Below the pieces are notes generated by a model. It saw only the letters and a program-made list of their open reading frames with translations. It searched no databases and had not been told where the DNA came from. A program made the translations under genes and the position numbers. From assembly GCA_041530395.1 (NCBI GenBank), contig CP136945.1, positions 124,001 to 188,000 on the forward strand: a stretch of DNA of 64,000 nucleotides, read 5' to 3'. This DNA is from Thermosynechococcaceae cyanobacterium Okahandja (GTDB lineage Bacteria; Cyanobacteriota; Cyanobacteriia; Thermosynechococcales; Thermosynechococcaceae). Positions within the stretch are counted from its first letter, which is position 1, and each line of letters begins with the position of its first letter. Below are positions 1 to 64,000 of the stretch, piece by piece.

Positions 1-216
1 TATCAAGTGGCAACCATTTATGCCGGTACCAATGGCTACCTCGATGATATTCCGGTTGAGGCGGTGGCCAAGTTTGTAGCGGGCCTGCGGGACTACCTGC
101 AAACCAGTAAGCCCCAGTACGGTGAAGCGGTACGCGCCAGCCAAAAGCTGGATGAAACTGCAGAAGCCGCCCTTAAAGAGGCGATCGCCGAGTACAAAGC
201 GGGCTTTACGGCCTAA
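1..216 (+). CDS. atpA: ATP synthase F1 subunit alpha, C-terminal fragment
   Basis: This is the last 71 codons of the F1 alpha subunit, the non-catalytic nucleotide-binding subunit of ATP synthase. The reading frame is open from base 1, so the gene begins before the window. The segment YAGTNGYLDDIPVEAV followed by a helix-rich tail is the typical alpha-subunit C-terminus. A hairpin terminator follows 30 bases after the stop codon. In many cyanobacteria atpA is followed directly by atpC (gamma subunit), but here the next gene is an unrelated DUF1232 protein, so the ATP synthase operon ends with atpA. Confidence 0.9.
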   Translation, partial: YQVATIYAGTNGYLDDIPVEAVAKFVAGLRDYLQTSKPQYGEAVRASQKLDETAEAALKEAIAEYKAGFTA

Positions 217-246
217 GCGCTCATCTAACTCATTCTCATTGACATG

Positions 247-278
247 AACCTGCTCTTGTTTTTAGGGCAGGTTTTTTT
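247..278 (+). terminator. Rho-independent terminator after atpA
   Basis: A stem of AACCTGCTC with GGGCAGGTT (one G-T pair, roughly 8-base loop) is followed directly by a run of seven T. It lies 30 bases past the atpA stop and fits intrinsic termination of the ATP synthase transcript. Confidence 0.85.
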
Positions 279-366
279 GTGCGTGGCGCAGGCGGGATAC
301 CTTTAGGGCACCCACCAGCAGCAGGGAAACGTCAATAATAGGAGTAGATGTTATAAGGTTTGCCCC

Positions 367-633
367 ATGGCCGCATTTTACAACTGGTATCGGACACTGC
401 TGCGCCACCCCAAATACCGCTGGCTGATCATTATTGCCAGTGTGGTTTATTTAATTAGCCCCATTGATATTGCCCCCGACTTGGTGCCTATCATTGGCCA
501 GTTGGATGACGTGACCGTGATGCTCATTTTGGCCAGTGAGGTTACCCAAATTGTGATTGAGCACCTCAAACGCAAGAAAAATCCAGCAGATGTCTCGGGC
601 ACCACGGTGGATGTGGAGGCGGAAGCTCTCTAG
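367..633 (+). CDS. DUF1232 (YkvA-like) small membrane protein
   Basis: An 88-residue protein of the DUF1232/YkvA family, whose function is unknown. The diagnostic motif is visible: a hydrophobic segment at about residues 19-33 (IIIASVVYLISPIDIAP) running into SPIDIAPDLVPIIGQLDD. A second hydrophobic helix follows at about 45-62 and the tail is basic then acidic. The ATG start at 367 is the first one that gives the complete domain. It is the first gene of a short plus-strand set with the membrane protein and the GTPase that follow, with a 36-base gap to the next gene. Confidence 0.8.
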   Translation: MAAFYNWYRTLLRHPKYRWLIIIASVVYLISPIDIAPDLVPIIGQLDDVTVMLILASEVTQIVIEHLKRKKNPADVSGTTVDVEAEAL

Positions 634-669
634 ACCCTTAAAAGCCCTTAAAAGCAGTGTTGGAGGCCT

Positions 670-1059
670 ATGGAGCCACCCGTTTTTGACCCCGTTGATC
701 GGGATGCCTTTACCAACCCCACCCTACAGCGGCTGTGGTTTTTTATCTATCTGCTGCCCATTTTTGGCCTCATCCCAGCCCTCTGGCAGTTAAGTCAGCG
801 CAGTGGCGATCGCCATGCCCGGCGGGTGAGTCGCTTGGCCGTGCTCATTGCCTTGGTCTGGCTGCTGGGGTATGGCCTACTCCATGGGACGGCAGCCGCC
901 ATGGAAACCCAATCCCTCTCCCATGGTTTGGTGCTCCTGCTGAATAGTCTTTGGGGATCGGGCTATTTTTTGCTGAACCTGTGGCTGATGGTGCGGCTGT
1001 GGCGGGGGCGCTCCCTCGAGGTGCCGCTCCTGAGTCGGCTAACCAAGTACTTGCCCTAA
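670..1059 (+). CDS. Conserved-looking membrane protein of unknown function
   Basis: A 129-residue protein with three or four hydrophobic segments, at about residues 22-42, 54-72, 84-96 and 98-110, separated by short basic loops (RSGDRHARR). The N-terminus is acidic and probably cytoplasmic. I do not recognise a named family. It starts 36 bases after the DUF1232 gene and ends 10 bases before the GTPase gene, which suggests co-transcription. A second frame overlapping 557-793 has no family features and is treated as a shadow. Confidence 0.6.
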   Translation: MEPPVFDPVDRDAFTNPTLQRLWFFIYLLPIFGLIPALWQLSQRSGDRHARRVSRLAVLIALVWLLGYGLLHGTAAAMETQSLSHGLVLLLNSLWGSGYFLLNLWLMVRLWRGRSLEVPLLSRLTKYLP

Positions 1060-1069
1060 GTCTGCTGCT

Positions 1070-2620
1070 ATGACCCCTGCCCGCTGGTTTTGGCTGATCC
1101 TTGGCCTAGGTGTCATTCTCGGGCTGATGCTGTGGCTGGTGACGGCGCTACACTGGCTCTATATTCAGGTGGCCTTTACCACCCCTTTTTTGGCCAATAT
1201 CCTGTTGTTGCTGCTGATTGGCTTACTGGGGGGGCTGCTCTACGTTTTTTTCCGGTACCTTTACCTGCTCAACCGCAAAGGACGGCGGCGATCGCCCACC
1301 TTACAGGTGCCCGAGGCCAAAACCGAGGCGGCGGCTGAAAATTTGCAGGCACTGCGGCGGCAACTGAGCCAAATTGAAGACGAGGTGGCACGGCAAGCTC
1401 TGCTGGCGCGAGCGCGGGAGCTAGAGGAGGAATTCCATCGCCAAGAGTTACGGCTGGTGGTCTTTGGCACCGGCTCGGCGGGTAAAACCTCCTTGGTCAA
1501 TGCCTTAATTGGCGAAATGGTGGGGGATGTGGCGCCAACGATGGGAACCACCGAGGTAGGGCAAACCTACGAGTTTTGGCTCCCCAACAGCGACCAAGTG
1601 GTGCTGATTACCGATACGCCGGGGATCCTCGAAGCGGGGGTGGCGGGCACCTACCGGGAACAGATGGCACGCCAACTGGCAGCGGAAGCCGACCTGCTGC
1701 TGTTTGTCTTGGATGACGATCTGCGGCAGTCGGAATACACGCCGCTGGTGAATTTAGTGGAAATGGGCAAGCGATCGCTACTGGTGCTCAACAAAATGGA
1801 TCTGCGCTCGGAAGCAGATCAACTGGCCTTGCTAAAGCACTTACGGCAGCGGGTGCGGGGCTTAATTCCCCCCGAAGATGTGGTGGGGATTGCCGCCTCT
1901 CCCCAGCCCATTCAATTACCCACGGGGGAGTGGCTCGAGCCGGAACCCCACATTTTGCCCCTGATTCGCCGCATTACCGCGGTGCTACGGGAGGAGGGGG
2001 ATGATCTGGTGGCGGATAATATCCTGTTGCAATCCCAACGGCTGGGGGAGCAAGCCCGCAAAATTATTGATCAACAGCGGCGGCGCCAAGCGGATAAGGT
2101 GGTGGAGCGCTACCAGTGGATTGGGGCAGGGGTGGTCTGTGTAACCCCGATTCCGGTGGTGGATCTACTGGCGGCGGCTGCCGTGAATGCCCAGATGGTG
2201 ATGGAAATCGGCAGTGTCTATGGCTGTGAACTCAACCGCGATCGCGCCCGCGAGTTGGCACTTTCCCTCGGTAAAACCTTAGCGAGCTTGGGCATTGTCA
2301 AGGGGGCGATGGATTTAATTGCCACCGCGCTGCAACTGAGTGTGGGCGGCTTGGTCATTGGCAAGGCGGTTCAGAGTATTACGGCGGCCTACCTCACCCG
2401 TATTGCCGGAAAAAGCTTTATTGAGTACTTCCGCCACGATCAGGACTGGGGGGATGGCGGCATTAGCGAGGTGGTGCAGGAACAGTTTCAGCTTAACCGC
2501 CGCGATGAATTTATTCAATCGTTCATTCAGCAGGCGATCGCCCGACTACCGGCGCAAATTGGCCAAGTGATTCCTGACTCCCTCAAGCTGCCGCAGGACG
2601 ATCCCATGGCCGAGGATTAG
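1070..2620 (+). CDS. Membrane-anchored GTPase with C-terminal DUF697
   Basis: A 516-residue P-loop GTPase. Two hydrophobic helices at about residues 5-27 and 41-65 anchor it, followed by a coiled-coil-like stretch at about 85-125. G motifs are clear: P-loop GTGSAGKTS at 133-141, DTPG at 182-185 and NKMD at 241-244. The C-terminal region, about residues 330-480, matches DUF697, a helical domain found after such GTPases (VCVTPIPVVDLLAAAAVN). Cyanobacteria usually have paralogues of this protein and the function is unknown. A role in envelope or stress biology would be inference. Its end overlaps the convergent gcvT by 4 bases. Confidence 0.85.
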   Translation: MTPARWFWLILGLGVILGLMLWLVTALHWLYIQVAFTTPFLANILLLLLIGLLGGLLYVFFRYLYLLNRKGRRRSPTLQVPEAKTEAAAENLQALRRQLSQIEDEVARQALLARARELEEEFHRQELRLVVFGTGSAGKTSLVNALIGEMVGDVAPTMGTTEVGQTYEFWLPNSDQVVLITDTPGILEAGVAGTYREQMARQLAAEADLLLFVLDDDLRQSEYTPLVNLVEMGKRSLLVLNKMDLRSEADQLALLKHLRQRVRGLIPPEDVVGIAASPQPIQLPTGEWLEPEPHILPLIRRITAVLREEGDDLVADNILLQSQRLGEQARKIIDQQRRRQADKVVERYQWIGAGVVCVTPIPVVDLLAAAAVNAQMVMEIGSVYGCELNRDRARELALSLGKTLASLGIVKGAMDLIATALQLSVGGLVIGKAVQSITAAYLTRIAGKSFIEYFRHDQDWGDGGISEVVQEQFQLNRRDEFIQSFIQQAIARLPAQIGQVIPDSLKLPQDDPMAED

Positions 2621-3693
2621 CGGCGACGGCGGTAAAAGGGACGCGGCACCACAACGGCGGGTACGGAGCGATCGCGCACCTGTACGGCCAGTTCCCGCCC
2701 CACATTGGCAAACTCAGGAAAGACGTACCCTAGGGCAATGGCGCTCCCCAGCGTCGGGGAGAGGGTGCCACTGGTGACCCGACCCACCGCCTGCGCGTCT
2801 AGGTAAATAGGGTAATCATGGCGGGCAATGCCCTTCCCTTGCAGTTCTAAGCCCACCAATTGCCGTTCAATGCCCTCCTGCTTTTGCTGCCACAGCGCCT
2901 CACGCCCGACAAAGGTGGGTTTTTGCCAGTCAATCAGCCACTCCAGCCCCGCTTCCAGAGGGGTCGTCTGCTCATCCATCTCTTGACCGTAGAGGAGCAT
3001 GGCTGCTTCTAGGCGCAGGGTATCCCGTGCCCCCAAACCACAGGGTGTTACCCCCGCCGCCAACAGCGCCTGCCAAAGGGCAACACCGGTGTCAATGGCC
3101 GCCAAAATCTCAAGGCCGTCTTCGCCGGTATAGCCGGTGCGAGCCACCCAGGCGGGCTGACCCAAGAGGGTGACACGGCAATGGCGATAGGGTTTGAGGG
3201 GGTCTAAAGACTCGTGCAACAATCCCTCAAGGGTAGCGAGGGCACTAGGACCTTGTACTGCAATCAGCACGTTACTGGCTGACTCATCGACAATGGCCAC
3301 GTCTGGCGGTAAATAGTGACGCAACCACGCTAAATCCTTTTGGGCAGTGGCCGCATTCACAATACAGCGGACGGCCCCTTCTTCGATGTAAAGAATGAGA
3401 TCATCCACAATCCCGCCGGACTCATTCAAGAGCACCGTGTATTTGGCTTGACCCGGCTTTAGGCGGCTGAGATCCGTAGGCACCAACGTTTGCAGGGCGG
3501 CTTGCACCCCAGCCCCCTTGAGGATCAATTTGCCCATGTGGGAAATATCAAACATCCCCACCCCTTGGCGCACGGCATGGTGCTCCTGCAAAATGCTGCT
3601 GTACTGGAGGGGCATCTCCCAGTCCCCAAAGGGGGTAAAGCGGGCCTTGAGGGCTTGGTGGTGTGCGTAGAGGGGGGTACGGCGGTAGGTCAT
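2617..3693 (-). CDS. gcvT: Glycine cleavage system aminomethyltransferase (T protein)
   Basis: A 358-residue T protein of the glycine cleavage complex. It transfers the methylene group of the aminomethyl-lipoyl H protein to tetrahydrofolate and releases ammonia, which makes it important for photorespiratory glycine recycling in cyanobacteria. The N-terminus YRRTPLYAHHQALKARFTPFGDWEMP, the segment FDISHMGKLILKG and the GYTGEDGLEI motif near residue 190 are characteristic. The length is normal. Its start overlaps the end of the upstream DUF255 gene by 4 bases (ATGA), so the two are probably translated from one message. Confidence 0.93.
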   Translation of the reverse strand: MTYRRTPLYAHHQALKARFTPFGDWEMPLQYSSILQEHHAVRQGVGMFDISHMGKLILKGAGVQAALQTLVPTDLSRLKPGQAKYTVLLNESGGIVDDLILYIEEGAVRCIVNAATAQKDLAWLRHYLPPDVAIVDESASNVLIAVQGPSALATLEGLLHESLDPLKPYRHCRVTLLGQPAWVARTGYTGEDGLEILAAIDTGVALWQALLAAGVTPCGLGARDTLRLEAAMLLYGQEMDEQTTPLEAGLEWLIDWQKPTFVGREALWQQKQEGIERQLVGLELQGKGIARHDYPIYLDAQAVGRVTSGTLSPTLGSAIALGYVFPEFANVGRELAVQVRDRSVPAVVVPRPFYRRRR

Positions 3694-5759
3694 TGAAGCG
3701 TCCTTGGCAGGGGGAATAGGCGGGCCAGTTGGGCATTGAGTTGCTCAGGCGTATAGGCCGGTTCGCGGCAGCGCAAGCCTTCACACACAATGGCTAGGGG
3801 CGGTGGGTCAGCGTTGGTGAGGGGGTGCCGCAGCTTGAGTACGGCGGTGGGCAACCAGCAATCCGCCACGAGATGCCTATGGCTTGGACTGATCTGGATG
3901 CCTACGGGATAGAGGTACCACTGCAAGGCTGCCAACAGGCTGGGACAGCTTTGGGGTGAGTCCCGCAGCAATGCCCCAAAGAACCGTAAGCTAGTTTCTG
4001 CTTGGCGTAAATAGGCGGGATTTTCGGTGAGTAAAAACAGTTGCATCAGGTTGGCGATCGCCACCCCATTGGCGGCCGGGGTTGCTTGATCCACCCCCTC
4101 CCGCTGGCGCAAAATGAGATCGGGTCGGGCAGGAGCGTTGTAATAGCCGCCTGCGGGCGCAGCCAAGTGCCGATCAAACTGCTCTTGGCAGGTACAGGCC
4201 CGCTCTAGCCATGGGTCAGGGGCTTCGCCGAGGATCAGGCTGGCTTGGTGCAGCGCTAGGAGCGCCTGAATCCAGTAGGCGTAGTCCTCCGCCTGTGCCT
4301 TCTCGGCAACCACACCGCCGTAGTTGAGGCGGTAGAGGTGGCCCCCCTGCCACTGATGCTCGTGTAACCACTGGGCGGCTCTGGCGGCGCGCTGCCAATA
4401 GCCCCGGTGACCCCAAACTGCCGCCGCCGTTGCCAAGCCGGTAATCATCAGGCTATTCCACGCCAAGATCATTTTGGTGTCGGTGACCGGCGGAATGCGC
4501 CCCGGCCATGGGTGTGCCTTTGCGGTTTGATTATCCTGAGCCACGGCCATGGGCTGATCGCGGGGGGTGTCGGCACCGTAGCGCAGGGCAAAGAGGTGAT
4601 CCAGCAAGGGGGCGATCGCGCGTGGGTCTTCACGGCGGTGGCGCGCTTTCAAGACAATTTTGCCCTCAAAGTTCCCCTCCGGGGCAATCTCAAACGCCGC
4701 TTGCAGTTGGCGAAAGGCGTCAGGGGTGAGGTGCGCCGCCAGTTCCTCGTAGTCCCAGACGTAAAAGGCCCCTTCTTCCGGTTCGGCTGCCCCTAGGGTG
4801 GGAAAACTATCCGCATCCTGAGCCGCGTAGAAGTAGCCCTCGGGGGCGGTCATTTCGCGGTCGAGCCACTCAACAGTTTGGGCAATGGCGTAGGGAATCT
4901 GGGGGTGGCGATCGCCCTGCTGCCAGAGGCGCGCCAGATAGGTCACAATCTGGCCATTGTCGTAGAGCATCTTTTCAAAGTGGGGTACCGTCCACTGGGG
5001 ATCAACGGTATAGCGGTGCCAGCCACCGCCCACATGGTCGTAAATCCCCCCAAGGAGGAGGTGGGTTCCCCGCTGGCGACACAAGGCCTGCAATTGGGGA
5101 GCCTCGGCACTGGCGGTTATCCCCTGCAACAGGGCATGGGCATAGGGAATCATCGGAAAACAGGTGCCGTGGGGGCGCTCCTCAAGGATGGGCCGATTTT
5201 GGCGCAGGCCTGCGTGCAACACCGCCGCCGTCAGTTCTAGGGCGGGTGCCACTTCGGTACTTGGTGCGAGATACTGCCACAGGGTTGCCTGTTGCGCCGC
5301 TAATTTCTCTTTTTCTTGGTCGTAGAACCGCCGTACTGCCTGGAGCACCTGCAAAAATCCGGGTCGTCCGTAGCGGGGCAGCACCGGGAAATAGGTGCCA
5401 CCAAAAAACGGACGGCAATCTTGGGGCGTTAAAAAGATATTCAGGGGCCAGCCCCCCTGCCCGGTCATCAGTTGCAGCGCGTGCATATACAGGCTGTCGA
5501 GATCGGGCCGCTCCTCGCGATCCACCTTAATGGGCAGAAAGTAGCGATTCAGATAGGCAGCAATCTCTAGATCCGAAAACGCTTCCCCCTCCATCACCGT
5601 ACACCAGTGGCAACTGGAGTAACCAATCGAGAGGAAAATGACCCGATCCTCAGCGGCAGCGGTGGCAAGCGCTTCTTCGCTCCACGGCCACCAGTCAATC
5701 GGGTTCTCGGCGTGCTTGCGCAGGTAAAGGCTTTGGCAGTGGGCAAGACGGTTAGTCAT
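3690..5759 (-). CDS. Thioredoxin-fold DUF255 (YyaL/SPATA20-like) protein
   Basis: A 689-residue protein of the YyaL/SSP411 family. The N-terminal DUF255 domain has a thioredoxin fold with a CHWC motif at residues 50-53 in the context FLSIGYSSCHWCTVME. It is followed by an (alpha/alpha)6-toroid region resembling N-acylglucosamine 2-epimerase/cellobiose epimerase folds (GGIYDHVGGGWHRYTVD, HFEKMLYDNGQ). The biochemical role is not established. The length is typical. It lies between folB (4-base overlap at its start) and gcvT (4-base overlap at its end) in an apparent three-gene operon, folB-yyaL-gcvT. The link to folate-dependent one-carbon metabolism is only contextual. Confidence 0.88.
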   Translation of the reverse strand: MTNRLAHCQSLYLRKHAENPIDWWPWSEEALATAAAEDRVIFLSIGYSSCHWCTVMEGEAFSDLEIAAYLNRYFLPIKVDREERPDLDSLYMHALQLMTGQGGWPLNIFLTPQDCRPFFGGTYFPVLPRYGRPGFLQVLQAVRRFYDQEKEKLAAQQATLWQYLAPSTEVAPALELTAAVLHAGLRQNRPILEERPHGTCFPMIPYAHALLQGITASAEAPQLQALCRQRGTHLLLGGIYDHVGGGWHRYTVDPQWTVPHFEKMLYDNGQIVTYLARLWQQGDRHPQIPYAIAQTVEWLDREMTAPEGYFYAAQDADSFPTLGAAEPEEGAFYVWDYEELAAHLTPDAFRQLQAAFEIAPEGNFEGKIVLKARHRREDPRAIAPLLDHLFALRYGADTPRDQPMAVAQDNQTAKAHPWPGRIPPVTDTKMILAWNSLMITGLATAAAVWGHRGYWQRAARAAQWLHEHQWQGGHLYRLNYGGVVAEKAQAEDYAYWIQALLALHQASLILGEAPDPWLERACTCQEQFDRHLAAPAGGYYNAPARPDLILRQREGVDQATPAANGVAIANLMQLFLLTENPAYLRQAETSLRFFGALLRDSPQSCPSLLAALQWYLYPVGIQISPSHRHLVADCWLPTAVLKLRHPLTNADPPPLAIVCEGLRCREPAYTPEQLNAQLARLFPLPRTLQ

Positions 5760-6142
5760 GGGGTTTGGCGATCGCGCTCCATTTCCACACTAATCTGTCC
5801 GGTAAAGTTGGGGACAGGGGGGGCTAATTTTGTCACTCGGATGGCCGCACGCTGCACTTGCGGCGGGGCAAGGCAACGCTCCAGAATGGCGGTGGCCAAG
5901 GTCTCAATCAGGTTAAATCGCTGCTGTTGCACGAGGTCGCTAATGGCGGCCAAGAGAGGGCGGTAGTCAAGGGTATCCCCCAAGGCGTCACTTTGGGCGG
6001 GTTGTGTCATATCAAACCAGAGTTTAATATCAATTTCAAACCACTGCCCAAGAATTTGTTCCTCTGGTAAGGCACCCGTATAGCCATAGCAGCGAATTCC
6101 TGAGAGGTGCAAGCAATCCTGATGTTGTTTGGTTGAGGGCAT
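5756..6142 (-). CDS. folB: Dihydroneopterin aldolase
   Basis: A 128-residue enzyme of folate synthesis that converts 7,8-dihydroneopterin to 6-hydroxymethyl-dihydropterin plus glycolaldehyde. The conserved N-terminal segment LSGIRCYGYTGALPEEQILGQ and the later LIETLATAILERC helix identify the family. I place the start at the ATG at 6142. A longer open frame upstream has no folB similarity, but an alternative ATG lies at 6151. The start is only 7 bases from the divergent cax start. The end overlaps the DUF255 gene by 4 bases. Confidence 0.87.
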   Translation of the reverse strand: MPSTKQHQDCLHLSGIRCYGYTGALPEEQILGQWFEIDIKLWFDMTQPAQSDALGDTLDYRPLLAAISDLVQQQRFNLIETLATAILERCLAPPQVQRAAIRVTKLAPPVPNFTGQISVEMERDRQTP

Positions 6143-6149
6143 TCCACAC

Positions 6150-7232
6150 ATGACACTACAGCAAAAAATTCTTTTGGGGCTACTGATCTTTGTCCCGATT
6201 GCCCTCTTAAACTTTATCGTCAAACTACCGCCCCTCGTGAGTTTTATGGTCAGTGGCCTAGCCATTGTTCCCCTAGCCGCCGGGATTGCCAATGCCACAG
6301 AGGCAATCTCGGAGGTGATTGGCCCCACCTTCGGCGGTTTGCTGAACGCCACCTTTGGCAATGTTACAGAAATGATTATTGCGATTGTGGCGCTGCGCCA
6401 AGGCTTAGCGGAAGTGGTTAAGGCGAGCCTCAGCGGTTCGATTATTGCCAACCTCCTGCTGGGGCTGGGGCTGGCGATCGTTGCTGGAGGGCTGCGGTTT
6501 CGGGAGCAACGGTTCCCGGTAGCGGTGGCCCGCATTAATGCCTCGTCCCTGACGTTGGCGCTGATTGTACTGATGACACCTACGGCTATCCAGGCGGCGG
6601 CGCCGGGGGTGTCGCTGCAACTGGTGGATCGCTTCTCCTATGCGTCAGCCATCTTGCTACTGGTGTTTTACGGGTTAATGCTGCTGTTTTCCATGAAAAC
6701 CCACCGCCATCTTTACCTGCTGGAGGAGGTGGCCGCTGCCGAGAGCGATGCAGTGGCGACACCGGTTGCGGTCAATCTTAAGCTGCAGATGGGCATTCTG
6801 TTGGGGGGCACAATTCTCTTGGTGTTTGTTTCCGATGTCTTGGTGGATAGCCTCCAAGAAGCCATTACAGATGTAGGGCTGACTCAGCTTTTTACGGGCG
6901 TGTTTCTCATTCCCATCTTTAGTAGCGTGGTGGAGTTCATTACCTGCGTTAAGTTTTCCCTCAATAACCGCATGGAGGGGGCGGTGGCGGTGGCTATTGG
7001 CTCTAGCTTACAGATTATTCTGTTTGTGGCACCGGTGCTGGTGTTGGTGGGGTGGCTGCTCGGCCAGCCGCAGATGAATTTAAGCTTTAACTTTTTTGAA
7101 TTGGTGGCGGTGGTGGCCGCGGTGGTGATTACCAACTCCATTAGCAATGATGGTGCCACCAACTGGCTGGAGGGGGTACTGCTACTGATGACCTATTTGG
7201 TGTTAGGAGTGGCCTTCTTTATCCATCCCTGA
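6150..7232 (+). CDS. cax: Calcium/proton antiporter (CaCA family, Cax type)
   Basis: A 360-residue integral membrane Ca2+/H+ exchanger that exports calcium against protons. Two homologous halves carry the family alpha repeats: GLLNATFGNVTEMIIAIVAL at about residues 62-81 in the first, and SSVVEFITCVKFSLNNRMEGAVAVAIGSSLQI at about 255-286 in the second. About eleven hydrophobic segments are visible. I choose the ATG at 6150 over the longer GTG/TTG extension because it begins right before the first helix. It is divergent from folB, and its 3' end overlaps the convergent dehydrogenase gene by 30 bases. Confidence 0.9.
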   Translation: MTLQQKILLGLLIFVPIALLNFIVKLPPLVSFMVSGLAIVPLAAGIANATEAISEVIGPTFGGLLNATFGNVTEMIIAIVALRQGLAEVVKASLSGSIIANLLLGLGLAIVAGGLRFREQRFPVAVARINASSLTLALIVLMTPTAIQAAAPGVSLQLVDRFSYASAILLLVFYGLMLLFSMKTHRHLYLLEEVAAAESDAVATPVAVNLKLQMGILLGGTILLVFVSDVLVDSLQEAITDVGLTQLFTGVFLIPIFSSVVEFITCVKFSLNNRMEGAVAVAIGSSLQIILFVAPVLVLVGWLLGQPQMNLSFNFFELVAVVAAVVITNSISNDGATNWLEGVLLLMTYLVLGVAFFIHP

Positions 7233-8420
7233 GACCAGGTCCATGAGGGGACGGGTGACCCAGTTCAGCCCCACTTTAAGCTGGTGCTCGAGGGTGGGCA
7301 TCCGGTAGAGGTAGGTGAGACGGCGGGCTAGGTAGGCCAAGGGGCCATCTAGGGTGAGACCCAGCCCAGCAAGGGCGGCGCGATCGCTACCGAGGGTGAG
7401 CATTTCGCCCAAGTGGGAGTAGCGCACAGGCAGTAACGGGCGATCGCTAAGGCTGGCCCAAAGATTCCAAGCGGCATAATCCGCCTGCTGAAAGGCCGCC
7501 TGGGCGGTATGGGGGAGGGGCTGCCCCTGCTCATCAACGGCATCGGCAGCATCCCCGAGGGCAAACAGGTCGGGGTGATCCACCACCCGGAGCGTAGGAG
7601 TCACCTGGAGGCGACCGCTGGCCGTTTTCGGTAGCTCTAGAGCCGCAATCAGGGGCGACACGGCAGTGCCCACCGTCCATAGCACAATATCGACGGGAAT
7701 CTCGTCAACCCGGTCTTTGTACTGGAGGGCAATGGTACTGGGGTGAACGGCGACGGGGGTGGTTTCGCGATCAATCCAGACCCCCCGCTCTTCTAGGGCG
7801 GCTAGGGCAGCCTGACGATTAAACTCGGGCGAGGATTTGAGGATCTCACTGTTGCGATCCACAAGGCGAATCCGCCCGCGGGCACCGAGGCGATCGGCAA
7901 GCTTACAGGCCAGTTCGACACCGCTAGGCCCCGCCCCGACCACCACAACCCGAATTTTCTCGCTGCCGGATTGCTCCCGTAGGCGCAGTTGTTCTTCGAG
8001 GCGATAGGCATCCGCCAAGGTGCGAAACGTGAGGGCGTATTCCGCCACTCCCGGGACGCTGTTGCGCGGGGTGTCTCCCCCCAAGGCCAGCACCAAGGCG
8101 GTGTAGGGGATGACTTGGGCACCATCGCACGCTACGGTTTTAGCGGCCAAATCAATGCCGGTGACGGTTGCCTGATGAAAGATAACGGGCGTATCTTTGA
8201 GCAATTCGGCAAAGGGGGGCGCAATTTCCCATGCCTGTAGTTCCCCCGTCACCAACTCGTAAAGGAGCGGGGTAAAGACAAAGCGATCGCGCTGATCGAT
8301 GAGGGTGAGGCGGGGTGGGGTCTCCCACGGCAGTTGGCTAAGGCGGAGGGCGGTGTAAAGGCCACCGAAACCACCGCCAAGAATACAAATTTGCTGACAA
8401 ATCTGCTGGGTCACAGGCAT
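7203..8420 (-). CDS. Type II NADH dehydrogenase-like FAD oxidoreductase
   Basis: A 405-residue flavoprotein of the NDH-2 family, which oxidises NAD(P)H and reduces quinone without pumping protons. An N-terminal Rossmann motif ILGGGFGGLYTA (about residues 12-23) binds FAD. A second dinucleotide site, VVVVGAGPSGVELA (about 157-170), binds NAD(P)H, and LFALGDAAD is the C-terminal FAD motif. Cyanobacteria carry several such genes (ndbA, ndbB, ndbC) and I cannot say which this is. It overlaps the following HAD gene by 10 bases at its start, and overlaps cax tail-to-tail by 30 bases. Confidence 0.85.
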   Translation of the reverse strand: MPVTQQICQQICILGGGFGGLYTALRLSQLPWETPPRLTLIDQRDRFVFTPLLYELVTGELQAWEIAPPFAELLKDTPVIFHQATVTGIDLAAKTVACDGAQVIPYTALVLALGGDTPRNSVPGVAEYALTFRTLADAYRLEEQLRLREQSGSEKIRVVVVGAGPSGVELACKLADRLGARGRIRLVDRNSEILKSSPEFNRQAALAALEERGVWIDRETTPVAVHPSTIALQYKDRVDEIPVDIVLWTVGTAVSPLIAALELPKTASGRLQVTPTLRVVDHPDLFALGDAADAVDEQGQPLPHTAQAAFQQADYAAWNLWASLSDRPLLPVRYSHLGEMLTLGSDRAALAGLGLTLDGPLAYLARRLTYLYRMPTLEHQLKVGLNWVTRPLMDLVSGMDKEGHS

Positions 8421-9178
8421 TCCGGCGAAGACGTGGCATTACAGCCCAGTATAGCGTTCAGGGCCGTGAGGTCGCTAATTTGGACAACGGTGGGCGGCGG
8501 CGCAGGATCCGGCTGGGGCAGCAGGGGGCTAGAACGGCGCAACCAGATGGGCTGCCACTGGGCGGCTTGGGCACCGACGACATCCTCCTGCCAACTGTCG
8601 CCAATGTGCCATGCCTGTTGGGGATCAAGGCCAAAGGGGGCGATCGCTTGGGTGAAAATCTGTGGATTGGGCTTGGCGGCACCCACTTCGCTCGAAATGA
8701 AGACGGCGCTCAACAGCGGAGCTAACCCTAAGCGTTCTAAAACACCGTACAGGCGGCTATCAAAGTTGGAAATGACAATCAGGGGAATGCCCTGGCGTTG
8801 CCATGCCTGTAGGGTTGCGAGTACCTCCGGGTACACTTGCCAAGGGGTGGCGGTGGCATAGTAATTAAACACGGGCGCAAAAAAAGCTGGAAAGTCCTGA
8901 AACTGATCGAGGACACCGGCACGGGCAAAGGTCTCGGCGGCGACGGCTTGCCACCACTCCAGTTCTGCCCTTGCGCGCTCGGCAGCGGCTAAGTTGGGAA
9001 AAGTACAGGGGGGAGCCGCCTGAAACGCCTGAAAAAATGACCGATTCAGGGCATCAGCAGCGACACCGACCCCCGCTTGGGCGGCAAAGCGAGCATAGAC
9101 GGTACCGACGGACTCCCTGAGGCCAAAGAGCGTACCCACCGCATCGAGGGAAATTAAGTGGGGAGCCGCCAACCCCAT
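8411..9178 (-). CDS. HAD-superfamily (HAD-IA) hydrolase
   Basis: A 255-residue haloacid-dehalogenase-like phosphohydrolase with unknown substrate. Motif I is SLDAVGTLF with the nucleophile Asp at residue 12, motif II is VISNFDS, motif III is the Lys in AAKPNPQIF, and motif IV is HIGDSWQEDVVGA. Motif I reads DAVGT rather than DxDGT, a variant also seen in HDHD3-like proteins, where the second Asp is replaced. I choose the ATG at 9178, which clears the upstream gene by 7 bases. An ATG at 9214 would overlap it. Confidence 0.82.
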   Translation of the reverse strand: MGLAAPHLISLDAVGTLFGLRESVGTVYARFAAQAGVGVAADALNRSFFQAFQAAPPCTFPNLAAAERARAELEWWQAVAAETFARAGVLDQFQDFPAFFAPVFNYYATATPWQVYPEVLATLQAWQRQGIPLIVISNFDSRLYGVLERLGLAPLLSAVFISSEVGAAKPNPQIFTQAIAPFGLDPQQAWHIGDSWQEDVVGAQAAQWQPIWLRRSSPLLPQPDPAPPPTVVQISDLTALNAILGCNATSSPECL

Positions 9179-9185
9179 GACGGGT

Positions 9186-9857
9186 TTAGGCGGGGGTGTC
9201 GGAACTGGCATCAATCGTGTTGGGGGGGGGTGTGTCTTGGGCGGCGCGCCGTTTGCGCTCCTGCTCGACGAGTTCCTGCATCAGGCTGCGGGCTTGGCTC
9301 ATTTTTTCGAGGTTGCTGCGATAGAGTTCAAGGTCTCGTTTTACTTTTTCAATGGGCAGCGCGACCACCCCAGAGAACTGATCCAAGGTTTCGTTGAGGG
9401 TACTGGTGAGGTCTCCTGCTAATTGCTCCAGAAAGGCGTAGAGGCCGATCGCCAGTAGGCGGCTATACTTACCGTTATCTTTCAGGCTCCGCAAGGGGGC
9501 ACTCACGTCATCGCTGTTCAGTTCGTCAATGATCTGTTGCAGGGGGCGACCTTGGTACTGCTGCCAACTGGCGGCATCCTCCTGAAGCTGCTGCGGCTCC
9601 ATTTCCTCGGCGCGGCAGAGAGCCTCAAAAATCCGGGCGCGATCGCCCTCGGGTCGGTAACCCTCCATAAATTGGTCGTAGGCGGACACTACCCCTAGAG
9701 CAAACAGGGGAGAGTAGCGAAACTCCACGTTGACCCGCAGCAAGTGAATTTCCACCAACAATTCTTCCAGAAAGCGGCGATAGATGGAGTGAATGGGGCG
9801 GGTGTGAGCCGCGTAAAAGGCGCGTTTGGTATCAGAAACAGTTCGGGGAGTTTGCAC
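9186..9857 (-). CDS. thf1: Thf1/Psb29, photosystem II biogenesis protein
   Basis: A 223-residue member of the Thylakoid formation 1 family. The protein is found in cyanobacteria and plastids, where it associates with FtsH protease and photosystem II assembly or repair. The N-terminus RTVSDTKRAFYAAHTRPIHSIYRRFLEELLVE and the SPLFALGVVSAYDQFMEGY segment are highly characteristic. A coiled-coil-prone C-terminal half (about residues 170-205) is typical. Length is normal. It lies 7 bases upstream of the HAD gene and 72 bases downstream of uvrC's stop, all on the minus strand. Confidence 0.92.
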   Translation of the reverse strand: MQTPRTVSDTKRAFYAAHTRPIHSIYRRFLEELLVEIHLLRVNVEFRYSPLFALGVVSAYDQFMEGYRPEGDRARIFEALCRAEEMEPQQLQEDAASWQQYQGRPLQQIIDELNSDDVSAPLRSLKDNGKYSRLLAIGLYAFLEQLAGDLTSTLNETLDQFSGVVALPIEKVKRDLELYRSNLEKMSQARSLMQELVEQERKRRAAQDTPPPNTIDASSDTPA

Positions 9858-9929
9858 AAGCGTTGGGGTCGCAAAATGTTATGAATCTTTACCATTATCC
9901 CCTAGCGGTTGCAACAGGGTCAACATTGT

Positions 9930-11786
9930 TCATGAGGGATGAAAGTAGCGGTGAATCTTCTCGGCAAGGCGTGGCCCGACCCCGTGCACTTGCGCCAGTT
10001 GTTCCGGCGTGGCCATGCGGATATAGTCAATGGAGCGAAAGGTGGCCAACAATTCTTTTTGACGTTGGTGACCCAGCCCCGGAATCTGATCTAGGTGCGA
10101 TCGCCGCTGGCGTTGGGCGCGCTTTTGGCGATGGAAATTGAGGGCAAAGCGGTGGGCTTCATCCCGCACCCGCCGCAACAGTTGTACCCCGGGTTGCTCC
10201 GGGTCGGTGGCCAAGGGCTGGCGGGCATGGGGGCAAAAAATCTCTTCCCGCTGTTTGGCTAGGCTAATCACCGTTAATTCCTCGAGAATCCCTAGGGGTT
10301 CAAGGGCATTCACAACGGCAGAAAGCTGCCCTTTGCCGCCATCAATGAGGATCACGTCCGGCCAATCTTCAGGGTCGGGGGGGCTGGCCTGAGTATAGGG
10401 GGCAAAACGGCGTTGCAGTACCTCCGCGAGGCTGGCAAAGTCATCGGAGTGCCCCGGCTTAACGTCAGGATGGCGAATCGTGTAGTGACGGTAGTACTGT
10501 TTGGCGGGTAACCCGTCGATAAAAACAACCCGGGAGGCAACCGCATCGGAGCCTTGAATATGGGAAATGTCGTAGCCTTCGATGCGACGGGGCAGGCTCG
10601 GCAGGTGAAGGAGCGCCGCTAAATCCGTTAGGGCGGTGTGGGTGCGATCGCTGGCCTGTTGAATGCGCCCTAGCTCTAAGGCGGCATTCCGCTGCACCAT
10701 CTCAATCAATTCCGCCTTGGCTTGGCGCTGGGGCACCGTGAGGGTTACCCGTCGTCCCTTTCTCTCGCTCAGGTAGGATTGGAGCAACTCCGCCTCGGGC
10801 AGGGCGTATTGCAGCAGAATTTCGCTGGGGATTTCCACCGCTTCAACATGGGCATAGTGCTCTTCGAGAACCCGCTGCAGAATGGCGGCAGGGCTGCCAC
10901 TCTGGGCATCGGCAACAAAGCCTAATCGCCCCACCAAGCGACCGGCACGAATTTGAAACAGTTGAATGGCCGCATGGCGATCGTCGCAGGCTAGGGCAAT
11001 GGCATCGCGGGAGACGGTATCATCGGGCAAAGAGACTTTTTGATCCACCCCCAGATGGGCCAGACCCCGCAGTTGATCCCGTAGCCGCGCCGCCACCTCA
11101 AAGTTCAATTCAGCAGCGGCGGTTTCCATCTGTGCTTGCAGTTGCGCCACCAGTTCACCCGTGCGCCCCTGAAAAATCATCGCCACCTTTTGCATCGTTT
11201 GCCGATAGGCTTCCGGGGAAATCAAGGCTTGGCACACGCCCGGACACCGCCCCATATCGTAGTTGAGGCAGGGACGGTCTTTAAACAGGGGGCGTGGCCG
11301 CTGCCGTAGGGGAAACAAGCGTTTGACCAAGGCAAGGGTTTGGCGTAGCCGCATGCTATCCACATACGGCCCGTAGTAGCGATCGCCCGGATTCCCCAAT
11401 TGCCGCTTGCGGGTGATAAAAATACGGGGATAGGGTTCAGACCACGTGATGCAAACGTAGGGATATTTTTTATCGTCCTTGAGCAGCACATTAAAGTGGG
11501 GCTGGTGCTGCTTAATGAGATTGGCTTCGAGGGCAAGGGCTTCCGCTTCGGTGTCGGTGACAATGTACTCAATGTCTGCCACCTGATAGACCATTAACTC
11601 TAGCCGCGGCCCCAACTGAGCGGGCTGACGGAAATAGGAGCGCACCCGCGATCGCAACCGCTTGGATTTGCCAATGTAGATAATTTGATCGGTTTTGTCC
11701 TTAAAAAAATACACCCCCGGCTCAAGGGGAACCTGCCGCAACACCTGTTCGAGGCGATCGCCATCTTTGATCAACGGCTCCAGCAT
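9930..11786 (-). CDS. uvrC: Excinuclease ABC subunit C
   Basis: A 618-residue UvrC that makes both incisions in nucleotide excision repair with UvrB. Domains in order are a GIY-YIG endonuclease ([19 protein letters not shown], residues about 23-41), the cysteine-containing segment with [13 protein letters not shown] (about 172-184), a UVR motif (about 205-240), the RNase H-like C-terminal nuclease ([28 protein letters not shown]) and a terminal helix-hairpin-helix ([13 protein letters not shown] and [11 protein letters not shown]). Length is usual. It follows the M61 peptidase gene by 12 bases in the same orientation. Confidence 0.96.
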
Positions 11787-11798
11787 CTGCCACCGCCC

Positions 11799-13577
11799 CT
11801 AGAGGTCCTGCGCTGTTGACCCTAGCCATGCCTGAAGGTGGGCGCGCTGCTCCGATGTGGCCTTAGCGCTGCGTCGCAGTTGGTAGCGGGGTTGTGGGGC
11901 GGCCAGAATTAACCTGCCCGTATGCAAGCGTTGATCGTGGCACCACGTTAACTCCACCGCATTCCCTGCTGTGTAGGCTTGTAGGCGTTCGGACCACTCC
12001 TCCCCTTTCACCCGCCAGCCATCGAGGGCAATAATTTCATCCCCTGCCACCAACCCGAGGGCTTCCGCTGGCGAATGGCGGAGCACGGCCTTGAGGTAGA
12101 GCGCCCCCGTCTCCTGCTTAAACTGTAGCCCGGTGTAGGGAAGCGCCTCCTGAGGCACCAGTTCTAGCCCTACCCGCCCCAGCCAATCCCCTAGGGGCAA
12201 GTCTGCCGTCCCCTCTAGAAATGCCTGCTGCCAGTCGGCTAAATTTTCATCGGCGACGGTTTCAATGGTTTGCCATAGGTCGGCGGGGGTATAGCCTCCT
12301 ACGGTCTCGCCGTACTGCTGCCAGAGTCGCCGCAGCACATCCACTAAGGAGCGCTGATGGTTAAAGTTAAGGCGAATCCGTAGATCTAGCAGCAACGCCA
12401 CCAGTTCACCCTTAAGGTAGTAGGACATCTGGGCGTTAATGCTATTTTCATCGGGGCGATAGAGCTTAATCCAGGCATCAAAGCTGGCTGCCGTCAAGGA
12501 CTGCACATGGCGGCCGGGGGTCTGGAGATAGCGGTTAATACTTTCACTGAGCAGCTTGAGGTAGTGATGGGCATCAAATAACCCGGCCCACAGGGGAATG
12601 AGTTGGTCGAGGTAACTGGTCACCCCTTCGGCAAACCAGAGGCTGGTGGTGTAGTTTTCATTGTCGTAGTCAAATTCCACCAATGCCTGAGGCCGAATTC
12701 GCTTAACATTCCACAGATGCAAAAATTCGTGCGCCACCAAACAAAGGAAACGGCGATACTGATCCGGTGGCTGAAAGCCAAAGCGATGAAACAGCAGGGA
12801 GCAACTGTTGGCGTGTTCGAGGCCACCGTAGCCTTTGTGGGTCAGGTGCAAAATGAAAACGTAGCGATCGTAGGGCAGCCCCCCCAAGAGTCCCGCTTCG
12901 GTCTGGATAATTCGCTGTAGGTCGGCGATCGCCCGCTCCGGCTCAAAATTACCCTCCCCCCACACCGCCAGTTCGTGGCGTTTGCCGGCCACATCAAAGG
13001 AATAAACGGGGTGCGTGCCCACCTCAAAGGGGCTATCCACCAGTTGATCGTAGGTCGCCGCCCAAACGGTAAAGGGATCATCCCCCTGCGGCTCAAGGGG
13101 AGTCGTTAACCGCCAGTTGGCTGGCGCTTGCACCGTGACCGTCAGGGGCAGGTGGCGATACTCAGGCACGTAAAGGCAAACCGCCGCCGGATTAAAGTAG
13201 GCGTGGGTGTGATCAACATGGTTGGTGCGCACCGATAGCTCGTGACCATAGATGGCGTAGCTGATCGTCAGAGATTCCCCTGCAGTACAGGCCACTTGCC
13301 ATTGATTCTTGCGGCACTTCCACCACTCCCGTGGCGTACCATCGGCAGCCATGACCGAAAACGCCTCAAGATGGCGGGCGTACTCCCGCACCAAGTAGGA
13401 GCCGGGTGTCCATACGGGCAAATGTAAATCCAAAACATCCGTATCCGGTACCGTGAGTCGCAAGGTCACCCGCAAAAGATGGGTCTGCCCCTGCCGACAA
13501 TCAATCGAGTAGGCCATTGCCGGAGGCTGCACCGGCGTTGCAGTCAAGGAGGCGTCAATCGTTGTTGTGTGAGTCAT
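11799..13577 (-). CDS. M61-family metallopeptidase with PDZ domain
   Basis: A 592-residue gluzincin peptidase of the glycyl-aminopeptidase (M61) family. The N-terminal beta domain contains RVTLRLTVPDTDVLDLHLPVWTPGSY. The zinc site is VAHEFLHLWNVKRIRP (HExxH plus W). A C-terminal PDZ domain follows (VLRHSPAEALGLVAGDEIIALDG). The preferred start is the ATG at 13577, which begins MTHTTTIDASLTATP. A longer frame from 13673 adds a segment without family resemblance. No signal peptide is obvious, so cytoplasmic location is likely. Same-strand neighbour of uvrC, 12 bases apart. Confidence 0.88.
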   Translation of the reverse strand: MTHTTTIDASLTATPVQPPAMAYSIDCRQGQTHLLRVTLRLTVPDTDVLDLHLPVWTPGSYLVREYARHLEAFSVMAADGTPREWWKCRKNQWQVACTAGESLTISYAIYGHELSVRTNHVDHTHAYFNPAAVCLYVPEYRHLPLTVTVQAPANWRLTTPLEPQGDDPFTVWAATYDQLVDSPFEVGTHPVYSFDVAGKRHELAVWGEGNFEPERAIADLQRIIQTEAGLLGGLPYDRYVFILHLTHKGYGGLEHANSCSLLFHRFGFQPPDQYRRFLCLVAHEFLHLWNVKRIRPQALVEFDYDNENYTTSLWFAEGVTSYLDQLIPLWAGLFDAHHYLKLLSESINRYLQTPGRHVQSLTAASFDAWIKLYRPDENSINAQMSYYLKGELVALLLDLRIRLNFNHQRSLVDVLRRLWQQYGETVGGYTPADLWQTIETVADENLADWQQAFLEGTADLPLGDWLGRVGLELVPQEALPYTGLQFKQETGALYLKAVLRHSPAEALGLVAGDEIIALDGWRVKGEEWSERLQAYTAGNAVELTWCHDQRLHTGRLILAAPQPRYQLRRSAKATSEQRAHLQAWLGSTAQDL

Positions 13578-13769
13578 ACCCGTAGTGTAATAGCCTTTGG
13601 GAACTCTCACCAACCCTTGGTTATAACAGGAGGAGAGATTGAGAGGGGTCAAGTGACCAACGGGAGCCATCAATGGTTATCATCACCCCTAACAGTCCTA
13701 CGGTTGTTATCCTTGGTCAAGATTCTAAGAGTGATCAAGATTCTGAACGGATTGGACTTGGCACCCCTT

Positions 13770-13970
13770 ATGGTTTGCATCACAAGGGTTCTCGTGAAAT
13801 TCTTGGGCATACAAAGCTTTGCGGTCTATCATCTCTCTCACAAGGTTGGTTTGATTGATGCCTTGATTGCAGCCTGTGCTGTTGGGCGTAGTGCAACCCT
13901 CTGCACTTTCAATGTGAAGCACTACCAAGTCATCTCAGGCTTGAGTCTGGAGCAACCCTATAGTCGCTAA
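13770..13970 (+). pseudogene. Remnant of a PIN-domain protein (VapC-like toxin), C-terminal end
   Basis: About the last 50 residues of this frame resemble the end of a PIN-domain ribonuclease. The phrase GLIDALIAACAVGRSATLCTFNVKHY has the Asp-containing helix and the TFNVKHY strand that close PIN active sites. The N-terminal half with the first acidic residues is missing, and the preceding frame is not PIN-like, so this is probably a truncated relic of a VapBC-type module. No antitoxin is visible upstream. The stretch 13578-13769 holds nothing else I can name. It marks the left edge of the restriction-modification island. Confidence 0.5.
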
Positions 13971-14009
13971 GGCCGCCTAATTTCACCGTTATCTTGCTTT
14001 AATCCTAAG

Positions 14010-14450
14010 TTGGGCCAGTGCTTTAAGCTACTCATCCAAAGTGAAGAATTTCTGCGCTCCCCACGCGCCCACAACCCTTACCCCCTCTCGAAAATGCACC
14101 CAGAGCTAGAATGGGAGGGCAAGTATGACGAGTATGGCAATCGGCGAGAGGTGGATATGGCCGGGTGTGCGATGCCCATGCAAGAGATTGAAAGTATTGA
14201 TGAACCGCGACGGGCAGCGGCGGCAACGAGGCAGTGGTCGCTATTTGAGCGGCAGAATCCCCGTGTGGATGATTTTAGAAATCGGCAGGTTCGGGAAAAT
14301 AACCAGCGGGGCGACAACAAGCTGGTGATGGCTTCGCTGTTGCAAGAGTTTAAGGGCAAGGTGGATCTGATTTATATTGACCCAACCTTTGATGTGGGTG
14401 CGGATTTTTCGATGAGTGTGGCGATCGGGGAAGCCATCAATGGAGAATGA
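14010..14450 (+). pseudogene. Truncated duplicate of the 5' end of the mod methyltransferase gene
   Basis: From about 14070 to 14431 the sequence repeats the beginning of the methyltransferase gene at 15094-15440 with high but imperfect identity. The shared phrases are KYDEYGNRREVD, AGCAMPMQ, ESIDEPRRAAAAT and GDNKLVMASLLQEFKG. Motif IV is altered (IDPTF against IDPPF in the intact copy) and the copy stops abruptly at a GCGATCGGGGA shared by both copies, running into a DUF4258 gene. It lacks the target-recognition region and the SAM motif, so it cannot encode a working methyltransferase. Confidence 0.8.
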
Positions 14451-14792
14451 TGAAATTGCTAGTTCTGAAATCTTATTTGAAGTCGTTACCCCGATCGGTT
14501 TTTCCGTTCGCACAACAACTGAGTATTGGCAATTTATTGTCACAATCAAGCAATTGTCACAATCAAGCACCCAATCATGCTCAACCGTCTAGCCGATACT
14601 CAAGATACCTTAAGCGACCCCAATGAAATTCGCCTCAGCAAAACCGATTCTCAGGTTTACCTGTTCTACCGTGATGATGGTACAAAACGTTGGGTTTGTG
14701 CTGTGGCAAGGCAATTAAATGGAGAAGGTTTTTTAATTACAGCTTATCGAACCAGTGCAATTAAAGAAGGAGAATTATTATGGCAGAAGTAA
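14440..14792 (+). pseudogene. DUF4258-like gene broken by a 17-bp tandem duplication
   Basis: Translation from ATG 14440 gives MENDEIASSEILFEVV and continues to YWQFIVTIK. It then jumps by +2 into HPIMLNRLADTQDTLSDPN and on to the tail TAYRTSAIKEGELLWQK. The jump coincides exactly with a perfect 17-bp direct repeat (14536-14552 and 14553-14569). Removing one copy restores a continuous 111-residue protein. The C-terminal half resembles DUF4258 (FYRDDGTKRWVCAVARQLNGEGFLITAY). Its last codons overlap the DUF2283 gene, an arrangement typical of small toxin-antitoxin-like pairs. A toxin role is inferred from context only. Confidence 0.7.
14536..14569 (+). repeat. Perfect 17-bp tandem duplication causing a frameshift
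   Basis: The unit ATTGTCACAATCAAGCA occurs twice back to back without mismatch. Because 17 is not a multiple of three, it shifts the DUF4258 frame. Slipped-strand replication is the simplest origin, and loss of one unit would restore the gene. Confidence 0.95.
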
Positions 14793-14992
14793 AAGTATTC
14801 TATGACCGCACAGGCAATACGCTGGTGGTTTGGTTTGGCAATCCTCAAGACGAGGTTGAAGCGGAGGAAACCGGCGATGAGGTGATTCTGATGAAGGATC
14901 AACAGGGGCAAGTGATTGGTTTTGAAAAACTCAACTTTTTACCCCCTTCTGATAGTCCTGTCCGCATTGCTTTTGAAACCGTAGCCCTCTAA
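14780..14992 (+). CDS. DUF2283 family protein
   Basis: A 70-residue protein with the DUF2283 pattern: VKVFYDRTGNTLVVWFGNP, then EETGDEVILMKDQQGQVIGFEKLNF. The family is small and beta-rich, often encoded right after DUF4258 genes, and suspected to be the antitoxin or immunity half of such pairs, though this is not proven. Its ATG lies inside the last codons of the DUF4258 gene (13-base overlap). A REP element begins 2 bases past its stop codon. Confidence 0.75.
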   Translation: MAEVKVFYDRTGNTLVVWFGNPQDEVEAEETGDEVILMKDQQGQVIGFEKLNFLPPSDSPVRIAFETVAL

Positions 14993-14994
14993 GC

Positions 14995-15049
14995 TCGTAG
15001 TCATCGCTTTAGCGATGCTGATCGGATAACGACTAAAGTCGTGACTACC
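14995..15049. repeat. REP doublet (two inverted GTAG hairpins)
   Basis: Two hairpins face each other: GTAG followed by CATCGCTTTAGCGATG, then ACGACTAAAGTCGT followed by the complementary CTAC. Each has a short GC-rich stem closing on a CTTTAG/CTAAAG core, with the GTAG tetranucleotide outside. It lies between the DUF2283 gene and mod. The same structure recurs at five other places up to 20526. Confidence 0.85.
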
Positions 15050-15066
15050 AACCTTTTGCCTTCACC

Positions 15067-18000
15067 ATGACCCAACCGCCCACCTACGGTCCCCACAACC
15101 CGCACCCACTCTCGAAAATGCGCACAGAACTGGTGTGGGAGGGCAAGTATGACGAGTATGGCAATCGGCGGGAGGTGGATATTGCCGGGTGTGCGATGCC
15201 GATGCAAAAGATTGAGAGCATTGATGAACCGCGACGGGCAGCGGCGGCGACGGGGCAGTTGGAGTTGTTTGAACAGCAAAATAGTCGGCTGGATGATTTT
15301 CGCAATCGGCTAATCTGGGGCGACAACAAGCTGGTGATGGCATCGCTGTTGCAAGAGTTTAAGGGCAGGGTAGATCTGATTTATATTGACCCACCGTTTG
15401 ATGTGGGGGCGGATTTTTCGATGAGTGTGGCGATCGGGGATGAGCAAGAAGCTGTTCAGAAAGATCAATCCACGCTCGAAATGGTTGCTTATCGGGATAT
15501 GTGGGGAAAAGGCACAGATTCTTATCTCCACATGATGTATGAACGCTTAACCTTAATGAAGGAGTTTTTATCGGAAAAGGGCAGTATTTACTTACATTGC
15601 GATTGGCGAGTTATTGGTCATCTCAGGATCATGATGGATGAGATATTCAATAATTTCGAGAATCTGATTTCTTGGAAAAGGTCTTTACTTGCCGATGGTG
15701 TTAAAACACAATGGAGAAATAGCCAAGATTTTCTACTTTTTTATTCAAAAACTGGCAAACATAGTTTTAATCCTCAATTTGGTGAATATTCAGAGTCATC
15801 CAAGAAACACTTTTCTCAAAAAGACGAAAGAGCAGTTTTTCAAGCAGTCCCTCTATTAGGAAGTGGAAGAACAAAAGGAGAAACAGGACAAGTATGGAGG
15901 GGAATTGATCCGAATAAATTAGGTAAAAATGGAATGCATTGGCTAAAGAAAATTTCCGTTTTAGAAGAGTTAGACGCTCAAGACCTAATTTATTGGCCGG
16001 AGAAGGGTGGGACTCCACGCCTTAAATACTATCTTGATGAAGCCAAAGGAGTTTATATTTCAGATTTTTGGGATGATATTGATGTTATAAACTCGATGGC
16101 TTCTGAGTATCAGAATTACATGACCCAAAAGCCAGAAAAATTATTAGAACGCATCATTCAAGCCTCTTCCAACGAAGGCGATCTGGTTGCCGATTTCTTT
16201 TGTGTCCGGCGGGGGACGCGGGTCTGGCGGGTTAGCCCCCCTAGCCCTCTGCAAGTAGCCCCCCCTAACCCCCCGCACGCGGGGGGAGATGACTCCAACT
16301 CCCTCCCCGCGTGCGGGGAGGGTCGGGGAGGGGCAAACTCCGTTGCTGCGTGCGGGGAGGGCCGGGCAGCAGCCAACTCCGCCCTAGTTCCCATCGAGAC
16401 CATCCAGCCCGGAGATCTCGTCCTCACCCATGACGGCAAAGCCCATCGCGTGCTACGCACCATCCATCGCCCCTATCAAGGTCAAATGGTTGGCTTGCAG
16501 CACTCCCGTTCAGAGGCAACCCTCTGGCTCACCGCCGATCACAAAGTTTTGGCTAAAACAGCCCCCCGCACCCTCGGCGGCAACTCCGACTGGTCAGGTA
16601 TTCCACCATATATGCGAGGGCGTAGTCGAGAATTGCGTCAAAATATGACCCCGCCAGAACGCAAACTGTGGGGTGCCCTACGGAACAAGCAGCTAGGAAT
16701 TTCCTTCCGCCGTCAACACCCGATCGGCCCCTACGTTGCCGACTTTTACTCCCGTGAAGCCCATCTTGTAGTCGAAGTCGATGGCGCAATGGCCCACAGC
16801 AGTCCAGAGGCGATCGCCCATGACGCTAACCGGGACGCTTACTTGCAGTCGTTGGGATTACGGACGGTGCGTATTCCTGCCCAAGAAGTCATGGCCAACC
16901 TAGAGGGTGTCGCCGCTTGGATTCAGACCATCAGCGCCGAACAATTTAGTCCCCAAGGAGCCGAGTGGGTCGCGGCAAGGGAGCTAAAAGCTGGTGACAT
17001 TGTTTTTTGGGGTTCTAGCTTAGAAGGTGTGCCTTTGACCCATGTAGAGACAGTTTCTAGCGAAGAAGAAGTGTATGATCTCGAAGTAGAAACAGCCCAT
17101 TCCTATCTCACAGAAGTTTGCGCTATCCATAACTGTGGCAGCGGCACCACCGGAGCCGTTGCCGAGCGGTTGGGGCGCAGGTGGATTATGTGCGACTTAG
17201 AGCGCTTTGCCATCCACACCTCGCGCAAGCGGCTGATTGAGCTTCAGCGCAAGCTGCACCGTGAGGGCAAACCCTATCGTGCCTTTGATGTCTATAACCT
17301 AGGGCGCTACGAGCGGCAGTGGTGGCAAAAAGACCGCCTCCAGGGGGCCGATGAAGAACATCGACGAGTGATTCTGGAATTCTTCAAAGCGGAGGTACTG
17401 ACCAATCCGCCTTCTCCCCTGCTGCATGGGCGCAAAGCTGGGGCATTCTGCCATGTGGATGGCATCGACTCCATGTTTACCCGTGAAGAAGCGAAACAGG
17501 TGGCGCAAGCAACCGTGCAGGCAGGTGGGCGGGAGTGCTATTGCCTCGCTTGGGAGTTTGAGATGGACTTGCATCTGCTGGTGAATGCCCTGGTGCAGGA
17601 GTTAGGCGTAAAGCTGAAGCTGGTGCAGATTCCTCGCGAAATTATGGAGAAAAATCGTAAGTCTCCGCCGCCGTTTTTGGAAGTGGCAGTGTTGGCGGCA
17701 GAACCTGTCTACCGTAACGCAACGACTGAAGTCGTTAGTACGAACAAGGCTCGTAGTGAGGGCTTTAGCCCTCAAACCCGCACCGTAGACATCAAGCTCA
17801 CCCAGTGCCTCCCCTCCCTCGCCGAAGTGCCCATCAAAGAACGGGCGATCAAAAGCGGCTTTGATTTCATTGATTTTTGGGCGATCGACTTCAACTGGCA
17901 TCCCGGCAAACCCTTCACCCACGACTGGCAAGACTATCGGACACGGAAAGATCGCAGCCTCAAAACCATCAGCGATGCCGGATACACCTACCCCGCTCCC

Positions 18001-18078
18001 GGCAAATACACCGCCTGTGTCAAGGTAGTAGACACCTTCGGCTGCGACACCTCAATTACCGTAGAGGTAGAAGTATGA
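15067..18078 (+). CDS. Type III-like DNA adenine methyltransferase (Mod) with an intein in motif I
   Basis: A 1003-residue precursor of a beta-class amino-methyltransferase, where motif IV precedes motif I. Motif IV is IDPPFD at residues 107-112. The target-recognition region spans about 130-370. Motif I is interrupted: residues 373-378 (LVADFF) end at an intein (379-689), and the second half begins CGSGTTGAVAERLGRRW at 690. Spliced product would be 692 residues. The C-terminal domain after about 790 is typical of Mod subunits. An in-frame REP doublet encodes about residues 885-905. The partner res gene downstream is broken, so the enzyme probably acts as an orphan methylase if it splices. 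The target sequence cannot be read from the gene. Confidence 0.85.
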   Translation: MTQPPTYGPHNPHPLSKMRTELVWEGKYDEYGNRREVDIAGCAMPMQKIESIDEPRRAAAATGQLELFEQQNSRLDDFRNRLIWGDNKLVMASLLQEFKGRVDLIYIDPPFDVGADFSMSVAIGDEQEAVQKDQSTLEMVAYRDMWGKGTDSYLHMMYERLTLMKEFLSEKGSIYLHCDWRVIGHLRIMMDEIFNNFENLISWKRSLLADGVKTQWRNSQDFLLFYSKTGKHSFNPQFGEYSESSKKHFSQKDERAVFQAVPLLGSGRTKGETGQVWRGIDPNKLGKNGMHWLKKISVLEELDAQDLIYWPEKGGTPRLKYYLDEAKGVYISDFWDDIDVINSMASEYQNYMTQKPEKLLERIIQASSNEGDLVADFFCVRRGTRVWRVSPPSPLQVAPPNPPHAGGDDSNSLPACGEGRGGANSVAACGEGRAAANSALVPIETIQPGDLVLTHDGKAHRVLRTIHRPYQGQMVGLQHSRSEATLWLTADHKVLAKTAPRTLGGNSDWSGIPPYMRGRSRELRQNMTPPERKLWGALRNKQLGISFRRQHPIGPYVADFYSREAHLVVEVDGAMAHSSPEAIAHDANRDAYLQSLGLRTVRIPAQEVMANLEGVAAWIQTISAEQFSPQGAEWVAARELKAGDIVFWGSSLEGVPLTHVETVSSEEEVYDLEVETAHSYLTEVCAIHNCGSGTTGAVAERLGRRWIMCDLERFAIHTSRKRLIELQRKLHREGKPYRAFDVYNLGRYERQWWQKDRLQGADEEHRRVILEFFKAEVLTNPPSPLLHGRKAGAFCHVDGIDSMFTREEAKQVAQATVQAGGRECYCLAWEFEMDLHLLVNALVQELGVKLKLVQIPREIMEKNRKSPPPFLEVAVLAAEPVYRNATTEVVSTNKARSEGFSPQTRTVDIKLTQCLPSLAEVPIKERAIKSGFDFIDFWAIDFNWHPGKPFTHDWQDYRTRKDRSLKTISDAGYTYPAPGKYTACVKVVDTFGCDTSITVEVEV
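16201..17133 (+). other. Intein with Hint splicing domain and nested DUF559 (Vsr-like) endonuclease
   Basis: A 311-residue protein intron inside the methyltransferase. It begins with Cys379 (CVRRGTRVW). Splicing block B contains LTADHKV with Thr489 and His492. Block F/G is VYDLEVETAHSYLTE followed by VCAIHN, and the +1 extein residue is Cys690. Joining the exteins gives ADFF-CGSGTTG, an uninterrupted SAM motif. Between the blocks, residues about 519-630 are a DUF559 domain (MTPPERKLWGALRNKQ, ADFYS with Asp559, VEVDG with Glu570 and Asp572), a Vsr-related nuclease fold seen as a homing endonuclease in some inteins. All splice residues are present, so activity is plausible. A GC-rich repeat expands the N-terminal region. 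Confidence 0.88.
16240..16386. repeat. GC-rich palindromic repeat inserted in the intein reading frame
   Basis: Several related hairpins follow each other, including CCCCCCGCACGCGGGGGG and CTCCCCGCGTGCGGGGAG, then a degenerate third unit around CGTGCGGGGAGGGCC. The insert stays in frame and encodes a low-complexity Pro/Gly/Ala/Ser segment (PPNPPHAGGDD, PACGEGRGG, AACGEGRAA) between intein block A and the ALVPIETIQPGD strand. A related CCGCACGCGGGGG core occurs in the res pseudogene near 21770. Confidence 0.75.
17719..17779. repeat. REP doublet inside the methyltransferase coding sequence
   Basis: Hairpin AACGACTGAAGTCGTT followed by AGTACGAAC, then TCGTAGTGAGGGCTTTAGCCCTC. These are the same two half-units, in inverted orientation, as at 14995 and 18098. 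The element is read through in frame as a Thr/Ser-rich insert (TTEVVSTN then KARSEGFSPQTR) in the Mod C-terminal domain. Confidence 0.85.
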
Positions 18079-18097
18079 ACATTGCTTGTAATGAGGT

Positions 18098-18158
18098 TTG
18101 TAGTGAGGACTTTAGTCCTCATACTCCAGAGACAACGACTGAAGTCGTTACTACGAAC
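18098..18158. repeat. REP doublet just upstream of the REP transposase gene
   Basis: TTTGTAGTGAGGACTTTAGTCCTC followed, after a short spacer, by AACGACTGAAGTCGTTACTACGAAC in inverse orientation. It ends 22 bases before the ATG of the RAYT gene. REP transposase genes are characteristically flanked by their own REP elements, so this is expected for the family. It may also serve as part of the leader. Confidence 0.88.
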
Positions 18159-18180
18159 GTTGAGTTTAGAGGTACTTGCT

Positions 18181-18906
18181 ATGTATGAGTATCGCCAGCT
18201 CACACCAGCACAGCGGGCTGAACTTGTTCAACAACGCTTAGCTAAGGGCTATCCACCCCACAGCCCACCTCATCCTATTCAAGATCAATCGTTTTACTTG
18301 CTGACCGCGGCTTGCTACGAACACAAATTTCATATTAAGACTGAAGAACGACGCAAGCAGCTTTTGGATTTGCTATTTGAGCAGTTTATCGATAGGGGGA
18401 TTGAACTCCGAGGGTGGGTGATTTTGCCTAATCACTATCATGCGTTGGTTTATTTGGGTGATTCTGATGAGGGCTTAAGCCCTCACTACAAGCCAGTTCG
18501 TAGTAAGAGCTTTAGCCCTTATCAACAAATAGGGAAGGTTTTACAGCGAGTACACGGCTCTACCTCTCGACAGTGGAACCTAGAAGATCAAGCAGTCGGG
18601 CGGAAAGTTTGGTTTGCCTATAGCGATCGCGCTATTCGCTCTGAACGCCATTACTATACAACGTTGGATTATATTCACTACAACGCAGTTAAACACGGGT
18701 GGTCAGAATCACCCTATGACTGGGTTTGTAGTAGTGTGCATTGGTATTTGGAGCGGCAGGGGCGAGATTTTTTGCGGGATGCTTGGGTGCGCTATCCCTT
18801 CAAAGACTATGGAAAAGAATGGGATGAATTTTTAGCGCCTGAAAATACCTCGCTAAAGCGAGAACTACAAACCTATTCAGGAGAGACCCTATGGCAGAGC
18901 GAGTAA
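18181..18906 (+). CDS. REP-associated tyrosine transposase (RAYT, TnpA_REP)
   Basis: A 241-residue Y1-transposase relative of IS200/IS605 TnpA that recognises GTAG-plus-hairpin REP DNA. The metal-binding HUH motif is LPNHYHALV (residues 82-90, His85 and His87). The motif YIHYNAVKHG (164-173) belongs to the region holding the nucleophilic Tyr in this family. The ATG at 18181 is preferred over an upstream frame that runs through the REP doublet. The gene itself contains an in-frame REP doublet (residues about 97-114, DEGLSPHYKP then RSKSFSPYQ) and a REP half-unit near the C-terminus. The last residues, GETLWQSE, resemble the tail of the DUF4258 protein. It overlaps the DUF2283 gene by 16 bases. 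Confidence 0.88.
   Translation: MYEYRQLTPAQRAELVQQRLAKGYPPHSPPHPIQDQSFYLLTAACYEHKFHIKTEERRKQLLDLLFEQFIDRGIELRGWVILPNHYHALVYLGDSDEGLSPHYKPVRSKSFSPYQQIGKVLQRVHGSTSRQWNLEDQAVGRKVWFAYSDRAIRSERHYYTTLDYIHYNAVKHGWSESPYDWVCSSVHWYLERQGRDFLRDAWVRYPFKDYGKEWDEFLAPENTSLKRELQTYSGETLWQSE
18468..18521. repeat. REP doublet inside the RAYT gene
   Basis: GAGGGCTTAAGCCCTCACTAC followed by TTCGTAGTAAGAGCTTTAGCCCTT, the second stem imperfect. It lies in frame between the HUH region and the catalytic-Tyr region, and so encodes an insertion in the transposase that other RAYTs would be expected to lack. Confidence 0.82.
18849..18873. repeat. REP half-unit at the end of the RAYT gene
   Basis: A single hairpin CTCGCTAAAGCGAG followed by AACTACAAAC, one half of the doublet seen elsewhere. 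It sits at the junction between the RAYT body and a short tail resembling the end of a DUF4258 gene. Confidence 0.7.
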
Positions 18907-19115
18907 AAGTTTGGTTTGATCCGGAAGCCGATTTTCTAGAGGTGATTTTCTCGGATGCTCCGGGCTATATGCGGGAAACCAAAAACGATGCCGTTATGGA
19001 ACGGGTAGATTTAGAGGGCAACCTGCTCGGCTTCTCCATTCTGGCAGTTAGCCAGCTTGCTAAGTCAAAACCATTGATGGCTGAGTTGCTTTCAGGAAAA
19101 AGAAACGTGGCTTAG
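18891..19115 (+). CDS. DUF2283 family protein
   Basis: A 74-residue DUF2283 protein: VKVWFDPEADFLEVIFSDAPG, then DAVMERVDLEGNLLGFSILAV. It is a paralogue of the gene at 14780 and begins in the same way, with an ATG inside a TATGGCAGA sequence at the end of the gene before it. Here the preceding frame is the RAYT instead of DUF4258, suggesting the RAYT has replaced most of the usual partner. The function is unknown. The tail KPLMAELLSGKR is a common end of the family. Confidence 0.75.
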   Translation: MAERVKVWFDPEADFLEVIFSDAPGYMRETKNDAVMERVDLEGNLLGFSILAVSQLAKSKPLMAELLSGKRNVA

Positions 19116-19157
19116 GAGGTCAGATCATGAAACGGGTTGATATTAAGGAGGTAATTT

Positions 19158-19736
19158 GTGTCTACTGCAATTGAATTAAAAACAGATAAAAAGCTTTGGA
19201 CAGATGAAGAGTTTATGGCGCTTCCTAATGACGGACATCGCTATGAAATCGTCAATGGGGAATTAATTGATATGGGAAATTCCGGCGCATTGCACGGTTA
19301 TGTATGCAGTACTTTAATGATCTTGCTCGGCGGTTATGTCCGCATTCAGAAGCTTGGAGCCATGTTTGACTCCAGTACCGCCTTCAACATGAAAAATGGG
19401 AATAAACGCTCACCTGATATTTCCTTCTTTGCGAAAGAACGTTTGCAAGGGATAACAGAACTCCCTGCTTTTTTGGAGGGTGCGCCTGACCTAGCGATTG
19501 AAGTACTCTCTCCCGGTAATACCGTTGAGGAAATCCACGACAAGCTGGTGGAATACTTCGAGAATGGCACCCGGTTAGCCTGGGTTATCCACCCTAGTGA
19601 ACACTATATTTTGGTCTATCGCTGCGCTCAAGAACCCGATCGCCTGCTGAAATCTGTTGATGCTCTCGACGGGGAAGACATTATTCCCGGATTTACGTTA
19701 CCCGTGGCAGACTTGTTCCAAAAACTTTCATTCTAG
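19158..19736 (+). CDS. Uma2/DUF820 PD-(D/E)xK-fold protein
   Basis: A 192-residue member of the Uma2 (DUF820) family, very abundant in cyanobacteria and related to restriction-endonuclease folds. Visible family features are WTDEEFMALPNDGHRYEIVNGELIDM at the N-terminus, the SPDISFF strand, and the DLAIEVLSPGNT core with its Asp-Glu pair near residues 112-116. A strong ribosome binding site (AAGGAGG, 7 bases before) supports the GTG start at 19158. A 13-codon frame just upstream (19127) probably is not a gene. The cellular role is unknown. It is followed 8 bases later by a second Uma2 gene. Confidence 0.82.
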   Translation: MSTAIELKTDKKLWTDEEFMALPNDGHRYEIVNGELIDMGNSGALHGYVCSTLMILLGGYVRIQKLGAMFDSSTAFNMKNGNKRSPDISFFAKERLQGITELPAFLEGAPDLAIEVLSPGNTVEEIHDKLVEYFENGTRLAWVIHPSEHYILVYRCAQEPDRLLKSVDALDGEDIIPGFTLPVADLFQKLSF

Positions 19737-19744
19737 GTTGACCT

Positions 19745-20377
19745 ATGTACGCTGTCATCTCCCCTGAAAAAATCCATCTCCCCCCCGGTAGCGTCATGCG
19801 AATGCCCGGTACGTGGCAAGACTACTGTGCCCTCCGCGATAGCCGGGGGGATGGGTCAATTCCCCACATTAAGTTCCGCAGTGGAGAAATTTTGTTGATG
19901 AGTCCCCTGCCCCGCCACGGACGTGAAGCCAATATTCTAGCTGATGTGGTTAAGGTTCTACTGGATAGCGACAATCGTAACTACGAAGCCTTTACCCCCA
20001 TCACGATGGACATCCCCGAAGTCGGCGGCATTGAACCCGATTATTGCTTCTACATCGACAACTGGCAGGCCGCCGCAGGCAAAGACCGGATCAATTGGCA
20101 AGTAGATCCGCCCCCTGACTTAGTGATTGAGATTGATGTTAGTACCTATACTGCTGCCGAAGACTATGCCCCCTATGGGGTACCCGAAGTCTGGTTATTC
20201 CAAAAAAGTGGCTTGAAGATATATGCCCTACACGGAGAAACCTATGAACTGCAAGCGAGCAGTCGGTATTTTCCCACGATCGATCTACCGGCATTGCTTG
20301 CTCAAGTTCTGCAAAATGCGGCAACTCAGGGCACTGGTATTGTCCTCCGGAACCTACGTCAACAGTTAATGAGCTAG
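19745..20377 (+). CDS. Uma2/DUF820 PD-(D/E)xK-fold protein
   Basis: A 210-residue Uma2 protein with the core PDLVIEIDVSTYT (about residues 121-133) and an upstream GIEPDYCFYIDN strand. The start MYAVISPEKIHLPPGSVMRMPGTWQDY is typical. It is only distantly similar to the preceding Uma2 protein, so this is a pair from different subfamilies and not a recent tandem copy. The gene ends 34 bases before the res pseudogene. No function can be inferred beyond nuclease-like fold. Confidence 0.8.
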   Translation: MYAVISPEKIHLPPGSVMRMPGTWQDYCALRDSRGDGSIPHIKFRSGEILLMSPLPRHGREANILADVVKVLLDSDNRNYEAFTPITMDIPEVGGIEPDYCFYIDNWQAAAGKDRINWQVDPPPDLVIEIDVSTYTAAEDYAPYGVPEVWLFQKSGLKIYALHGETYELQASSRYFPTIDLPALLAQVLQNAATQGTGIVLRNLRQQLMS

Positions 20378-20500
20378 CCTCTTCTCTATACCGCCAATCA
20401 AGCCTTTCAAGATGACCTCCTCCACCCTCAACCCCGCCGTTCTTGAACCCCTGTTTGCCCCTTGGCAAGAACCCAACGCCCATCGCGTGCGGGTGGAGAA

Positions 20501-20526
20501 AACCGCTGAAGCGGTTACTACAAACG
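20501..20526. repeat. REP half-unit inside the res pseudogene
   Basis: AACCGCTGAAGCGGTT followed by ACTACAAACG, the same half-unit as in the doublets. It is in frame near the N-terminus (KTAEAVTTNAV). Confidence 0.75.
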
Positions 20527-21689
20527 CAGTGAAACAGGGACGCAGAGCCTCTCCAATTGAGGTGGTCAATAACTTGCGATCGGCGGTGCGGGAATGGCGA
20601 GAAGCTTTCTACATCGGAGCCAGCGACACCACGATTCAACTGCTGAATCACTGGTTTAACCGCGCCCACCGCAAGACTACTCCAGACGGTGAGGAATTTG
20701 AGTTTCGTTACTACTTCTGCCAGCGCGAAGCCGTCGAAACCCTGATTTATCTCAAAGAAGTGCGGCGGATCGAGTGCCTGTCCCAAATCATTGCTGAGTT
20801 TGGTGGCGTGAATGCAGAACTACAGGCATTGGGTATCACTGAAGACGAAGATGCTTGGAGCCGCTACGCCTTCAAACTGGCAACTGGGGCAGGCAAAACC
20901 AAAGTCATGAGCCTATGTATTGTTTGGAGCTACTTCCATGCCCTGCGGGAATCCGACTCGGAGATGGCGCGGCATTTTGTCGTGATCGCCCCTAACCTGA
21001 CGGTGTACGAACGCCTCAAAGACGACTTTGGCAACGGGCGTGTGTTTGACGAAGACCCGCTGATTCCTCCCGAATGGCGCGGCGATTGGAACCTGTCGGT
21101 GGTGCTGCAAGACGAAGCCAGCGGAGCCGCTACGGGTGGAACGCTCTACCTCACGAATATTCATCGCCTCTACGACACCGCCAAACGCAAACAGAAAGCG
21201 GAAGCAGAGACCTACGCCAGGATGGGGCCAGCCGTCTCGAAAACGAAGGCTCTGGATACCGGAGCGGCCCTGCGCGATCGCATCACTACCCACCGCCGCG
21301 TCATGGTACTCAACGACAAAGCTCACCACGTTTGGGATTCCGGTTCCGCCTAGAACGAAGCCATCCGCACCCTGCACGAAACCATCCTGTCTCGCAGCGG
21401 TTGCAAACTGGTAGCCCAACTGGATTTTTCCGCCACCCCCAAAGACAATAAAGGCCAGCTATTCAAACACATCGTTTGCGATACGCCCCTAGGGGAAGCG
21501 GTCGATGCCGGCATTGTCAAGACCCCGATCATTAATTTCCATCTTTCCCGATGAGAGCCATAAAGATGTCAATGCCCTGAATATCCAGCTTCCCACCCTT
21601 TCTGCGGGATTTCGGATTGTGCCCAAGCTAGAAGGCTTGACCATTCAGGATGTGAAAAAAGCGTTCAAACCCTACAAACCGTTACCGTT

Positions 21690-21825
21690 GCCCTCATCTC
21701 CCCAACTCCCTTCTCCCAAAGTGGGAGAAGAGGGAGAAGAGTACGGTTCAGCTCCCCTCTCCCCCCAACCACCGCACGCGGGGGCAGGGGGCTGTGGGAG
21801 AGGGGCTGGGGGTGAGGGTATTCAA
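21690..21825. repeat. Composite GC-rich palindromic repeat in the res pseudogene
   Basis: Hairpin CTTCTCCCAAAGTGGGAGAAG, then a pyrimidine-rich and purine-rich complementary pair (CAGCTCCCCTCTCCCCCCAA with GGGAGAGGGGCTGGGGGTGA) around CACCGCACGCGGGGG. It interrupts the Res reading frame and resembles the repeat in the intein. Confidence 0.7.
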
Positions 21826-22490
21826 TGCGCTGCCTTCCCGCTACCGCCGTGCTGCCGATCAAGCCGTCATGCTCTATCGCTTCTTTGAGAACAAAACAGG
21901 CATGAATTATGCCCCTGTATTTACTGCTCTGTTGGGTTCGATCGATGAAGTGGCGAAAGGCTTCCTAGTACGGCGACTGCAACCAGAAATGCCCATCACC
22001 GTAGAAGCGCAAAAAGCTTGGTTTGCTCCCTATCTGGGCAGCATTGACCGTAAATCCGAGGACTATTATCGAAAACTGGCACAAAATCTGAAACGGACCT
22101 TGGTGTTCAATAATGGTTTGTCGCTCATTGGTTTGCTGCGATCGTGTTTAGACTACGCTCTCAACGACACCAGAAAAATAGGGGGGGTATTTGAAGCCTT
22201 AAAGACTCAGTTGAGATTTCAGGGTGGACGTAAAGTTCTAGAAACCGTCACCCGCCTCAATGACTTTCGGAACACCTACATTGCCCATCAGGAACAAGAG
22301 TTAACCGATAAAAACTTAGCTGAACAGGAACTCAAAATCTGGATCGAGGCATTGCACATGATTGGCGTAGCCTCGACCTAGGAGTTTGGAGCCGATTGCC
22401 GAAAGGTTATCTGTGTACACCAAAAGCGATCTGCGGTGGAAAGTGCTCAGTTACCCCAAGCTAAAGAAAAGTGAGTTTAGGGGGGAAGCG

Positions 22491-22808
22491 TCACAATTTC
22501 ACTTCAATATCAACGCCAGCGGGCAAATCTAGCTTCATCAGGGCATCGATGGTTTTGGGCGAGGGCTGGTAAATATCCAGAATGCGGCGGTGGGTGCGGG
22601 TTTCAAAATGCTCCCGTGAATCTTTATCCACGTGGGGCGATCGCAGCACACAGTAAATTTTGCGCCGTGTGGGCAGCGGAATTGGCCCTACGGGAGAGGC
22701 ACCCGTCCGTTTGGCGGTATCGACAATGCGATCGCAGGAAGTATCCAGTAACCGATGATCAAATGCCTTCAGGCGAATACGAATTTTTTGCTGTTGCAGA
22801 GTTGCCAT
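22491..22808 (-). CDS. rpsJ: 30S ribosomal protein S10
   Basis: A 105-residue S10 of the small ribosomal subunit, also able to act as NusE in antitermination. [15 protein letters not shown] at the start, [29 protein letters not shown] in the middle and [11 protein letters not shown] at the end are near-universal. It is the last gene of the rpsL-rpsG-fusA-tuf-rpsJ series, placed 87 bases after tuf with a hairpin plus T-run between them. In cyanobacteria S10 is commonly attached to the str operon like this. Confidence 0.97.
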
Positions 22809-22851
22809 AGAGATTACCGCTTATTTTCAAGGTTCAGTCACAAAAGCCACG

Positions 22852-22887
22852 AAAAAGGCCGCTAACGCTTATCGGCTAACGGCCTGC
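22852..22887 (-). terminator. Hairpin plus T-run between tuf and rpsJ
   Basis: Read on the minus strand, AGGCCG pairs with CGGCCT around an inner TTAGC/GTTA region, followed by TTTTTC. It could be a partial terminator or attenuator that lowers rpsJ relative to tuf. If fully efficient, rpsJ would need its own promoter in the following 40 bases. Confidence 0.65.
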
Positions 22888-22895
22888 GACCCGAA

Positions 22896-24125
22896 CTACT
22901 TCAGGATTTTGGACACCACGCCAGCACCAATGGTGCGACCGCCTTCGCGGATGGCAAAGCGCATCCCCTGCTCAATCGCAATGGGCTGGATCAGTTCCAC
23001 CGTCATTTTGATGCGATCGCCCGGCATTACCATTTCCGCTTCACTGCCATCATCCGCCGTAAAGGCCGTAATGGTACCGGTCACATCGGTGGTACGCACG
23101 TAAAACTGGGGACGATAACCCGAGAAGAAAGGAGTTTTGCGCCCACCCTCTTTATCGGTGAGGATGTAAACCTCCCCTTCAAACTGGGTGTGGGGGGTAA
23201 TCGAGCCGGGTTTGGCCAACACCATGCCCCGCTCCACATCTTCTTTCTTCAGACCCCGCAGCAGCAGACCCGCGTTGTCACCGGCCATCCCTTCGTCTAG
23301 GCTCTTCTTGAACATCTCAATACCGGTCACCGTGGTGGTGCGTGTTTCCCGCAGACCCACCAGTTCCACCGTTTCATTGAGCTTGATTTTACCGCGCTCG
23401 ATCCGCCCCGTGGCCACCGTCCCACGACCGGTAATCGAGAACACGTCTTCTACCGCCATCAGGAAGGGCTTATCCACATCCCGCTCAGGGGTCGGAATAA
23501 ATTCATCCACCGCATCCATGAGTTCGTAGATTTTATCCACCCATTCGTTTTCACCCCGTTGGGTTTTGGGGTTGGCGGTCATGGCCTCAAGCGCCTTTAA
23601 GCCGGAACCACGAATAATGGGAATATCGTCCCCCGGGAATTCGTACTCCGTCAGGAGTTCCCGCAACTCCAGTTCCACGAGCTCCAGCAGTTCTTCGTCA
23701 TCCACCATGTCCACTTTGTTCAGGAAGACCACAATACTGGGCACCCCCACCTGCCGTGCCAGCAAGATGTGCTCCTTGGTCTGAGGCATGGCACCATCGG
23801 TGGCGGCCACCACCAGAATGGCACCGTCCATCTGGGCGGCACCCGTGATCATGTTTTTCACATAGTCAGCGTGGCCGGGGCAGTCCACGTGGGCGTAGTG
23901 ACGCTTTTCCGTTTCGTATTCCACGTGGGCGGTGTTGATGGTAATCCCCCGAGCTTTTTCCTCGGGAGCCGCATCAATTTCATCGTACTTACGGGCAGCC
24001 GCTTGACCCAAGGCCGCCAACGTCATTGTAATTGCTGCCGTTAGCGTGGTTTTGCCATGGTCAACGTGACCAATGGTTCCAATGTTAACGTGGGGTTTTG
24101 TGCGTTCAAATTTAGCGCGTGCCAT
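22896..24125 (-). CDS. tuf: Translation elongation factor Tu
   Basis: A 409-residue EF-Tu GTPase that delivers aminoacyl-tRNA to the ribosome. The P-loop GHVDHGKT (residues 18-25), [26 protein letters not shown] and NKVDMVDD are intact. The insertion around residues 180-200 ([25 protein letters not shown]) is typical of cyanobacteria and plastids. It follows fusA by 17 bases on the same strand and is the only tuf gene in the window. Confidence 0.98.
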
Positions 24126-24142
24126 GTTGTTCCTCGTATAGA

Positions 24143-26218
24143 CTATGCGTTCCCTTTATTTTTGGCAATGATCGCCTCAGCCACATTACGGGGGACTTCC
24201 TCGTAATGGCTGAATTCCATCGAGAAAATTCCCCGACCTTGGGTGTTCGAGCGGATGTCAGTGGCGTACCCAAACATCCGTTCGAGAGGCACTTTGGCGG
24301 TGACTTTGGCAATGCCACCTTCCGCCGTTTGTCCCTCAATTTGACCACGACGCGAGATTAAATCTCCCATCACTGTCCCAAGGAATTCTTCTGGAACCTC
24401 GACCTCCACCTTCATCATTGGCTCCAACAATACTGGATTGGCCTTCATGACCGCGTCCTTAATGGCCATGGAACCAGCAATTTTGAAGGCCATTTCGGAA
24501 GAGTCCACATCGTGGTACGACCCATCCACCAAGGTGACTTTGAGGTCAATCACGGGATACCCTGCCAGAATGCCAGATTCACAGGCTTCCTTCATCCCTT
24601 GCTCTGCGGGGGGAATGTACTCTTTGGGGACAACACCACCAACAATTTTGGAGACAAACTCAAAGCCAGTGCCCGGCTCTGCGGGTTCAACTTCAATGAC
24701 CACGTGACCGTACTGTCCCTTGCCGCCACTTTGACGGATAAACTTGCCTTCGGCACGAACCGGCTTGCGAATGGTCTCGCGATAAGCCACCTGCGGCTGA
24801 CCAATGTTGGCCTCCACTTTGAACTCCCGCTGCATCCGATCCACAAGGATTTCGAGGTGCAACTCACCCATGCCTGCAATCACGGTTTGGTTGGTTTCTG
24901 GATCCACACTGACGCGGAAGGTGGGGTCTTCTTCGGCTAAGGACTGGAGGGCTTTGGAGAGCTTTTCCATGTCCTGCTTGGTCTTAGGTTCTACCGCCAC
25001 AGAGATCACCGGCTCTGGCACGTAAAGGGATTCCAGAATCACCGGCGAGCTTTCGTCGCACAGGGTATCACCGGTGAAGGTATCTTTGAGGCCAAGGGTG
25101 GCACCCAGATCCCCCGCACGCAACTCATCCACTTCAATGCGCTCGTCTGCCTTCAGAACAATTAGGCGGGAGATGCGCTCTTTTTTGCCCTTGGTGGCAT
25201 TGAGGACGTAGCTGCCTTTTTTGAGAATGCCGGAATAGACCCGCACGAAGGTCAGGCGACCGTAGGGATCCGCCATAATCTTGAAGGCTAAGGCTGCAAG
25301 GGGCTGATTGTCGTCGGCGGCACGCTCCACTTCGGTGCCATCCGGTAGGTGTCCTTTAATGGCGGGCACATCAATGGGGGCGGGCAGGTAGTCCACCACC
25401 GCATCGAGGAGCAGTTGTACCCCTTTGTTTTTGAAGGCGGAGCCGCAGAGCATGGGCACAATGGTTCCGGCAATCGTGCCTTTGCGCAGGGCAGTGCGAA
25501 TTTCTTCCTCGGTGAGATCTTCCCCTTCGAGGTATTTTTCCATGAGCACATCGTCAGTTTCGGCAACCGCTTCCACCAGCTTGGTGCGAAACTCTTCCAC
25601 CTGCTCTGCCATGTCGGCGGGGATGTCGGTGTCCTCAATTTCTTTGCCGAGGTCGTCTTTGTAAATTTTGGCGCGCATCCGCACCAGATCAACAATGCCC
25701 ACAAACTGATCTTCGGCACCAATGGGCAGTTGAATGGGGACGGCGTTGGCGCGCAGACGATCCACAATTTGGCTATAAACCTTGTAGAAGTTCGCACCCG
25801 TGCGATCCATCTTGTTCACAAAGACAATGCGGGGCACATGGTAGCGATCTGCTTGCCGCCACACGGTTTCGGACTGGGGCTGCACGCCGCCCACTGAACA
25901 GAAGACGGCAATGACTCCATCCAATACCCGCATGGAGCGCTCCACTTCAATGGTGAAGTCCACGTGGCCGGGGGTGTCAATAATGTTGATCTGGTGGTCT
26001 TTCCAAGAGGTGCTGATGGCCGCCGCTGTAATGGTAATGCCCCGCTCCCGCTCTTGTTCCATCCAGTCGGTGACGGTATTGCCGTCGTGCACTTCGCCAA
26101 TTTTGTGCACCACACCGGAATAGAATAGGATGCGTTCGGTTGTGGTTGTTTTACCCGCATCAATATGAGCGGCAATCCCAATATTTCGCACTCGCTCTAG
26201 CGGGGTTGTCCGTGCCAC
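24143..26218 (-). CDS. fusA: Translation elongation factor G
   Basis: A 691-residue EF-G, the GTPase that drives ribosomal translocation. The sequence shows P-loop [19 protein letters not shown] at the N-terminus, [10 protein letters not shown] (switch I), [21 protein letters not shown] (switch II region) and NKMDRTG. Domains II-V follow in normal order, with domain IV containing [16 protein letters not shown]. Length is standard. It lies 85 bases after rpsG and 17 before tuf. Confidence 0.98.
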
Positions 26219-26303
26219 AGCTACCTCCTTACCTGTTGCATTGCGTTAGAATTCTTAACTAATTGTATCCAACTCTTTGACGGCTTGCTGCATTTTTCAG
26301 CGT

Positions 26304-26774
26304 TTAGTAGCGATAGTGGGCAAAGGCCTTATTCGCTTCCGCCATTTTGTGGGTCTCTTCCCGCTTGCGAATGGTGCTGCCGGTTTCGTTAGCGGCATCC
26401 ATCAATTCATTGGCCAATTTGGCGGCCATGGAGCGGCCAGCCCGCTTGCGGGAAAACTGCACCAGCCAGCGCAGTGCCAAGGCAATGCCGCGATCTGGGC
26501 GAACTTCCATGGGCACTTGGTAGGTGGCACCCCCCACCCGTCGCGCTTTGACTTCCACAAGGGGGGTGGCATTTTTAACCGCGCGTTCAAAAAGCTGTAG
26601 CGCATCTTCCCCCGTCCGCTCTTCGATGGTTTTCATCGCGCTATAGACAATACGGCTGGCAAGGGATTTTTTGCCGCTGAGCATAATCCGCTGGATGAGC
26701 ATATTGACCAGAATGTTGTTGTACACCGGGTCGGGGGAGGTGGGACGTTTTTGAGCGCGAGTGCGACGAGACAT
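26304..26774 (-). CDS. rpsG: 30S ribosomal protein S7
   Basis: A 156-residue S7, a primary 16S rRNA-binding protein organising the 30S head. The N-terminus [19 protein letters not shown] and the [14 protein letters not shown] and [16 protein letters not shown] segments are conserved. The second gene of the str operon, 71 bases after rpsL and 85 before fusA. In other bacteria S7 represses this operon's translation; no S7-binding structure was identified here. Confidence 0.97.
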
Positions 26775-26845
26775 AGGGGTTTGGGTTTGCTCTAGTGGGT
26801 AAGGTACAGGGTGGATAGGTACGGTAGAGGCAGATTCAAGACAAT

Positions 26846-27250
26846 CTATTTTTTCTTGCCGGTGGCGGCAGCTTCGCCGGGTTTGGGCCGTTTGGCACCG
26901 TACTTGGAGCGGCCTTGCTTGCGATCTTTGACCCCCGCTGTGTCAAGGGTGCCGCGAATAATGTGGTAGCGGACACCGGGCAGGTCTTTGACCCGACCGC
27001 CCCGAATCATGACAACGGAGTGCTCTTGCAAATTATGGCCGATACCGGGAATGTAGGCGGTGACTTCAAAGCCGGATGTGAGGCGCACCCGCGCAACTTT
27101 ACGCAGTGCCGAGTTGGGTTTTTTCGGCGTGGTGGTATAGACGCGGGTACAAACCCCGCGCCGCTGGGGACAGCTTTTGAGGGCGGGCGATTTGGTTTTC
27201 TTTTTCAACAGTTCCCGCTCTTGGCGGATAAGTTGCTGGATGGTGGGCAT
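26846..27250 (-). CDS. rpsL: 30S ribosomal protein S12
   Basis: A 134-residue S12 of the ribosomal decoding centre. The universal motif [14 protein letters not shown] and the loop [33 protein letters not shown] are present, with the lysine residues associated with streptomycin sensitivity retained (TTPKKPNS). The tail is extended by a Lys/Ala-rich segment, as in other cyanobacteria. First gene of the str operon; its promoter should lie in the 75-base gap before rsmE. Confidence 0.97.
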
Positions 27251-27324
27251 TGCTGCTTACGTTAATTTCACCGAACTTCTAGTGTATCGAGGTTAAAGTA
27301 ACCTTGTCAATGCTCCTGCGGCAA

Positions 27325-28044
27325 TCAGGGGAGGTGCTGTTCGCTGTAGTGGCTGATCAGGCTCAGGGTAGCCGTTGCCGCGGTCACTGCCCGCAGGGTA
27401 CGCCGCCCAAGGGAAAATTCCTGCCAGCCTGCCCCCACAATGAACTCGAGTTCGGCGGGGGTCCAGCCGCCTTCAGGCCCGATCGCCACCGCGAGGGGAG
27501 CGTTCCAAGGGATCGTCGGCAGATACGCCGCTAAGAGCACCTTGCTGCGGGGGCTGCCGACATAGCCGTGGGGCATGCGCTTGACCATCTCTGGGACGGT
27601 GAGGGGATCGCCAATGGTGGGCAGATAAAGGCGCTCTGACTGTTCCGCGGCTTCTTGGACAATGCGCCGCCACCGTTGATATTTGCTGGTACTCGGCTGT
27701 AGGAGCGATCGCGCCGTGTGAATCGGTACAATTTGCCGCACCCCTAGCTCGGTAGCCTGCTGGAGAACTTGCTCGAAATTGGCCGCTTTTAACAGCGCCA
27801 AGCAAAGGATAATCTCTGTGCTCAGTTCACTGGGGTGGCTGCTGGCTTCATGGAGGTCAACTGTGGTGCGATCGCCCCCGAGTTGGCCGCGCCAGCGTTG
27901 GCCGTGACCATCCAGAATCCAGAGGCAGTCCCTTGGTTTCAGCCGCAGTACATGGTAGAGGTAGTGCACCTGCTCGGGGGTTAAGTGCACCTGCCGATCG
28001 CGGATTTGGCTGGGGTCAACCACCAAGCGTTGGGGCGATCGCAT
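27325..28044 (-). CDS. rsmE: 16S rRNA (uracil1498-N3)-methyltransferase
   Basis: A 239-residue SPOUT-class methyltransferase that modifies U1498 of 16S rRNA. The N-terminal PUA-like part contains QVHYLYHVLRLKPRD. The knotted C-terminal domain contains LAVAIGPEGGWTPAELEF and FSLGRRTLRAVTAATATLS, which build the SAM site. Length is normal. It is encoded between pepA (17 bases upstream) and rpsL on the same strand; co-transcription with pepA is likely. Confidence 0.93.
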   Translation of the reverse strand: MRSPQRLVVDPSQIRDRQVHLTPEQVHYLYHVLRLKPRDCLWILDGHGQRWRGQLGGDRTTVDLHEASSHPSELSTEIILCLALLKAANFEQVLQQATELGVRQIVPIHTARSLLQPSTSKYQRWRRIVQEAAEQSERLYLPTIGDPLTVPEMVKRMPHGYVGSPRSKVLLAAYLPTIPWNAPLAVAIGPEGGWTPAELEFIVGAGWQEFSLGRRTLRAVTAATATLSLISHYSEQHLP

Positions 28045-28061
28045 GGCCGTTTAATTGCCCT

Positions 28062-29558
28062 TTAGGCGCTGGCATAACTCAATAGCCATTCAACCAAGGT
28101 GCGAACCGGATAGCCGGTGCCGCAGGGGTTGTTGTAGCCATCCTCCTTGTCGGTCCAAACTGGGCCAGCAATATCCAGGTGTGCCCACGGTGTGCTGTTG
28201 ACAAACTGCTGCAAAAATAAAGCAGCGGTAATAGAGCCAGCGGCACGCGGGCCAGTATTTTTCATGTCGGCCACTTGGGACTTCATCCCCTCAAAGTACT
28301 TGCTTTCTAGGGGCATTTGCCACAGCTTTTCGCCGGTGCGATCGCCGGCCTGTTGCAGGCTTTGCGCTAACTCGGGGTTGCTACTCCAGAGACCCGCAAT
28401 CGTGTCCCCAAGGGCAACAATGCAAGCACCGGTGAGGGTGGCAAGGTCAACAATGGCATCGACCCCTAGGTTTTCGGCATAGACGAGGGCATCAGCAAGG
28501 GTGAGGCGGCCTTCAGCATCCGTATTGTTCACCTCGATGGTTTTGCCGTTGGAAGCGGTGAGAATATCGCCCGGGTGCATGGCGCGACCGCTGATCATGT
28601 TTTCGGTGGCGGCAATAATAAAGTGAACTTCAAGACCCGCGGGTTTAAGCTGGCCGATGACTTGGGCGGTTCCTAAAACGGCTGCGGCACCGCCCATATC
28701 CATTTTCATGGTTTCAATGCCGCCTTGGGTTTTGAGGTTGAGGCCACCGGAGTCAAAGGTCAGCCCTTTACCAATCAGGGCAATTTTTTTCTGAATGGGC
28801 GCGGCTCCCGTGTAGGTGAGGTGGATAAACTTCGGGGGCAAGTCCGAGGCTTGGGCCACTCCGAGGAAGGCTCCCATACCCAAGGTTTCACACTCTTCCC
28901 GCTCGAGGATTTTGGCACTGAGGCCGCAGCGGTTGGCAATGGCTTGAGCCGTCTCGGCAAGGGTAACGGGGGTTACCTCGTTGGCGGGGGCGTTGACCAG
29001 CTCCCGCGCCAGAATCACCCCGGCACAAATCTCTTGGGCACGGCGAAGGGCGGCGGCTTGATCCCCCAAGCCGAGGAGGCTAACGGTTTCTGGAAAGGGC
29101 AGGAGCTTGTGGGCCTCTGGATCGGACTTAAAGCGCAGATCCGTGTGCAGCGCCAAGAGCATGCCTTCAGCAATGGCTTGGGCTAGGGCACTGGGGTCGC
29201 CCCCCTCCCTGGGCACCGCAATCCCAAGGGTCTTGGCTTTTTCGCGCCGACCGGTACGGGCAATGGTGGCAACCGCACGGCGCAGGGTGTCTAGAGTCAA
29301 TTCATCGCGGCTCCCCAAGCCCACCAAGAGTAGCTTCTTAATGGGGAAGTTGGGCAGCAGCCGCATCAGTAGCGATGTCCCCCCCTTGCCCTGAAAGTCG
29401 CCATCGTTGATTAACTCCTGTAGCAGGCCGCTCAGGCGCTGATCTAGGTCGGTATAGGGGGGAGTCAGGGTAAGGGTGCCCTCAGATTGACACACGGCGA
29501 TCGCCAATAAATCACCGCACCAGTCAGGAATAGGGGTAGAAACCGTTTGCAGTTGCAT
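28062..29558 (-). CDS. pepA: Leucyl aminopeptidase (M17)
   Basis: A 498-residue cytosolic aminopeptidase of the M17 family, two-metal dependent and usually hexameric, involved in peptide turnover. The catalytic C-terminal domain shows [15 protein letters not shown], the Lys/Asp metal site at [13 protein letters not shown], and the signature [14 protein letters not shown]. The N-terminal domain is of ordinary length. The start ATG at 29558 has [13 protein letters not shown] after it. It precedes rsmE by 17 bases. Confidence 0.95.
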
Positions 29559-29642
29559 TACTATGTTTGCTTTTGCGTCGTTAGGGTGAATAGCTCAACT
29601 TATCTTGCCCCATGGCCGCCCCCAGCGTCTAGGGAGGGGGAC

Positions 29643-30737
29643 TTAGGGCTGTGCTGCTGGGGGTTTGACTGCCACCCAGTACTTACTCATAAAGTGGTGC
29701 TGCACCTGATCAAGGGCAAGACCGGCCTTTTCAAGGCGTTGGTTGAGGTCATCTTCGATGTAGTTGCGGTAATAGGGTTCGTGGAAGAGGTTGGCAAAGT
29801 TCTCCATCATGGGTCGTTGTTCGGGAGAATCCAAGGCCTGAATTGAATCACAGATAACTAAAACGCCCCCGGGCTGAAGCACCCGTGCACACTCCTCAAT
29901 CACCTGTTGCCGCACCGGTGCAGGCAGTTCATGGAAGAGGAACACACAGGTAATGGCACTAAAGTAGTTGTCAACGTAGGGTAAGGCTTCGGCACTGCCC
30001 TGAATCAGTTGGGGGAGGTCGCCCACCTGCTCCGCCAGCAGTCGGTTGGCTTTGCGCAGATAGGTAGGGGATAAATCAATACCAAATAGGGCTGCCTTGG
30101 GAAAACCATAGCGCAGTTGCTTGAGGGTGCGTCCTGTGCCGCAGGCCACATCAAGGATGCGTAGGGGTTGCCCGGGCGGTTGGGCGTGGAGATGCTGCGC
30201 AATCGGGGCAATCACCCGCCGCCGCATGGCATCCGCGGTGCCACCAAAGAGAATCTCCACCTGCACGTCGTAGAGGTTAGCGGAGGTTTCACTCAGGTAG
30301 CCGTCGGTTTGGTAGTGGAAGTTTTGGCGGTAGTACTGGGGATAACCCTCGAGGGGAATAGAATCGGCAAACTCCTGAAACTGGCGCGATCGCGCCCGCT
30401 GCCACATCTGGGGTAAATCGAGCCACAGGGTGGGGTAAAACTGCAAAAATTCTTGCCAAGGGCCGTCAAAGAGTAAGCTGGCCGGATAAAAGCCCGCGGC
30501 GGCATCCTGCCAATCTTGCTGGAGGAGCGCTTCGTAACGCTCCTTTAACCACGCTTGTAATTCCGGTGTCAGGGGTTGGGTGCGCTCTTCTGTGGGAAAA
30601 AGGGTGCTAAAGAGGCGCGCACTCAGGGTTTTATGGGCGATCGCAAAAATGTTTTTCCCCCATTGCAGGGCCTGATAACTTGACCGCACGGCTTCGGCTG
30701 CCAGTGGCTGGTTAGTGGCAAACGGCGCAATTAGCAT
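29643..30737 (-). CDS. Class I SAM-dependent methyltransferase of unknown substrate
   Basis: A 364-residue protein with a UbiE-like Rossmann methyltransferase domain in its second half. SAM motif I is RILDVACGTGRTLKQL (about residues 194-209), followed by LFGIDLSPTYLRKA and EALPYVDNYFSAITCVFLFHELP. The first 150 residues are helix-rich without a recognised domain. Homologues are widespread in cyanobacteria and plant chloroplasts but the substrate is unknown to me. It is separated from pepA by 84 bases and from nadE by about 105 bases. Confidence 0.82.
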   Translation of the reverse strand: MLIAPFATNQPLAAEAVRSSYQALQWGKNIFAIAHKTLSARLFSTLFPTEERTQPLTPELQAWLKERYEALLQQDWQDAAAGFYPASLLFDGPWQEFLQFYPTLWLDLPQMWQRARSRQFQEFADSIPLEGYPQYYRQNFHYQTDGYLSETSANLYDVQVEILFGGTADAMRRRVIAPIAQHLHAQPPGQPLRILDVACGTGRTLKQLRYGFPKAALFGIDLSPTYLRKANRLLAEQVGDLPQLIQGSAEALPYVDNYFSAITCVFLFHELPAPVRQQVIEECARVLQPGGVLVICDSIQALDSPEQRPMMENFANLFHEPYYRNYIEDDLNQRLEKAGLALDQVQHHFMSKYWVAVKPPAAQP

Positions 30738-30844
30738 GGCTCTTAACTAAACTTCATACTCCGTGTTGTTTTTTACTATACAGCCTCCAATTCGAGCCTC
30801 ACAATCACGCCGTGGGTTGCCGATGCTCCCTAGTTGTGGATTCC

Positions 30845-32560
30845 CTACCAGCGGGCAGCAATGGGCATTCGCCAGCCCGAACCAAAGGCGCGATCGGTAA
30901 TTTTTAGCCCCGGGGCAGCTTGTTGCCGCTTAAACTCTGCCCGCTGCACCATCTGCCGCACCCGCTGCACAAGGGCAAGATCATAGCCTTGGGCGGCAAT
31001 CTCCGCATCGGACTGGTGGCGATCGATCATCAGCGCCAAAATGCCGTCGAGGATGTCGTAGGGGGGTAAGCTATCCTGATCCGTTTGGTTGGGTTTGAGT
31101 TCAGCGCTGGGAGGCTTGCTGAGGATATGCTCAGGGATAACCGTGCTGCCAAGAACCCCTAATTCAGGAATCGGCTCCCCTTGAGCCGCCTGCCCATTTA
31201 ACCAGCGGCAAAGTTCATAGACGCGGGTTTTGGGGACATCGGCAATCGCTGCCAAGCCGCCACTCATGTCGCCGTAGAGGGTGCAATAGCCCACGGCTAG
31301 CTCGGACTTATTCCCGGTAGAAATGAGGAGATGACCAAATTTATTGGCGATCGCCATCAGTAGCGTCCCGCGGATGCGGGCTTGGATATTTTCCTCCGCA
31401 ACACCGGGGGCAGTCTGGGCAAACAGCGGTGCTAGTACCTGTTGATAGCACTCCATCAGGGGTCTAATCGGCAACTGGGCCGTCTGGATCCCTAAATTGG
31501 CGGCCACCTCCTTGGCATCGCTAATCGAGTGGTCAGAACTGTAGGGCGAGGGCATCAGCACCCCTAACACGTTCTCGTGCCCCACCGCTGCGGTGGCGAT
31601 CGCGGCCACCAAGGCTGAATCAATCCCCCCACTCAGGCCAAGGACTACCCGCTCAAACCCACACTTGCGGGTGTAGTCCCGCACCCCAAGCACAAGCGCC
31701 TGCCAAATTTCTGCCGCTTCTGTCGCGGGCGGCGAGGCAAGGGTTGTCGGACGCAGGTCTCCTTCAGCCCAAACCACCGATAACCACTCCTCCCGGAAAC
31801 TAGGAGCTTGGCTGACCACCTGTCCTGTGCGGCTCATGGCAAGACTAGTACCATCAAAAATCAGGTCATCGTTGCCCCCCACTTGGTTCGCATAGATGAG
31901 CGGACAGCCGTACTGCTGAACTGTATGCTCAATTAAGGCGTGGCGTAACGTTGGCTTAGCGACGCAGTAGGGAGAGGCCGAGAGGTTGACAATCAACTGC
32001 GCCCCTTGAGCCGCCAATGCCGCCACCGGATTTTTTTGGTAGTGGCGCTGTCCCCAAAAGTCTTCGTTGTTCCAGAGGTCTTCGCAGATGGTCACGCCGA
32101 TGGTGAGGCGATCGCTGGCGGTGTGCAACGTCCAAAGATTATCGGTGGTACCGGGCGCAAAATAACGACTTTCGTCAAACACATCGTAGGTGGGCAACAA
32201 CTGCTTGGCAAAGACCCGCTGCACCTGCCCCCCCTGTAAGAGAGCCGCCCCGTTGTAGAGGGGCTTTTCGCCGTTGCGGCTGGCCTCGAGGTTGGGGAAC
32301 ACCGTACCCACCAGCACTGCCACCTCCGGCGGTAAGACGCGAGCTAGCGCTGCCAATTCCCGTTGGATGTCATCTATAAAGTAACGGTTCAGCAGCAGAT
32401 CCTTGGGCGGATAGCCACACAGGGCCAGTTCCGAGGTAATCACCAAGTCCACCGGCTGGCGCTGGTGCAAGGCGGTCACCCCCTCAGCAATGGCGCGGGC
32501 ATTCCCCTTCAGGTCGCCCACGATGGGGTTGAGTTGGGCAATCCACAAATGCACTGCCAT
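30845..32560 (-). CDS. nadE: Glutamine-dependent NAD+ synthetase
   Basis: A 571-residue two-domain enzyme that makes NAD+ from deamido-NAD+, ATP and glutamine. The N-terminal nitrilase-like glutaminase has ITSELALCGYPPKDLLL (catalytic Glu), the Lys region and NLSASPYCVAKP with the nucleophilic Cys. The C-terminal synthetase has the P-loop GLSGGIDSALVAAIA. The ATG at 32560 (MAVHLWIAQLNPIVGDL) is the natural start; the longer frame adds an unrelated leader. It is the last gene of the NAD cluster, 16 bases after the NrtR-like regulator. Confidence 0.94.
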   Translation of the reverse strand: MAVHLWIAQLNPIVGDLKGNARAIAEGVTALHQRQPVDLVITSELALCGYPPKDLLLNRYFIDDIQRELAALARVLPPEVAVLVGTVFPNLEASRNGEKPLYNGAALLQGGQVQRVFAKQLLPTYDVFDESRYFAPGTTDNLWTLHTASDRLTIGVTICEDLWNNEDFWGQRHYQKNPVAALAAQGAQLIVNLSASPYCVAKPTLRHALIEHTVQQYGCPLIYANQVGGNDDLIFDGTSLAMSRTGQVVSQAPSFREEWLSVVWAEGDLRPTTLASPPATEAAEIWQALVLGVRDYTRKCGFERVVLGLSGGIDSALVAAIATAAVGHENVLGVLMPSPYSSDHSISDAKEVAANLGIQTAQLPIRPLMECYQQVLAPLFAQTAPGVAEENIQARIRGTLLMAIANKFGHLLISTGNKSELAVGYCTLYGDMSGGLAAIADVPKTRVYELCRWLNGQAAQGEPIPELGVLGSTVIPEHILSKPPSAELKPNQTDQDSLPPYDILDGILALMIDRHQSDAEIAAQGYDLALVQRVRQMVQRAEFKRQQAAPGLKITDRAFGSGWRMPIAARW

Positions 32561-32576
32561 GAGAAACTCCCAAATC

Positions 32577-33281
32577 CTATACAAATACGAGGGGTTTATC
32601 TTTAAGGGGGGCAAAGGCTTCCCGATCAAAGCGGTAGAGGGTCGCGGGTCGGCCAGCCCCGCGCACAACCTTTTGGTTGGTATCCTGCAAAATGCCCAAC
32701 TTCAGGAGTCGCGAGCGAAAGTTTGAGTAATCGGAAAAGTTGGCGCCCAGAACAGTGCTATAGAGCTGGTAAAGGTCATTCAGGGTAAAGTACTCCGGCA
32801 ACACGTCAAAGGCAACAGGGCTATACTCTAGCTTGTTGCACAGGCGACGGTGACCGTAAGCCAAAATCGTGCTGTGGTCAAAGGCGAGGGGCGGGCATGC
32901 CTGCACGTCAAACCACTGTACCCAAGCGTCCCCGGCAATCAGTTCGGCATCGTCAAAGCGCACCAAGGCAAAATAACTCACCGAGAGATAGCGCTTGCCG
33001 TAAGCAGTGGCCGCTTCACGGGGATCCCGCCCCGGCCCACCAAACGTGTAAAGCTGCTCAAGGTAGAGGTTATTGACGCGGATTTTCTCCGCCAAGATGC
33101 GATAGGCTGCCGCTTCAAGGGACTCGCCTTGGCGCACGAGGGTGCCGGGTAAGCTCCACTCCCCCACAAAGGGCCAATGCTGACGCTGCACTAGGAGCAC
33201 CAAGAGGCGATTGTTCTCGGTATCGACCGAAAAAATCACACTGTCAACGCCAACAACAAATTCGGCTAGGGGCAGGCTCAT
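32577..33281 (-). CDS. NrtR-type Nudix-like transcriptional regulator
   Basis: A 234-residue protein with a Nudix-like N-terminal domain and a winged-helix C-terminal domain (about residues 150-225), the architecture of NrtR, which senses ADP-ribose and represses NAD genes. The Nudix box is degenerate: where catalytic enzymes have REUxEE, this protein has RILAEK, so hydrolysis is unlikely. The ATG at 33281 gives MSLPLAEFVVGVDSVIFSVD; a longer frame from 33452 has no family features. Location between nadD (4-base gap) and nadE (16-base gap) strongly supports control of NAD synthesis. I did not find an operator with certainty. Confidence 0.85.
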   Translation of the reverse strand: MSLPLAEFVVGVDSVIFSVDTENNRLLVLLVQRQHWPFVGEWSLPGTLVRQGESLEAAAYRILAEKIRVNNLYLEQLYTFGGPGRDPREAATAYGKRYLSVSYFALVRFDDAELIAGDAWVQWFDVQACPPLAFDHSTILAYGHRRLCNKLEYSPVAFDVLPEYFTLNDLYQLYSTVLGANFSDYSNFRSRLLKLGILQDTNQKVVRGAGRPATLYRFDREAFAPLKDKPLVFV

Positions 33282-33285
33282 AAGC

Positions 33286-33840
33286 TCAAGAGTAAAGTCC
33301 TTGCTGCTGGATGTACTGGGCAATGACGGGTACGAGCTGCTGCGTGTCTCGCTGTTCGCGGTAGGCGCTCGAAGACACCTGGGGGCCTCGGTAGTTGGCG
33401 AGTTCGATGCGGCGGCAGAGACGGCGCAGGGTCTGCCAGTCTTCGCGATCAATCACCACCCCCGGGCGTTGCAAGACCAATAGGGTCACCTGTTGCAAGA
33501 GTTGTTCGGCTTGGTACCAGTGGGGCAGCTTAGCAATGACATCACTGCCCACCACCAGCGTTAGGGGTTCGTTTGGCCAGCGATCGCGCACCGCCTCCAC
33601 CGAGTGCAGGGTGTAGGGAAAGCTCAGTTCGGGATGGTGCTCCACATTGGGGCAGTTTAAGTCGCGCACCAAAAGGTCGAGCATGGCTTGGCGCAGGGGT
33701 AAGGGGGTTTGCTGCTTTTTGAAGGGGTTGTCGGCAGCCCACACCAACACCCGCTCGTAGCGATCGCTCAGCCACTGCAAAATATCGCCGTGGGCAGCGG
33801 TCGGTGGGTCGGCACTGGTGCCAAAAAGCGCGAGGGTCAT
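33286..33840 (-). CDS. nadD: Nicotinate-mononucleotide adenylyltransferase
   Basis: A 184-residue nucleotidyltransferase that joins nicotinate mononucleotide and ATP to deamido-NAD+. The T/HxGH-type site is MTLALFGTSADPPTAAHGDIL, with the usual H of PPH replaced by Thr, as in a cyanobacterial subgroup. The second motif SSSAYREQ, corresponding to SSTxxR, is near residue 155. It overlaps pncB by 4 bases (ATGA) and precedes the NrtR-like gene by 4 bases, so it is translationally coupled. Confidence 0.87.
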   Translation of the reverse strand: MTLALFGTSADPPTAAHGDILQWLSDRYERVLVWAADNPFKKQQTPLPLRQAMLDLLVRDLNCPNVEHHPELSFPYTLHSVEAVRDRWPNEPLTLVVGSDVIAKLPHWYQAEQLLQQVTLLVLQRPGVVIDREDWQTLRRLCRRIELANYRGPQVSSSAYREQRDTQQLVPVIAQYIQQQGLYS

Positions 33841-35153
33841 GGCTGATGACTCCGTAACTGCTGCACTAGAGCCTCTAGCGCTGGGGAATAGACCACCGGC
33901 TGGGGAGCCTCCAGCAAGCTGGCAGGAAGCGCTTTCAGGCTGGCGTGATGGCGCGCCTGAATCGTACTCAGGGACTCCGGCGGTTGCAGCCGTTTGCCCT
34001 CTTTCATTACTGGCTCTAGCAGGGGCTGCCCCCAGACATCCGCTTCATCGGCCAGCGCCAAGCAATCCCCACTGGGACGGCGATAGATTTGCTTGCGCCC
34101 GGGCAGGGTCACTTTACCGCTGGAGGCCTTCATGACCGCTTGGCCGTTGATCTCCACTAGCTTATAAACCCCATTCACTGGGTCACCGGTGACCAGTTTG
34201 GTGCCAATGCCGTAGGCATCAATCGCTGCTCCTGCTGCCAGCAAGCGGCGAATTTCCGCCTCATCAAGATCACCACTGGCCACGATTTTGGCCTCGGGCA
34301 AGCACTGGCGAATCTGCTGCGAGAGGCTCACAAGATCCCCAGAGTCAATGCGTACCGCCTGTACCTGTAGCTCCCCTGCCGCCTGCCGTTTGGCGAGGGT
34401 GGCCACAGCCCGCAAGCTATCGTAGGTATCCACCAAGAGGGCGGCTTCGGGATAGTAGCGTAAAAACACGGTGAAGGCATCCTGCTCACTGCCAGCAACT
34501 GCCGCGATCGCCATCACCAGGGCGTGCGCCATCGTACCCGTGGGAGCCACCCCCAACTGCTGCGCCGCCAACACATTGGAGGTTGCCGTAAACCCTGCTG
34601 CCAACGCCGCCCGTGCCGCCCAAAGTGAGGCTTGGGGACTAAAGGCGCGCCGCGTACCAAATTCCAACAGGGGCACCCTCTCCCCGACCAGTTGCCGTAA
34701 GCGCGATGCGCGGGTTGCAATCAAGGTCTGGTAGTTGAGGATATTGAGGATCACGGTTTCGAGCCACTGCGCCTGCCACAGGGGGGCTTCAATCCGCAAT
34801 AGCGGCTCCTGGGCAAAAACCACCGCGCCCTCGGGAACTGCCCACACCGTCCCCTGAAAGCGGCTCTGCGTCAACAGTTCCCAAAACTCAGCCGGTGCCC
34901 GCTGAAATACCGCTAAACGCTGTAAATACTGGATGTGCTCAGCCGTTACACAAAACTGGCTCAGGTAGTCCAGCACCTGGGCTAACCCCATGGCCACCAA
35001 GTACGTGTGCCCCCGCGGTAGCCGCCGCACCGTGACCTCAAAACTGGCGGGCAGCATTGCCAACCCTTCCCCCGCGTAGGCCGCCGCCATCGTGACTTGG
35101 TAGAGATCCGTCAGGAGGCTGTAATCGCTGGCGGCTAAGGTGAAACCGGTCAT
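33837..35153 (-). CDS. pncB: Nicotinate phosphoribosyltransferase
   Basis: A 438-residue enzyme that makes nicotinate mononucleotide from nicotinate and PRPP, salvaging NAD precursors. The start LLTDLYQVTMAAAYAGEG is a classic opening, and LEFGTRRAFSPQ and VRIDSGDLVSLSQQIR hold substrate-binding residues. AAIDAYGIGTKLVTGDP is the conserved GVGT-type loop. It is first of the pncB-nadD-nrtR-nadE series, overlaps nadD by 4 bases and lies 24 bases after menC. Confidence 0.93.
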   Translation of the reverse strand: MTGFTLAASDYSLLTDLYQVTMAAAYAGEGLAMLPASFEVTVRRLPRGHTYLVAMGLAQVLDYLSQFCVTAEHIQYLQRLAVFQRAPAEFWELLTQSRFQGTVWAVPEGAVVFAQEPLLRIEAPLWQAQWLETVILNILNYQTLIATRASRLRQLVGERVPLLEFGTRRAFSPQASLWAARAALAAGFTATSNVLAAQQLGVAPTGTMAHALVMAIAAVAGSEQDAFTVFLRYYPEAALLVDTYDSLRAVATLAKRQAAGELQVQAVRIDSGDLVSLSQQIRQCLPEAKIVASGDLDEAEIRRLLAAGAAIDAYGIGTKLVTGDPVNGVYKLVEINGQAVMKASSGKVTLPGRKQIYRRPSGDCLALADEADVWGQPLLEPVMKEGKRLQPPESLSTIQARHHASLKALPASLLEAPQPVVYSPALEALVQQLRSHQP

Positions 35154-35177
35154 GGCGCTGGTTAGAATGAACGTACC

Positions 35178-36179
35178 TTATTTATAGTAATTTTTACCAT
35201 AATTGTCAAGTCGCTGCCATTCCGTGGCGTAGTCGGCAAGGGACGTTAATCGGGGGGCGGGTCGCCAGCGTTCCACCCCAAAGCCAAGGGCGCGCTGGGG
35301 TAACCAAGTATTTAGCTGGTGGAAAATGGCCGTGCGGGCGATCGCCCCTTCGAGAGCCGAGGAAAAGACCAATTGCTCACGCCGCAGCCCTTGCGCCAGA
35401 AGCTGGTTGAGCCGCTCGGGAGCGCCAAAGAGGGCTGGTTTGAGGACGTACAGCCCCGGCCACTGCCGCCGTTGCCAGTGTTGCAGGTGCTGCCAACTCA
35501 CCACGCTTTCATCGAGGGCAAGGGGAACTGCAAACGCCCGAGCTAAGGCGATCAGCCGGTGATCCTCCCGAGCGGGCAAGGGTTGCTCCACAAACTCAAT
35601 GCGATCGGCGGCCCAGGTCTGTAGCCATTGCAACCACTGGCAGGCGGTTTGCCAGCTCCAGCCACCATTGGCATCCAGCCGTAGGGTTGCGTCCGCTGGC
35701 AACTGGGCAAGCAGGTCGGTGAGAATCGCCTGTTCTTCGGCGGCAGGGGCAACCCCCACTTTCCACTTAAACGTGCGATACCCCTGCTGCCAATGGGGCA
35801 ACCACTCCTGCAATGCTTGCGCCCCACTCCCCAACAGGGCACACTGCGGCCAATCTGCAAGGGTGTAGGGTAAGCGCCCCACACTCTGCCATGCGGTGGC
35901 AAAACCAAACTGGGCAGCGGGTAGGTGATCGGGAATGGCGGCAATGATCGGCGGCGTTAAACGGGGCGGCAACTGCTGGCACAAGGCAATATCCGCCGCC
36001 AGCGACTCTGTGCCCCACCCCGGCAGGGGGGCAATTTCGCCGTAGCCCACGGCACCCTCATCGTCTTGTAGCCGCAAGTAAATCCCACGGCGATCGCGCC
36101 AAATGCCCTGAGCCGTGACTAACGGCTCTCGTAGGGGTTCGGTGTAAACAAACCACTGCCACTGCACAACGGGAGCCAA
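35178..36179 (-). CDS. menC: o-Succinylbenzoate synthase
   Basis: A 333-residue enolase-superfamily enzyme of phylloquinone (vitamin K1) biosynthesis, converting SHCHC to o-succinylbenzoate. In cyanobacteria the product is the electron carrier of photosystem I. Catalytic features are the KWK motif (YRTFKWKVGVAP), metal ligands in LRLDANGGW, FVEQPLP and LALDESVV, and a late Lys (LYVLKPALFG). Length is normal. It begins one base after the end of the recombinase-like gene and is followed 24 bases later by pncB. Confidence 0.9.
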   Translation of the reverse strand: MAPVVQWQWFVYTEPLREPLVTAQGIWRDRRGIYLRLQDDEGAVGYGEIAPLPGWGTESLAADIALCQQLPPRLTPPIIAAIPDHLPAAQFGFATAWQSVGRLPYTLADWPQCALLGSGAQALQEWLPHWQQGYRTFKWKVGVAPAAEEQAILTDLLAQLPADATLRLDANGGWSWQTACQWLQWLQTWAADRIEFVEQPLPAREDHRLIALARAFAVPLALDESVVSWQHLQHWQRRQWPGLYVLKPALFGAPERLNQLLAQGLRREQLVFSSALEGAIARTAIFHQLNTWLPQRALGFGVERWRPAPRLTSLADYATEWQRLDNYGKNYYK

Positions 36180-36180
36180 T

Positions 36181-37455
36181 TTAGAAAATGAACTGAAGTC
36201 TTAGGTGCCATTGTTCCTGAGGGCGGCTTACCACTTCAATCCCCCGCAAAAATTCACGAAAATAAAACCGCTGTTCGGCGGCTGAAAGCTGATACCAAAA
36301 CTGGGGCTGGCTGAGGGTAACCACCAACTGCACCAGATTACTCGGGGGTAATTGAGCTTGCTGATCCTCGAGCCGTGCCCGTTGCGCCTCGAGTTTATAG
36401 CGACGCAGTTGAGCGGTTTCGGCATCTAAGACACCGCTGGCCTCTAGGGTGTGTAAGTGCTCAAGGTGTTGCCGGACTTGGGCGATCGCCGCGCCAAGGT
36501 GGGAGGGGGGCGGCACCACTTGGGCGATCGCGGGGGGAAGGCACTGGCAAATTTCTTGAATCACCGCCTCTAGTGCCCGGTGGTAGGGAATACTGCGGCA
36601 CTTGGGCACTAGGGGACACTTTAGCGGACGCAGATAGGAGTATTGCGGCGCTTGGCGGTAGCCACTGACTTGGGTACGGCCAAAGGGGTGCTGGCAGTGG
36701 CCACACACCACTAACCCTGCGAGGGGATGGGGCGCACTGGCACTACGGCGGGGTAAGGCTCGGTTCCGCCGCAAAAGACGATCCACTTGTGCCGCTTCAT
36801 CGGCTGAGATCAAAGGCGTGTGGGTATGGCGAATCACGGTTTGGCCTTGGTAGCACAGATGGCCGCGATAGACCGGATGGGTCAGCCACCGCCGCGCTGT
36901 GGTGACGCTAATTTTTTTGTGGTGGGCGGTGGCAATAAACCGCACTGCCGCACTGAGGGAGCCGTACAGCAAAAAGTGCTCGACAAAATCCTTTACCACC
37001 ACGGCTGCCGCCCGATCCACCACATAGTGATCTTTACCGCGCCGATAGCCGTAGGGGGCACGCCCGGGAGGCGGCTGGTGCTTGAGGCGGTTGCGGGCAT
37101 GGCCATGGCGCAGCGTTTGGCGGTGCAGTTGCCCCTTCACCTGCTGCCACAGGTTCAGGAGGTGATCCGTCGCCACGGGGCGATCGCTCACATAGCCTTC
37201 GGCTAAGGCAATCACCGTAATGGCTGCAGCTTCCAGTTGCCGCAGGCGCTGGGTGACCTCTGGAATACTGCGACCTAGTACGCTCAAACTGGGCAGTAGC
37301 CAGTAGCCGGGCTGGAGGTGCGCCAGCAGTTGGCGTAGCTGGGGGCGGTGGGGTTCCACATCGACGACCCAGCGATCAATCTCACTGCCCCACTGGGAGG
37401 CCGTCGGTAGCGGTTGCCAGAGGGGATCGACGTACTCGTAGGCAATAATGATCAC
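36181..37455 (-). CDS. Large serine-recombinase-like protein with degenerate catalytic domain
   Basis: A 424-residue protein with the domain order of large serine recombinases. The N-terminal resolvase-like fold has LLPSLSVLGRSIPEVTQRLRQLEAA. A recombinase domain follows (RAPYGYRRGKDHYVVDRAAAVVVKDFVEHFL), then a zinc-ribbon (LAGLVVCGHCQHPFG with a second CPLVPKC pair) and a Leu-rich coiled-coil region (about 330-380). The usual YxRxS nucleophile segment near the start is absent: the protein opens IIIAYEYVDPLWQPLP. Relatives occur in cyanobacteria as a single chromosomal gene. A regulatory or structural DNA-binding role is possible; active recombination is doubtful. It lies between glgA and menC. 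Confidence 0.8.
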   Translation of the reverse strand: MIIIAYEYVDPLWQPLPTASQWGSEIDRWVVDVEPHRPQLRQLLAHLQPGYWLLPSLSVLGRSIPEVTQRLRQLEAAAITVIALAEGYVSDRPVATDHLLNLWQQVKGQLHRQTLRHGHARNRLKHQPPPGRAPYGYRRGKDHYVVDRAAAVVVKDFVEHFLLYGSLSAAVRFIATAHHKKISVTTARRWLTHPVYRGHLCYQGQTVIRHTHTPLISADEAAQVDRLLRRNRALPRRSASAPHPLAGLVVCGHCQHPFGRTQVSGYRQAPQYSYLRPLKCPLVPKCRSIPYHRALEAVIQEICQCLPPAIAQVVPPPSHLGAAIAQVRQHLEHLHTLEASGVLDAETAQLRRYKLEAQRARLEDQQAQLPPSNLVQLVVTLSQPQFWYQLSAAEQRFYFREFLRGIEVVSRPQEQWHLRLQFIF

Positions 37456-37467
37456 CGCAAGTTGGCA

Positions 37468-38898
37468 CTAGGATACGGCAACACCTGTGGGTAGATGGAG
37501 TGGGGGGGTGGGCATCGCCTCCGGTGGTAAGCCATAGATGGAGTTATAGAGGGCATTGTAGGCAAGGGCCGATTTCGTCCAGCTAAAGTCCTGCCGCATT
37601 CCCCGCTGTTGCAATGCTTGCCATTCCGGTTTGTAGCGGAACCCTTCCCAAGCCCGCACAAGGCAAGTATAGAAATCAAGCGGTTCGTAGCGATCAAAAC
37701 AGTAGCCGGTGCCGGTGCCGGCCTCCGGATCGTGGTGAAAAACAGTATCCACAAGGCCACCCGTGCGGCGAACAATCGGGACACAGCCGTAGCGCAGGGC
37801 AATCATTTGGGCAATGCCACAGGGTTCAAAGCGGCTGGGCATGATAAAGGCATCGGAGCCAGCATAGATGCGCCGCGAGAGCACATCACTGTAGAGCAAC
37901 TGAACGCTACAGCGCCCCGGAAAGCGAGAGGCCACTTGCCACATCTGGGTTTCGTAGTAGCGATCGCCCGTGCCCAAGAGCACAAACTGGCTATCGGTAT
38001 AGGCCAAAAAGCGATCCAATACTTGGAGCAGCAGGTCTAGCCCCTTTTGCTCCACCAAGCGGGTCACCATGCCCACCAAAAAGCGCCCCGCATTCACCTC
38101 TAGCCCCAACTCTTCCTGCAACGCCACCTTATTGGCTTTGCGTTTGTCTAGAGTCTCCACGGAAAAGTTTTGTACCAAGGCGCGATCGGTACTCGGGTCA
38201 AACATCTCGGTATCAATGCCGTTGAGGATGCCGGAAAGTTTTCCACTAATAAACGAGAGTAGCCCCTCCAGCTTTTCACCGTACTCTGGCGTTTTAATTT
38301 GCTCAGCGTAGGTGGGCGAAACCGTATTGACGCGATCGGCGTACTGCACGGCTGCCGCCATCGTATTGTGCCCCTGCATGTACCATGGGCACCAAGTCAT
38401 TTGCTCGAGCCGCCAACGCCATGGCCCTTGGTAAGCCAAGTTATGGATGGTAAATACCGTTGTAATATCCGGATCCTGGTGCATCCACACCGGAATCATG
38501 CCCGTATGCCAGTCATGGCAGTGAATAATCTGGGGCTTCCAGTAGTTCCACGCAAACTCTGCCGCACCGTTGGCAAACAGGGTAAAGCGCCAGTCCTCAT
38601 CCTCGCCGTAATAGACCCGACGCGGGTTAAAGCTCGGATGCCCAAACAAATACAGCGGCACATCCGACCCGGGTAAAACCGTTTCATAGACGTGGAACGT
38701 CTGAAACATGGCAAACCCTACCCAAATCGGGTCTTTGGGAATGTCAATCTTATCGGGTAAAAACCCGTAATAGGGCATAAAGATGCGCACATCATGACCC
38801 ATGCGCCGTAATACCTTGGGCAGGGAACCAACGACATCCCCCATCCCCCCCACCTTGGCCAAGGGGGCCGCTTCGGCAGCAACAAATAAAATCCGCAT
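37468..38898 (-). CDS. glgA: Glycogen (starch) synthase, ADP-glucose dependent
   Basis: A 476-residue GT5 glycosyltransferase that extends glycogen from ADP-glucose, storing fixed carbon. The N-terminal ADP-glucose loop is [19 protein letters not shown] (K-x-G-G). The C-terminal half contains [34 protein letters not shown], with the retaining-GT acidic pair. Length is normal. A 137-base gap separates its start from the divergent proA. The gene is followed by the recombinase-like gene 12 bases on. Confidence 0.95.
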
Positions 38899-39035
38899 GA
38901 TCCTCCTGAACTTCTACCTTGGGCAATGGTAACGAACTAAACCCTAGGTCAATGTAATTGCCGTTAACCTACCATACCTGTGGGGCAATTTGGCGTAGGA
39001 TCGCTCTAGATAGTTCTTGCAATCTCTCTCCATCT

Positions 39036-40331
39036 ATGCCGGTGACTGAATCTTCCCTTGTTCAGCGGGTGAAAGCGGTTCATGACGCTGCCCGCCTGCT
39101 AGCGCTCCTTGATGCCACAGCGCGTAATCAGGCACTCGAAGCGGTTGCTGCGGCCCTAGAGGCGGCAACCCCAGAGATTTTGGCAGCCAACCGCGCTGAC
39201 TGTGAACAGGCACAGGCCAATGCCCTTAATCCATCCCTTTATGCCCGCCTTGAACTGAGTGAGGCTAAACTGGCCGGGGCGATCGCCGGTCTCCGCCAAG
39301 TGGCTGCCCTGCCGGATCCCCTCGGGCAGCGACAACTACACCGACAGTTGGATGAGGGGTTAATCCTGAGCCGGATCACCTGCCCCCTTGGGGTGCTCGG
39401 GGTGATCTTTGAAGCCCGCCCCGATGCGGTGATGCAAATTACGGCTCTCGCGATTAAATCAGGCAATGGTGCCATTCTGAAAGGGGGGCAAGAGGCCAGT
39501 CGTTCTTGCCAAGCCATTATGCAGGCCATTCAGCAGGGTTTAGCCAAGTCTGCCGTGCCCTCCGAGGCGATCGCCCTGTTAATGCGGCGCGCCGAAATTA
39601 CCGAACTCCTGCAACTAGACCAGTGGGTCGATTTAATCATTCCCCGTGGCTCGAACGGATTTGTCCGCTACATTCAAAACAATACTCGCATCCCCGTGCT
39701 CGGCCATGCCGATGGCCTCTGTCACTTGTACGTGGATGTTGCCGCAGACTTGGACAAGGCCATTGCCATTACGGTTGATGCCAAAACCCAGTATCCCGCT
39801 GCCTGCAACGCCATTGAAACGCTGCTGGTACACCGGGGCATTGCCGATGACTTTTTACCCAACGTCGCCGCCGCGCTCACCCAAGCAGGGGTGGAACTGC
39901 GGGGGGATGCCATTGCCTGCCATCTGGTGCCCATGTCCCTTGCCAGCGAAGCCGACTGGGCCACCGAGTATTGCGATCGCATCCTTGCCATTAAAGTGGT
40001 GCCCAACCTAGAGGCGGCTCTTGAGCATATTGCCACCTACGGCTCGGGCCACACCGAAGCCATTGTCACCGAAGACCCAGCGACCGCCGCACGGTTTTTA
40101 CAGGAAGTGGATGCCGCCGGTGTCTTTCATAACTGCTCTACCCGCTTTGCCGATGGCTTTCGCTACGGTTTTGGCGCTGAAGTGGGCATTAGCACCCATA
40201 AGCTCCCTCCCCGGGGGCCTGTCGGTCTAGAGGGGCTGGTGACCTATAAGTATCAACTGGTGGGCAACGGGCATATTGTCGCGGATTACAGCGGCGCAGG
40301 AGCCAAGCCCTTTCAGCATCGGGACATCTAA
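39036..40331 (+). CDS. proA: Gamma-glutamyl phosphate reductase
   Basis: A 431-residue enzyme of proline synthesis that reduces gamma-glutamyl phosphate to the semialdehyde. The signature [35 protein letters not shown] (about residues 110-145), the catalytic Cys in [18 protein letters not shown], and the C-terminal [10 protein letters not shown] are present. I choose the ATG at 39036 ([19 protein letters not shown]) over the longer frame. Divergent from glgA. The following AT-rich ATPase gene begins 53 bases after its stop. Confidence 0.95.
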
Positions 40332-40384
40332 TAATTGTGATAATTGTGCTACTGCAAATTTTGAGACACCAATTCAATTAATCG

Positions 40385-41440
40385 ATGCTCAGTAATCTAA
40401 AAATTAAAAATTTTACAGTTTTTCCAAGTGCAGATCTTCAGTTTTCTAAGCACTTGAATGTAATTGTTGGAGAAAATGGTTCAGGGAAGACGCACATTCT
40501 TAAAATTGTCTATTCGGCACTTGCAACTAGCTGGGAAGAAAGCCGTAAGCCAACAAGTAGTGCTCCAACAAAAGCCTTAATGCAAACTCGTTTGGCTGAA
40601 AAGCTTGTAAACGTTTTTCGACCTGAATCTCTTGGGCGACTTGCCAGACGGAAGCAAGGGCGTGAGAGATGTGAGGTTAAGCTTGCATTTGAAGATTCTC
40701 GATTTGATTTTAAATTTAGTTTCTCTACTAGTAGTAAAACTGAAGTTCAATTAGATCAAGTTCCAGAAGCTTGGCTTGAAAAATCACCAGTTTATATTCC
40801 AACTCGTGAACTACTTAGTATTTTCCCAAACTTCGTTTCAGTGTACGAAGGTCATTATCTTGAATTTGAAGAGACGTGGCGAGACACTTGCATACTTCTA
40901 GGCGCTCCTTTACAGAGGGGATCTAGAGAGAAAAAAATACAGGAACTTTTGACTCCAATTGAACAAGCAATGGGTGGCTCAATTGAGCTAGATAAAAATG
41001 GACGCTTTTACTTAAAAAATGAACGAGGTCGATTTGAGATGCCGCTTGTTGCAGAAGGGCAGCGTAAATTGGCAATGCTGGCACGTTTGATTGCAACTGG
41101 CACATTAATAGAAAAAGGTTTCTTATTTTGGGATGAACCTGAAGCGAATCTCAATCCAGTCCTTATTAAGGAAGTCGCTCAGAGTATTGTGAATCTAAGC
41201 AAAACAGGTATTCAAGTATTTCTTGCTACTCATAGTTTATTTTTGCTACGCGAACTCGAGATATTGATGAATGATGAAAAGAATCCTGAATTCAGCACTC
41301 GATTCTTTGGATTACATTTTTCTGATGATGGCGTTGTGGTTCAGCAAGGAGATTCAATCGACGAAATTGGAGATATTAAAGCACTTGATGAAGAGCTTGC
41401 TCAATCTGATCGCTTTATCCATTGCGGAGCATCATTATGA
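40385..41440 (+). CDS. ABC-type AAA ATPase (AAA_15/AAA_21 class), probable defence ATPase
   Basis: A 351-residue SMC/ABC-like ATPase. Walker A is [13 protein letters not shown] (residues about 29-41). The ABC signature region is [12 protein letters not shown] (about 222-233), Walker B is [13 protein letters not shown] (about 245-257) and the H-loop is [14 protein letters not shown] (about 277-290). A helical insert lies between Walker A and the signature. It lacks the TOPRIM nuclease of OLD proteins. Its composition is clearly more AT-rich than proA and the porin gene beside it, suggesting transfer. It overlaps the next gene by ATGA, a coupling commonly seen in ATPase-plus-effector antiphage systems. 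The defence role is inference. Confidence 0.75.
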
Positions 41441-41961
41441 TTGATGTTAAAAACATTAAAATTGATAGCTTAAGCTTTACTTTTCCACCCTCATGGAAGG
41501 CTTGTAAGTATGATGGGTGGGCTTTTTATCGCAATCAGTTTTCTAGGATGTGGTCTGGAATTAAGGCAGTTGATCTTATTGCAATTGATGGTCAAAATAT
41601 ATGGCTTATTGAAGCCAAGGATTACAGACAGAGCACTCGGACAAAATCTATAGATTTAGCTGATGAGGTGGCAAAAAAAGTTTTCTGTACGCTGGCAGCC
41701 ATGTTGCCTGCTAAAGTTAATGCATCAGATACATCTGAAAGGGATTTTGCTGAAGAGGTTACAAATGCTCAAAAATTGCGTGTCGTTTTACATCTTGAAC
41801 AACCAGTAAAATCTTCAAAGCTGTTTCCGCGTGCTATTGATCCCTCAAAGGTACAGCTTAAATTAAGAGGGATAATCAAGCCAATTGATCCCCATCCAAT
41901 GGTCGTTGAATCTGCTCAAATGCAAGGTCTGGCTTGGGCAGTTGATGTGGCAAGACGTTGA
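41437..41961 (+). CDS. PD-(D/E)xK-like protein partnered with the AAA ATPase
   Basis: A 174-residue protein I cannot place in a named family. The segment [22 protein letters not shown] (about residues 45-66) has the arrangement Asp, hydrophobic strand, Glu-x-Lys of the PD-(D/E)xK nuclease fold. The remainder is alpha/beta with a helical middle ([18 protein letters not shown]). The ATG at 41437 overlaps the ATPase stop by 4 bases; a slightly longer frame from 41422 is less likely. AT-rich like its partner. The simplest hypothesis is an effector nuclease controlled by the ATPase. A terminator for the convergent porin gene follows. Confidence 0.6.
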
Positions 41962-41970
41962 GGAAAGACT

Positions 41971-42012
41971 GCAAAAAATAATAGAAAACCCCGCCACGAT
42001 CGCGGGCGGGGC
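41971..42012 (-). terminator. Rho-independent terminator of the porin gene
   Basis: On the minus strand, CCCCGCC pairs with GGCGGGG around a 9-base loop containing CGATCG, followed by TTTTCTATTATTTTTT. It lies 30 bases after the porin stop. The T-run is only on the minus strand. Confidence 0.85.
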
Positions 42013-42041
42013 TGCCAAATTCGTTGTTGAGCTGCTCGTGA

Positions 42042-43856
42042 TTAGAAAGTAAACGTGGTGCGTACTACCCCCAAAACAATGGGGGCATTGTTGCTGTTGC
42101 TGTTGGGGTTCACCAGCGCAATAATCCCCGGGGTGACGGCAATATTGGGTGAGAGGCGGAAGCGGTATAGCCCTTCAATGTGGTAAGAGTTAAAGGCTGT
42201 TGAAGGGGCAAACCCACCAAAGGTATTGCTGACGCTAATGGTTTGGGGTGGCTGGCCAAAGATAAGTCCTAAAACATCGCCTTTTTGCCAGATGTCGGGC
42301 ACGGCGGCACTGATGGCCCAGTTTAAGACCTCGGCATTGCGAGCGCCCGCTGTAAAGTCTGCCGCGTTTTGGACAGCGCGAACATCAGAGTAGCCCACCC
42401 AGCCAGCGACATTAAACTTCTGGATGGGCCGGTAGGTAAACTGAAAACCAAAGCTATCCGCCGCCGTATTGCGATCGTTGACACCGGTCGGGTTCGCCGC
42501 TGACCCTGCAAAACCGCTGCTGCCGGTGCCACCTGCAATGTTAGTGCCAAAGGAACGAACGTAGGTCACCCCAAGCGCTAGGTTTTTAACCGGTCGAATA
42601 TCGAGTTGGGCAAGGGCAGCATAAGCACCGTTAAAAAAGCCGTTATCATTCCCTAGGGCATTGTTAGGGCCAGCAGGGTTGGTTGACCGATCAAAGGGTA
42701 CGCCCGCCCGCGGTGCTTGATAACTAACGTTAAAGTCCAACCCGGTGCCGCGTTCCTTGTTTTCAAGGATCTTATAGCGTAGGGATAGCCCCGCTCCGCC
42801 GCCACCAATGCGGTAAATAGGGTTAAACCGACCAAAGCGGGTTATTGAGCCAGTTTCATCGGATTGTAGCAGTGGGTTAAAAACAAAGACGTTTTTATCA
42901 AAGTTACCGGCAAATGCATCAAAGGCAAGGAAGAGGCGATCGCCAATGGGCGTGCGGTAGTACAGGTCATCTAGCCCAAAGGCACCGCCGGTATTGGTGT
43001 CATAGCTTAAGCGCGCCATGTTGGTGCCGGTCACTGCCTGATAGGCGGGCATATTGGCAGCTTGCAGCCGCACCCGCAACACATCCCTGCCGTAAAAACT
43101 GGTGTCAAAGTTAAAGCGGGCACGGTAAGTAAACACTGGGTTGTCGTTAATACTAGGACCACTGCCCGGTGCTGGCACCGCAACATCCCCCGTCAAGACA
43201 TCAGAGAGGCTAAACAGCACCGAACTGCGCAATACCGTCATCGTGGCAAACTGAGTGGCTTCAAGGTTAGCCACCCGCCCTTCTAAGTTCGTGACCCGCC
43301 CCTTAATCAGAGCTAATTCGCTGGCAAATTCCTGCATCAGCCGTTGCAGGGTCGCCAAATCTTCCTTCGTGGCAAAGCGATCGCTCACCACATCTAAGCA
43401 GGCATTCAACGCCGCTGCCATTTCATAGCGCGTAGCGGCACGGTTACCGCGGAAGGTGCCATCGGGGTAGCCCGCAATACAGCCGTATTTTTCCACTAGG
43501 GAGGCTAAGGCTTGGTAGGCCCAATCGGTAGGACGCACATCCGAAAGCTGGTTCACAGAAGTCACTTGCGGCAAGGTGCGCCGGATACCAAGGCTCCCCT
43601 CTTGGGTGGTCGATGAAACAATGGGGGCACTAGCGTCTAATTCTGCAACGGCGGGCACAGAAGCAATTTCGCGGCGATTTTGGGCCATCAGCCTGAGGGG
43701 TGCCGCAGCTTGTTGATTTTCCATTTCAATATGCTCTACCAAATGCGGCAAAGCACTATCCAAGCTATATTGAAACTCATTTGCAGCTAATGCCGATGAT
43801 GCCCAACCTGCCGGAGCCACTGCTAGCCCTAGCCAAACCCATAGTGGTCGCGCCAT
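42042..43856 (-). CDS. SLH-domain OprB-type outer-membrane porin
   Basis: A 604-residue cyanobacterial porin. An N-terminal signal peptide is visible (hydrophobic VWLGLAVAPAGWASSALA, cleavage probably after ALA near residue 24). An SLH domain at about residues 98-160 (LSDVRPTDWAYQALASLVEKYGCIAGYPDGTFRG) anchors it to peptidoglycan. A short coiled-coil follows (about 165-200, with ATKEDLATLQRLMQEFASELALIKGRV), then the OprB beta-barrel ending VLGVVRTTFTF with the usual terminal Phe. Such porins take up inorganic ions or small solutes. The upstream region carries an NtcA-type promoter, suggesting control by nitrogen status. Confidence 0.92.
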   Translation of the reverse strand: MARPLWVWLGLAVAPAGWASSALAANEFQYSLDSALPHLVEHIEMENQQAAAPLRLMAQNRREIASVPAVAELDASAPIVSSTTQEGSLGIRRTLPQVTSVNQLSDVRPTDWAYQALASLVEKYGCIAGYPDGTFRGNRAATRYEMAAALNACLDVVSDRFATKEDLATLQRLMQEFASELALIKGRVTNLEGRVANLEATQFATMTVLRSSVLFSLSDVLTGDVAVPAPGSGPSINDNPVFTYRARFNFDTSFYGRDVLRVRLQAANMPAYQAVTGTNMARLSYDTNTGGAFGLDDLYYRTPIGDRLFLAFDAFAGNFDKNVFVFNPLLQSDETGSITRFGRFNPIYRIGGGGAGLSLRYKILENKERGTGLDFNVSYQAPRAGVPFDRSTNPAGPNNALGNDNGFFNGAYAALAQLDIRPVKNLALGVTYVRSFGTNIAGGTGSSGFAGSAANPTGVNDRNTAADSFGFQFTYRPIQKFNVAGWVGYSDVRAVQNAADFTAGARNAEVLNWAISAAVPDIWQKGDVLGLIFGQPPQTISVSNTFGGFAPSTAFNSYHIEGLYRFRLSPNIAVTPGIIALVNPNSNSNNAPIVLGVVRTTFTF

Positions 43857-43904
43857 AATTCACTCCTCAAGCAATGTTCTGTTGTATCTAGCAACCTCAA
43901 AGAA

Positions 43905-43946
43905 ACTTTAGTAGGCGGGATCTGGCAAACAGGTAATACCTGTTAC
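43905..43946 (-). promoter_or_regulatory. NtcA-activated-type promoter of the porin gene
   Basis: On the minus strand the sequence GTA-ACAGGTAT-TAC (43933-43946) matches the NtcA consensus GTAN8TAC. It is followed by exactly 22 bases and then TAAAGT (43905-43910), which matches the TAN3T -10 element. This spacing is the known architecture of NtcA class II promoters. The box also contains the perfect inverted repeat AACAGGT-N3-ACCTGTT. The porin ATG is 49 bases downstream of the -10 element. Confidence 0.7.
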
Positions 43947-44191
43947 CACACGTTAGAGGGCAGCAAACAGCTCCCCCTCGATCCATGAAAATGAGGAGAT
44001 AATTCGCAGCAAGTTCATTGAGGGTGAACAGAGTTAATTCTGTTCTTTGCTCTTCTTAGTGTTGATCAAATGCAAATGAAAGTCAACTAATTATTGATGC
44101 ATTGTGCCAGTTAAAGGGGCGACACACCGGAGTCTTGCCTTGGTATGCTGTGAGAAGTAATCCTTACCGCGGCCTCTGAGTACGCTTAGCG
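43947..44191. other. Intergenic region between porin and radC
   Basis: No gene is visible. It contains one perfect inverted repeat, GAACAGA-N6-TCTGTTC (44026-44045), that could be an operator or weak hairpin. The arms are not a recognised cyanobacterial LexA box. The radC promoter should be in the last 100 bases but is not clear. Confidence 0.5.
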
Positions 44192-44938
44192 ATGTCCTAC
44201 TCATTGCGTGTGACTGACCTCCCCATGGGCGATCGCCCGCGGGAGAAGCTCTTGAGTCATGGGGCACGTTATCTGAGTTCTGCCGAGTTACTAGCGATTT
44301 TGTTGGGGACAGGGCAAGGGCCGGGTAAGCTTTCAGCAATTGGTTTAGGGCAGTTTATTCTGAAGCACTTGGCAGAGGGCAATGGTGAAGCGGGGGATGC
44401 CGTGAGTCGCTTGCGGGACATTACGCCGGAAGAACTCATGGCCATTCCGGGGGTTGGTCCGGCCAAGGCCACGACCATTTTGGCAGCGGTTGAACTGGGG
44501 AAGCGAGTCTTTCAAGCACGGCCTGCGGAGCAAACCCTAATTAGCGATCCGGCCTTGGCAGCGGCGGCGCTCGGTGCCGACCTAATGTGGCAACCCACCG
44601 AGCGCTTTGCGGTGCTACTGCTAGACGTGCGGCATCGTCTGTTGGGCAGTTACGTGATTAGTGTGGGCACGGCAACGGAAACCCTTGCCCATCCGCGGGA
44701 AATTTTTCGCGAAGCCGTTCGCCGCAATGCCAGTCGGCTGATCATTGCCCACAACCATCCTTCGGGCAACTTACAGGCCAGTCAGGCGGATCTTGAGCTC
44801 ACTAAGCAGATTCTGCAAGCGGGTCAACTGATGGGCATTCCGGTGCTGGATCACCTCATTTTGGGGAATGGTGACTACAGTAGTTTGCGCGAGTGTACCC
44901 AACTGTGGGACACCTATCCCCAAGGGGATGCGGTCTAG
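44192..44938 (+). CDS. radC: RadC-like JAB/MPN-domain protein
   Basis: A 248-residue RadC-family protein, annotated historically as a DNA-repair protein though its activity is unresolved. The N-terminal helix-hairpin-helix contains [22 protein letters not shown]. The C-terminal JAB1/MPN metal site is [18 protein letters not shown], with the preceding Glu in [16 protein letters not shown]. The ATG at 44192 gives [21 protein letters not shown], a standard start. The next gene on the opposite strand, petL-like, begins 103 bases further on and ends 11 bases after the radC stop. Confidence 0.92.
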
Positions 44939-44948
44939 TTGCGCGAGC

Positions 44949-45041
44949 CTAGATCAGTTTGACACTGCGAAGAGCATAAAACAGGATAACGGCCAAGGCA
45001 ATGGCTCCAGCCACGACCACACTATACAGAACAATACCCAT
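44949..45041 (-). CDS. petL: Cytochrome b6f complex subunit PetL (30 residues)
   Basis: A very short minus-strand gene: ATG at 45041 with a good AGGAGA ribosome binding site 9 bases before it, and TAG at 44949. The product is one hydrophobic helix, MGIVLYSVVVAGAIALAVI then LFYALRSVKLI. The ending xSxKLI after a single transmembrane helix matches the PetL subunit of the b6f complex, which stabilises the dimer. The length (30) is right for PetL. Other single-helix subunits (PetM, PetN, PsbX) end differently. The name rests on this pattern alone. Confidence 0.65.
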   Translation of the reverse strand: MGIVLYSVVVAGAIALAVILFYALRSVKLI

Positions 45042-45103
45042 AGTCTTTTCTCCTCTGCAGCTTCAGCCGTTATCTTAAATGGTCTTAGGTCGTCTTGATG
45101 GTT

Positions 45104-45439
45104 TTAAGCGGTGCCCACAAAGCTAATGTCGCTAAAGCGCTTCTGGGCTTCGGATACGGGACGGTTTTTGCCTTCTTCTTGCCAGTAGTTAATAATCTCG
45201 GTGGCGCGATTCAACAGTTCAATGCGTTCGGCTTCTGAAATCCATGATTTACTTTCTAGCTCAGCCTTCAGGAGTTCCCAAGCATCGGTGCGTGGCCAGA
45301 AAAAGTAAGAGGTGAGGGGGCTAGTACCCTTGCCCACCACTTGATCGACCGCGATCGCCACATCTTTTTCTAACCAGAGCACTCTAAGGGTGAAGCGGGA
45401 CAACTGGAACCTCCCAAGCGCGTTTTGAATATAGACCAT
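45104..45439 (-). CDS. Ribosomal protein PSRP-3/Ycf65
   Basis: A 111-residue protein of the plastid-specific ribosomal protein 3 (Ycf65) family, a small-subunit ribosomal component of cyanobacteria and plastids. The core [17 protein letters not shown], then [18 protein letters not shown], is diagnostic, followed by [25 protein letters not shown]. The start ATG at 45439 is accepted although the first 15 residues ([15 protein letters not shown]) vary in the family. It is encoded divergently from the HAD-type gene, with 65 bases between, and upstream of petL on the same strand. Confidence 0.88.
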
Positions 45440-45504
45440 CTTTTATAATAGCGAATTAGTTCAAAGTCTTACAAGTTCTTTCTACACCCTCGGGGAGCCT
45501 GAAC

Positions 45505-46284
45505 GTGTCTAGCCCGCGTGCCTGTGTGTTGTTTGATATTGATGGGGTTGTTCGCGATGTCAGTCGCTCCTACCGCCGCGCCCTTGCTGATACGGTGGAG
45601 CACTTTACCCACGGGGCCTACCGCCCTACCCAAAAGGAGATTGATGATCTTAAGGCCGAAGGCTGCTGGAACAATGATTGGGATGGCTCCCAAGAACTCA
45701 TTTATCGCTATTTTGAGCAGCAGGGACAGCAACGAGCGGATGTGGCCCTAGACTACGATAGCCTTGTCACGTTTTTTGAAGACCGCTACACCGGGCAACA
45801 CTGGTCGGGCTACATCCAAGATGAGCCTCTGTTAGTGGATCTAGAGTATTTTCAAGCCCTGAGTGACGTGGATATTGCTTGGGGGTTTGTGAGTGGTGCA
45901 ACCCGTGACTCGGCAGAATACGTTCTTAAGCAGCGCCTGAAGCTACCCCATCCCCTACTCATTGCCATGGAGGATGCCCCCGGCAAACCCGACCCGGCGG
46001 GGTTAATTGGTGCCTATCGTCAGGCGACTCAGGACGAGGGAACCCCGGCATTTTACATTGGCGACACGGTGGCGGATATGCAAACCGTCGTGAATGCCCG
46101 TCGCCAGATGTCCACCCCTTGGTATGCGCTTGGGGTCATTCCCCCCCACGTCAAGCCAGAGGATCGTCCGGCCTACAGCGATCGCCTCCGGGCCGCAGGG
46201 GCCACTGCCGTTTTTGAAGCAACCCGCGCCATTACCCCAACAGTGCTGGATGCTGTCTTAGGGCAATCGGTTGGCCACGACTAA
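45505..46284 (+). CDS. HAD-superfamily hydrolase, TIGR01548-like
   Basis: A 259-residue HAD-fold protein. Motif I is VLFDIDGVVRDVSRSYRRAL with the nucleophile Asp; motif III is GKPDPAGLIGAY; motif IV is FYIGDTVADMQT. The subfamily occurs in cyanobacteria and archaea, sometimes near histidine-biosynthesis genes, but the substrate is unknown. The GTG start at 45505 begins MSSPRACVLFDIDG. Its end overlaps the convergent rnhA gene by 53 bases. Confidence 0.83.
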   Translation: MSSPRACVLFDIDGVVRDVSRSYRRALADTVEHFTHGAYRPTQKEIDDLKAEGCWNNDWDGSQELIYRYFEQQGQQRADVALDYDSLVTFFEDRYTGQHWSGYIQDEPLLVDLEYFQALSDVDIAWGFVSGATRDSAEYVLKQRLKLPHPLLIAMEDAPGKPDPAGLIGAYRQATQDEGTPAFYIGDTVADMQTVVNARRQMSTPWYALGVIPPHVKPEDRPAYSDRLRAAGATAVFEATRAITPTVLDAVLGQSVGHD

Positions 46285-46747
46285 AACTACGGGCGATCGC
46301 ATCACAGCGTTCATTACCCACATTGCCACTGTGGCCGCGCACGTGTTGCCAGCGAATGGCTGCCGCGTTTAGGGCATCGAGTTCCTGCCACAGATCCTGA
46401 TTCAACACTGGTTTCTTGGCAGCGGTTTGCCAGCCGCGCCGCTTCCAGTTATGGATCCACTCCGTAATCCCTTTGAGAACGTACTCGCTATCGGTATAGA
46501 GGGCGATCGCCCCCTTCTGGTTGAGTTGCCGCCACAGCTTCAGGGCTTCAATGGCCGCCTTTAATTCCATGCGGTTATTGGTGGTTTGGGGATGGCCACC
46601 GCCGAGTTCATGCACTGAACCATCACTCAGGTACATCACCACCGCCCAGCCACCCGGGCCTGGGTTCCCCTCGCAGGCTCCGTCCGTATAAATTGCCGTC
46701 ACTGTTTGATTTGCTGCTATCAAATGAGCCGTTCCTCCACTGACCAC
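46232..46747 (-). CDS. rnhA: Ribonuclease HI
   Basis: A 171-residue RNase HI, which cleaves RNA in RNA-DNA hybrids. The carboxylate tetrad is visible: IYTDGACEGNPGPGGWA (Asp), NNRMELKAAIEAL (Glu), ALYTDSEYVLKG (Asp) and a late Asp in GNERCDAIA. The basic handle KRRGWQTAAKKPV is present. The GTG start at 46747 overlaps the end of the MgtC gene by 28 bases; a TTG further in is possible. The 3' end overlaps the HAD gene. Confidence 0.92.
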   Translation of the reverse strand: MVSGGTAHLIAANQTVTAIYTDGACEGNPGPGGWAVVMYLSDGSVHELGGGHPQTTNNRMELKAAIEALKLWRQLNQKGAIALYTDSEYVLKGITEWIHNWKRRGWQTAAKKPVLNQDLWQELDALNAAAIRWQHVRGHSGNVGNERCDAIARSFSRGQPIALRQHPALLG

Positions 46748-47415
46748 CGGGTTGCCAATACCCCCGGCTCTAGACTTAAGCGATTCATCAGCACCTCCAC
46801 CGCCGTATCTCGCCGTTCATGGCAAATTAACTCTAGGCGAATCACGACGCGATCGGGGGTTTCTACCGGATGCTGGCTCCAGAGCGATCGCACCTGCACA
46901 TCGCCACTAATGCTGGTGAGCAAAATGGTGCGAATCAGACTTTCCTCCTCTAGACGGGCAATAATCTCGCACTGGTAGTCGTACTCAAACCCCGTATAGC
47001 GCTGGTTTTGCAAATTGAGGCGATCGCACAAGAAAGGCAAGACCGTATTCGCCACAATTACAAACACCGTAGCCACCAGCCCATGAACGACATAGCCACC
47101 CCCGGCAAGAATACCCAAGGCCGCCGCGCACCAAAGGGTGGCCGCCGTATTCAGGCCACGGATCGTCAACCCCTGCCGCAGGATCACCCCACCCCCCAAA
47201 AAACCAATCCCAGAGACCACCTGTGCCGCCACCCGCGTGGGACTGGTATCCCCCGGGATCATCAGCGAAAACATGACAAAGATGGCTGCCCCCATTGCCA
47301 CCAGCGTATTAGTGACCAAGCCGGCCATGCGCTGCCGCCACTGCCGCTCAAACCCTAAAGCCGCCCCAAAAGACGCTGCCGCTAACAGCCGCATCATAAA
47401 ATCCGACCATGGCAT
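46720..47415 (-). CDS. MgtC/SapB family membrane protein
   Basis: A 231-residue protein. Four to five hydrophobic segments fill the first 140 residues with the family sequence AASFGAALGFERQWRQRMAGLVTNTLVAMGAAIFV and GGGVILRQGLTIRGLNTAATLWCAAALG. A soluble ACT-like C-terminal domain follows (YQCEIIARLEEESLIRTILLTS). MgtC proteins are associated with magnesium homeostasis and acid or host stress in pathogens; the role in cyanobacteria is unclear. It is 11 bases downstream of acnB's stop and overlaps rnhA, so an acnB-mgtC-rnhA transcript is possible. Confidence 0.88.
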   Translation of the reverse strand: MPWSDFMMRLLAAASFGAALGFERQWRQRMAGLVTNTLVAMGAAIFVMFSLMIPGDTSPTRVAAQVVSGIGFLGGGVILRQGLTIRGLNTAATLWCAAALGILAGGGYVVHGLVATVFVIVANTVLPFLCDRLNLQNQRYTGFEYDYQCEIIARLEEESLIRTILLTSISGDVQVRSLWSQHPVETPDRVVIRLELICHERRDTAVEVLMNRLSLEPGVLATRWSVEERLI

Positions 47416-47426
47416 CTCTTAAAGGC

Positions 47427-50033
47427 TCATGGACTGACACTGGCCATGAGTTTATTTTCTTCTTCTACTGAAATTAAGCGCCCTTGGTTTTCGTAGTCGG
47501 GAATTTGGTCAAAGTAGAGGTAGCGGTAGAGATCCGCCGCTAGGGGATCAATTTTACGGGTGACAATTTCTAAGTATTCCTCGTGGGTAGGAATACGACC
47601 CAATAGAGCGCACACAGCCGCTAGTTCCGCTGACCCCAAATAGACCCGTGCCCCTTTGCCCATCCGGTTATTGAAATTGCGGGTTGAGGTGGAAAACACC
47701 GTGGTATTGTCTGCCACTCGTGCTTGGTTGCCCATGCACAACGAGCAACCGGGCATTTCCATCCGTGCGCCTGCGGCGGCAAAAATGCCGTAGTAGCCTT
47801 CTTCCCGTAGCTGCTGCTCGTCCATGCGGGTGGGGGGTGCAATCCATAGGCGCACCTTGACGGCCCCTTCCCCTTCCAGTACTTTTGCCGCTGCCCGATA
47901 GTGGCCAATATTGGTCATACAAGAACCAATAAACACCTCTTGAACCGGATCGCCCGCACACTCAGAAAGGGTTTTAATGTTGTCGGGATCATTGGGCGCG
48001 GCCACTAATGGCTCACGAATTTGATCCAGATCCACCTCCAAAATGTCGGCATACTCCGCATCCGGATCGGCAGAGAGCAGTGTTGGATTAGCTAACCATG
48101 CCTCCATTTTCTTCACCCGCCGCAAAAGGGTACGGGCATCGCCGTAACCCCGCGCCACCATGTTTTTGAGCAGCACAATGTTTGAGCGCAGGTAGGTAGC
48201 CACCGTCTCTTCACTGAGTTTAATGGTGCAGCCTGCCGCCGATCGCTCCGCTGTGGCATCGGTCAACTCAAAGGCTTGCTCCAGTTGCAAATCCGGCAGC
48301 CCTTCCATTTCCATAATGCGGCCCGAAAAAACATTTTTCTTATTTTCCTTGGCCACTGTCAGCTTCCCTTCTTGAATGGCCACGTAGGGAATGGCATTGA
48401 CAATATCCCGGAGGGTTACCCCCGGTTGCAAGCGACCCTTAAAGCGCACCAAGACGGATTCGGGCATATCCAGCGGCATCACCCCCAACGCCGCAGCAAA
48501 GGCCACCAACCCAGACCCCGCCGGAAAGGAAATCCCCAAGGGAAAACGGGTATGGGAGTCACCACCGGTGCCCACCGTGTCCGGCAATAGCATCCGATTC
48601 AACCACGAATGGATAATGCCATCCCCCGGACGCAGCGAAACACCACCACGGGCGTGCATAAAGTCTGGCAGTTCTTTGTGGGTTTTAATGTCTACGGGTT
48701 TCGGGTAGGCTGCTGTGTGACAAAAACTCTGCAACACCAGATCCGCACCAAAGCCCAAGCAGGCCAACTCCTTCAGTTCGTCGCGGGTCATCGGGCCAGT
48801 GGTATCTTGAGACCCTACCGTGGTCATCACGGGTTCGCAGTAAGTACCCGGGCGAACACCGGCCAAGCCACAGGCCTTGCCGACAATTTTTTGCGCCAAC
48901 GTATAGCCTTTATTACTGGGGGTCGTGGCGGTCGGGCGAGTAAACAGGGGACTCGGTTCTAGCCCCAAGACCGCCCGTGCTTTGTCAGTGAGGGTACGAC
49001 CAATGAGCAGAGGAATGCGTCCACCGGCGCGCACTTCATCGAGTAACGTCTCCGGCTTGAGGGTAAAGGTGCTAATCACCTCGCCCGCCGCGTTGGCAAT
49101 TTCCCCTTTGTAGGGATAAATCGTAATCACATCTCCCATGGCCATGGCGGTGACATCGCACTCAATCGGCAAGGCACCGGAGTCTTCCATGGTGTTAAAG
49201 AAAATCGGCGCAATTTTGCCGCCTAGGCACACCCCTCCCGTGCGTTTGTTGGGTACGTAGGGAATGTCGCGGCCAATATGCCAAATCACCGAGTTGGTGG
49301 CAGATTTGCGTGAGGATCCTGTCCCCACCACATCGCCCACGTAGGCTAAGGGGTGACCCTTTTGTTTAAGTTCAGCAATGATTTGCAGCGCCCCGGGTAA
49401 GCGATTTTCAAGCATTACGGTGGCGTGCAGGGGAATGTCAGGCCGGGTGGTAGCGTGGGGGGCAGGCGAGAGATCATCCGTGTTGGTTTCACCGGCCACC
49501 TTAAAGACCGTAACGGTAATGGCCTCGGGCAGTTCCGGGCGGCGGGTAAACCAGTCCCCATTCGCCCAAGACTCCATCACTCGTCGGGCAGCGGCATTGC
49601 CCTGCTGCATCAGATCCTGAACATCGTGAAAGGCATCATAGACCAGCAGCGTATGACTGAGCGCCTCAGCAGCGGCGTCTGCCAGCTCAGCGTGGCGCAG
49701 GAGTTCAACTAAGGACTGTACGTTATAGCCCCCCAGCATTGTCCCTAGGAGTTCTACGGCGGCCATGGGAGAGATTAAGGGGCTGCTCAGTTCTCCTTTG
49801 GCGATCGCCGTCAGGAAGCCCGCCTTAATATAGGCCGCCTCATCCACGCCCGGGGGAACGCGATCGCGCAGTAGGTGGAGGAGGTAGTCTTCTTCCCCTT
49901 GGGGAGGGTGCTGGAGCAGATCACAAACTGCTGACACCTGCGCCGCCGTTAGGGGCAGGGGTGGAATGCCAAGGGCAGCGCGATCTTGAGTGTGCTGGCG
50001 ATATTGGTTAAGTACAGTTGTGTCCGCAGTCAT
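47427..50033 (-). CDS. acnB: Bifunctional aconitate hydratase 2 / 2-methylisocitrate dehydratase
   Basis: An 868-residue AcnB that interconverts citrate and isocitrate with a [4Fe-4S] cluster, the cyanobacterial TCA aconitase. The cluster ligands lie in FCHTAAYP and in the late Cys pair [12 protein letters not shown] and [13 protein letters not shown]. The swivel domain ([34 protein letters not shown]) comes before the catalytic part, the order of AcnB and not of AcnA. The ATG at 50033 ([18 protein letters not shown]) is favoured over a longer frame from 50087. Length is normal for AcnB. Confidence 0.95.
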
Positions 50034-50511
50034 TGGTCTTAAGATTCTCTCTAAGGTCAGAAGTCCCAGTTTCTTGAGACGTGACATCCTCCCGACACTT
50101 ACCTACCCCCTGCCCCCGCAAGCGGGGGTGAGAGCAGGTAGAGCGCGGGCTTCCCAACCTCGCAGTTGAGCATTCCTGCCCCACGCCACTTGTCTAGGTC
50201 AACGACCCCCGACAGAACGACTTGACAGGCGGTTTCCCTTCCCCAGCATCCTTGGGTACTGATCGAACCAGAAACAGCAGTATTTCTGTACAATTCCCGA
50301 ACTTTGGAGATCCCGGCAATGCCTGACTTTCACTCTCAATCGGTGGGCTGTGAACCAAGCCTATTTTATCACTTTTATCACTGACTGGTTTTTGCTTGTG
50401 TCATCCCATCTTTTGAAAAGGAAAGAGGCGGGAGAAGTGAGGAAAGAGATTTGCTTCTCTTTAGTGGTCGGTGTCTGGTAGTTCACTTAATCTTGAGTCT
50501 AGCGTGCTTGA
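50034..50511. other. 478-bp intergenic region with a GC-rich hairpin
   Basis: No convincing gene. It holds a strong palindrome at about 50096-50143, TACCCCCTGCCCCCGC-AA-GCGGGGGTGAG with outer ACCT/AGGT arms, which could terminate transcription from either side or be a repeat remnant. A 64-codon minus frame (50099-50293) covers it but shows no protein-like features. The acnB promoter should be at its left end, and the remaining AT-rich part (50340-50500) shows nothing recognisable. Confidence 0.55.
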
Positions 50512-51978
50512 CTATGGGGTAGAGCGGCGATAAAAGCGACCATGCTTAATTTCAATGAGACCTTGGCAACTCGGACAGCTAAATCGCCACAGTTTCCCCA
50601 CGGGCACTTTCAATGTTTGCCGACAGTGGGGGCACTCACCGCGCCACACTTCCTCGTCTCCGAGCATCCACATACCGCCAACGACCATAGGTAAGCCAAT
50701 GACGGTGCCTAAACCGGTGGCACAAAACCCTAAGCCCATCACCATACCTGCTACTCCGGCTACTTTTGATTGACCATCCCGTGGTACTTTCTCAATCGTA
50801 GGGATGGTGTATTCCGCTGCTGTTGTCTCTTGGGTCGTCTCTTGCGGTGAAGCTGCTGAAGAAGGGGCTGACGCTGGCGGCGTTTCTGGTGGCTTGGCCG
50901 GTTCAGGAGCGGGGCTAGGATCAGCTTCTAACCACGGATCCCCAAGCGGCGGATAGGAACTGGATGCGTCCTCTGATGCCATTACCTCGGGTGCGTTGTC
51001 AGAACCATCTAGAGGCTCTAGTTCAGCGACTTCAGATGCGCTGTCAGAACTATCGAGAGTCTCTAATTCAGCGACATCAGAGGTTATATCAAACGTTTCT
51101 GGAGACTCTAGTTCCGAAACTCCAGATACGCTGTCAGAACTATCTAGAGTCTCTAGTTCAGCAACTTCAGAGGTTATGTCAAACGTTTCTGGAGTCTCTA
51201 AGTCAGCGACATCGGGGGTTATATCAAACGTTTCTGGAGGCTCTAGTTCCGAAACTCCAGATACGCTGTCAGAACTATCTAGAGCCTCTAAGTCAGCAAC
51301 TTCAGAGGTTATATCAAACGTTTCTGGACGCTCTAGTTCAGCAACGTCGGGTGCATTGTCAGAAACATCTAGACTCTCTGCCGCAGGTGGTAAGTGCTCA
51401 GGGTGCAGAGCAGCGGCCAGATCGGAGAGGGTGATGTCTTCGGTGCTATCGGTAGGAGCGGGCAAAGGCTCGACGGGTTCCGGGGCTGTTGACTCGACAA
51501 ATGCCGCCATTAAATCCATCAGTGTTGGTGCGTCCGGTTCAGCCGCTGAGGGCGGTGGTAGTGCTTCACCCGCAAGGGGAGCAGTTTCAGGGGCAGGCTC
51601 CGGTGGGGGTTGCCATGGATCTGCGACCGGCGGGAATGGCTCTGGTTCAGGCGGTGGTGGCTCTATGACAGGTGTTTGGGAGGGTACGGGCGATCGCAAC
51701 CTGAAGTCAGCATCCCACAGAGGTGCCCCGAGTACCCGTGACTCAACTACAACCTGCTCGATGTCGGGCAAGTGCAGCTTTTCCAGTGCGGTGCGGATGA
51801 GGGTTACAGCAGCACCCTGATTCAGCATTTTCTCCGAATGTAGCGTAATGGCCAAGGTGGTGGCTTGACGGCTGACCTCCGCCTTGACCTGTTTAGGTAG
51901 CAGTACGGCGTTTAATAGGGTTCTAATGGCACCGGGATCACCTTGACGTGCCACCTCTAGCAAACGGGGTTCGCTCAT
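50512..51978 (-). CDS. Repeat-rich acidic protein with C-terminal transmembrane segment and zinc ribbon
   Basis: A 488-residue protein I do not recognise as a named family. Residues 1-95 form a compact alpha/beta domain (VARQGDPGAIRTLLNAVLLPKQVKAEV, then LHLPDIEQVVVESRVLG), which recurs in other cyanobacterial proteins. Residues about 100-200 are Pro/Glu-rich and disordered. Residues about 203-330 are an acidic tandem repeat. A Pro/Ala linker precedes a hydrophobic helix pair (about 420-450, GMVMGLGFCATGLGTVIGLP). A zinc ribbon with CPHCRQTLKV and CPSCQGLIEI ends the protein. Location at a membrane is likely. The function is unknown. Confidence 0.7.
   Translation of the reverse strand: MSEPRLLEVARQGDPGAIRTLLNAVLLPKQVKAEVSRQATTLAITLHSEKMLNQGAAVTLIRTALEKLHLPDIEQVVVESRVLGAPLWDADFRLRSPVPSQTPVIEPPPPEPEPFPPVADPWQPPPEPAPETAPLAGEALPPPSAAEPDAPTLMDLMAAFVESTAPEPVEPLPAPTDSTEDITLSDLAAALHPEHLPPAAESLDVSDNAPDVAELERPETFDITSEVADLEALDSSDSVSGVSELEPPETFDITPDVADLETPETFDITSEVAELETLDSSDSVSGVSELESPETFDITSDVAELETLDSSDSASEVAELEPLDGSDNAPEVMASEDASSSYPPLGDPWLEADPSPAPEPAKPPETPPASAPSSAASPQETTQETTAAEYTIPTIEKVPRDGQSKVAGVAGMVMGLGFCATGLGTVIGLPMVVGGMWMLGDEEVWRGECPHCRQTLKVPVGKLWRFSCPSCQGLIEIKHGRFYRRSTP
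50997..51366 (-). repeat. Coding tandem repeat in the acidic protein
   Basis: Two alternating short units are repeated, roughly PETFDIT(S/P)(D/E)VA(D/E)LE (four times) and LDSSDSVSGVSELE (about four times, variable). The DNA copies are nearly identical, indicating recent expansion by slippage or unequal exchange. The units are Asp/Glu/Ser-rich, consistent with an extended flexible linker. Confidence 0.85.
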
Positions 51979-52050
51979 AAACCACGGGGGAATGTTTCTG
52001 GCTACTCTTAGCCTACTGCGATTTTCTGAAGTTTGGCAGGCTGGAATTGG

Positions 52051-53070
52051 TCAGTCGATCCCCTCGACGGTGCCGCTGCCGCTAATGACGGTACCGATGA
52101 CATAAGTTTCGAGGCCAAAGCCTGCAAAACACGCTTGCGTAGCGGTTACTGCCTCCGGAGGAATAATGACGGTGTAGCCAATGCCCATGTTGAAGGTGTT
52201 GAACAGTTCAACGCGGCTGACGTTGCCCACTTGCCCTAACCACTCAAACAGGGGCGGAATGGGCCATGCCTGAGAATTCAGGGCAACCGACTGACCTTCG
52301 CCTAAGCAGCGGGGTAGGTTTTCCGGTAGGCCGCCGCCGGTAATATGTGCCATGCCGTGGAGTGGGAGTCCCTGACTGAGGGCAGCACGAATTGGCTTGA
52401 CGTATAGCCGTGTTGGCTCAAGGCATAGCTCCCCAAGGGGGCGATCGCCCACGGGGGTTTCGTGCCAACTCATCTGGCGATCGGCAACAATTTTGCGCAC
52501 TAAACTAAAGCCATTACTGTGCAAACCGGAACTGGCTAGCCCCAGCACCACATCCCCTAACTGCACCTGCGAACCATCTAAAACCTGATCCTGCTCCACC
52601 ACCCCCACACAAAAGCCCGCTAGGTCATAGACCCCTTCGCCGTAAAAGCCGGGCATTTCAGCGGTTTCGCCCCCCAATAGGGCACAGCCAGCCTCTTCGC
52701 AGGCCCTAGCAATACCGGCCACCACCGCTGTCATAATCTCGGCGCTGAGGTGACCACAGGCAATATAGTCCAAAAAAAATAATGGCTCTGCCCCACAGGT
52801 GAGCACGTCGTTCACGCACATGGCCACCAGATCAATGCCTACGGTGTCGTGACGACCCAGAGCTTGTGCCAGCTTGAGCTTCGTGCCCACGCCATCTGTC
52901 CCCGACACCAGTAATGGCTGACGGTAGCCCTGCGGCAGACGGCAGAGTCCGGCAAAGCCGCCCAACCGACCCACCACTTCAGGCCGTTGGGTACGTTGCA
53001 CCAGTGGGCGAATCTGCTCGACAAACGCCCGCCCGGCGGCTACATCCACACCAGCGCTGCGATAGTCCAC
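52051..53070 (-). CDS. purM: Phosphoribosylformylglycinamidine cyclo-ligase
   Basis: A 339-residue AIR synthetase, fifth step of purine synthesis. The N-terminus [20 protein letters not shown] with GTG start is standard, followed by [38 protein letters not shown] and [16 protein letters not shown] choose the GTG at 53070 because a longer frame up to 53220 adds a sequence that reads through the phosphatase gene. The GTG overlaps the TAG of the phosphatase gene by one base, suggesting coupled translation. Confidence 0.94.
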
Positions 53071-53567
53071 TAAGACTGCTCCTGAAGTTGCGGCATGGTG
53101 GTTTTCAGGTGAGCCAGCAGTCCTTCGCAGGCATCGCTGAGTAGATCCAAGACGTTCTCGAAGCCTTGGCGACCCCCGTAGTAAGGATCCGGCACTTCTT
53201 TGGTGGTGTGGTGACGACAAAAATCGCAGATTAGGCGCACTTTGTTGCGGTACTTACCTTCGGGATCAAGGCGGAGAATATCCTGATAATTCTCGCGATC
53301 CATGGCCAAAATGAGGTCAAACTCTTCAAAATCAGCGTGGTGGAATTGGCGGGCGCGACTGCTCAGGTGCAGCCCCCGCTGGCGAGCGGTCATGACCATC
53401 CGTGCATCCGGTGGATCGCCAATGTGGAAGTTGCTGGTTCCGGCAGAATCACACTGAATTTTATCCTCAAGCCCCGCTTTAGCAACGAGGTCTTGCATAA
53501 TTCCTTCCGCGGCGGGTGAGCGGCAGATATTACCAAGGCAAACAAAGAGAAGACGAATCGGGGTCAT
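53070..53567 (-). CDS. Low molecular weight protein-tyrosine phosphatase
   Basis: A 165-residue LMW-PTP. The P-loop CX5R is [15 protein letters not shown] (Cys at residue 10), and the general acid Asp lies in [19 protein letters not shown]. It dephosphorylates tyrosine or arginine residues in proteins; cyanobacterial substrates vary. It sits between murG (9 bases upstream) and purM (1-base overlap), on the same strand, in a run accC-murG-ptp-purM. Confidence 0.92.
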
Positions 53568-53576
53568 AGCACTGGG

Positions 53577-54647
53577 TTAGGTGGGGGGCATAAAGGAGCG
53601 CACAAGGGCAGCCACCTGCTGGGCACTGTCGGGGATGGCTAACCGCTGGGCATTGGCAGCCATAGTACGCAATTTCTGCGGCTGCCCTAGCCATTCTAAA
53701 ATGATTTGTCCGAGGCGATCGCCCGTGAGTTGAGCTTGTGGAATCATTTCTGCGGCACCGGCGGCCACGAATACTTCAGCATTGACGGTTTGATGATCTT
53801 CAGCCGCGTAAGGATAGGGAATCAGCAGTGCGGGGGTGCCCGTAAGGGTGAGTTCCGTCAGGGCGCTCGCCCCAGCGCGGCTAATCACCAGATCCGCCCG
53901 GTGGAGCAGCGGCCCCATCGGCTCAAAAAAGGGAAACACCAGATAATGGGGATGCTGTAGGGCGGTGGCCTCTGGGTCGTTATGGCCGGTGAGGTGCACC
54001 ACCCACGCGCCCGTTGCCAGCCAGTCATTGACCGCCTCTCGCACCAAGCGGTTAATGGCTAGCGCCCCTTGGCTGCCCCCCATGACGAGAATCAGGGGCA
54101 CATCGGCAGGGATGGGCAGGCCTAGGGTACCGGGAGTGAGAATATCGGGTCGCACAGGTGTTCCGGTGACCCGCAGATTCACCTTGGGTTTTTCAAGGTA
54201 GGGTACACTGGCCGCTGTTCCTAAGGCCACTACCGTACACCAAGGGGCTAACCAGCGGGTTACTTTGCCCGGTAAGGCGTTAGACTCGTGCAAAAGGGCG
54301 GGCAACCCCAAGCTCCGCGCTGCCAAGATGGCCGGAGCCGCAATATACCCACCGGTAGTAAAAACGCCCTGAAACTGCCCCCTTTTCAGGAGTTGTCGCG
54401 TTTGCCAAAAGGCACTCCAGAGCTGCCACAGGGGACGGAGCGTTGCCCAAGGGGTTTTCCCCTGAACGCCACTGAAGTTAACCCGATGGAGGGGATAGTG
54501 CTCGGGCACAAGCTCATTTTCTAGGCGGTGGGGCACCCCCAGCCAGTGGATCTCGTAGTCCGATAGTTCTGCGGCCACGGCAAGTGCCGGAAAGAGGTGC
54601 CCACCGGTGCCACTGGCGGCAATCAACAGTTTCGGCAAGTTCGCCAT
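53577..54647 (-). CDS. murG: UDP-N-acetylglucosamine--MurNAc-pentapeptide transferase
   Basis: A 356-residue GT28 glycosyltransferase that makes lipid II from lipid I at the inner face of the cytoplasmic membrane. The N-terminal glycine-rich loop is [19 protein letters not shown]; the second is [13 protein letters not shown], and [25 protein letters not shown] carries the UDP-GlcNAc site. The ATG at 54647 (MANLPKLL) overlaps the accC stop by one base; an alternative ATG lies at 54659. Length is normal. Confidence 0.94.
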
Positions 54648-56008
54648 TAGGTATTCCACCCTAGGGTGGCCATAAGTTTATCGACAAAATTGGTATAAAC
54701 AACGCCACTGCGAAATTCCGGCGTGTCCATGACCTGTTGATGGAAGGGAATGGTGGTGGGTACACCCGTAATGGCACATTCGCGCAGGGCACGTTTCATC
54801 CGGGCAATGGCAGCGGCGCGATCGCTCCCCCACACCACCAACTTACCAATGAGGGAGTCATAGTAGGGGGGAATTTCGTAGTCCGTATAAACGTGGGAGT
54901 CCATGCGCACTCCGGGGCCACCCGGCGGCAGATAGCCACTAATGCGACCGGGATGGGGGCGAAAATTCCGCTCTGGGTCTTCGGCATTGATGCGGCACTC
55001 AATGGCATGGCCCTGCAAGCGCACCTGCTCTTGGGTGAGCTTGAGTGGCTCCCCTTGGGCAATGCGAATTTGCTCCGCAATCAGGTCTAGCCCCGTAATC
55101 ATTTCGGTGACGGTGTGCTCCACCTGAATCCGGGTATTCATCTCCATGAAGTAAAAGTTATTGTGGCTGTCAAGCAAAAACTCGATTGTGCCCGCCCCCA
55201 CATAGTTAATGGCCTTAGCTGCCGCTACCGCCGCCGCCCCCATTTCAGCCCGTAGCTCAGGGGTTAGGGCAGGGCTAGGAGCTTCTTCCAGTAGTTTTTG
55301 GTGCCGTCGCTGCACCGAGCAATCCCGCTCACCTAGGTGGATGACATTGCCGTAGCTATCGGCCAGAATTTGTATTTCAATGTGGCGGGGGTTCTCAATA
55401 AACCGCTCCAGATACACCCCGGCATTGCCAAAGGCGGCCTCTGCTTCTCCTTGAGCGGCACTGAGAGCACGTCCTAGCTCCTCGGGGGAGCGAACAAGGC
55501 GCATTCCCCGGCCGCCCCCGCCAGCGGTGGCTTTAATCATTAGAGGATAGCCAATCTTGTGGGCGATCGCCCGGGCTGTATCCTCATCCTGTACTAGCCC
55601 GTCACTGCCGGGAATGGTGGGCACCCCCACCTGCTGCATCGTGGCTTTTGCCGTGGATTTGTCCCCCATCGCTAACATTGCTGCTGGACTCGGCCCAATA
55701 AAGACAATTTTGTGATCTGTACAAATTTCCGCAAAGCGGGCATTTTCCGCCAAAAACCCATAGCCCGGATGAATGGCCGAGACATTGCGAGTCAGAGCCG
55801 CCGCAATAATGTTGGGAATGTTGAGATAGCTGCGACTACTGGGCGCCTCGCCAATACAGACCGCTTCATCCGCCAGTTGCACGTGTAGGGCATGGCGATC
55901 TACCGTCGAATAAACAGCCACCGTGGCAATCCCCATCTCCTCACAGGTACGCAGGATACGCAGGGCTATTTCGCCGCGATTAGCGATGAGAATTTTCGTA
56001 AATGCCAT
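54647..56008 (-). CDS. accC: Biotin carboxylase subunit of acetyl-CoA carboxylase
   Basis: A 453-residue ATP-grasp enzyme that carboxylates biotin on BCCP, first step of fatty-acid synthesis. The N-terminus [18 protein letters not shown] is standard. The glycine-rich ATP loop is [13 protein letters not shown], and the catalytic region [19 protein letters not shown] and [17 protein letters not shown] are intact. The ATG at 56008 is preferred over a longer frame to 56050. First gene of accC-murG-ptp-purM. Its promoter should lie in 56009-56100. Confidence 0.95.
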
Positions 56009-56101
56009 GACTGAAAACGGTAGGGGGCAAGCGATCCCTAATGCTACCATGCGGCGCTACCCATCCTTGCCCTTGAGGTCGGTCAGGTCTGCATCCCCCT
56101 A

Positions 56102-56130
56102 GGAACACCCCCACGTGTGTGGGGACAACG
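56102..56130. repeat. Solitary CRISPR-I-E-like palindromic repeat
   Basis: The 29-base GGAACACCCCCACGTGTGTGGGGACAACG has the shape and length of a type I-E CRISPR repeat (CCCC-palindrome-GGGGA then AACG). No second copy follows at 29+32 base spacing, and no cas genes are in the window, so it is a single unit or a relic. It could instead be an ordinary hairpin. Confidence 0.4.
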
Positions 56131-56415
56131 ATCCCTGACCCGCCTGTGGAGCGCACTGGTGCTCACCAATTGCTCGACATTTGCCCGTGTTTTTGCCCGA
56201 CTCGACCCGGAAGCATTCGAGACGAGTTTTCAACTTAAATCTAAAAATACAGGCAAAAAACGTTGAGATAATCCTACTTTTTCCGCAGATCATCACCGCT
56301 TTATCCTTGGAGAATCTGCGCCGCAGTGATGTCCAAACGTCCCAATTCCGGCGAGATAATTGCGATATGCTAACTTCCTGATACCCTGTTTCCGTTAATT
56401 GGAAGATAATAATTT
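56131..56415. other. Intergenic stretch before the IS1-family element
   Basis: Apart from short frames on both strands without any family features, nothing is recognisable. It does not contain an attC-like hairpin and does not match the cassette borders further right. It separates the core accC end from the mobile island. Confidence 0.4.
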
Positions 56416-57191
56416 GGTGGTCCTAAAAATGTAAGGATGAAAGGGATAACAGCAGAAAACCGATGTCTAATTGCCAACCCACCTGCCCTGATTGCCTGTC
56501 AAGTCATGTCGTCAAAAACGGCAAAATCCATAACGGTAAACAGAACTTTAAATGCCGTGAGTGTGGCAGACAATTTGTGCAAGACCCTCAGAATAATATC
56601 CTTGACCCAGCAACCAAAACCTTGATTGATAAATTGCTGCTGAAGAAGATTCCCCTAGCCGGAACTGCCAGAGGGGCAGACGTTTCAGAACCTTGGCTTC
56701 AGAGCTATGTCAACCAGAAATATCAGGACGTGCCGCGTCAAGTGCAGGTGTGGGTCCCAAAAAAGGGCGTTTAACCATTCCGTGTGACGAGATGTGGTCG
56801 TTTGTAGGCAACAAAGGCAACAAGCAGTGGATTTGGCTCGCTCTCGATGTGGAAACACGAGAAATGGTCGGAGTGTATGTTGGCAACCGGAGTTGTAAGG
56901 GGGCACAGGGGTTATGGGATGCGTTGCCAGCCGTGTATCGGCAGTGCGCGGTTGCTTACACCGATTTTGGGTCTGCTTATGATGAGATTTTTCCAAGTAA
57001 GGGACATCAAAGCGTGGGAAAAGACAGTGGTAAAACCAGCCACATTGAGCGCTTTAACTGCACGTTGCGCCAACGGGTATCGCGGTTAGTCAGGAAAACA
57101 TTATCGTTTTCCAAGAAGTTGGAGAACCATATCGGGGCAATTTGGTATTTCGTTCACCACTCCAATGCATCCTTACCTGTTTAGCACTACC
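56416..57191 (+). mobile_element. IS1-family insertion sequence, 776 bp
   Basis: Inverted terminal repeats of 24 bases at 56416-56439 and 57168-57191 agree at most positions (GGTGGTCCTAAAAATGTAAG against the complement GGTAGTGCTAAACAGGTAAG). The element encloses two overlapping reading frames with InsA and InsB character. Size is typical of IS1. It is inserted in the grpB gene; the flanking bases AATAATTT and TGATGTGT do not form a target-site duplication, so a neighbouring deletion or rearrangement after insertion is possible. Confidence 0.9.
56463..57184 (+). CDS. IS1-family transposase InsA-InsB, joined by a programmed -1 frameshift
   Basis: InsA (56463-56774) begins with zinc-finger-like CPDCLSSHVVKNGKIHNGKQNFKCRECGRQF and a helix-turn-helix region. 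InsB (read from 56693) contains the DDE-type core DEMWSFVGNKGNKQWIWLALD and YTDFGSAYDEIF, with the Glu in SHIERFNCTLRQR. InsA's frame ends GVPKKGV-stop, while the -1 frame continues PKKGRLTIPCDE. The junction is A AAA AAG at 56759-56765, a canonical slippery heptamer, as in other IS1 elements. The product is expected to be about 240 residues. Activity is plausible as both halves look intact. Confidence 0.88.
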
Positions 57192-57552
57192 TGATGTGTT
57201 CTAATGCCTTCTTGGTTATCCTTACGGAAGTATCTACGACCAGAGATTCCAAACTCACCCATTGCTTTGCAATCTAATAACTCCATTAACCTATTCTGCT
57301 CATCAACTTTAGCAATGTCTTTGACCTCAACTAACAGATCAATAATTGGCTTGGCGTATATGTGGTGAATGGCTGTACACCACATTGGTAGTACAGCAAC
57401 AGCATTTTTGTCTAGGGCAGTCATGACCTGATTAGACACATTGGTAGTACAGCAACAGCATTTTTGTCTAGGGCAGTCATGACCTGATTAGACTCAACTT
57501 TGAACATTTCTTGCCACTTCGGATCATGCGGCACAACCATTACTTTTTTCAT
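57191..57552 (-). pseudogene. GrpB-family (UPF0157) gene, disrupted by a tandem duplication and by IS1
   Basis: The minus-strand gene starts at 57552 with MKKVMVVPHDPKWQEMFKVE (GrpB/UPF0157, nucleotidyltransferase-like fold). At residue about 30 a 56-bp tandem duplication (57381-57493) shifts the frame, after which the second copy resumes SNQVMTALDKNAVAV and reads YAKPIIDLLVEVKDI and GISGRRYFRKDNQ. The 3' part ends where IS1 is inserted at 57191 (GIRTHQ then VVLNR from the IS). The C-terminal domain is lost. Two independent lesions make it nonfunctional. It is the innermost gene of the cassette array. Confidence 0.8.
57381..57493. repeat. 56-bp tandem duplication in grpB
   Basis: The same 56 bases occur twice in succession (57382-57437 and 57438-57493), with no mismatches. 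As 56 is not divisible by three, the grpB frame is shifted. Confidence 0.95.
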
Positions 57553-57617
57553 GGTTTGACATCCTAATAATATCCTAGATTTACAGACTGCTACCCTACG
57601 GTAACTAACCTCAAGCC

Positions 57618-57682
57618 AGCTAACGACCAAGGTCACCGGGCGAGCGCAGGTGACCCTCTATTTCAAAACCGGCTGGTTCGTC
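57618..57682 (-). other. attC-like site of the VOC cassette
   Basis: Read on the minus strand: R''-like GACGAAC at one end, GTTAGCT (R') at the other, and a central inverted pair GGTCACC/GGTGACC in a short stem. The outer boxes are imperfect matches to RYYYAAC and GTTRRRY, so this is the weaker of the three hairpins. It lies between the VOC stop and the grpB start, as an integron recombination site should. Confidence 0.6.
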
Positions 57683-57701
57683 CGCATTTCTGCGTAAGAG
57701 T

Positions 57702-58082
57702 TCACGTGACCTTGGTAGCGATCCACCACGTTGTCCCGCCACTATCCTTTACTCCACCGCGTTTGTCATCGTTTTTCTTCTTGACAGGTTCTTGAACGGA
57801 GGAAGCTCCCGCCGTCAATGCACGCTGATAAGTGTCGTCGACGTCGGGCACGTAAACATGGACATAGGATGGCATTGGTGACCATTCGTCAGTGCAATCT
57901 GCAATCATGACAACAGTATCCCCAAGTCGTACCTCGGAATGCATCAGGCGACCATTCTCATCGGGAAACCTACGGATTTCCTTTGCATCGAACACTGCTG
58001 CCAAGAAACGAATAGTCGCATCAGCATCGGTGACAATGAGATACGGAGATGCCGTATTGTAACCATCGGGCTTGTAAGTCAT
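57702..58082 (-). CDS. VOC (glyoxalase/PhnB-like) superfamily protein in an integron cassette
   Basis: A 126-residue vicinal-oxygen-chelate protein. Paired beta-alpha-beta-beta-beta units are visible: SPYLIVTDADATIRFLAAVFDA and, in the second half, VHVYVPDVDDTYQRALTAGASSVQEPVKKKNDDKRGGVKD, ending with GGTTWWIATKVT. It resembles PhnB-like glyoxalases, whose substrates vary; the metal-site residues can only partly be assigned. It is flanked on both sides by attC-like hairpins and is more GC-rich than neighbouring AT-rich sequence, consistent with a transferred cassette. Confidence 0.8.
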   Translation of the reverse strand: MTYKPDGYNTASPYLIVTDADATIRFLAAVFDAKEIRRFPDENGRLMHSEVRLGDTVVMIADCTDEWSPMPSYVHVYVPDVDDTYQRALTAGASSVQEPVKKKNDDKRGGVKDSGGTTWWIATKVT

Positions 58083-58131
58083 TGATGTGTATTCCCTGTC
58101 GTGTGATGCTTCAAGGGTATTGCGGACGAAC

Positions 58132-58193
58132 GTTTAACATGAGCGGCATGACCCGGCAAGCCGGGTCATGCCCGCTCGATCGAATAGTTGGGC
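58132..58193 (-). other. attC recombination site of the RidA cassette
   Basis: Read on the minus strand: R'' is GCCCAAC (RYYYAAC), R' is GTTAAAC (GTTRRRY), and between them is a 17-bp stem GAGC-G-GGCATGACCCGGC with GCCGGGTCATGCC-GCTC that leaves one extrahelical G. These are the defining features of integron attC sites. It starts 2 bases after the RidA stop codon. Confidence 0.85.
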
Positions 58194-58194
58194 G

Positions 58195-58581
58195 TCACCG
58201 CGCGCTCTTCATAGCAGTGACCTCGATCTCAATTCGCATTCTCGGATCAGCCAACCCAGCAGAGATCATCATGGCCGCCGGGCGAATTTCACCAAAGTAC
58301 TTTCGTAGGACCGGCCAGCACTCTGGAAACTCGGCGCCATTGGGAAGCACGTAGGTCACGCGAACAACGTCCTGCAGGCTTGACCCGGCCTGCTCAAGCG
58401 CTGCGGCGATGTTTTTTAAGCACTGCTCCGTCTGCTCTAGCAGACCGCCGGCGATGGTCATGGTTGAGTAGTCGAAGCCAGTGGTTCCGGAAACAAAGAC
58501 CCACTCGCCAGCGACCACGGCTCGCGAGTAGCCGATCTCATGCTCGAAAGTAGAACCAGAGCTGATCAGCTTCCTAGTCAT
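58195..58581 (-). CDS. RidA (YjgF/YER057c/UK114) family protein in an integron cassette
   Basis: A 128-residue RidA-fold protein: SRAVVAGEWVFVSGTTGFDYSTMTIAGGLLEQTEQCLKNIAAALEQAG, then RVTYVLP and RPAAMMISAGLADPRMRIEIEVTA with the conserved Arg-containing end. RidA proteins hydrolyse reactive enamine/imine intermediates, but many members of this broad family have other roles. The cassette also has about 220 bases of non-coding leader (58582-58800) without a clear feature. Flanked by attC sites at 58132 and 58801. Confidence 0.82.
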   Translation of the reverse strand: MTRKLISSGSTFEHEIGYSRAVVAGEWVFVSGTTGFDYSTMTIAGGLLEQTEQCLKNIAAALEQAGSSLQDVVRVTYVLPNGAEFPECWPVLRKYFGEIRPAAMMISAGLADPRMRIEIEVTAMKSAR

Positions 58582-58800
58582 TGGTACCTCGGACGAACTC
58601 GTGCAGGCTTACCCAGTGATGTCCCACGATTGAACTCACCCGCTGTCATTGACTTGGGATTCTAGAGGCAGTTTAGCATATGGTCGGGTGCAGTGATTTG
58701 TTATGTTGTGTAAACTTTCCCACCGATCGCCTACCAATCTCCACAGTTCCCAGCGCCCCTTCACCAACAACCTTGCCCACTCACGACTCTGGCGCTGGCA

Positions 58801-58897
58801 ACATAACGACCCAGCTCAGTAGCGGCGGGGGCCGAGTGAGCTGTGAACTCCAGAAAGCCTAGCCGCCCCCGCCGTCTGCTGCAGCGCCTGGTTCGGC
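58801..58897 (-). other. attC-like site of the first cassette
   Basis: Read on the minus strand: GCCGAAC at the beginning and GTTATGT at the end, with a long imperfect stem in which GGCGGGGGC pairs with GCCCCCGCC and CCAG-type outer arms pair. R' departs from GTTRRRY at one position. It starts 6 bases after the stop of the following hypothetical gene, as expected for its cassette's own attC. Confidence 0.7.
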
Positions 58898-58903
58898 GTG
58901 CCT

Positions 58904-59224
58904 TTACTCGCCGCGCAGAACCTCACGGTCGGCTGGCTCGCCCTCGGGGACGAAGCACCGGAACTGCCCGTCGCGGCCGTCGATGTACAGCCGGCCGCAC
59001 GCTCGGCACTGCCACATGAGCCGGGCCGAGCGGCTGATGATCTGCCGGGCGTGGTGGTACGCCGCCTCCTTGCCCAACCGCCCGTCGGCCACCGGGTCGA
59101 TCACCTCGTTGTCGATGGCGTCGCAGGTGGCGAACCACGCCTGGTCGGGGATCAGGTGCCCCTTGTACGGCAGGTCGTCGGTCTGGTCGATGATCGACGA
59201 CCCGCAGTGGCAACCAATCTTCAC
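58904..59224 (-). CDS. Small zinc-binding hypothetical protein in an integron cassette
   Basis: A 106-residue protein, KIGCHCGSSIIDQTDDLPYK, then GHLIPDQAWFATCDAIDNEV, then LMWQCRACGRLYIDGRDGQFRCFVPEG. Two CxC/CxxC pairs suggest a zinc site. I recall very similar proteins as common integron-cassette passengers, but no function is known to me. Its border boxes (GCCTAAC at 59272 and attC at 58801-58897) delimit a cassette of about 480 bp. It is GC-rich, unlike the AT-rich DNA immediately to the right. Confidence 0.75.
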   Translation of the reverse strand: MKIGCHCGSSIIDQTDDLPYKGHLIPDQAWFATCDAIDNEVIDPVADGRLGKEAAYHHARQIISRSARLMWQCRACGRLYIDGRDGQFRCFVPEGEPADREVLRGE

Positions 59225-59271
59225 GCCGCAAGCCCTCCGCCGCCGAACTAGTAATTAGGTCGCGATTGGCA

Positions 59272-59278
59272 GCCTAAC
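59272..59278 (-). other. Outer border of the cassette array (GTTAGGC box)
   Basis: On the minus strand GTTAGGC matches GTTRRRY and begins the first cassette. Unlike the attC sites it has no partner hairpin to its right, so it could be an attI-type site or the remnant of a lost cassette's attC. Confidence 0.5.
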
Positions 59279-59549
59279 TCTTGGATGCTTGACAAAAAAC
59301 TAAAGCCTTACCATAAATAATTGGTTGCAGTATACGACGATAACCCTCAAGGTGTCAAACACTGCTCATCGCTGGATATACAAATGTTTACGACGGCAGT
59401 ATAAACCTTACTGGATAAGACTTGTGACTTCTAGAGAAAAAGATACTAGAAGGAATCTAGCGGATATGCATTCTCCCTTAAAAAGGCCAAGAGTCAGTCA
59501 CAGAAAAGCTTTGAGTGCTAAATTTAACAGGGTGTTATACGGTCATGAC
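59279..59549. other. AT-rich intergenic stretch right of the cassettes
   Basis: Expected position of an integrase gene (divergent, plus strand) if the array were complete. No tyrosine-recombinase motifs are present in any frame. A plus-strand frame beginning at 59325 runs through it without family features. It looks non-coding. Confidence 0.5.
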
Positions 59550-59771
59550 ATGAAACCGTCGCCTCCCCCCCGAAACGCAAGCTCCTCGACCCAGTGCCAG
59601 ATGCAGTTAACGCTGTCGCAAATGAAGGCGACAGGTTATGCCTACGTGGTGATTGGTTGGGTCTGCTCAGGCGCGTTTTATGCTGAGGCGGTGGAGGTCG
59701 CCAATAGGTTATCTGCGGGGATCAAAAGTGCCCTGCGGCGGCTCATTTTAGGATATACAGGAATTAGCTAG
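59550..59771 (+). CDS. Possible small protein, unrecognised
   Basis: A 73-codon frame from ATG 59550 whose second half, MKATGYAYVVIGWVCSGAFY then AEAVEVANRLSAGIKSALRRL, reads like a structured protein with a possible short hydrophobic helix. The first half is low-complexity. I do not recognise a family. Its end overlaps the convergent M23 gene by 8 bases. It may be the surviving C-terminus of an older gene. Confidence 0.3.
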   Translation: MKPSPPPRNASSSTQCQMQLTLSQMKATGYAYVVIGWVCSGAFYAEAVEVANRLSAGIKSALRRLILGYTGIS

Positions 59772-60699
59772 GGTTCTGTTGGTCACGAGCTTGAGCGATC
59801 GCCTCCCGGAGGTGCTGGAGTGCCAGCTCAAGGCGCGCTTCTGGCGCAACCGGAATCAATCCTTGGGCGGTCATTTCATGGAGTTCAAAGTGCAGGTGAG
59901 GCCCGGTCGAGTTCCCCGTACTGCCCACCAAGCCCACGACCTCCCCTTGCTTGACCCACTGACCCGGATTGACAAAGAGTTGCGAAAGGTGAGCATAGAG
60001 GGTTTCGTGTTGATCCGGCGGGTGCCGCAGGATGACCGTGAGGCCATAGCCCCCTAACCAGTTGGACTCAACCACCCGCCCGTCAAATACGGCTAGGACA
60101 GGGGTGCCTGCTGGGGCTGCCAAATCTGTACCAGAATGAAAGCGGCGATCGCCAAAAATTGGATGGATGCGCCAGCCAAAGGTGGAGGTAATGGGTGCCG
60201 CAAACGGCAGCGGAAAGAGCATCTGGCGATTATTAAAGTTGAGCCAGCGCAGCGGGTTTGCCCCCGGAAATGGCTGACGCACGTAGGGGATTGTTGACCG
60301 TGGTTGTGAGGCACTCCGGACAGGTTGATAGGCACCAGCGCTTGGGCGGCTGGCAATGGTCGCAGGTGCCGCCGGGGCGATCGCTGGGGCGCATAAAGAC
60401 TCAGGAATTGCGCCAGTACCATCAAGAGTGACTTGGCAGCCCGTAGAGCGTTCCTGTAGCACCACAGGCAAAGAGCGAGCGGGCAATAAATTTTCTAGGG
60501 GTTCACTCCCTGCGGGGGGATCCACCGGCTCCGTTGAAAAGACAAGGGGGTCACTGTCCACCGCCTGCACAGGGTTAATCAGGGTTGGGGTGGCAGAACG
60601 CTCTTCAGACTCTGCGGCTACAGGCTCCGCATGGCTGTGCCCCATCCCCGTTGCCAATACGCCCAGTGTTAACCCCAGTACCATCCATTGCCGCTGCAT
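59764..60699 (-). CDS. M23-family (LytM-like) peptidoglycan endopeptidase
   Basis: A 311-residue secreted or periplasmic peptidase. An N-terminal signal segment is visible (VLGLTLGVLATGMGHSHA, cut after AHA/HA). A Pro/Ala/Ser-rich linker covers about residues 40-150. The catalytic M23 domain has FHSGTDLAAPAGTPVLAVFDGRVV and HLHFELH, with the usual zinc ligands His, Asp and His. The ATG at 60699 is chosen over a longer frame from 60753. Such enzymes cut cross-links for growth or cell division. Not obviously operonic; the neighbours converge or are spaced. Confidence 0.9.
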   Translation of the reverse strand: MQRQWMVLGLTLGVLATGMGHSHAEPVAAESEERSATPTLINPVQAVDSDPLVFSTEPVDPPAGSEPLENLLPARSLPVVLQERSTGCQVTLDGTGAIPESLCAPAIAPAAPATIASRPSAGAYQPVRSASQPRSTIPYVRQPFPGANPLRWLNFNNRQMLFPLPFAAPITSTFGWRIHPIFGDRRFHSGTDLAAPAGTPVLAVFDGRVVESNWLGGYGLTVILRHPPDQHETLYAHLSQLFVNPGQWVKQGEVVGLVGSTGNSTGPHLHFELHEMTAQGLIPVAPEARLELALQHLREAIAQARDQQNPS

Positions 60700-60810
60700 A
60701 ATGTTGATGTCCCCTTCACACCCAATTCCCCCAAATTTTAGCTTATGGCACAAGCGGCTGGCTCGTGGCGATCATTTTTAGTAGGGAGGGAACGCTGGCG
60801 CGGCAGATAG

Positions 60811-62349
60811 TTATGGATAGTCGCAGACATGGTGAACATAGGGTTCTTCAGCGGGCTGAAAGGATTCAAACGCTGCCATCTGAGCCGCCAACAGATCCGG
60901 TGTTGCTTCGGCAATATCCCCTTCGCGATCGCTCAAACGCCGCGAGAGTACTTCCGGTGGTGCCGTACAGTAATGAATTTCAAGGGGCACACCGAGACGC
61001 TCGGCCAGCGCAATTACCGGGCGGCGTAGGTCACAGCGGTCGTACTTGGCATCTAAAATAACCGTCTGTCCCTGCTTAAGGAGTAGTTCTGCGTAGGCCA
61101 ACAATTGATCGTAGGTTTTTTGGGTCATGGCCTGACAGTAAAGATCTACCTCAGGGAAATCACTGCTGCGGCGGTCAAGGGGCAGTCCGGCTAAATGCTT
61201 GCGCACTGCATCAGAGCGAATGTGAATGGCATTTTCCTGTTGGGCGAGGCGGCGACCCCGCGTGCTTTTGCCTGCCCCCGATAGCCCAGACATGATGTAC
61301 AACTTCGGGGTACGGGGTTGGGTATAGTTGTAGGCCGCTTGGTAGTAAGCCATCGCCGTAGCTTGGAACTGCGCTTTCTCAGAATCGCTAATGGCCGGAT
61401 CGTTGAGGGCAAGGGAATTCACATTGCCGCGAATATAAGCACGCACACACAGGTACAGCGGCAAAAGCACGGCTCCCTCGTAGTCACCACTCCACTCCAG
61501 ATAGGTGTTCAAAAAAAGGTTGGCGAGGTCAGCACGCCCCCGAAACTCCAAATCCATCACCAAGAAGGCGGCATCGTAAATGCCATCGATATAGCGAAAC
61601 TCTTGGTTAAACTCAATGCAGTCAAACACTTGAACTTGGCCATTGTACAGGCAGATATTGTTCAGGTGCAAATCCCCGTGGCACTCGCGAATTTTACCTG
61701 CCGCTTGGCGTTGGACGAACCACTCCTGATGGGCACTCAGGAACTGGTTTGTAAAGGCTTGGATGGCCTCGTACTGGCTGCGGGGTTGAGAACGGTCAAT
61801 AAACTGGGCGGCAAGGGTATGACAGTTATTGATCACTTGGGCAATGGCTTGGGGCGACCCAAAGGCGGAAATCTCAGGGGTGGTGGCAGCCCTGTCGTGG
61901 AACTGGGCGAGTTCTTTGCCCAACGACTCGATGAGGGCAGGGGTGAGGTTATTCGCTGCAAACAGTTGCGAAAAGAGTTGGGACTGGTCAAACTGCCGCA
62001 TCCGCACGGCGTAGTCCACGACGGTGGCAGCCCTTGCTGCCGCGGCTCCCCCAAGATCTACGTAGTAGCGATCGCCCTGTTGGAGAATGGGCACCACCTC
62101 AAGGTAAAGTTGGGGAGCTAGACGGCGATTGAGACGTAGCTCTTCTTGGCAATAAAACTGCCGCTGTTCAAGGGTCGTAAAGTTCAAGAAGCCAAAATCC
62201 ACTGGCTTTTTTACTTTGTAGGCGTACTCACCCGTCAAAAAAACGTAGGAAATGTGGGTTTGCAACAGTTGAATCGGCTCACGAACCGGATGAGGATAGG
62301 CCGCAGCCGTCAGCAGGTGTTGAACAAATGGCGCTAAGGTGGCAGACAT
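60811..62349 (-). CDS. Two-domain protein: aminoglycoside-phosphotransferase-like plus P-loop kinase-like
   Basis: A 512-residue fusion. Residues about 1-330 are APH-like (protein-kinase fold) with HISYVFLTGEYAYKVKKPVDF, the catalytic HRD-like CHGDLHLNNI (about residue 219) and metal-binding FDCIEF. Residues about 350-512 are a P-loop kinase (YIMSGLSGAGKSTRGRRLAQ, P-loop about 355-363, then IHIRSDAVRKHLAG). Such fusions are widespread in bacteria. The substrate is not established for either half. Encoded alone between the M23 gene and clpS. Confidence 0.85.
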   Translation of the reverse strand: MSATLAPFVQHLLTAAAYPHPVREPIQLLQTHISYVFLTGEYAYKVKKPVDFGFLNFTTLEQRQFYCQEELRLNRRLAPQLYLEVVPILQQGDRYYVDLGGAAAARAATVVDYAVRMRQFDQSQLFSQLFAANNLTPALIESLGKELAQFHDRAATTPEISAFGSPQAIAQVINNCHTLAAQFIDRSQPRSQYEAIQAFTNQFLSAHQEWFVQRQAAGKIRECHGDLHLNNICLYNGQVQVFDCIEFNQEFRYIDGIYDAAFLVMDLEFRGRADLANLFLNTYLEWSGDYEGAVLLPLYLCVRAYIRGNVNSLALNDPAISDSEKAQFQATAMAYYQAAYNYTQPRTPKLYIMSGLSGAGKSTRGRRLAQQENAIHIRSDAVRKHLAGLPLDRRSSDFPEVDLYCQAMTQKTYDQLLAYAELLLKQGQTVILDAKYDRCDLRRPVIALAERLGVPLEIHYCTAPPEVLSRRLSDREGDIAEATPDLLAAQMAAFESFQPAEEPYVHHVCDYP

Positions 62350-62488
62350 TAAGGTGCGAATGGAATGGTCAAGGGGTCTGAATTGATAGTTTCAACCATA
62401 CACCGATGGATGGGGCATTTGCCAGCCAGCAGAAGAATACCCTTTGAGCTAAACTAGAGAGCAACCGTGCTGAATTGATGTTTAGCCT

Positions 62489-62779
62489 ATGCCTACCGTC
62501 TTACCGCAAGAGCGCCAGTCGCAGCAGGTTATTCGCAAGCACTATCCCAACTACAAAATCATTGTTCTCAACGACGATTTCAATACATTTCAGCATGTGG
62601 CCGCTTGCCTCATGAAGTACATTCCCAACATGACCAGTGATCGGGCGTGGGAATTAACGAACCAAGTGCATTACGAAGGGCAAGCCATTGTCTGGGTCGG
62701 TCCGCAGGAGCAGGCGGAACTCTACCATGAGCAGTTGCTGCGGGCGGGGTTAACCATGGCTCCCTTGGAACCGGAATAG
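62489..62779 (+). CDS. clpS: ATP-dependent Clp protease adaptor ClpS
   Basis: A 96-residue ClpS that binds N-degron substrates and presents them to ClpC-ClpP in cyanobacteria. The core YKIIVLNDDFNTFQHVAACLMKYIPNMTSDRAWELTNQVHYEGQAIVW is complete; NDDF with the adjacent Asn-Thr-Phe lies in the substrate-binding region. The N-terminal extension of about 20 residues is normal. Cyanobacteria often have two paralogues; I cannot say which this is. Divergent from the kinase gene. Confidence 0.92.
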   Translation: MPTVLPQERQSQQVIRKHYPNYKIIVLNDDFNTFQHVAACLMKYIPNMTSDRAWELTNQVHYEGQAIVWVGPQEQAELYHEQLLRAGLTMAPLEPE

Positions 62780-62801
62780 CTCTGGGCATGGTAAGTGTTG
62801 G

Positions 62802-62832
62802 CCTCCGCCGCGGGGGTGGAGCGTTGCGGAGG
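62802..62832 (+). promoter_or_regulatory. Hairpin that would sequester the ribosome binding site of the AAA gene
   Basis: CCTCCGC (62802-62808) can pair with GCGGAGG (62826-62832). The second arm contains the GGAGG Shine-Dalgarno sequence that ends 5 bases before the ATG at 62838. The loop is 17 bases. If it forms, translation of the AAA gene would be repressed until melted. Confidence 0.4.
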
Positions 62833-62837
62833 AGTTG

Positions 62838-64000
62838 ATGGGGGCATCGCTAGAGCATACCGCAAGTTATCAGGTGGGGGGCAGTTTACCCACAACCTCG
62901 GCGGTGTATGTGCAGCGCCAAGCGGATACTGACCTACTCTCGGGGCTGCTGACGGGTGAGTTTTGCTATGTCCTGAACTCCCGTCAGATGGGCAAGTCTA
63001 GTTTGCGGGTTCAGGTGACGCAGCAACTGTTGGCTCGGGGCTATCGCTGTGCGGCGCTCGACATTACCAAAATTGGCAGTCAAAATATTCAGCCGGAGCA
63101 ATGGTACGCCAGTTTTGTTGGGGCACTCATTCAGGGGTTTAACCTGACGGAGGTGGTTTCCCTGCGCTCTTGGTGGCGCGATCGCCAGTTGGTGTCGCCG
63201 ATTCAGCGGCTGAGTGAGTTTGTGGAAGAGGTGCTGCTGAGCCACACCACAGAACCCTTAGTGATTTTTATTGATGAAATTGACAGTCTGCTGAGCTTAC
63301 CTTTTTCCACCGATGATTTTTTCGCTTGGATTCGTGCCTGTTACAATCAACGGGCCGATCGCCCCGACTATCGCCGCCTCACCTTTGCCCTGTTTGGCGT
63401 GGCCACCCCCGATCAACTGATTCAAGATAAGCAGCGCACCCCCTTTAACATTGGCCGCGCGATCGCCCTCAGTGGCTTTGAACTGCAAGAGGCTGCCCCC
63501 CTACTGGCGGGGATTGCCCACCTGAGCGATGCTCCCGAGCAACTTCTGGCGGCAGTGTTAGCGTGGACAGGCGGTCAGCCCTTTTTAACCCAAAAGCTCT
63601 GCCGTCTGTTGCAAATCCACGGTTCATTTATGGCGGCGGCAGCCATTCCGGCCACCTTGGAGCACTTCGTACACGAGCATATTCTCCAAGATTGGGAGCG
63701 TCACGATGAGCCAGAGCACCTGAAAACGATTCGGAATCGGCTGCTGGCGGATGAGCAGCGGATTGGCCGCCTATTGGGGTTGTATCAATCGGTGCTGGAG
63801 ACAGGGGGGATTCCCCTCGATGGCAGCCCGGAGCAGCGTGCCCTCTGTTTGACGGGTCTGGTGTGTCAGCGGCACGGCCAACTGGTGGTGTTTAACCCCA
63901 TCTATGCCCATGTTTTTAATCCCCATTGGATTGAGCAGCAACTGGAGCAGTTGCGCCCCTACTCCCAAGAGTTTCAGGCATGGTTGCGCTCCGGTGGCAG
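62838..64000 (+). CDS. AAA-like domain (AAA_35) protein, 5' part
   Basis: The frame runs open from ATG 62838 to the window end, giving 387 residues so far. The N-terminus has ASYQVGGSLPTTSAVYVQRQADTDL followed by an atypical P-loop NSRQMGKSSLRVQV (about residues 46-59), and FIDEIDSLLSLPFSTDDFFAWIR is the Walker B region (about 142-164). FALFGVATPDQLI and the TGGQPFLTQKLCRL segment are family landmarks. This AAA_35 class is common in filamentous and thermophilic cyanobacteria and is often followed by WD40 or other repeat domains, which would be beyond the window. Signalling or STAND-like roles are suspected. Confidence 0.85.
   Translation, partial: MGASLEHTASYQVGGSLPTTSAVYVQRQADTDLLSGLLTGEFCYVLNSRQMGKSSLRVQVTQQLLARGYRCAALDITKIGSQNIQPEQWYASFVGALIQGFNLTEVVSLRSWWRDRQLVSPIQRLSEFVEEVLLSHTTEPLVIFIDEIDSLLSLPFSTDDFFAWIRACYNQRADRPDYRRLTFALFGVATPDQLIQDKQRTPFNIGRAIALSGFELQEAAPLLAGIAHLSDAPEQLLAAVLAWTGGQPFLTQKLCRLLQIHGSFMAAAAIPATLEHFVHEHILQDWERHDEPEHLKTIRNRLLADEQRIGRLLGLYQSVLETGGIPLDGSPEQRALCLTGLVCQRHGQLVVFNPIYAHVFNPHWIEQQLEQLRPYSQEFQAWLRSGG

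What the first reader, a model, noticed from the sequence alone, without database searches (positions are those of the whole stretch)
57191..59278. Integron-type gene cassette array without an integrase in a cyanobacterium
Four minus-strand genes are separated by attC-like hairpins. The best (58132-58193) has exact R'' (GCCCAAC) and R' (GTTAAAC) boxes and a stem with an extrahelical base, 2 bases after the RidA stop. Others are at 57618 and 58801, with a border GTTAGGC at 59272. Passengers (RidA, VOC, a small CxC protein) are typical of integron cassettes. No integron integrase motifs occur to the right. Integron cassettes are usually described in Proteobacteria, so this cluster (CALIN type) would be a striking acquisition.
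Basis: partly seen in the sequence, partly recalled or inferred. Interest (0 to 1): 0.78.

Follow-up and report, generated by a model that had tools for sequence, protein, structure and literature searches.

The report
Relic integron array in a cyanobacterium
A cyanobacterium (probably Thermosynechococcus) carries a frozen remnant of an integron, the natural gene-capturing device of bacteria, whose own integrase gene is gone; one captured gene is shared with Planctomycetota bacteria, but the device is native to cyanobacteria and of a known kind.

Summary
The array is real. A covariance model built from other genomes' attC sites finds two of four sites clearly (34.8 and 24.1 bits), one weakly (13.6), one not (6.2). 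Independent support: each cassette's first bases complement its own R'' box (15 of 16 variable positions; 16 of 52 for mismatched pairs), and likeness between leader copies stops at the crossover point.

The leader recurs at two other places in the genome, beside a broken integron integrase gene at one and a fragment at the other. The pseudogene groups with intact integrases of its own cyanobacterial family (98% bootstrap). The window keeps a scrap of the acetyltransferase gene that follows intI elsewhere, so it looks like a platform copy that lost intI. Cassette 1 matches a Planctomycetota MAG over its whole length.

So it is a CALIN from a native cyanobacterial integron, not an import from Proteobacteria. 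Cyanobacterial integrons are already in print. Ordinary in kind, well supported, moderately interesting.

The parts
59249..59614 (-). Integron leader with attI-like site; crossover between 59248 and 59247
   Evidence: 80% identical over 384 columns to L035 beside the intI pseudogene, 82% over 230 to L036; likeness stops at the G|TT
59329..59358 (-). Candidate cassette promoter Pc, TTGACA-18-TATACT (inferred)
   Evidence: 11 of 12 consensus matches, but the region holds no more promoter-like sites than shuffles, 2 against 2.4; similar motif in the two other leaders, with CATACT or a 19-base spacer
59602..59703 (+). Remnant of the acetyltransferase (GNAT) gene that follows intI at L035
   Evidence: 85% identical over 105 columns to L035:10195-10299; that gene is GNAT by Pfam
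58807..59247 (-). Cassette 1: CxC protein (CDS 58904-59224), attC 58801-58897
   Evidence: R1 24.1 bits; closure 4 of 4; match to Planctomycetota L138 over the whole cassette
58627..58806 (-). Cassette 2, ORF-less, attC 58621-58706 with degenerate R' GTGGGAC
   Evidence: R1 34.8 bits; closure 4 of 4; no sense ORF of 50 aa or more, one antisense 60-aa ORF overlaps; copies in L036, L037, L038
58131..58626 (-). Cassette 3: RidA (CDS 58195-58581), attC 58125-58193
   Evidence: R1 13.6 bits, filters off; closure 3 of 4; hairpin z -4.59; Pfam
57624..58130 (-). Cassette 4: VOC protein (CDS 57702-58082), attC 57618-57682, degenerate
   Evidence: R1 only 6.2 bits; closure 4 of 4; its R' end shares 26 bases, 96% identical, with a site of L036; Pfam
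57192..57623 (-). Cassette 5, truncated: GrpB gene with a 56-bp tandem duplication
   Evidence: PF04229; duplication; no attC seen before the IS
56416..57191 (+). IS1-family insertion sequence that cuts the array
   Evidence: PF03400; inverted end repeats and no visible target duplication

Best explanation
This is a decayed chromosomal integron without its integrase (a CALIN). A native cyanobacterial platform (intI, attI leader, downstream acetyltransferase gene) came to stand at more than one place in this chromosome. IntI captured circular cassettes by joining a folded single-stranded attC to the G|TT of attI. At this locus a deletion then removed intI and most of the acetyltransferase gene, and an IS1-family element with a rearrangement cut the far end. 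The remaining intI copies are broken too, so the cassettes are now fixed genes, perhaps still transcribed from the leader. Shown: cassette boundaries, two attC sites, a leader shared by three loci, a broken intI beside one of them, no intact intI found in the genome, and a whole-cassette match to Planctomycetota. Inferred: past integrase action, the deletion route, IS-linked truncation, transcription.
For: attC model hits; closure 11 of 12 against 16 of 52, plus 4 of 4 at the leader junction; leader shared with L035 and L036 and ending at the crossover; intI pseudogene head-to-head with the leader at L035 and a fragment at L036; acetyltransferase remnant behind the window leader; pseudogene clusters with its family's IntIs; whole-cassette homology.
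Against: Two of four sites fail the default model search, and 57618 fails with filters off too. The 58621 hit is helped by two training rows of the same cassette type from a sister genome. Three of four sites fold little or no better than shuffles. The likeness of cassette 1 to L138 overruns the crossover by about 17 poorly matched bases. The control array L117 does not pass the closure test, 9 of 16 against 43 of 84. No empty or intact version of this locus was found.
Confidence: 0.88

Rival explanations
1. No platform ever stood here: an integrase acting from elsewhere inserted the cassettes at a secondary site.
For: Single attC hits lie far from the arrays elsewhere in the genome, so off-target insertion is conceivable.
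Against: A full leader and an acetyltransferase remnant precede cassette 1 here.
Confidence: 0.07
2. A ready-made array, leader included, was moved here as one block from L035, L036 or another strain by IS or homologous recombination, so the deletion of intI happened elsewhere.
For: IS1-family element at one end; accC and M23 are not neighbours in relatives.
Against: The leaders differ by about 20%, so any move is old or from another lineage. Not excluded; it differs from the main reading only in the order of events.
Confidence: 0.25
3. The hairpins are chance or terminators between unrelated genes.
For: 57618 scores 6.2 bits; three of four sites fold little or no better than shuffles.
Against: Closure, leader junction and whole-cassette homology agree on the boundaries; no terminator-like site was found.
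Confidence: 0.02

Closest known systems
CALIN (cluster of attC sites lacking an integron integrase)
   Same: Consecutive attC-bounded cassettes with no intI beside them
   Different: Keeps its attI leader and a remnant of the gene that follows intI, so its origin can be traced
Cyanobacterial chromosomal integrons (such as L120, with intact IntI and 15 attC sites)
   Same: attC consensus, array divergent from intI, related integrase
   Different: Here intI is deleted at the locus and broken elsewhere in the genome
Gene-less promoter cassettes of Vibrio (PMC11014356, abstract)
   Same: A short cassette without a gene, repeated in arrays
   Different: Promoter activity untested here; a consensus scan found none in it; sequences were not compared

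Membership tests
CALIN | At least two attC sites less than 4 kb apart (definition as in a passage of PMC9668308) | tested here: met
   58621-58706 and 58801-58897 at E 1.5e-6 and 0.0011, with our own model, not IntegronFinder's
CALIN | No integron integrase beside the cluster | tested here: met
   No TIGR02249 or PF00589 hit in the window
Integron | attI site beside the first cassette | tested here: inconclusive
   Shared leader ends exactly at G|TT; recombination not tested
Integron | Cassette circle closure: start complements own R'' | tested here: met
   15 of 16 positions
Complete integron | Functional intI | tested here: not met
   Deleted here; L035 copy has frameshifts, a stop and a missing stretch, L036 only a fragment
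Integron | Pc promoter | tested here: inconclusive
   Consensus match only, no excess over shuffles
Integron | IntI-mediated excision or capture | not testable with these tools
   Needs an assay

The most novel reading that the evidence does not exclude
One integron platform was copied to at least three sites of one chromosome, giving several attI landing pads served in trans by a single integrase, with one recurrent ORF-less cassette used as a portable regulatory unit across the arrays; the death of the integrase then froze all of them.
Probability: 0.25. Interest if true: 0.5.

Novelty: new member of a known kind. Interest (0 to 1): 0.36.

Why it matters
It traces, in one genome, how a CALIN can arise from a complete platform (leader and neighbour-gene remnant kept, intI gone), and gives a whole-cassette match between Cyanobacteria and Planctomycetota. 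It does not change what an integron is.

Tried and rejected
Rfam scan of the window: no family reached its gathering score. The R''/R' consensus pattern alone is useless in this genome: 54 forward matches, 90 for the reversed control. A first scan by duplex energy gave mostly noise. A stricter home-made scanner, at its threshold, found none of the four window sites and gave 2 other hits against 4 decoys in the window; over 365,606 bases of other loci it gave 23 candidates against 3 decoys. Of these 23, 21 went into the model; L089 and a near-duplicate of L120 were dropped.

Proteobacterial origin through RidA: the best plasmid homologue (Variovorax, 82.5% of residues) is alike only within the gene and has no R1 attC hit. 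Cassette 1 has no plasmid match at 1e-5. Empty site: accC and M23 lie far apart in 7 of 7 single-contig relatives and on different contigs in 3 drafts, so no clean empty site exists; a try at L037 and L143 stayed unclear. In one search two of eleven L036 sites were left out as a separate cluster.

Literature searches. One search (Thermosynechococcus and integron) listed 9 papers; their titles and the abstract starts shown report no such array; they were not read. Only passages were seen of PMC8618304, PMC9668308, PMC3108266, PMC2426708 and PMC8352920; abstract and outline of PMC11014356; the rest as listings. Box names, extrahelical base and Pc are recalled.

Full report
What is there. The window is bases 124001-188000 of a single 2.82 Mb contig, 100% complete by the table. 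The name Thermosynechococcus is an inference from genome size and gene content; no tool named it. On the minus strand an M23 peptidase gene is followed by a leader, four cassettes, a broken fifth cassette, an IS1-family element and then a biotin carboxylase gene, here called accC.

attC sites. Sites from other genomes' arrays were collected, 21 were aligned and made into covariance model R1, with none from this genome. In a search of 108 kb, R1 finds 58621-58706 (34.8 bits, E 1.5e-6) and 58801-58897 (24.1 bits, E 0.0011) in the window. The first is helped by two training rows of the same cassette type from sister genome G019; the second has no such row. With filters off over 2.6 kb, 58125-58193 scores 13.6 bits (E 0.016) and 57618-57682 only 6.2 (E 1.6). 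The whole genome has 18 hits at E 0.1, two of them in the window; of 11 same-genus genomes 6 have hits and 5 none. Folding alone separates only the RidA site from shuffles clearly.

Closure test. A cassette is a circle before insertion, so its first bases should complement the R'' box of its own attC. For consecutive window sites the four variable positions agree 11 of 12 times, against 16 of 52 for non-consecutive pairs. Cassette 1, whose start is fixed by the leader junction, adds 4 of 4. Control arrays give 52/56 (L120), 29/32 (L036) and 23/24 (L038), against 492/844, 149/292 and 96/172; L117 gives only 9/16 against 43/84, perhaps because sites between its distant hits were missed. The test and the model both put the R' box of the RidA site at GTTCGTC.

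Leader and integrase. About 370 bp before cassette 1 match L035 (80% over 384 columns), and 230 bp match L036 (82%); the likeness stops at G|TT. At L035 the leader stands head-to-head with an integron integrase gene (TIGR02249, 236.6 and 88.9 bits, below the 265 cut-off) broken by a frameshift, a stop, a missing stretch and another frameshift. At L036 a fragment remains. Behind intI at L035 lies a GNAT acetyltransferase gene that four of four relatives examined keep beside the same thioredoxin-like gene. The window holds about 100 bp of that gene behind its leader. The simplest reading is a second copy of the platform that lost intI and most of the acetyltransferase gene.

Native, not imported. 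Over-cut-off IntI occurs in 6 of 29 family genomes and 15 of 292 phylum genomes; none of 14 control genomes reaches the cut-off. In a tree of 25 IntIs (LG+G4, ultrafast bootstrap) the pseudogene groups with three IntIs of its own family at 98%; deep nodes are weak, and one Acinetobacter IntI falls beside a cyanobacterial one at 60%. L120 is an intact example: 15 attC hits, all on the strand opposite intI.

Where the cassettes come from. Cassette 1 aligns with a Planctomycetota groundwater MAG (L138) at 86% over 464 columns, ending at the R' box; at the other end the alignment overruns the crossover by about 17 poorly matched bases. A second Planctomycetota MAG (L139) has 84% of the residues. 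R1 finds an attC behind the gene in both (20.0 and 17.3 bits). Neither genome has an over-cut-off IntI. The direction of transfer is unknown. The best plasmid relatives are 82.5% (RidA) and 51% (VOC) at the protein level. The core of cassette 2 was found in 4 of 292 phylum genomes: three reported copies here, and one or two in each of three other genera. By analogy with Vibrio (PMC11014356, abstract) it may carry a promoter; a consensus scan found none in it.

State today. No intact IntI was found in the genome, so the cassettes are probably not shuffled from within. The IS1-family element shows no target duplication, and accC and M23 are far apart in 7 single-contig relatives and on separate contigs in 3 drafts, so the far end was probably lost in an IS-linked rearrangement. 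The leader holds TTGACA-18-TATACT, with similar motifs in the other two leaders, though the region has no more promoter-like sites than shuffles.

Judgement. A well supported CALIN from a native cyanobacterial integron: a new member of a known kind.

Noticed in passing
L036:6431-14181 (G000:C1, about 1734430-1742180): A longer sister array behind the same leader, with three copies of the ORF-less cassette and genes for a DNA methylase, a PIN protein and a Fic protein.
   Followed up: partly
L035:6125-8629: First cassette behind the third leader encodes an 834-aa fused BsuBI/PstI-type restriction enzyme and methylase.
   Followed up: partly
L143:6358-7422: A lone 79-bit attC follows a two-gene pair that looks like a toxin-antitoxin pair by eye; Pfam gave no support.
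   Followed up: partly
L162:8980-9942 (Kovacikia minuta plasmid pB): An annotated integron integrase on a cyanobacterial plasmid, 69.6% identical to that of L120.
   Followed up: no
window 57381-57493: Perfect 56-bp tandem duplication inside the GrpB gene, which shifts its frame.
   Followed up: yes
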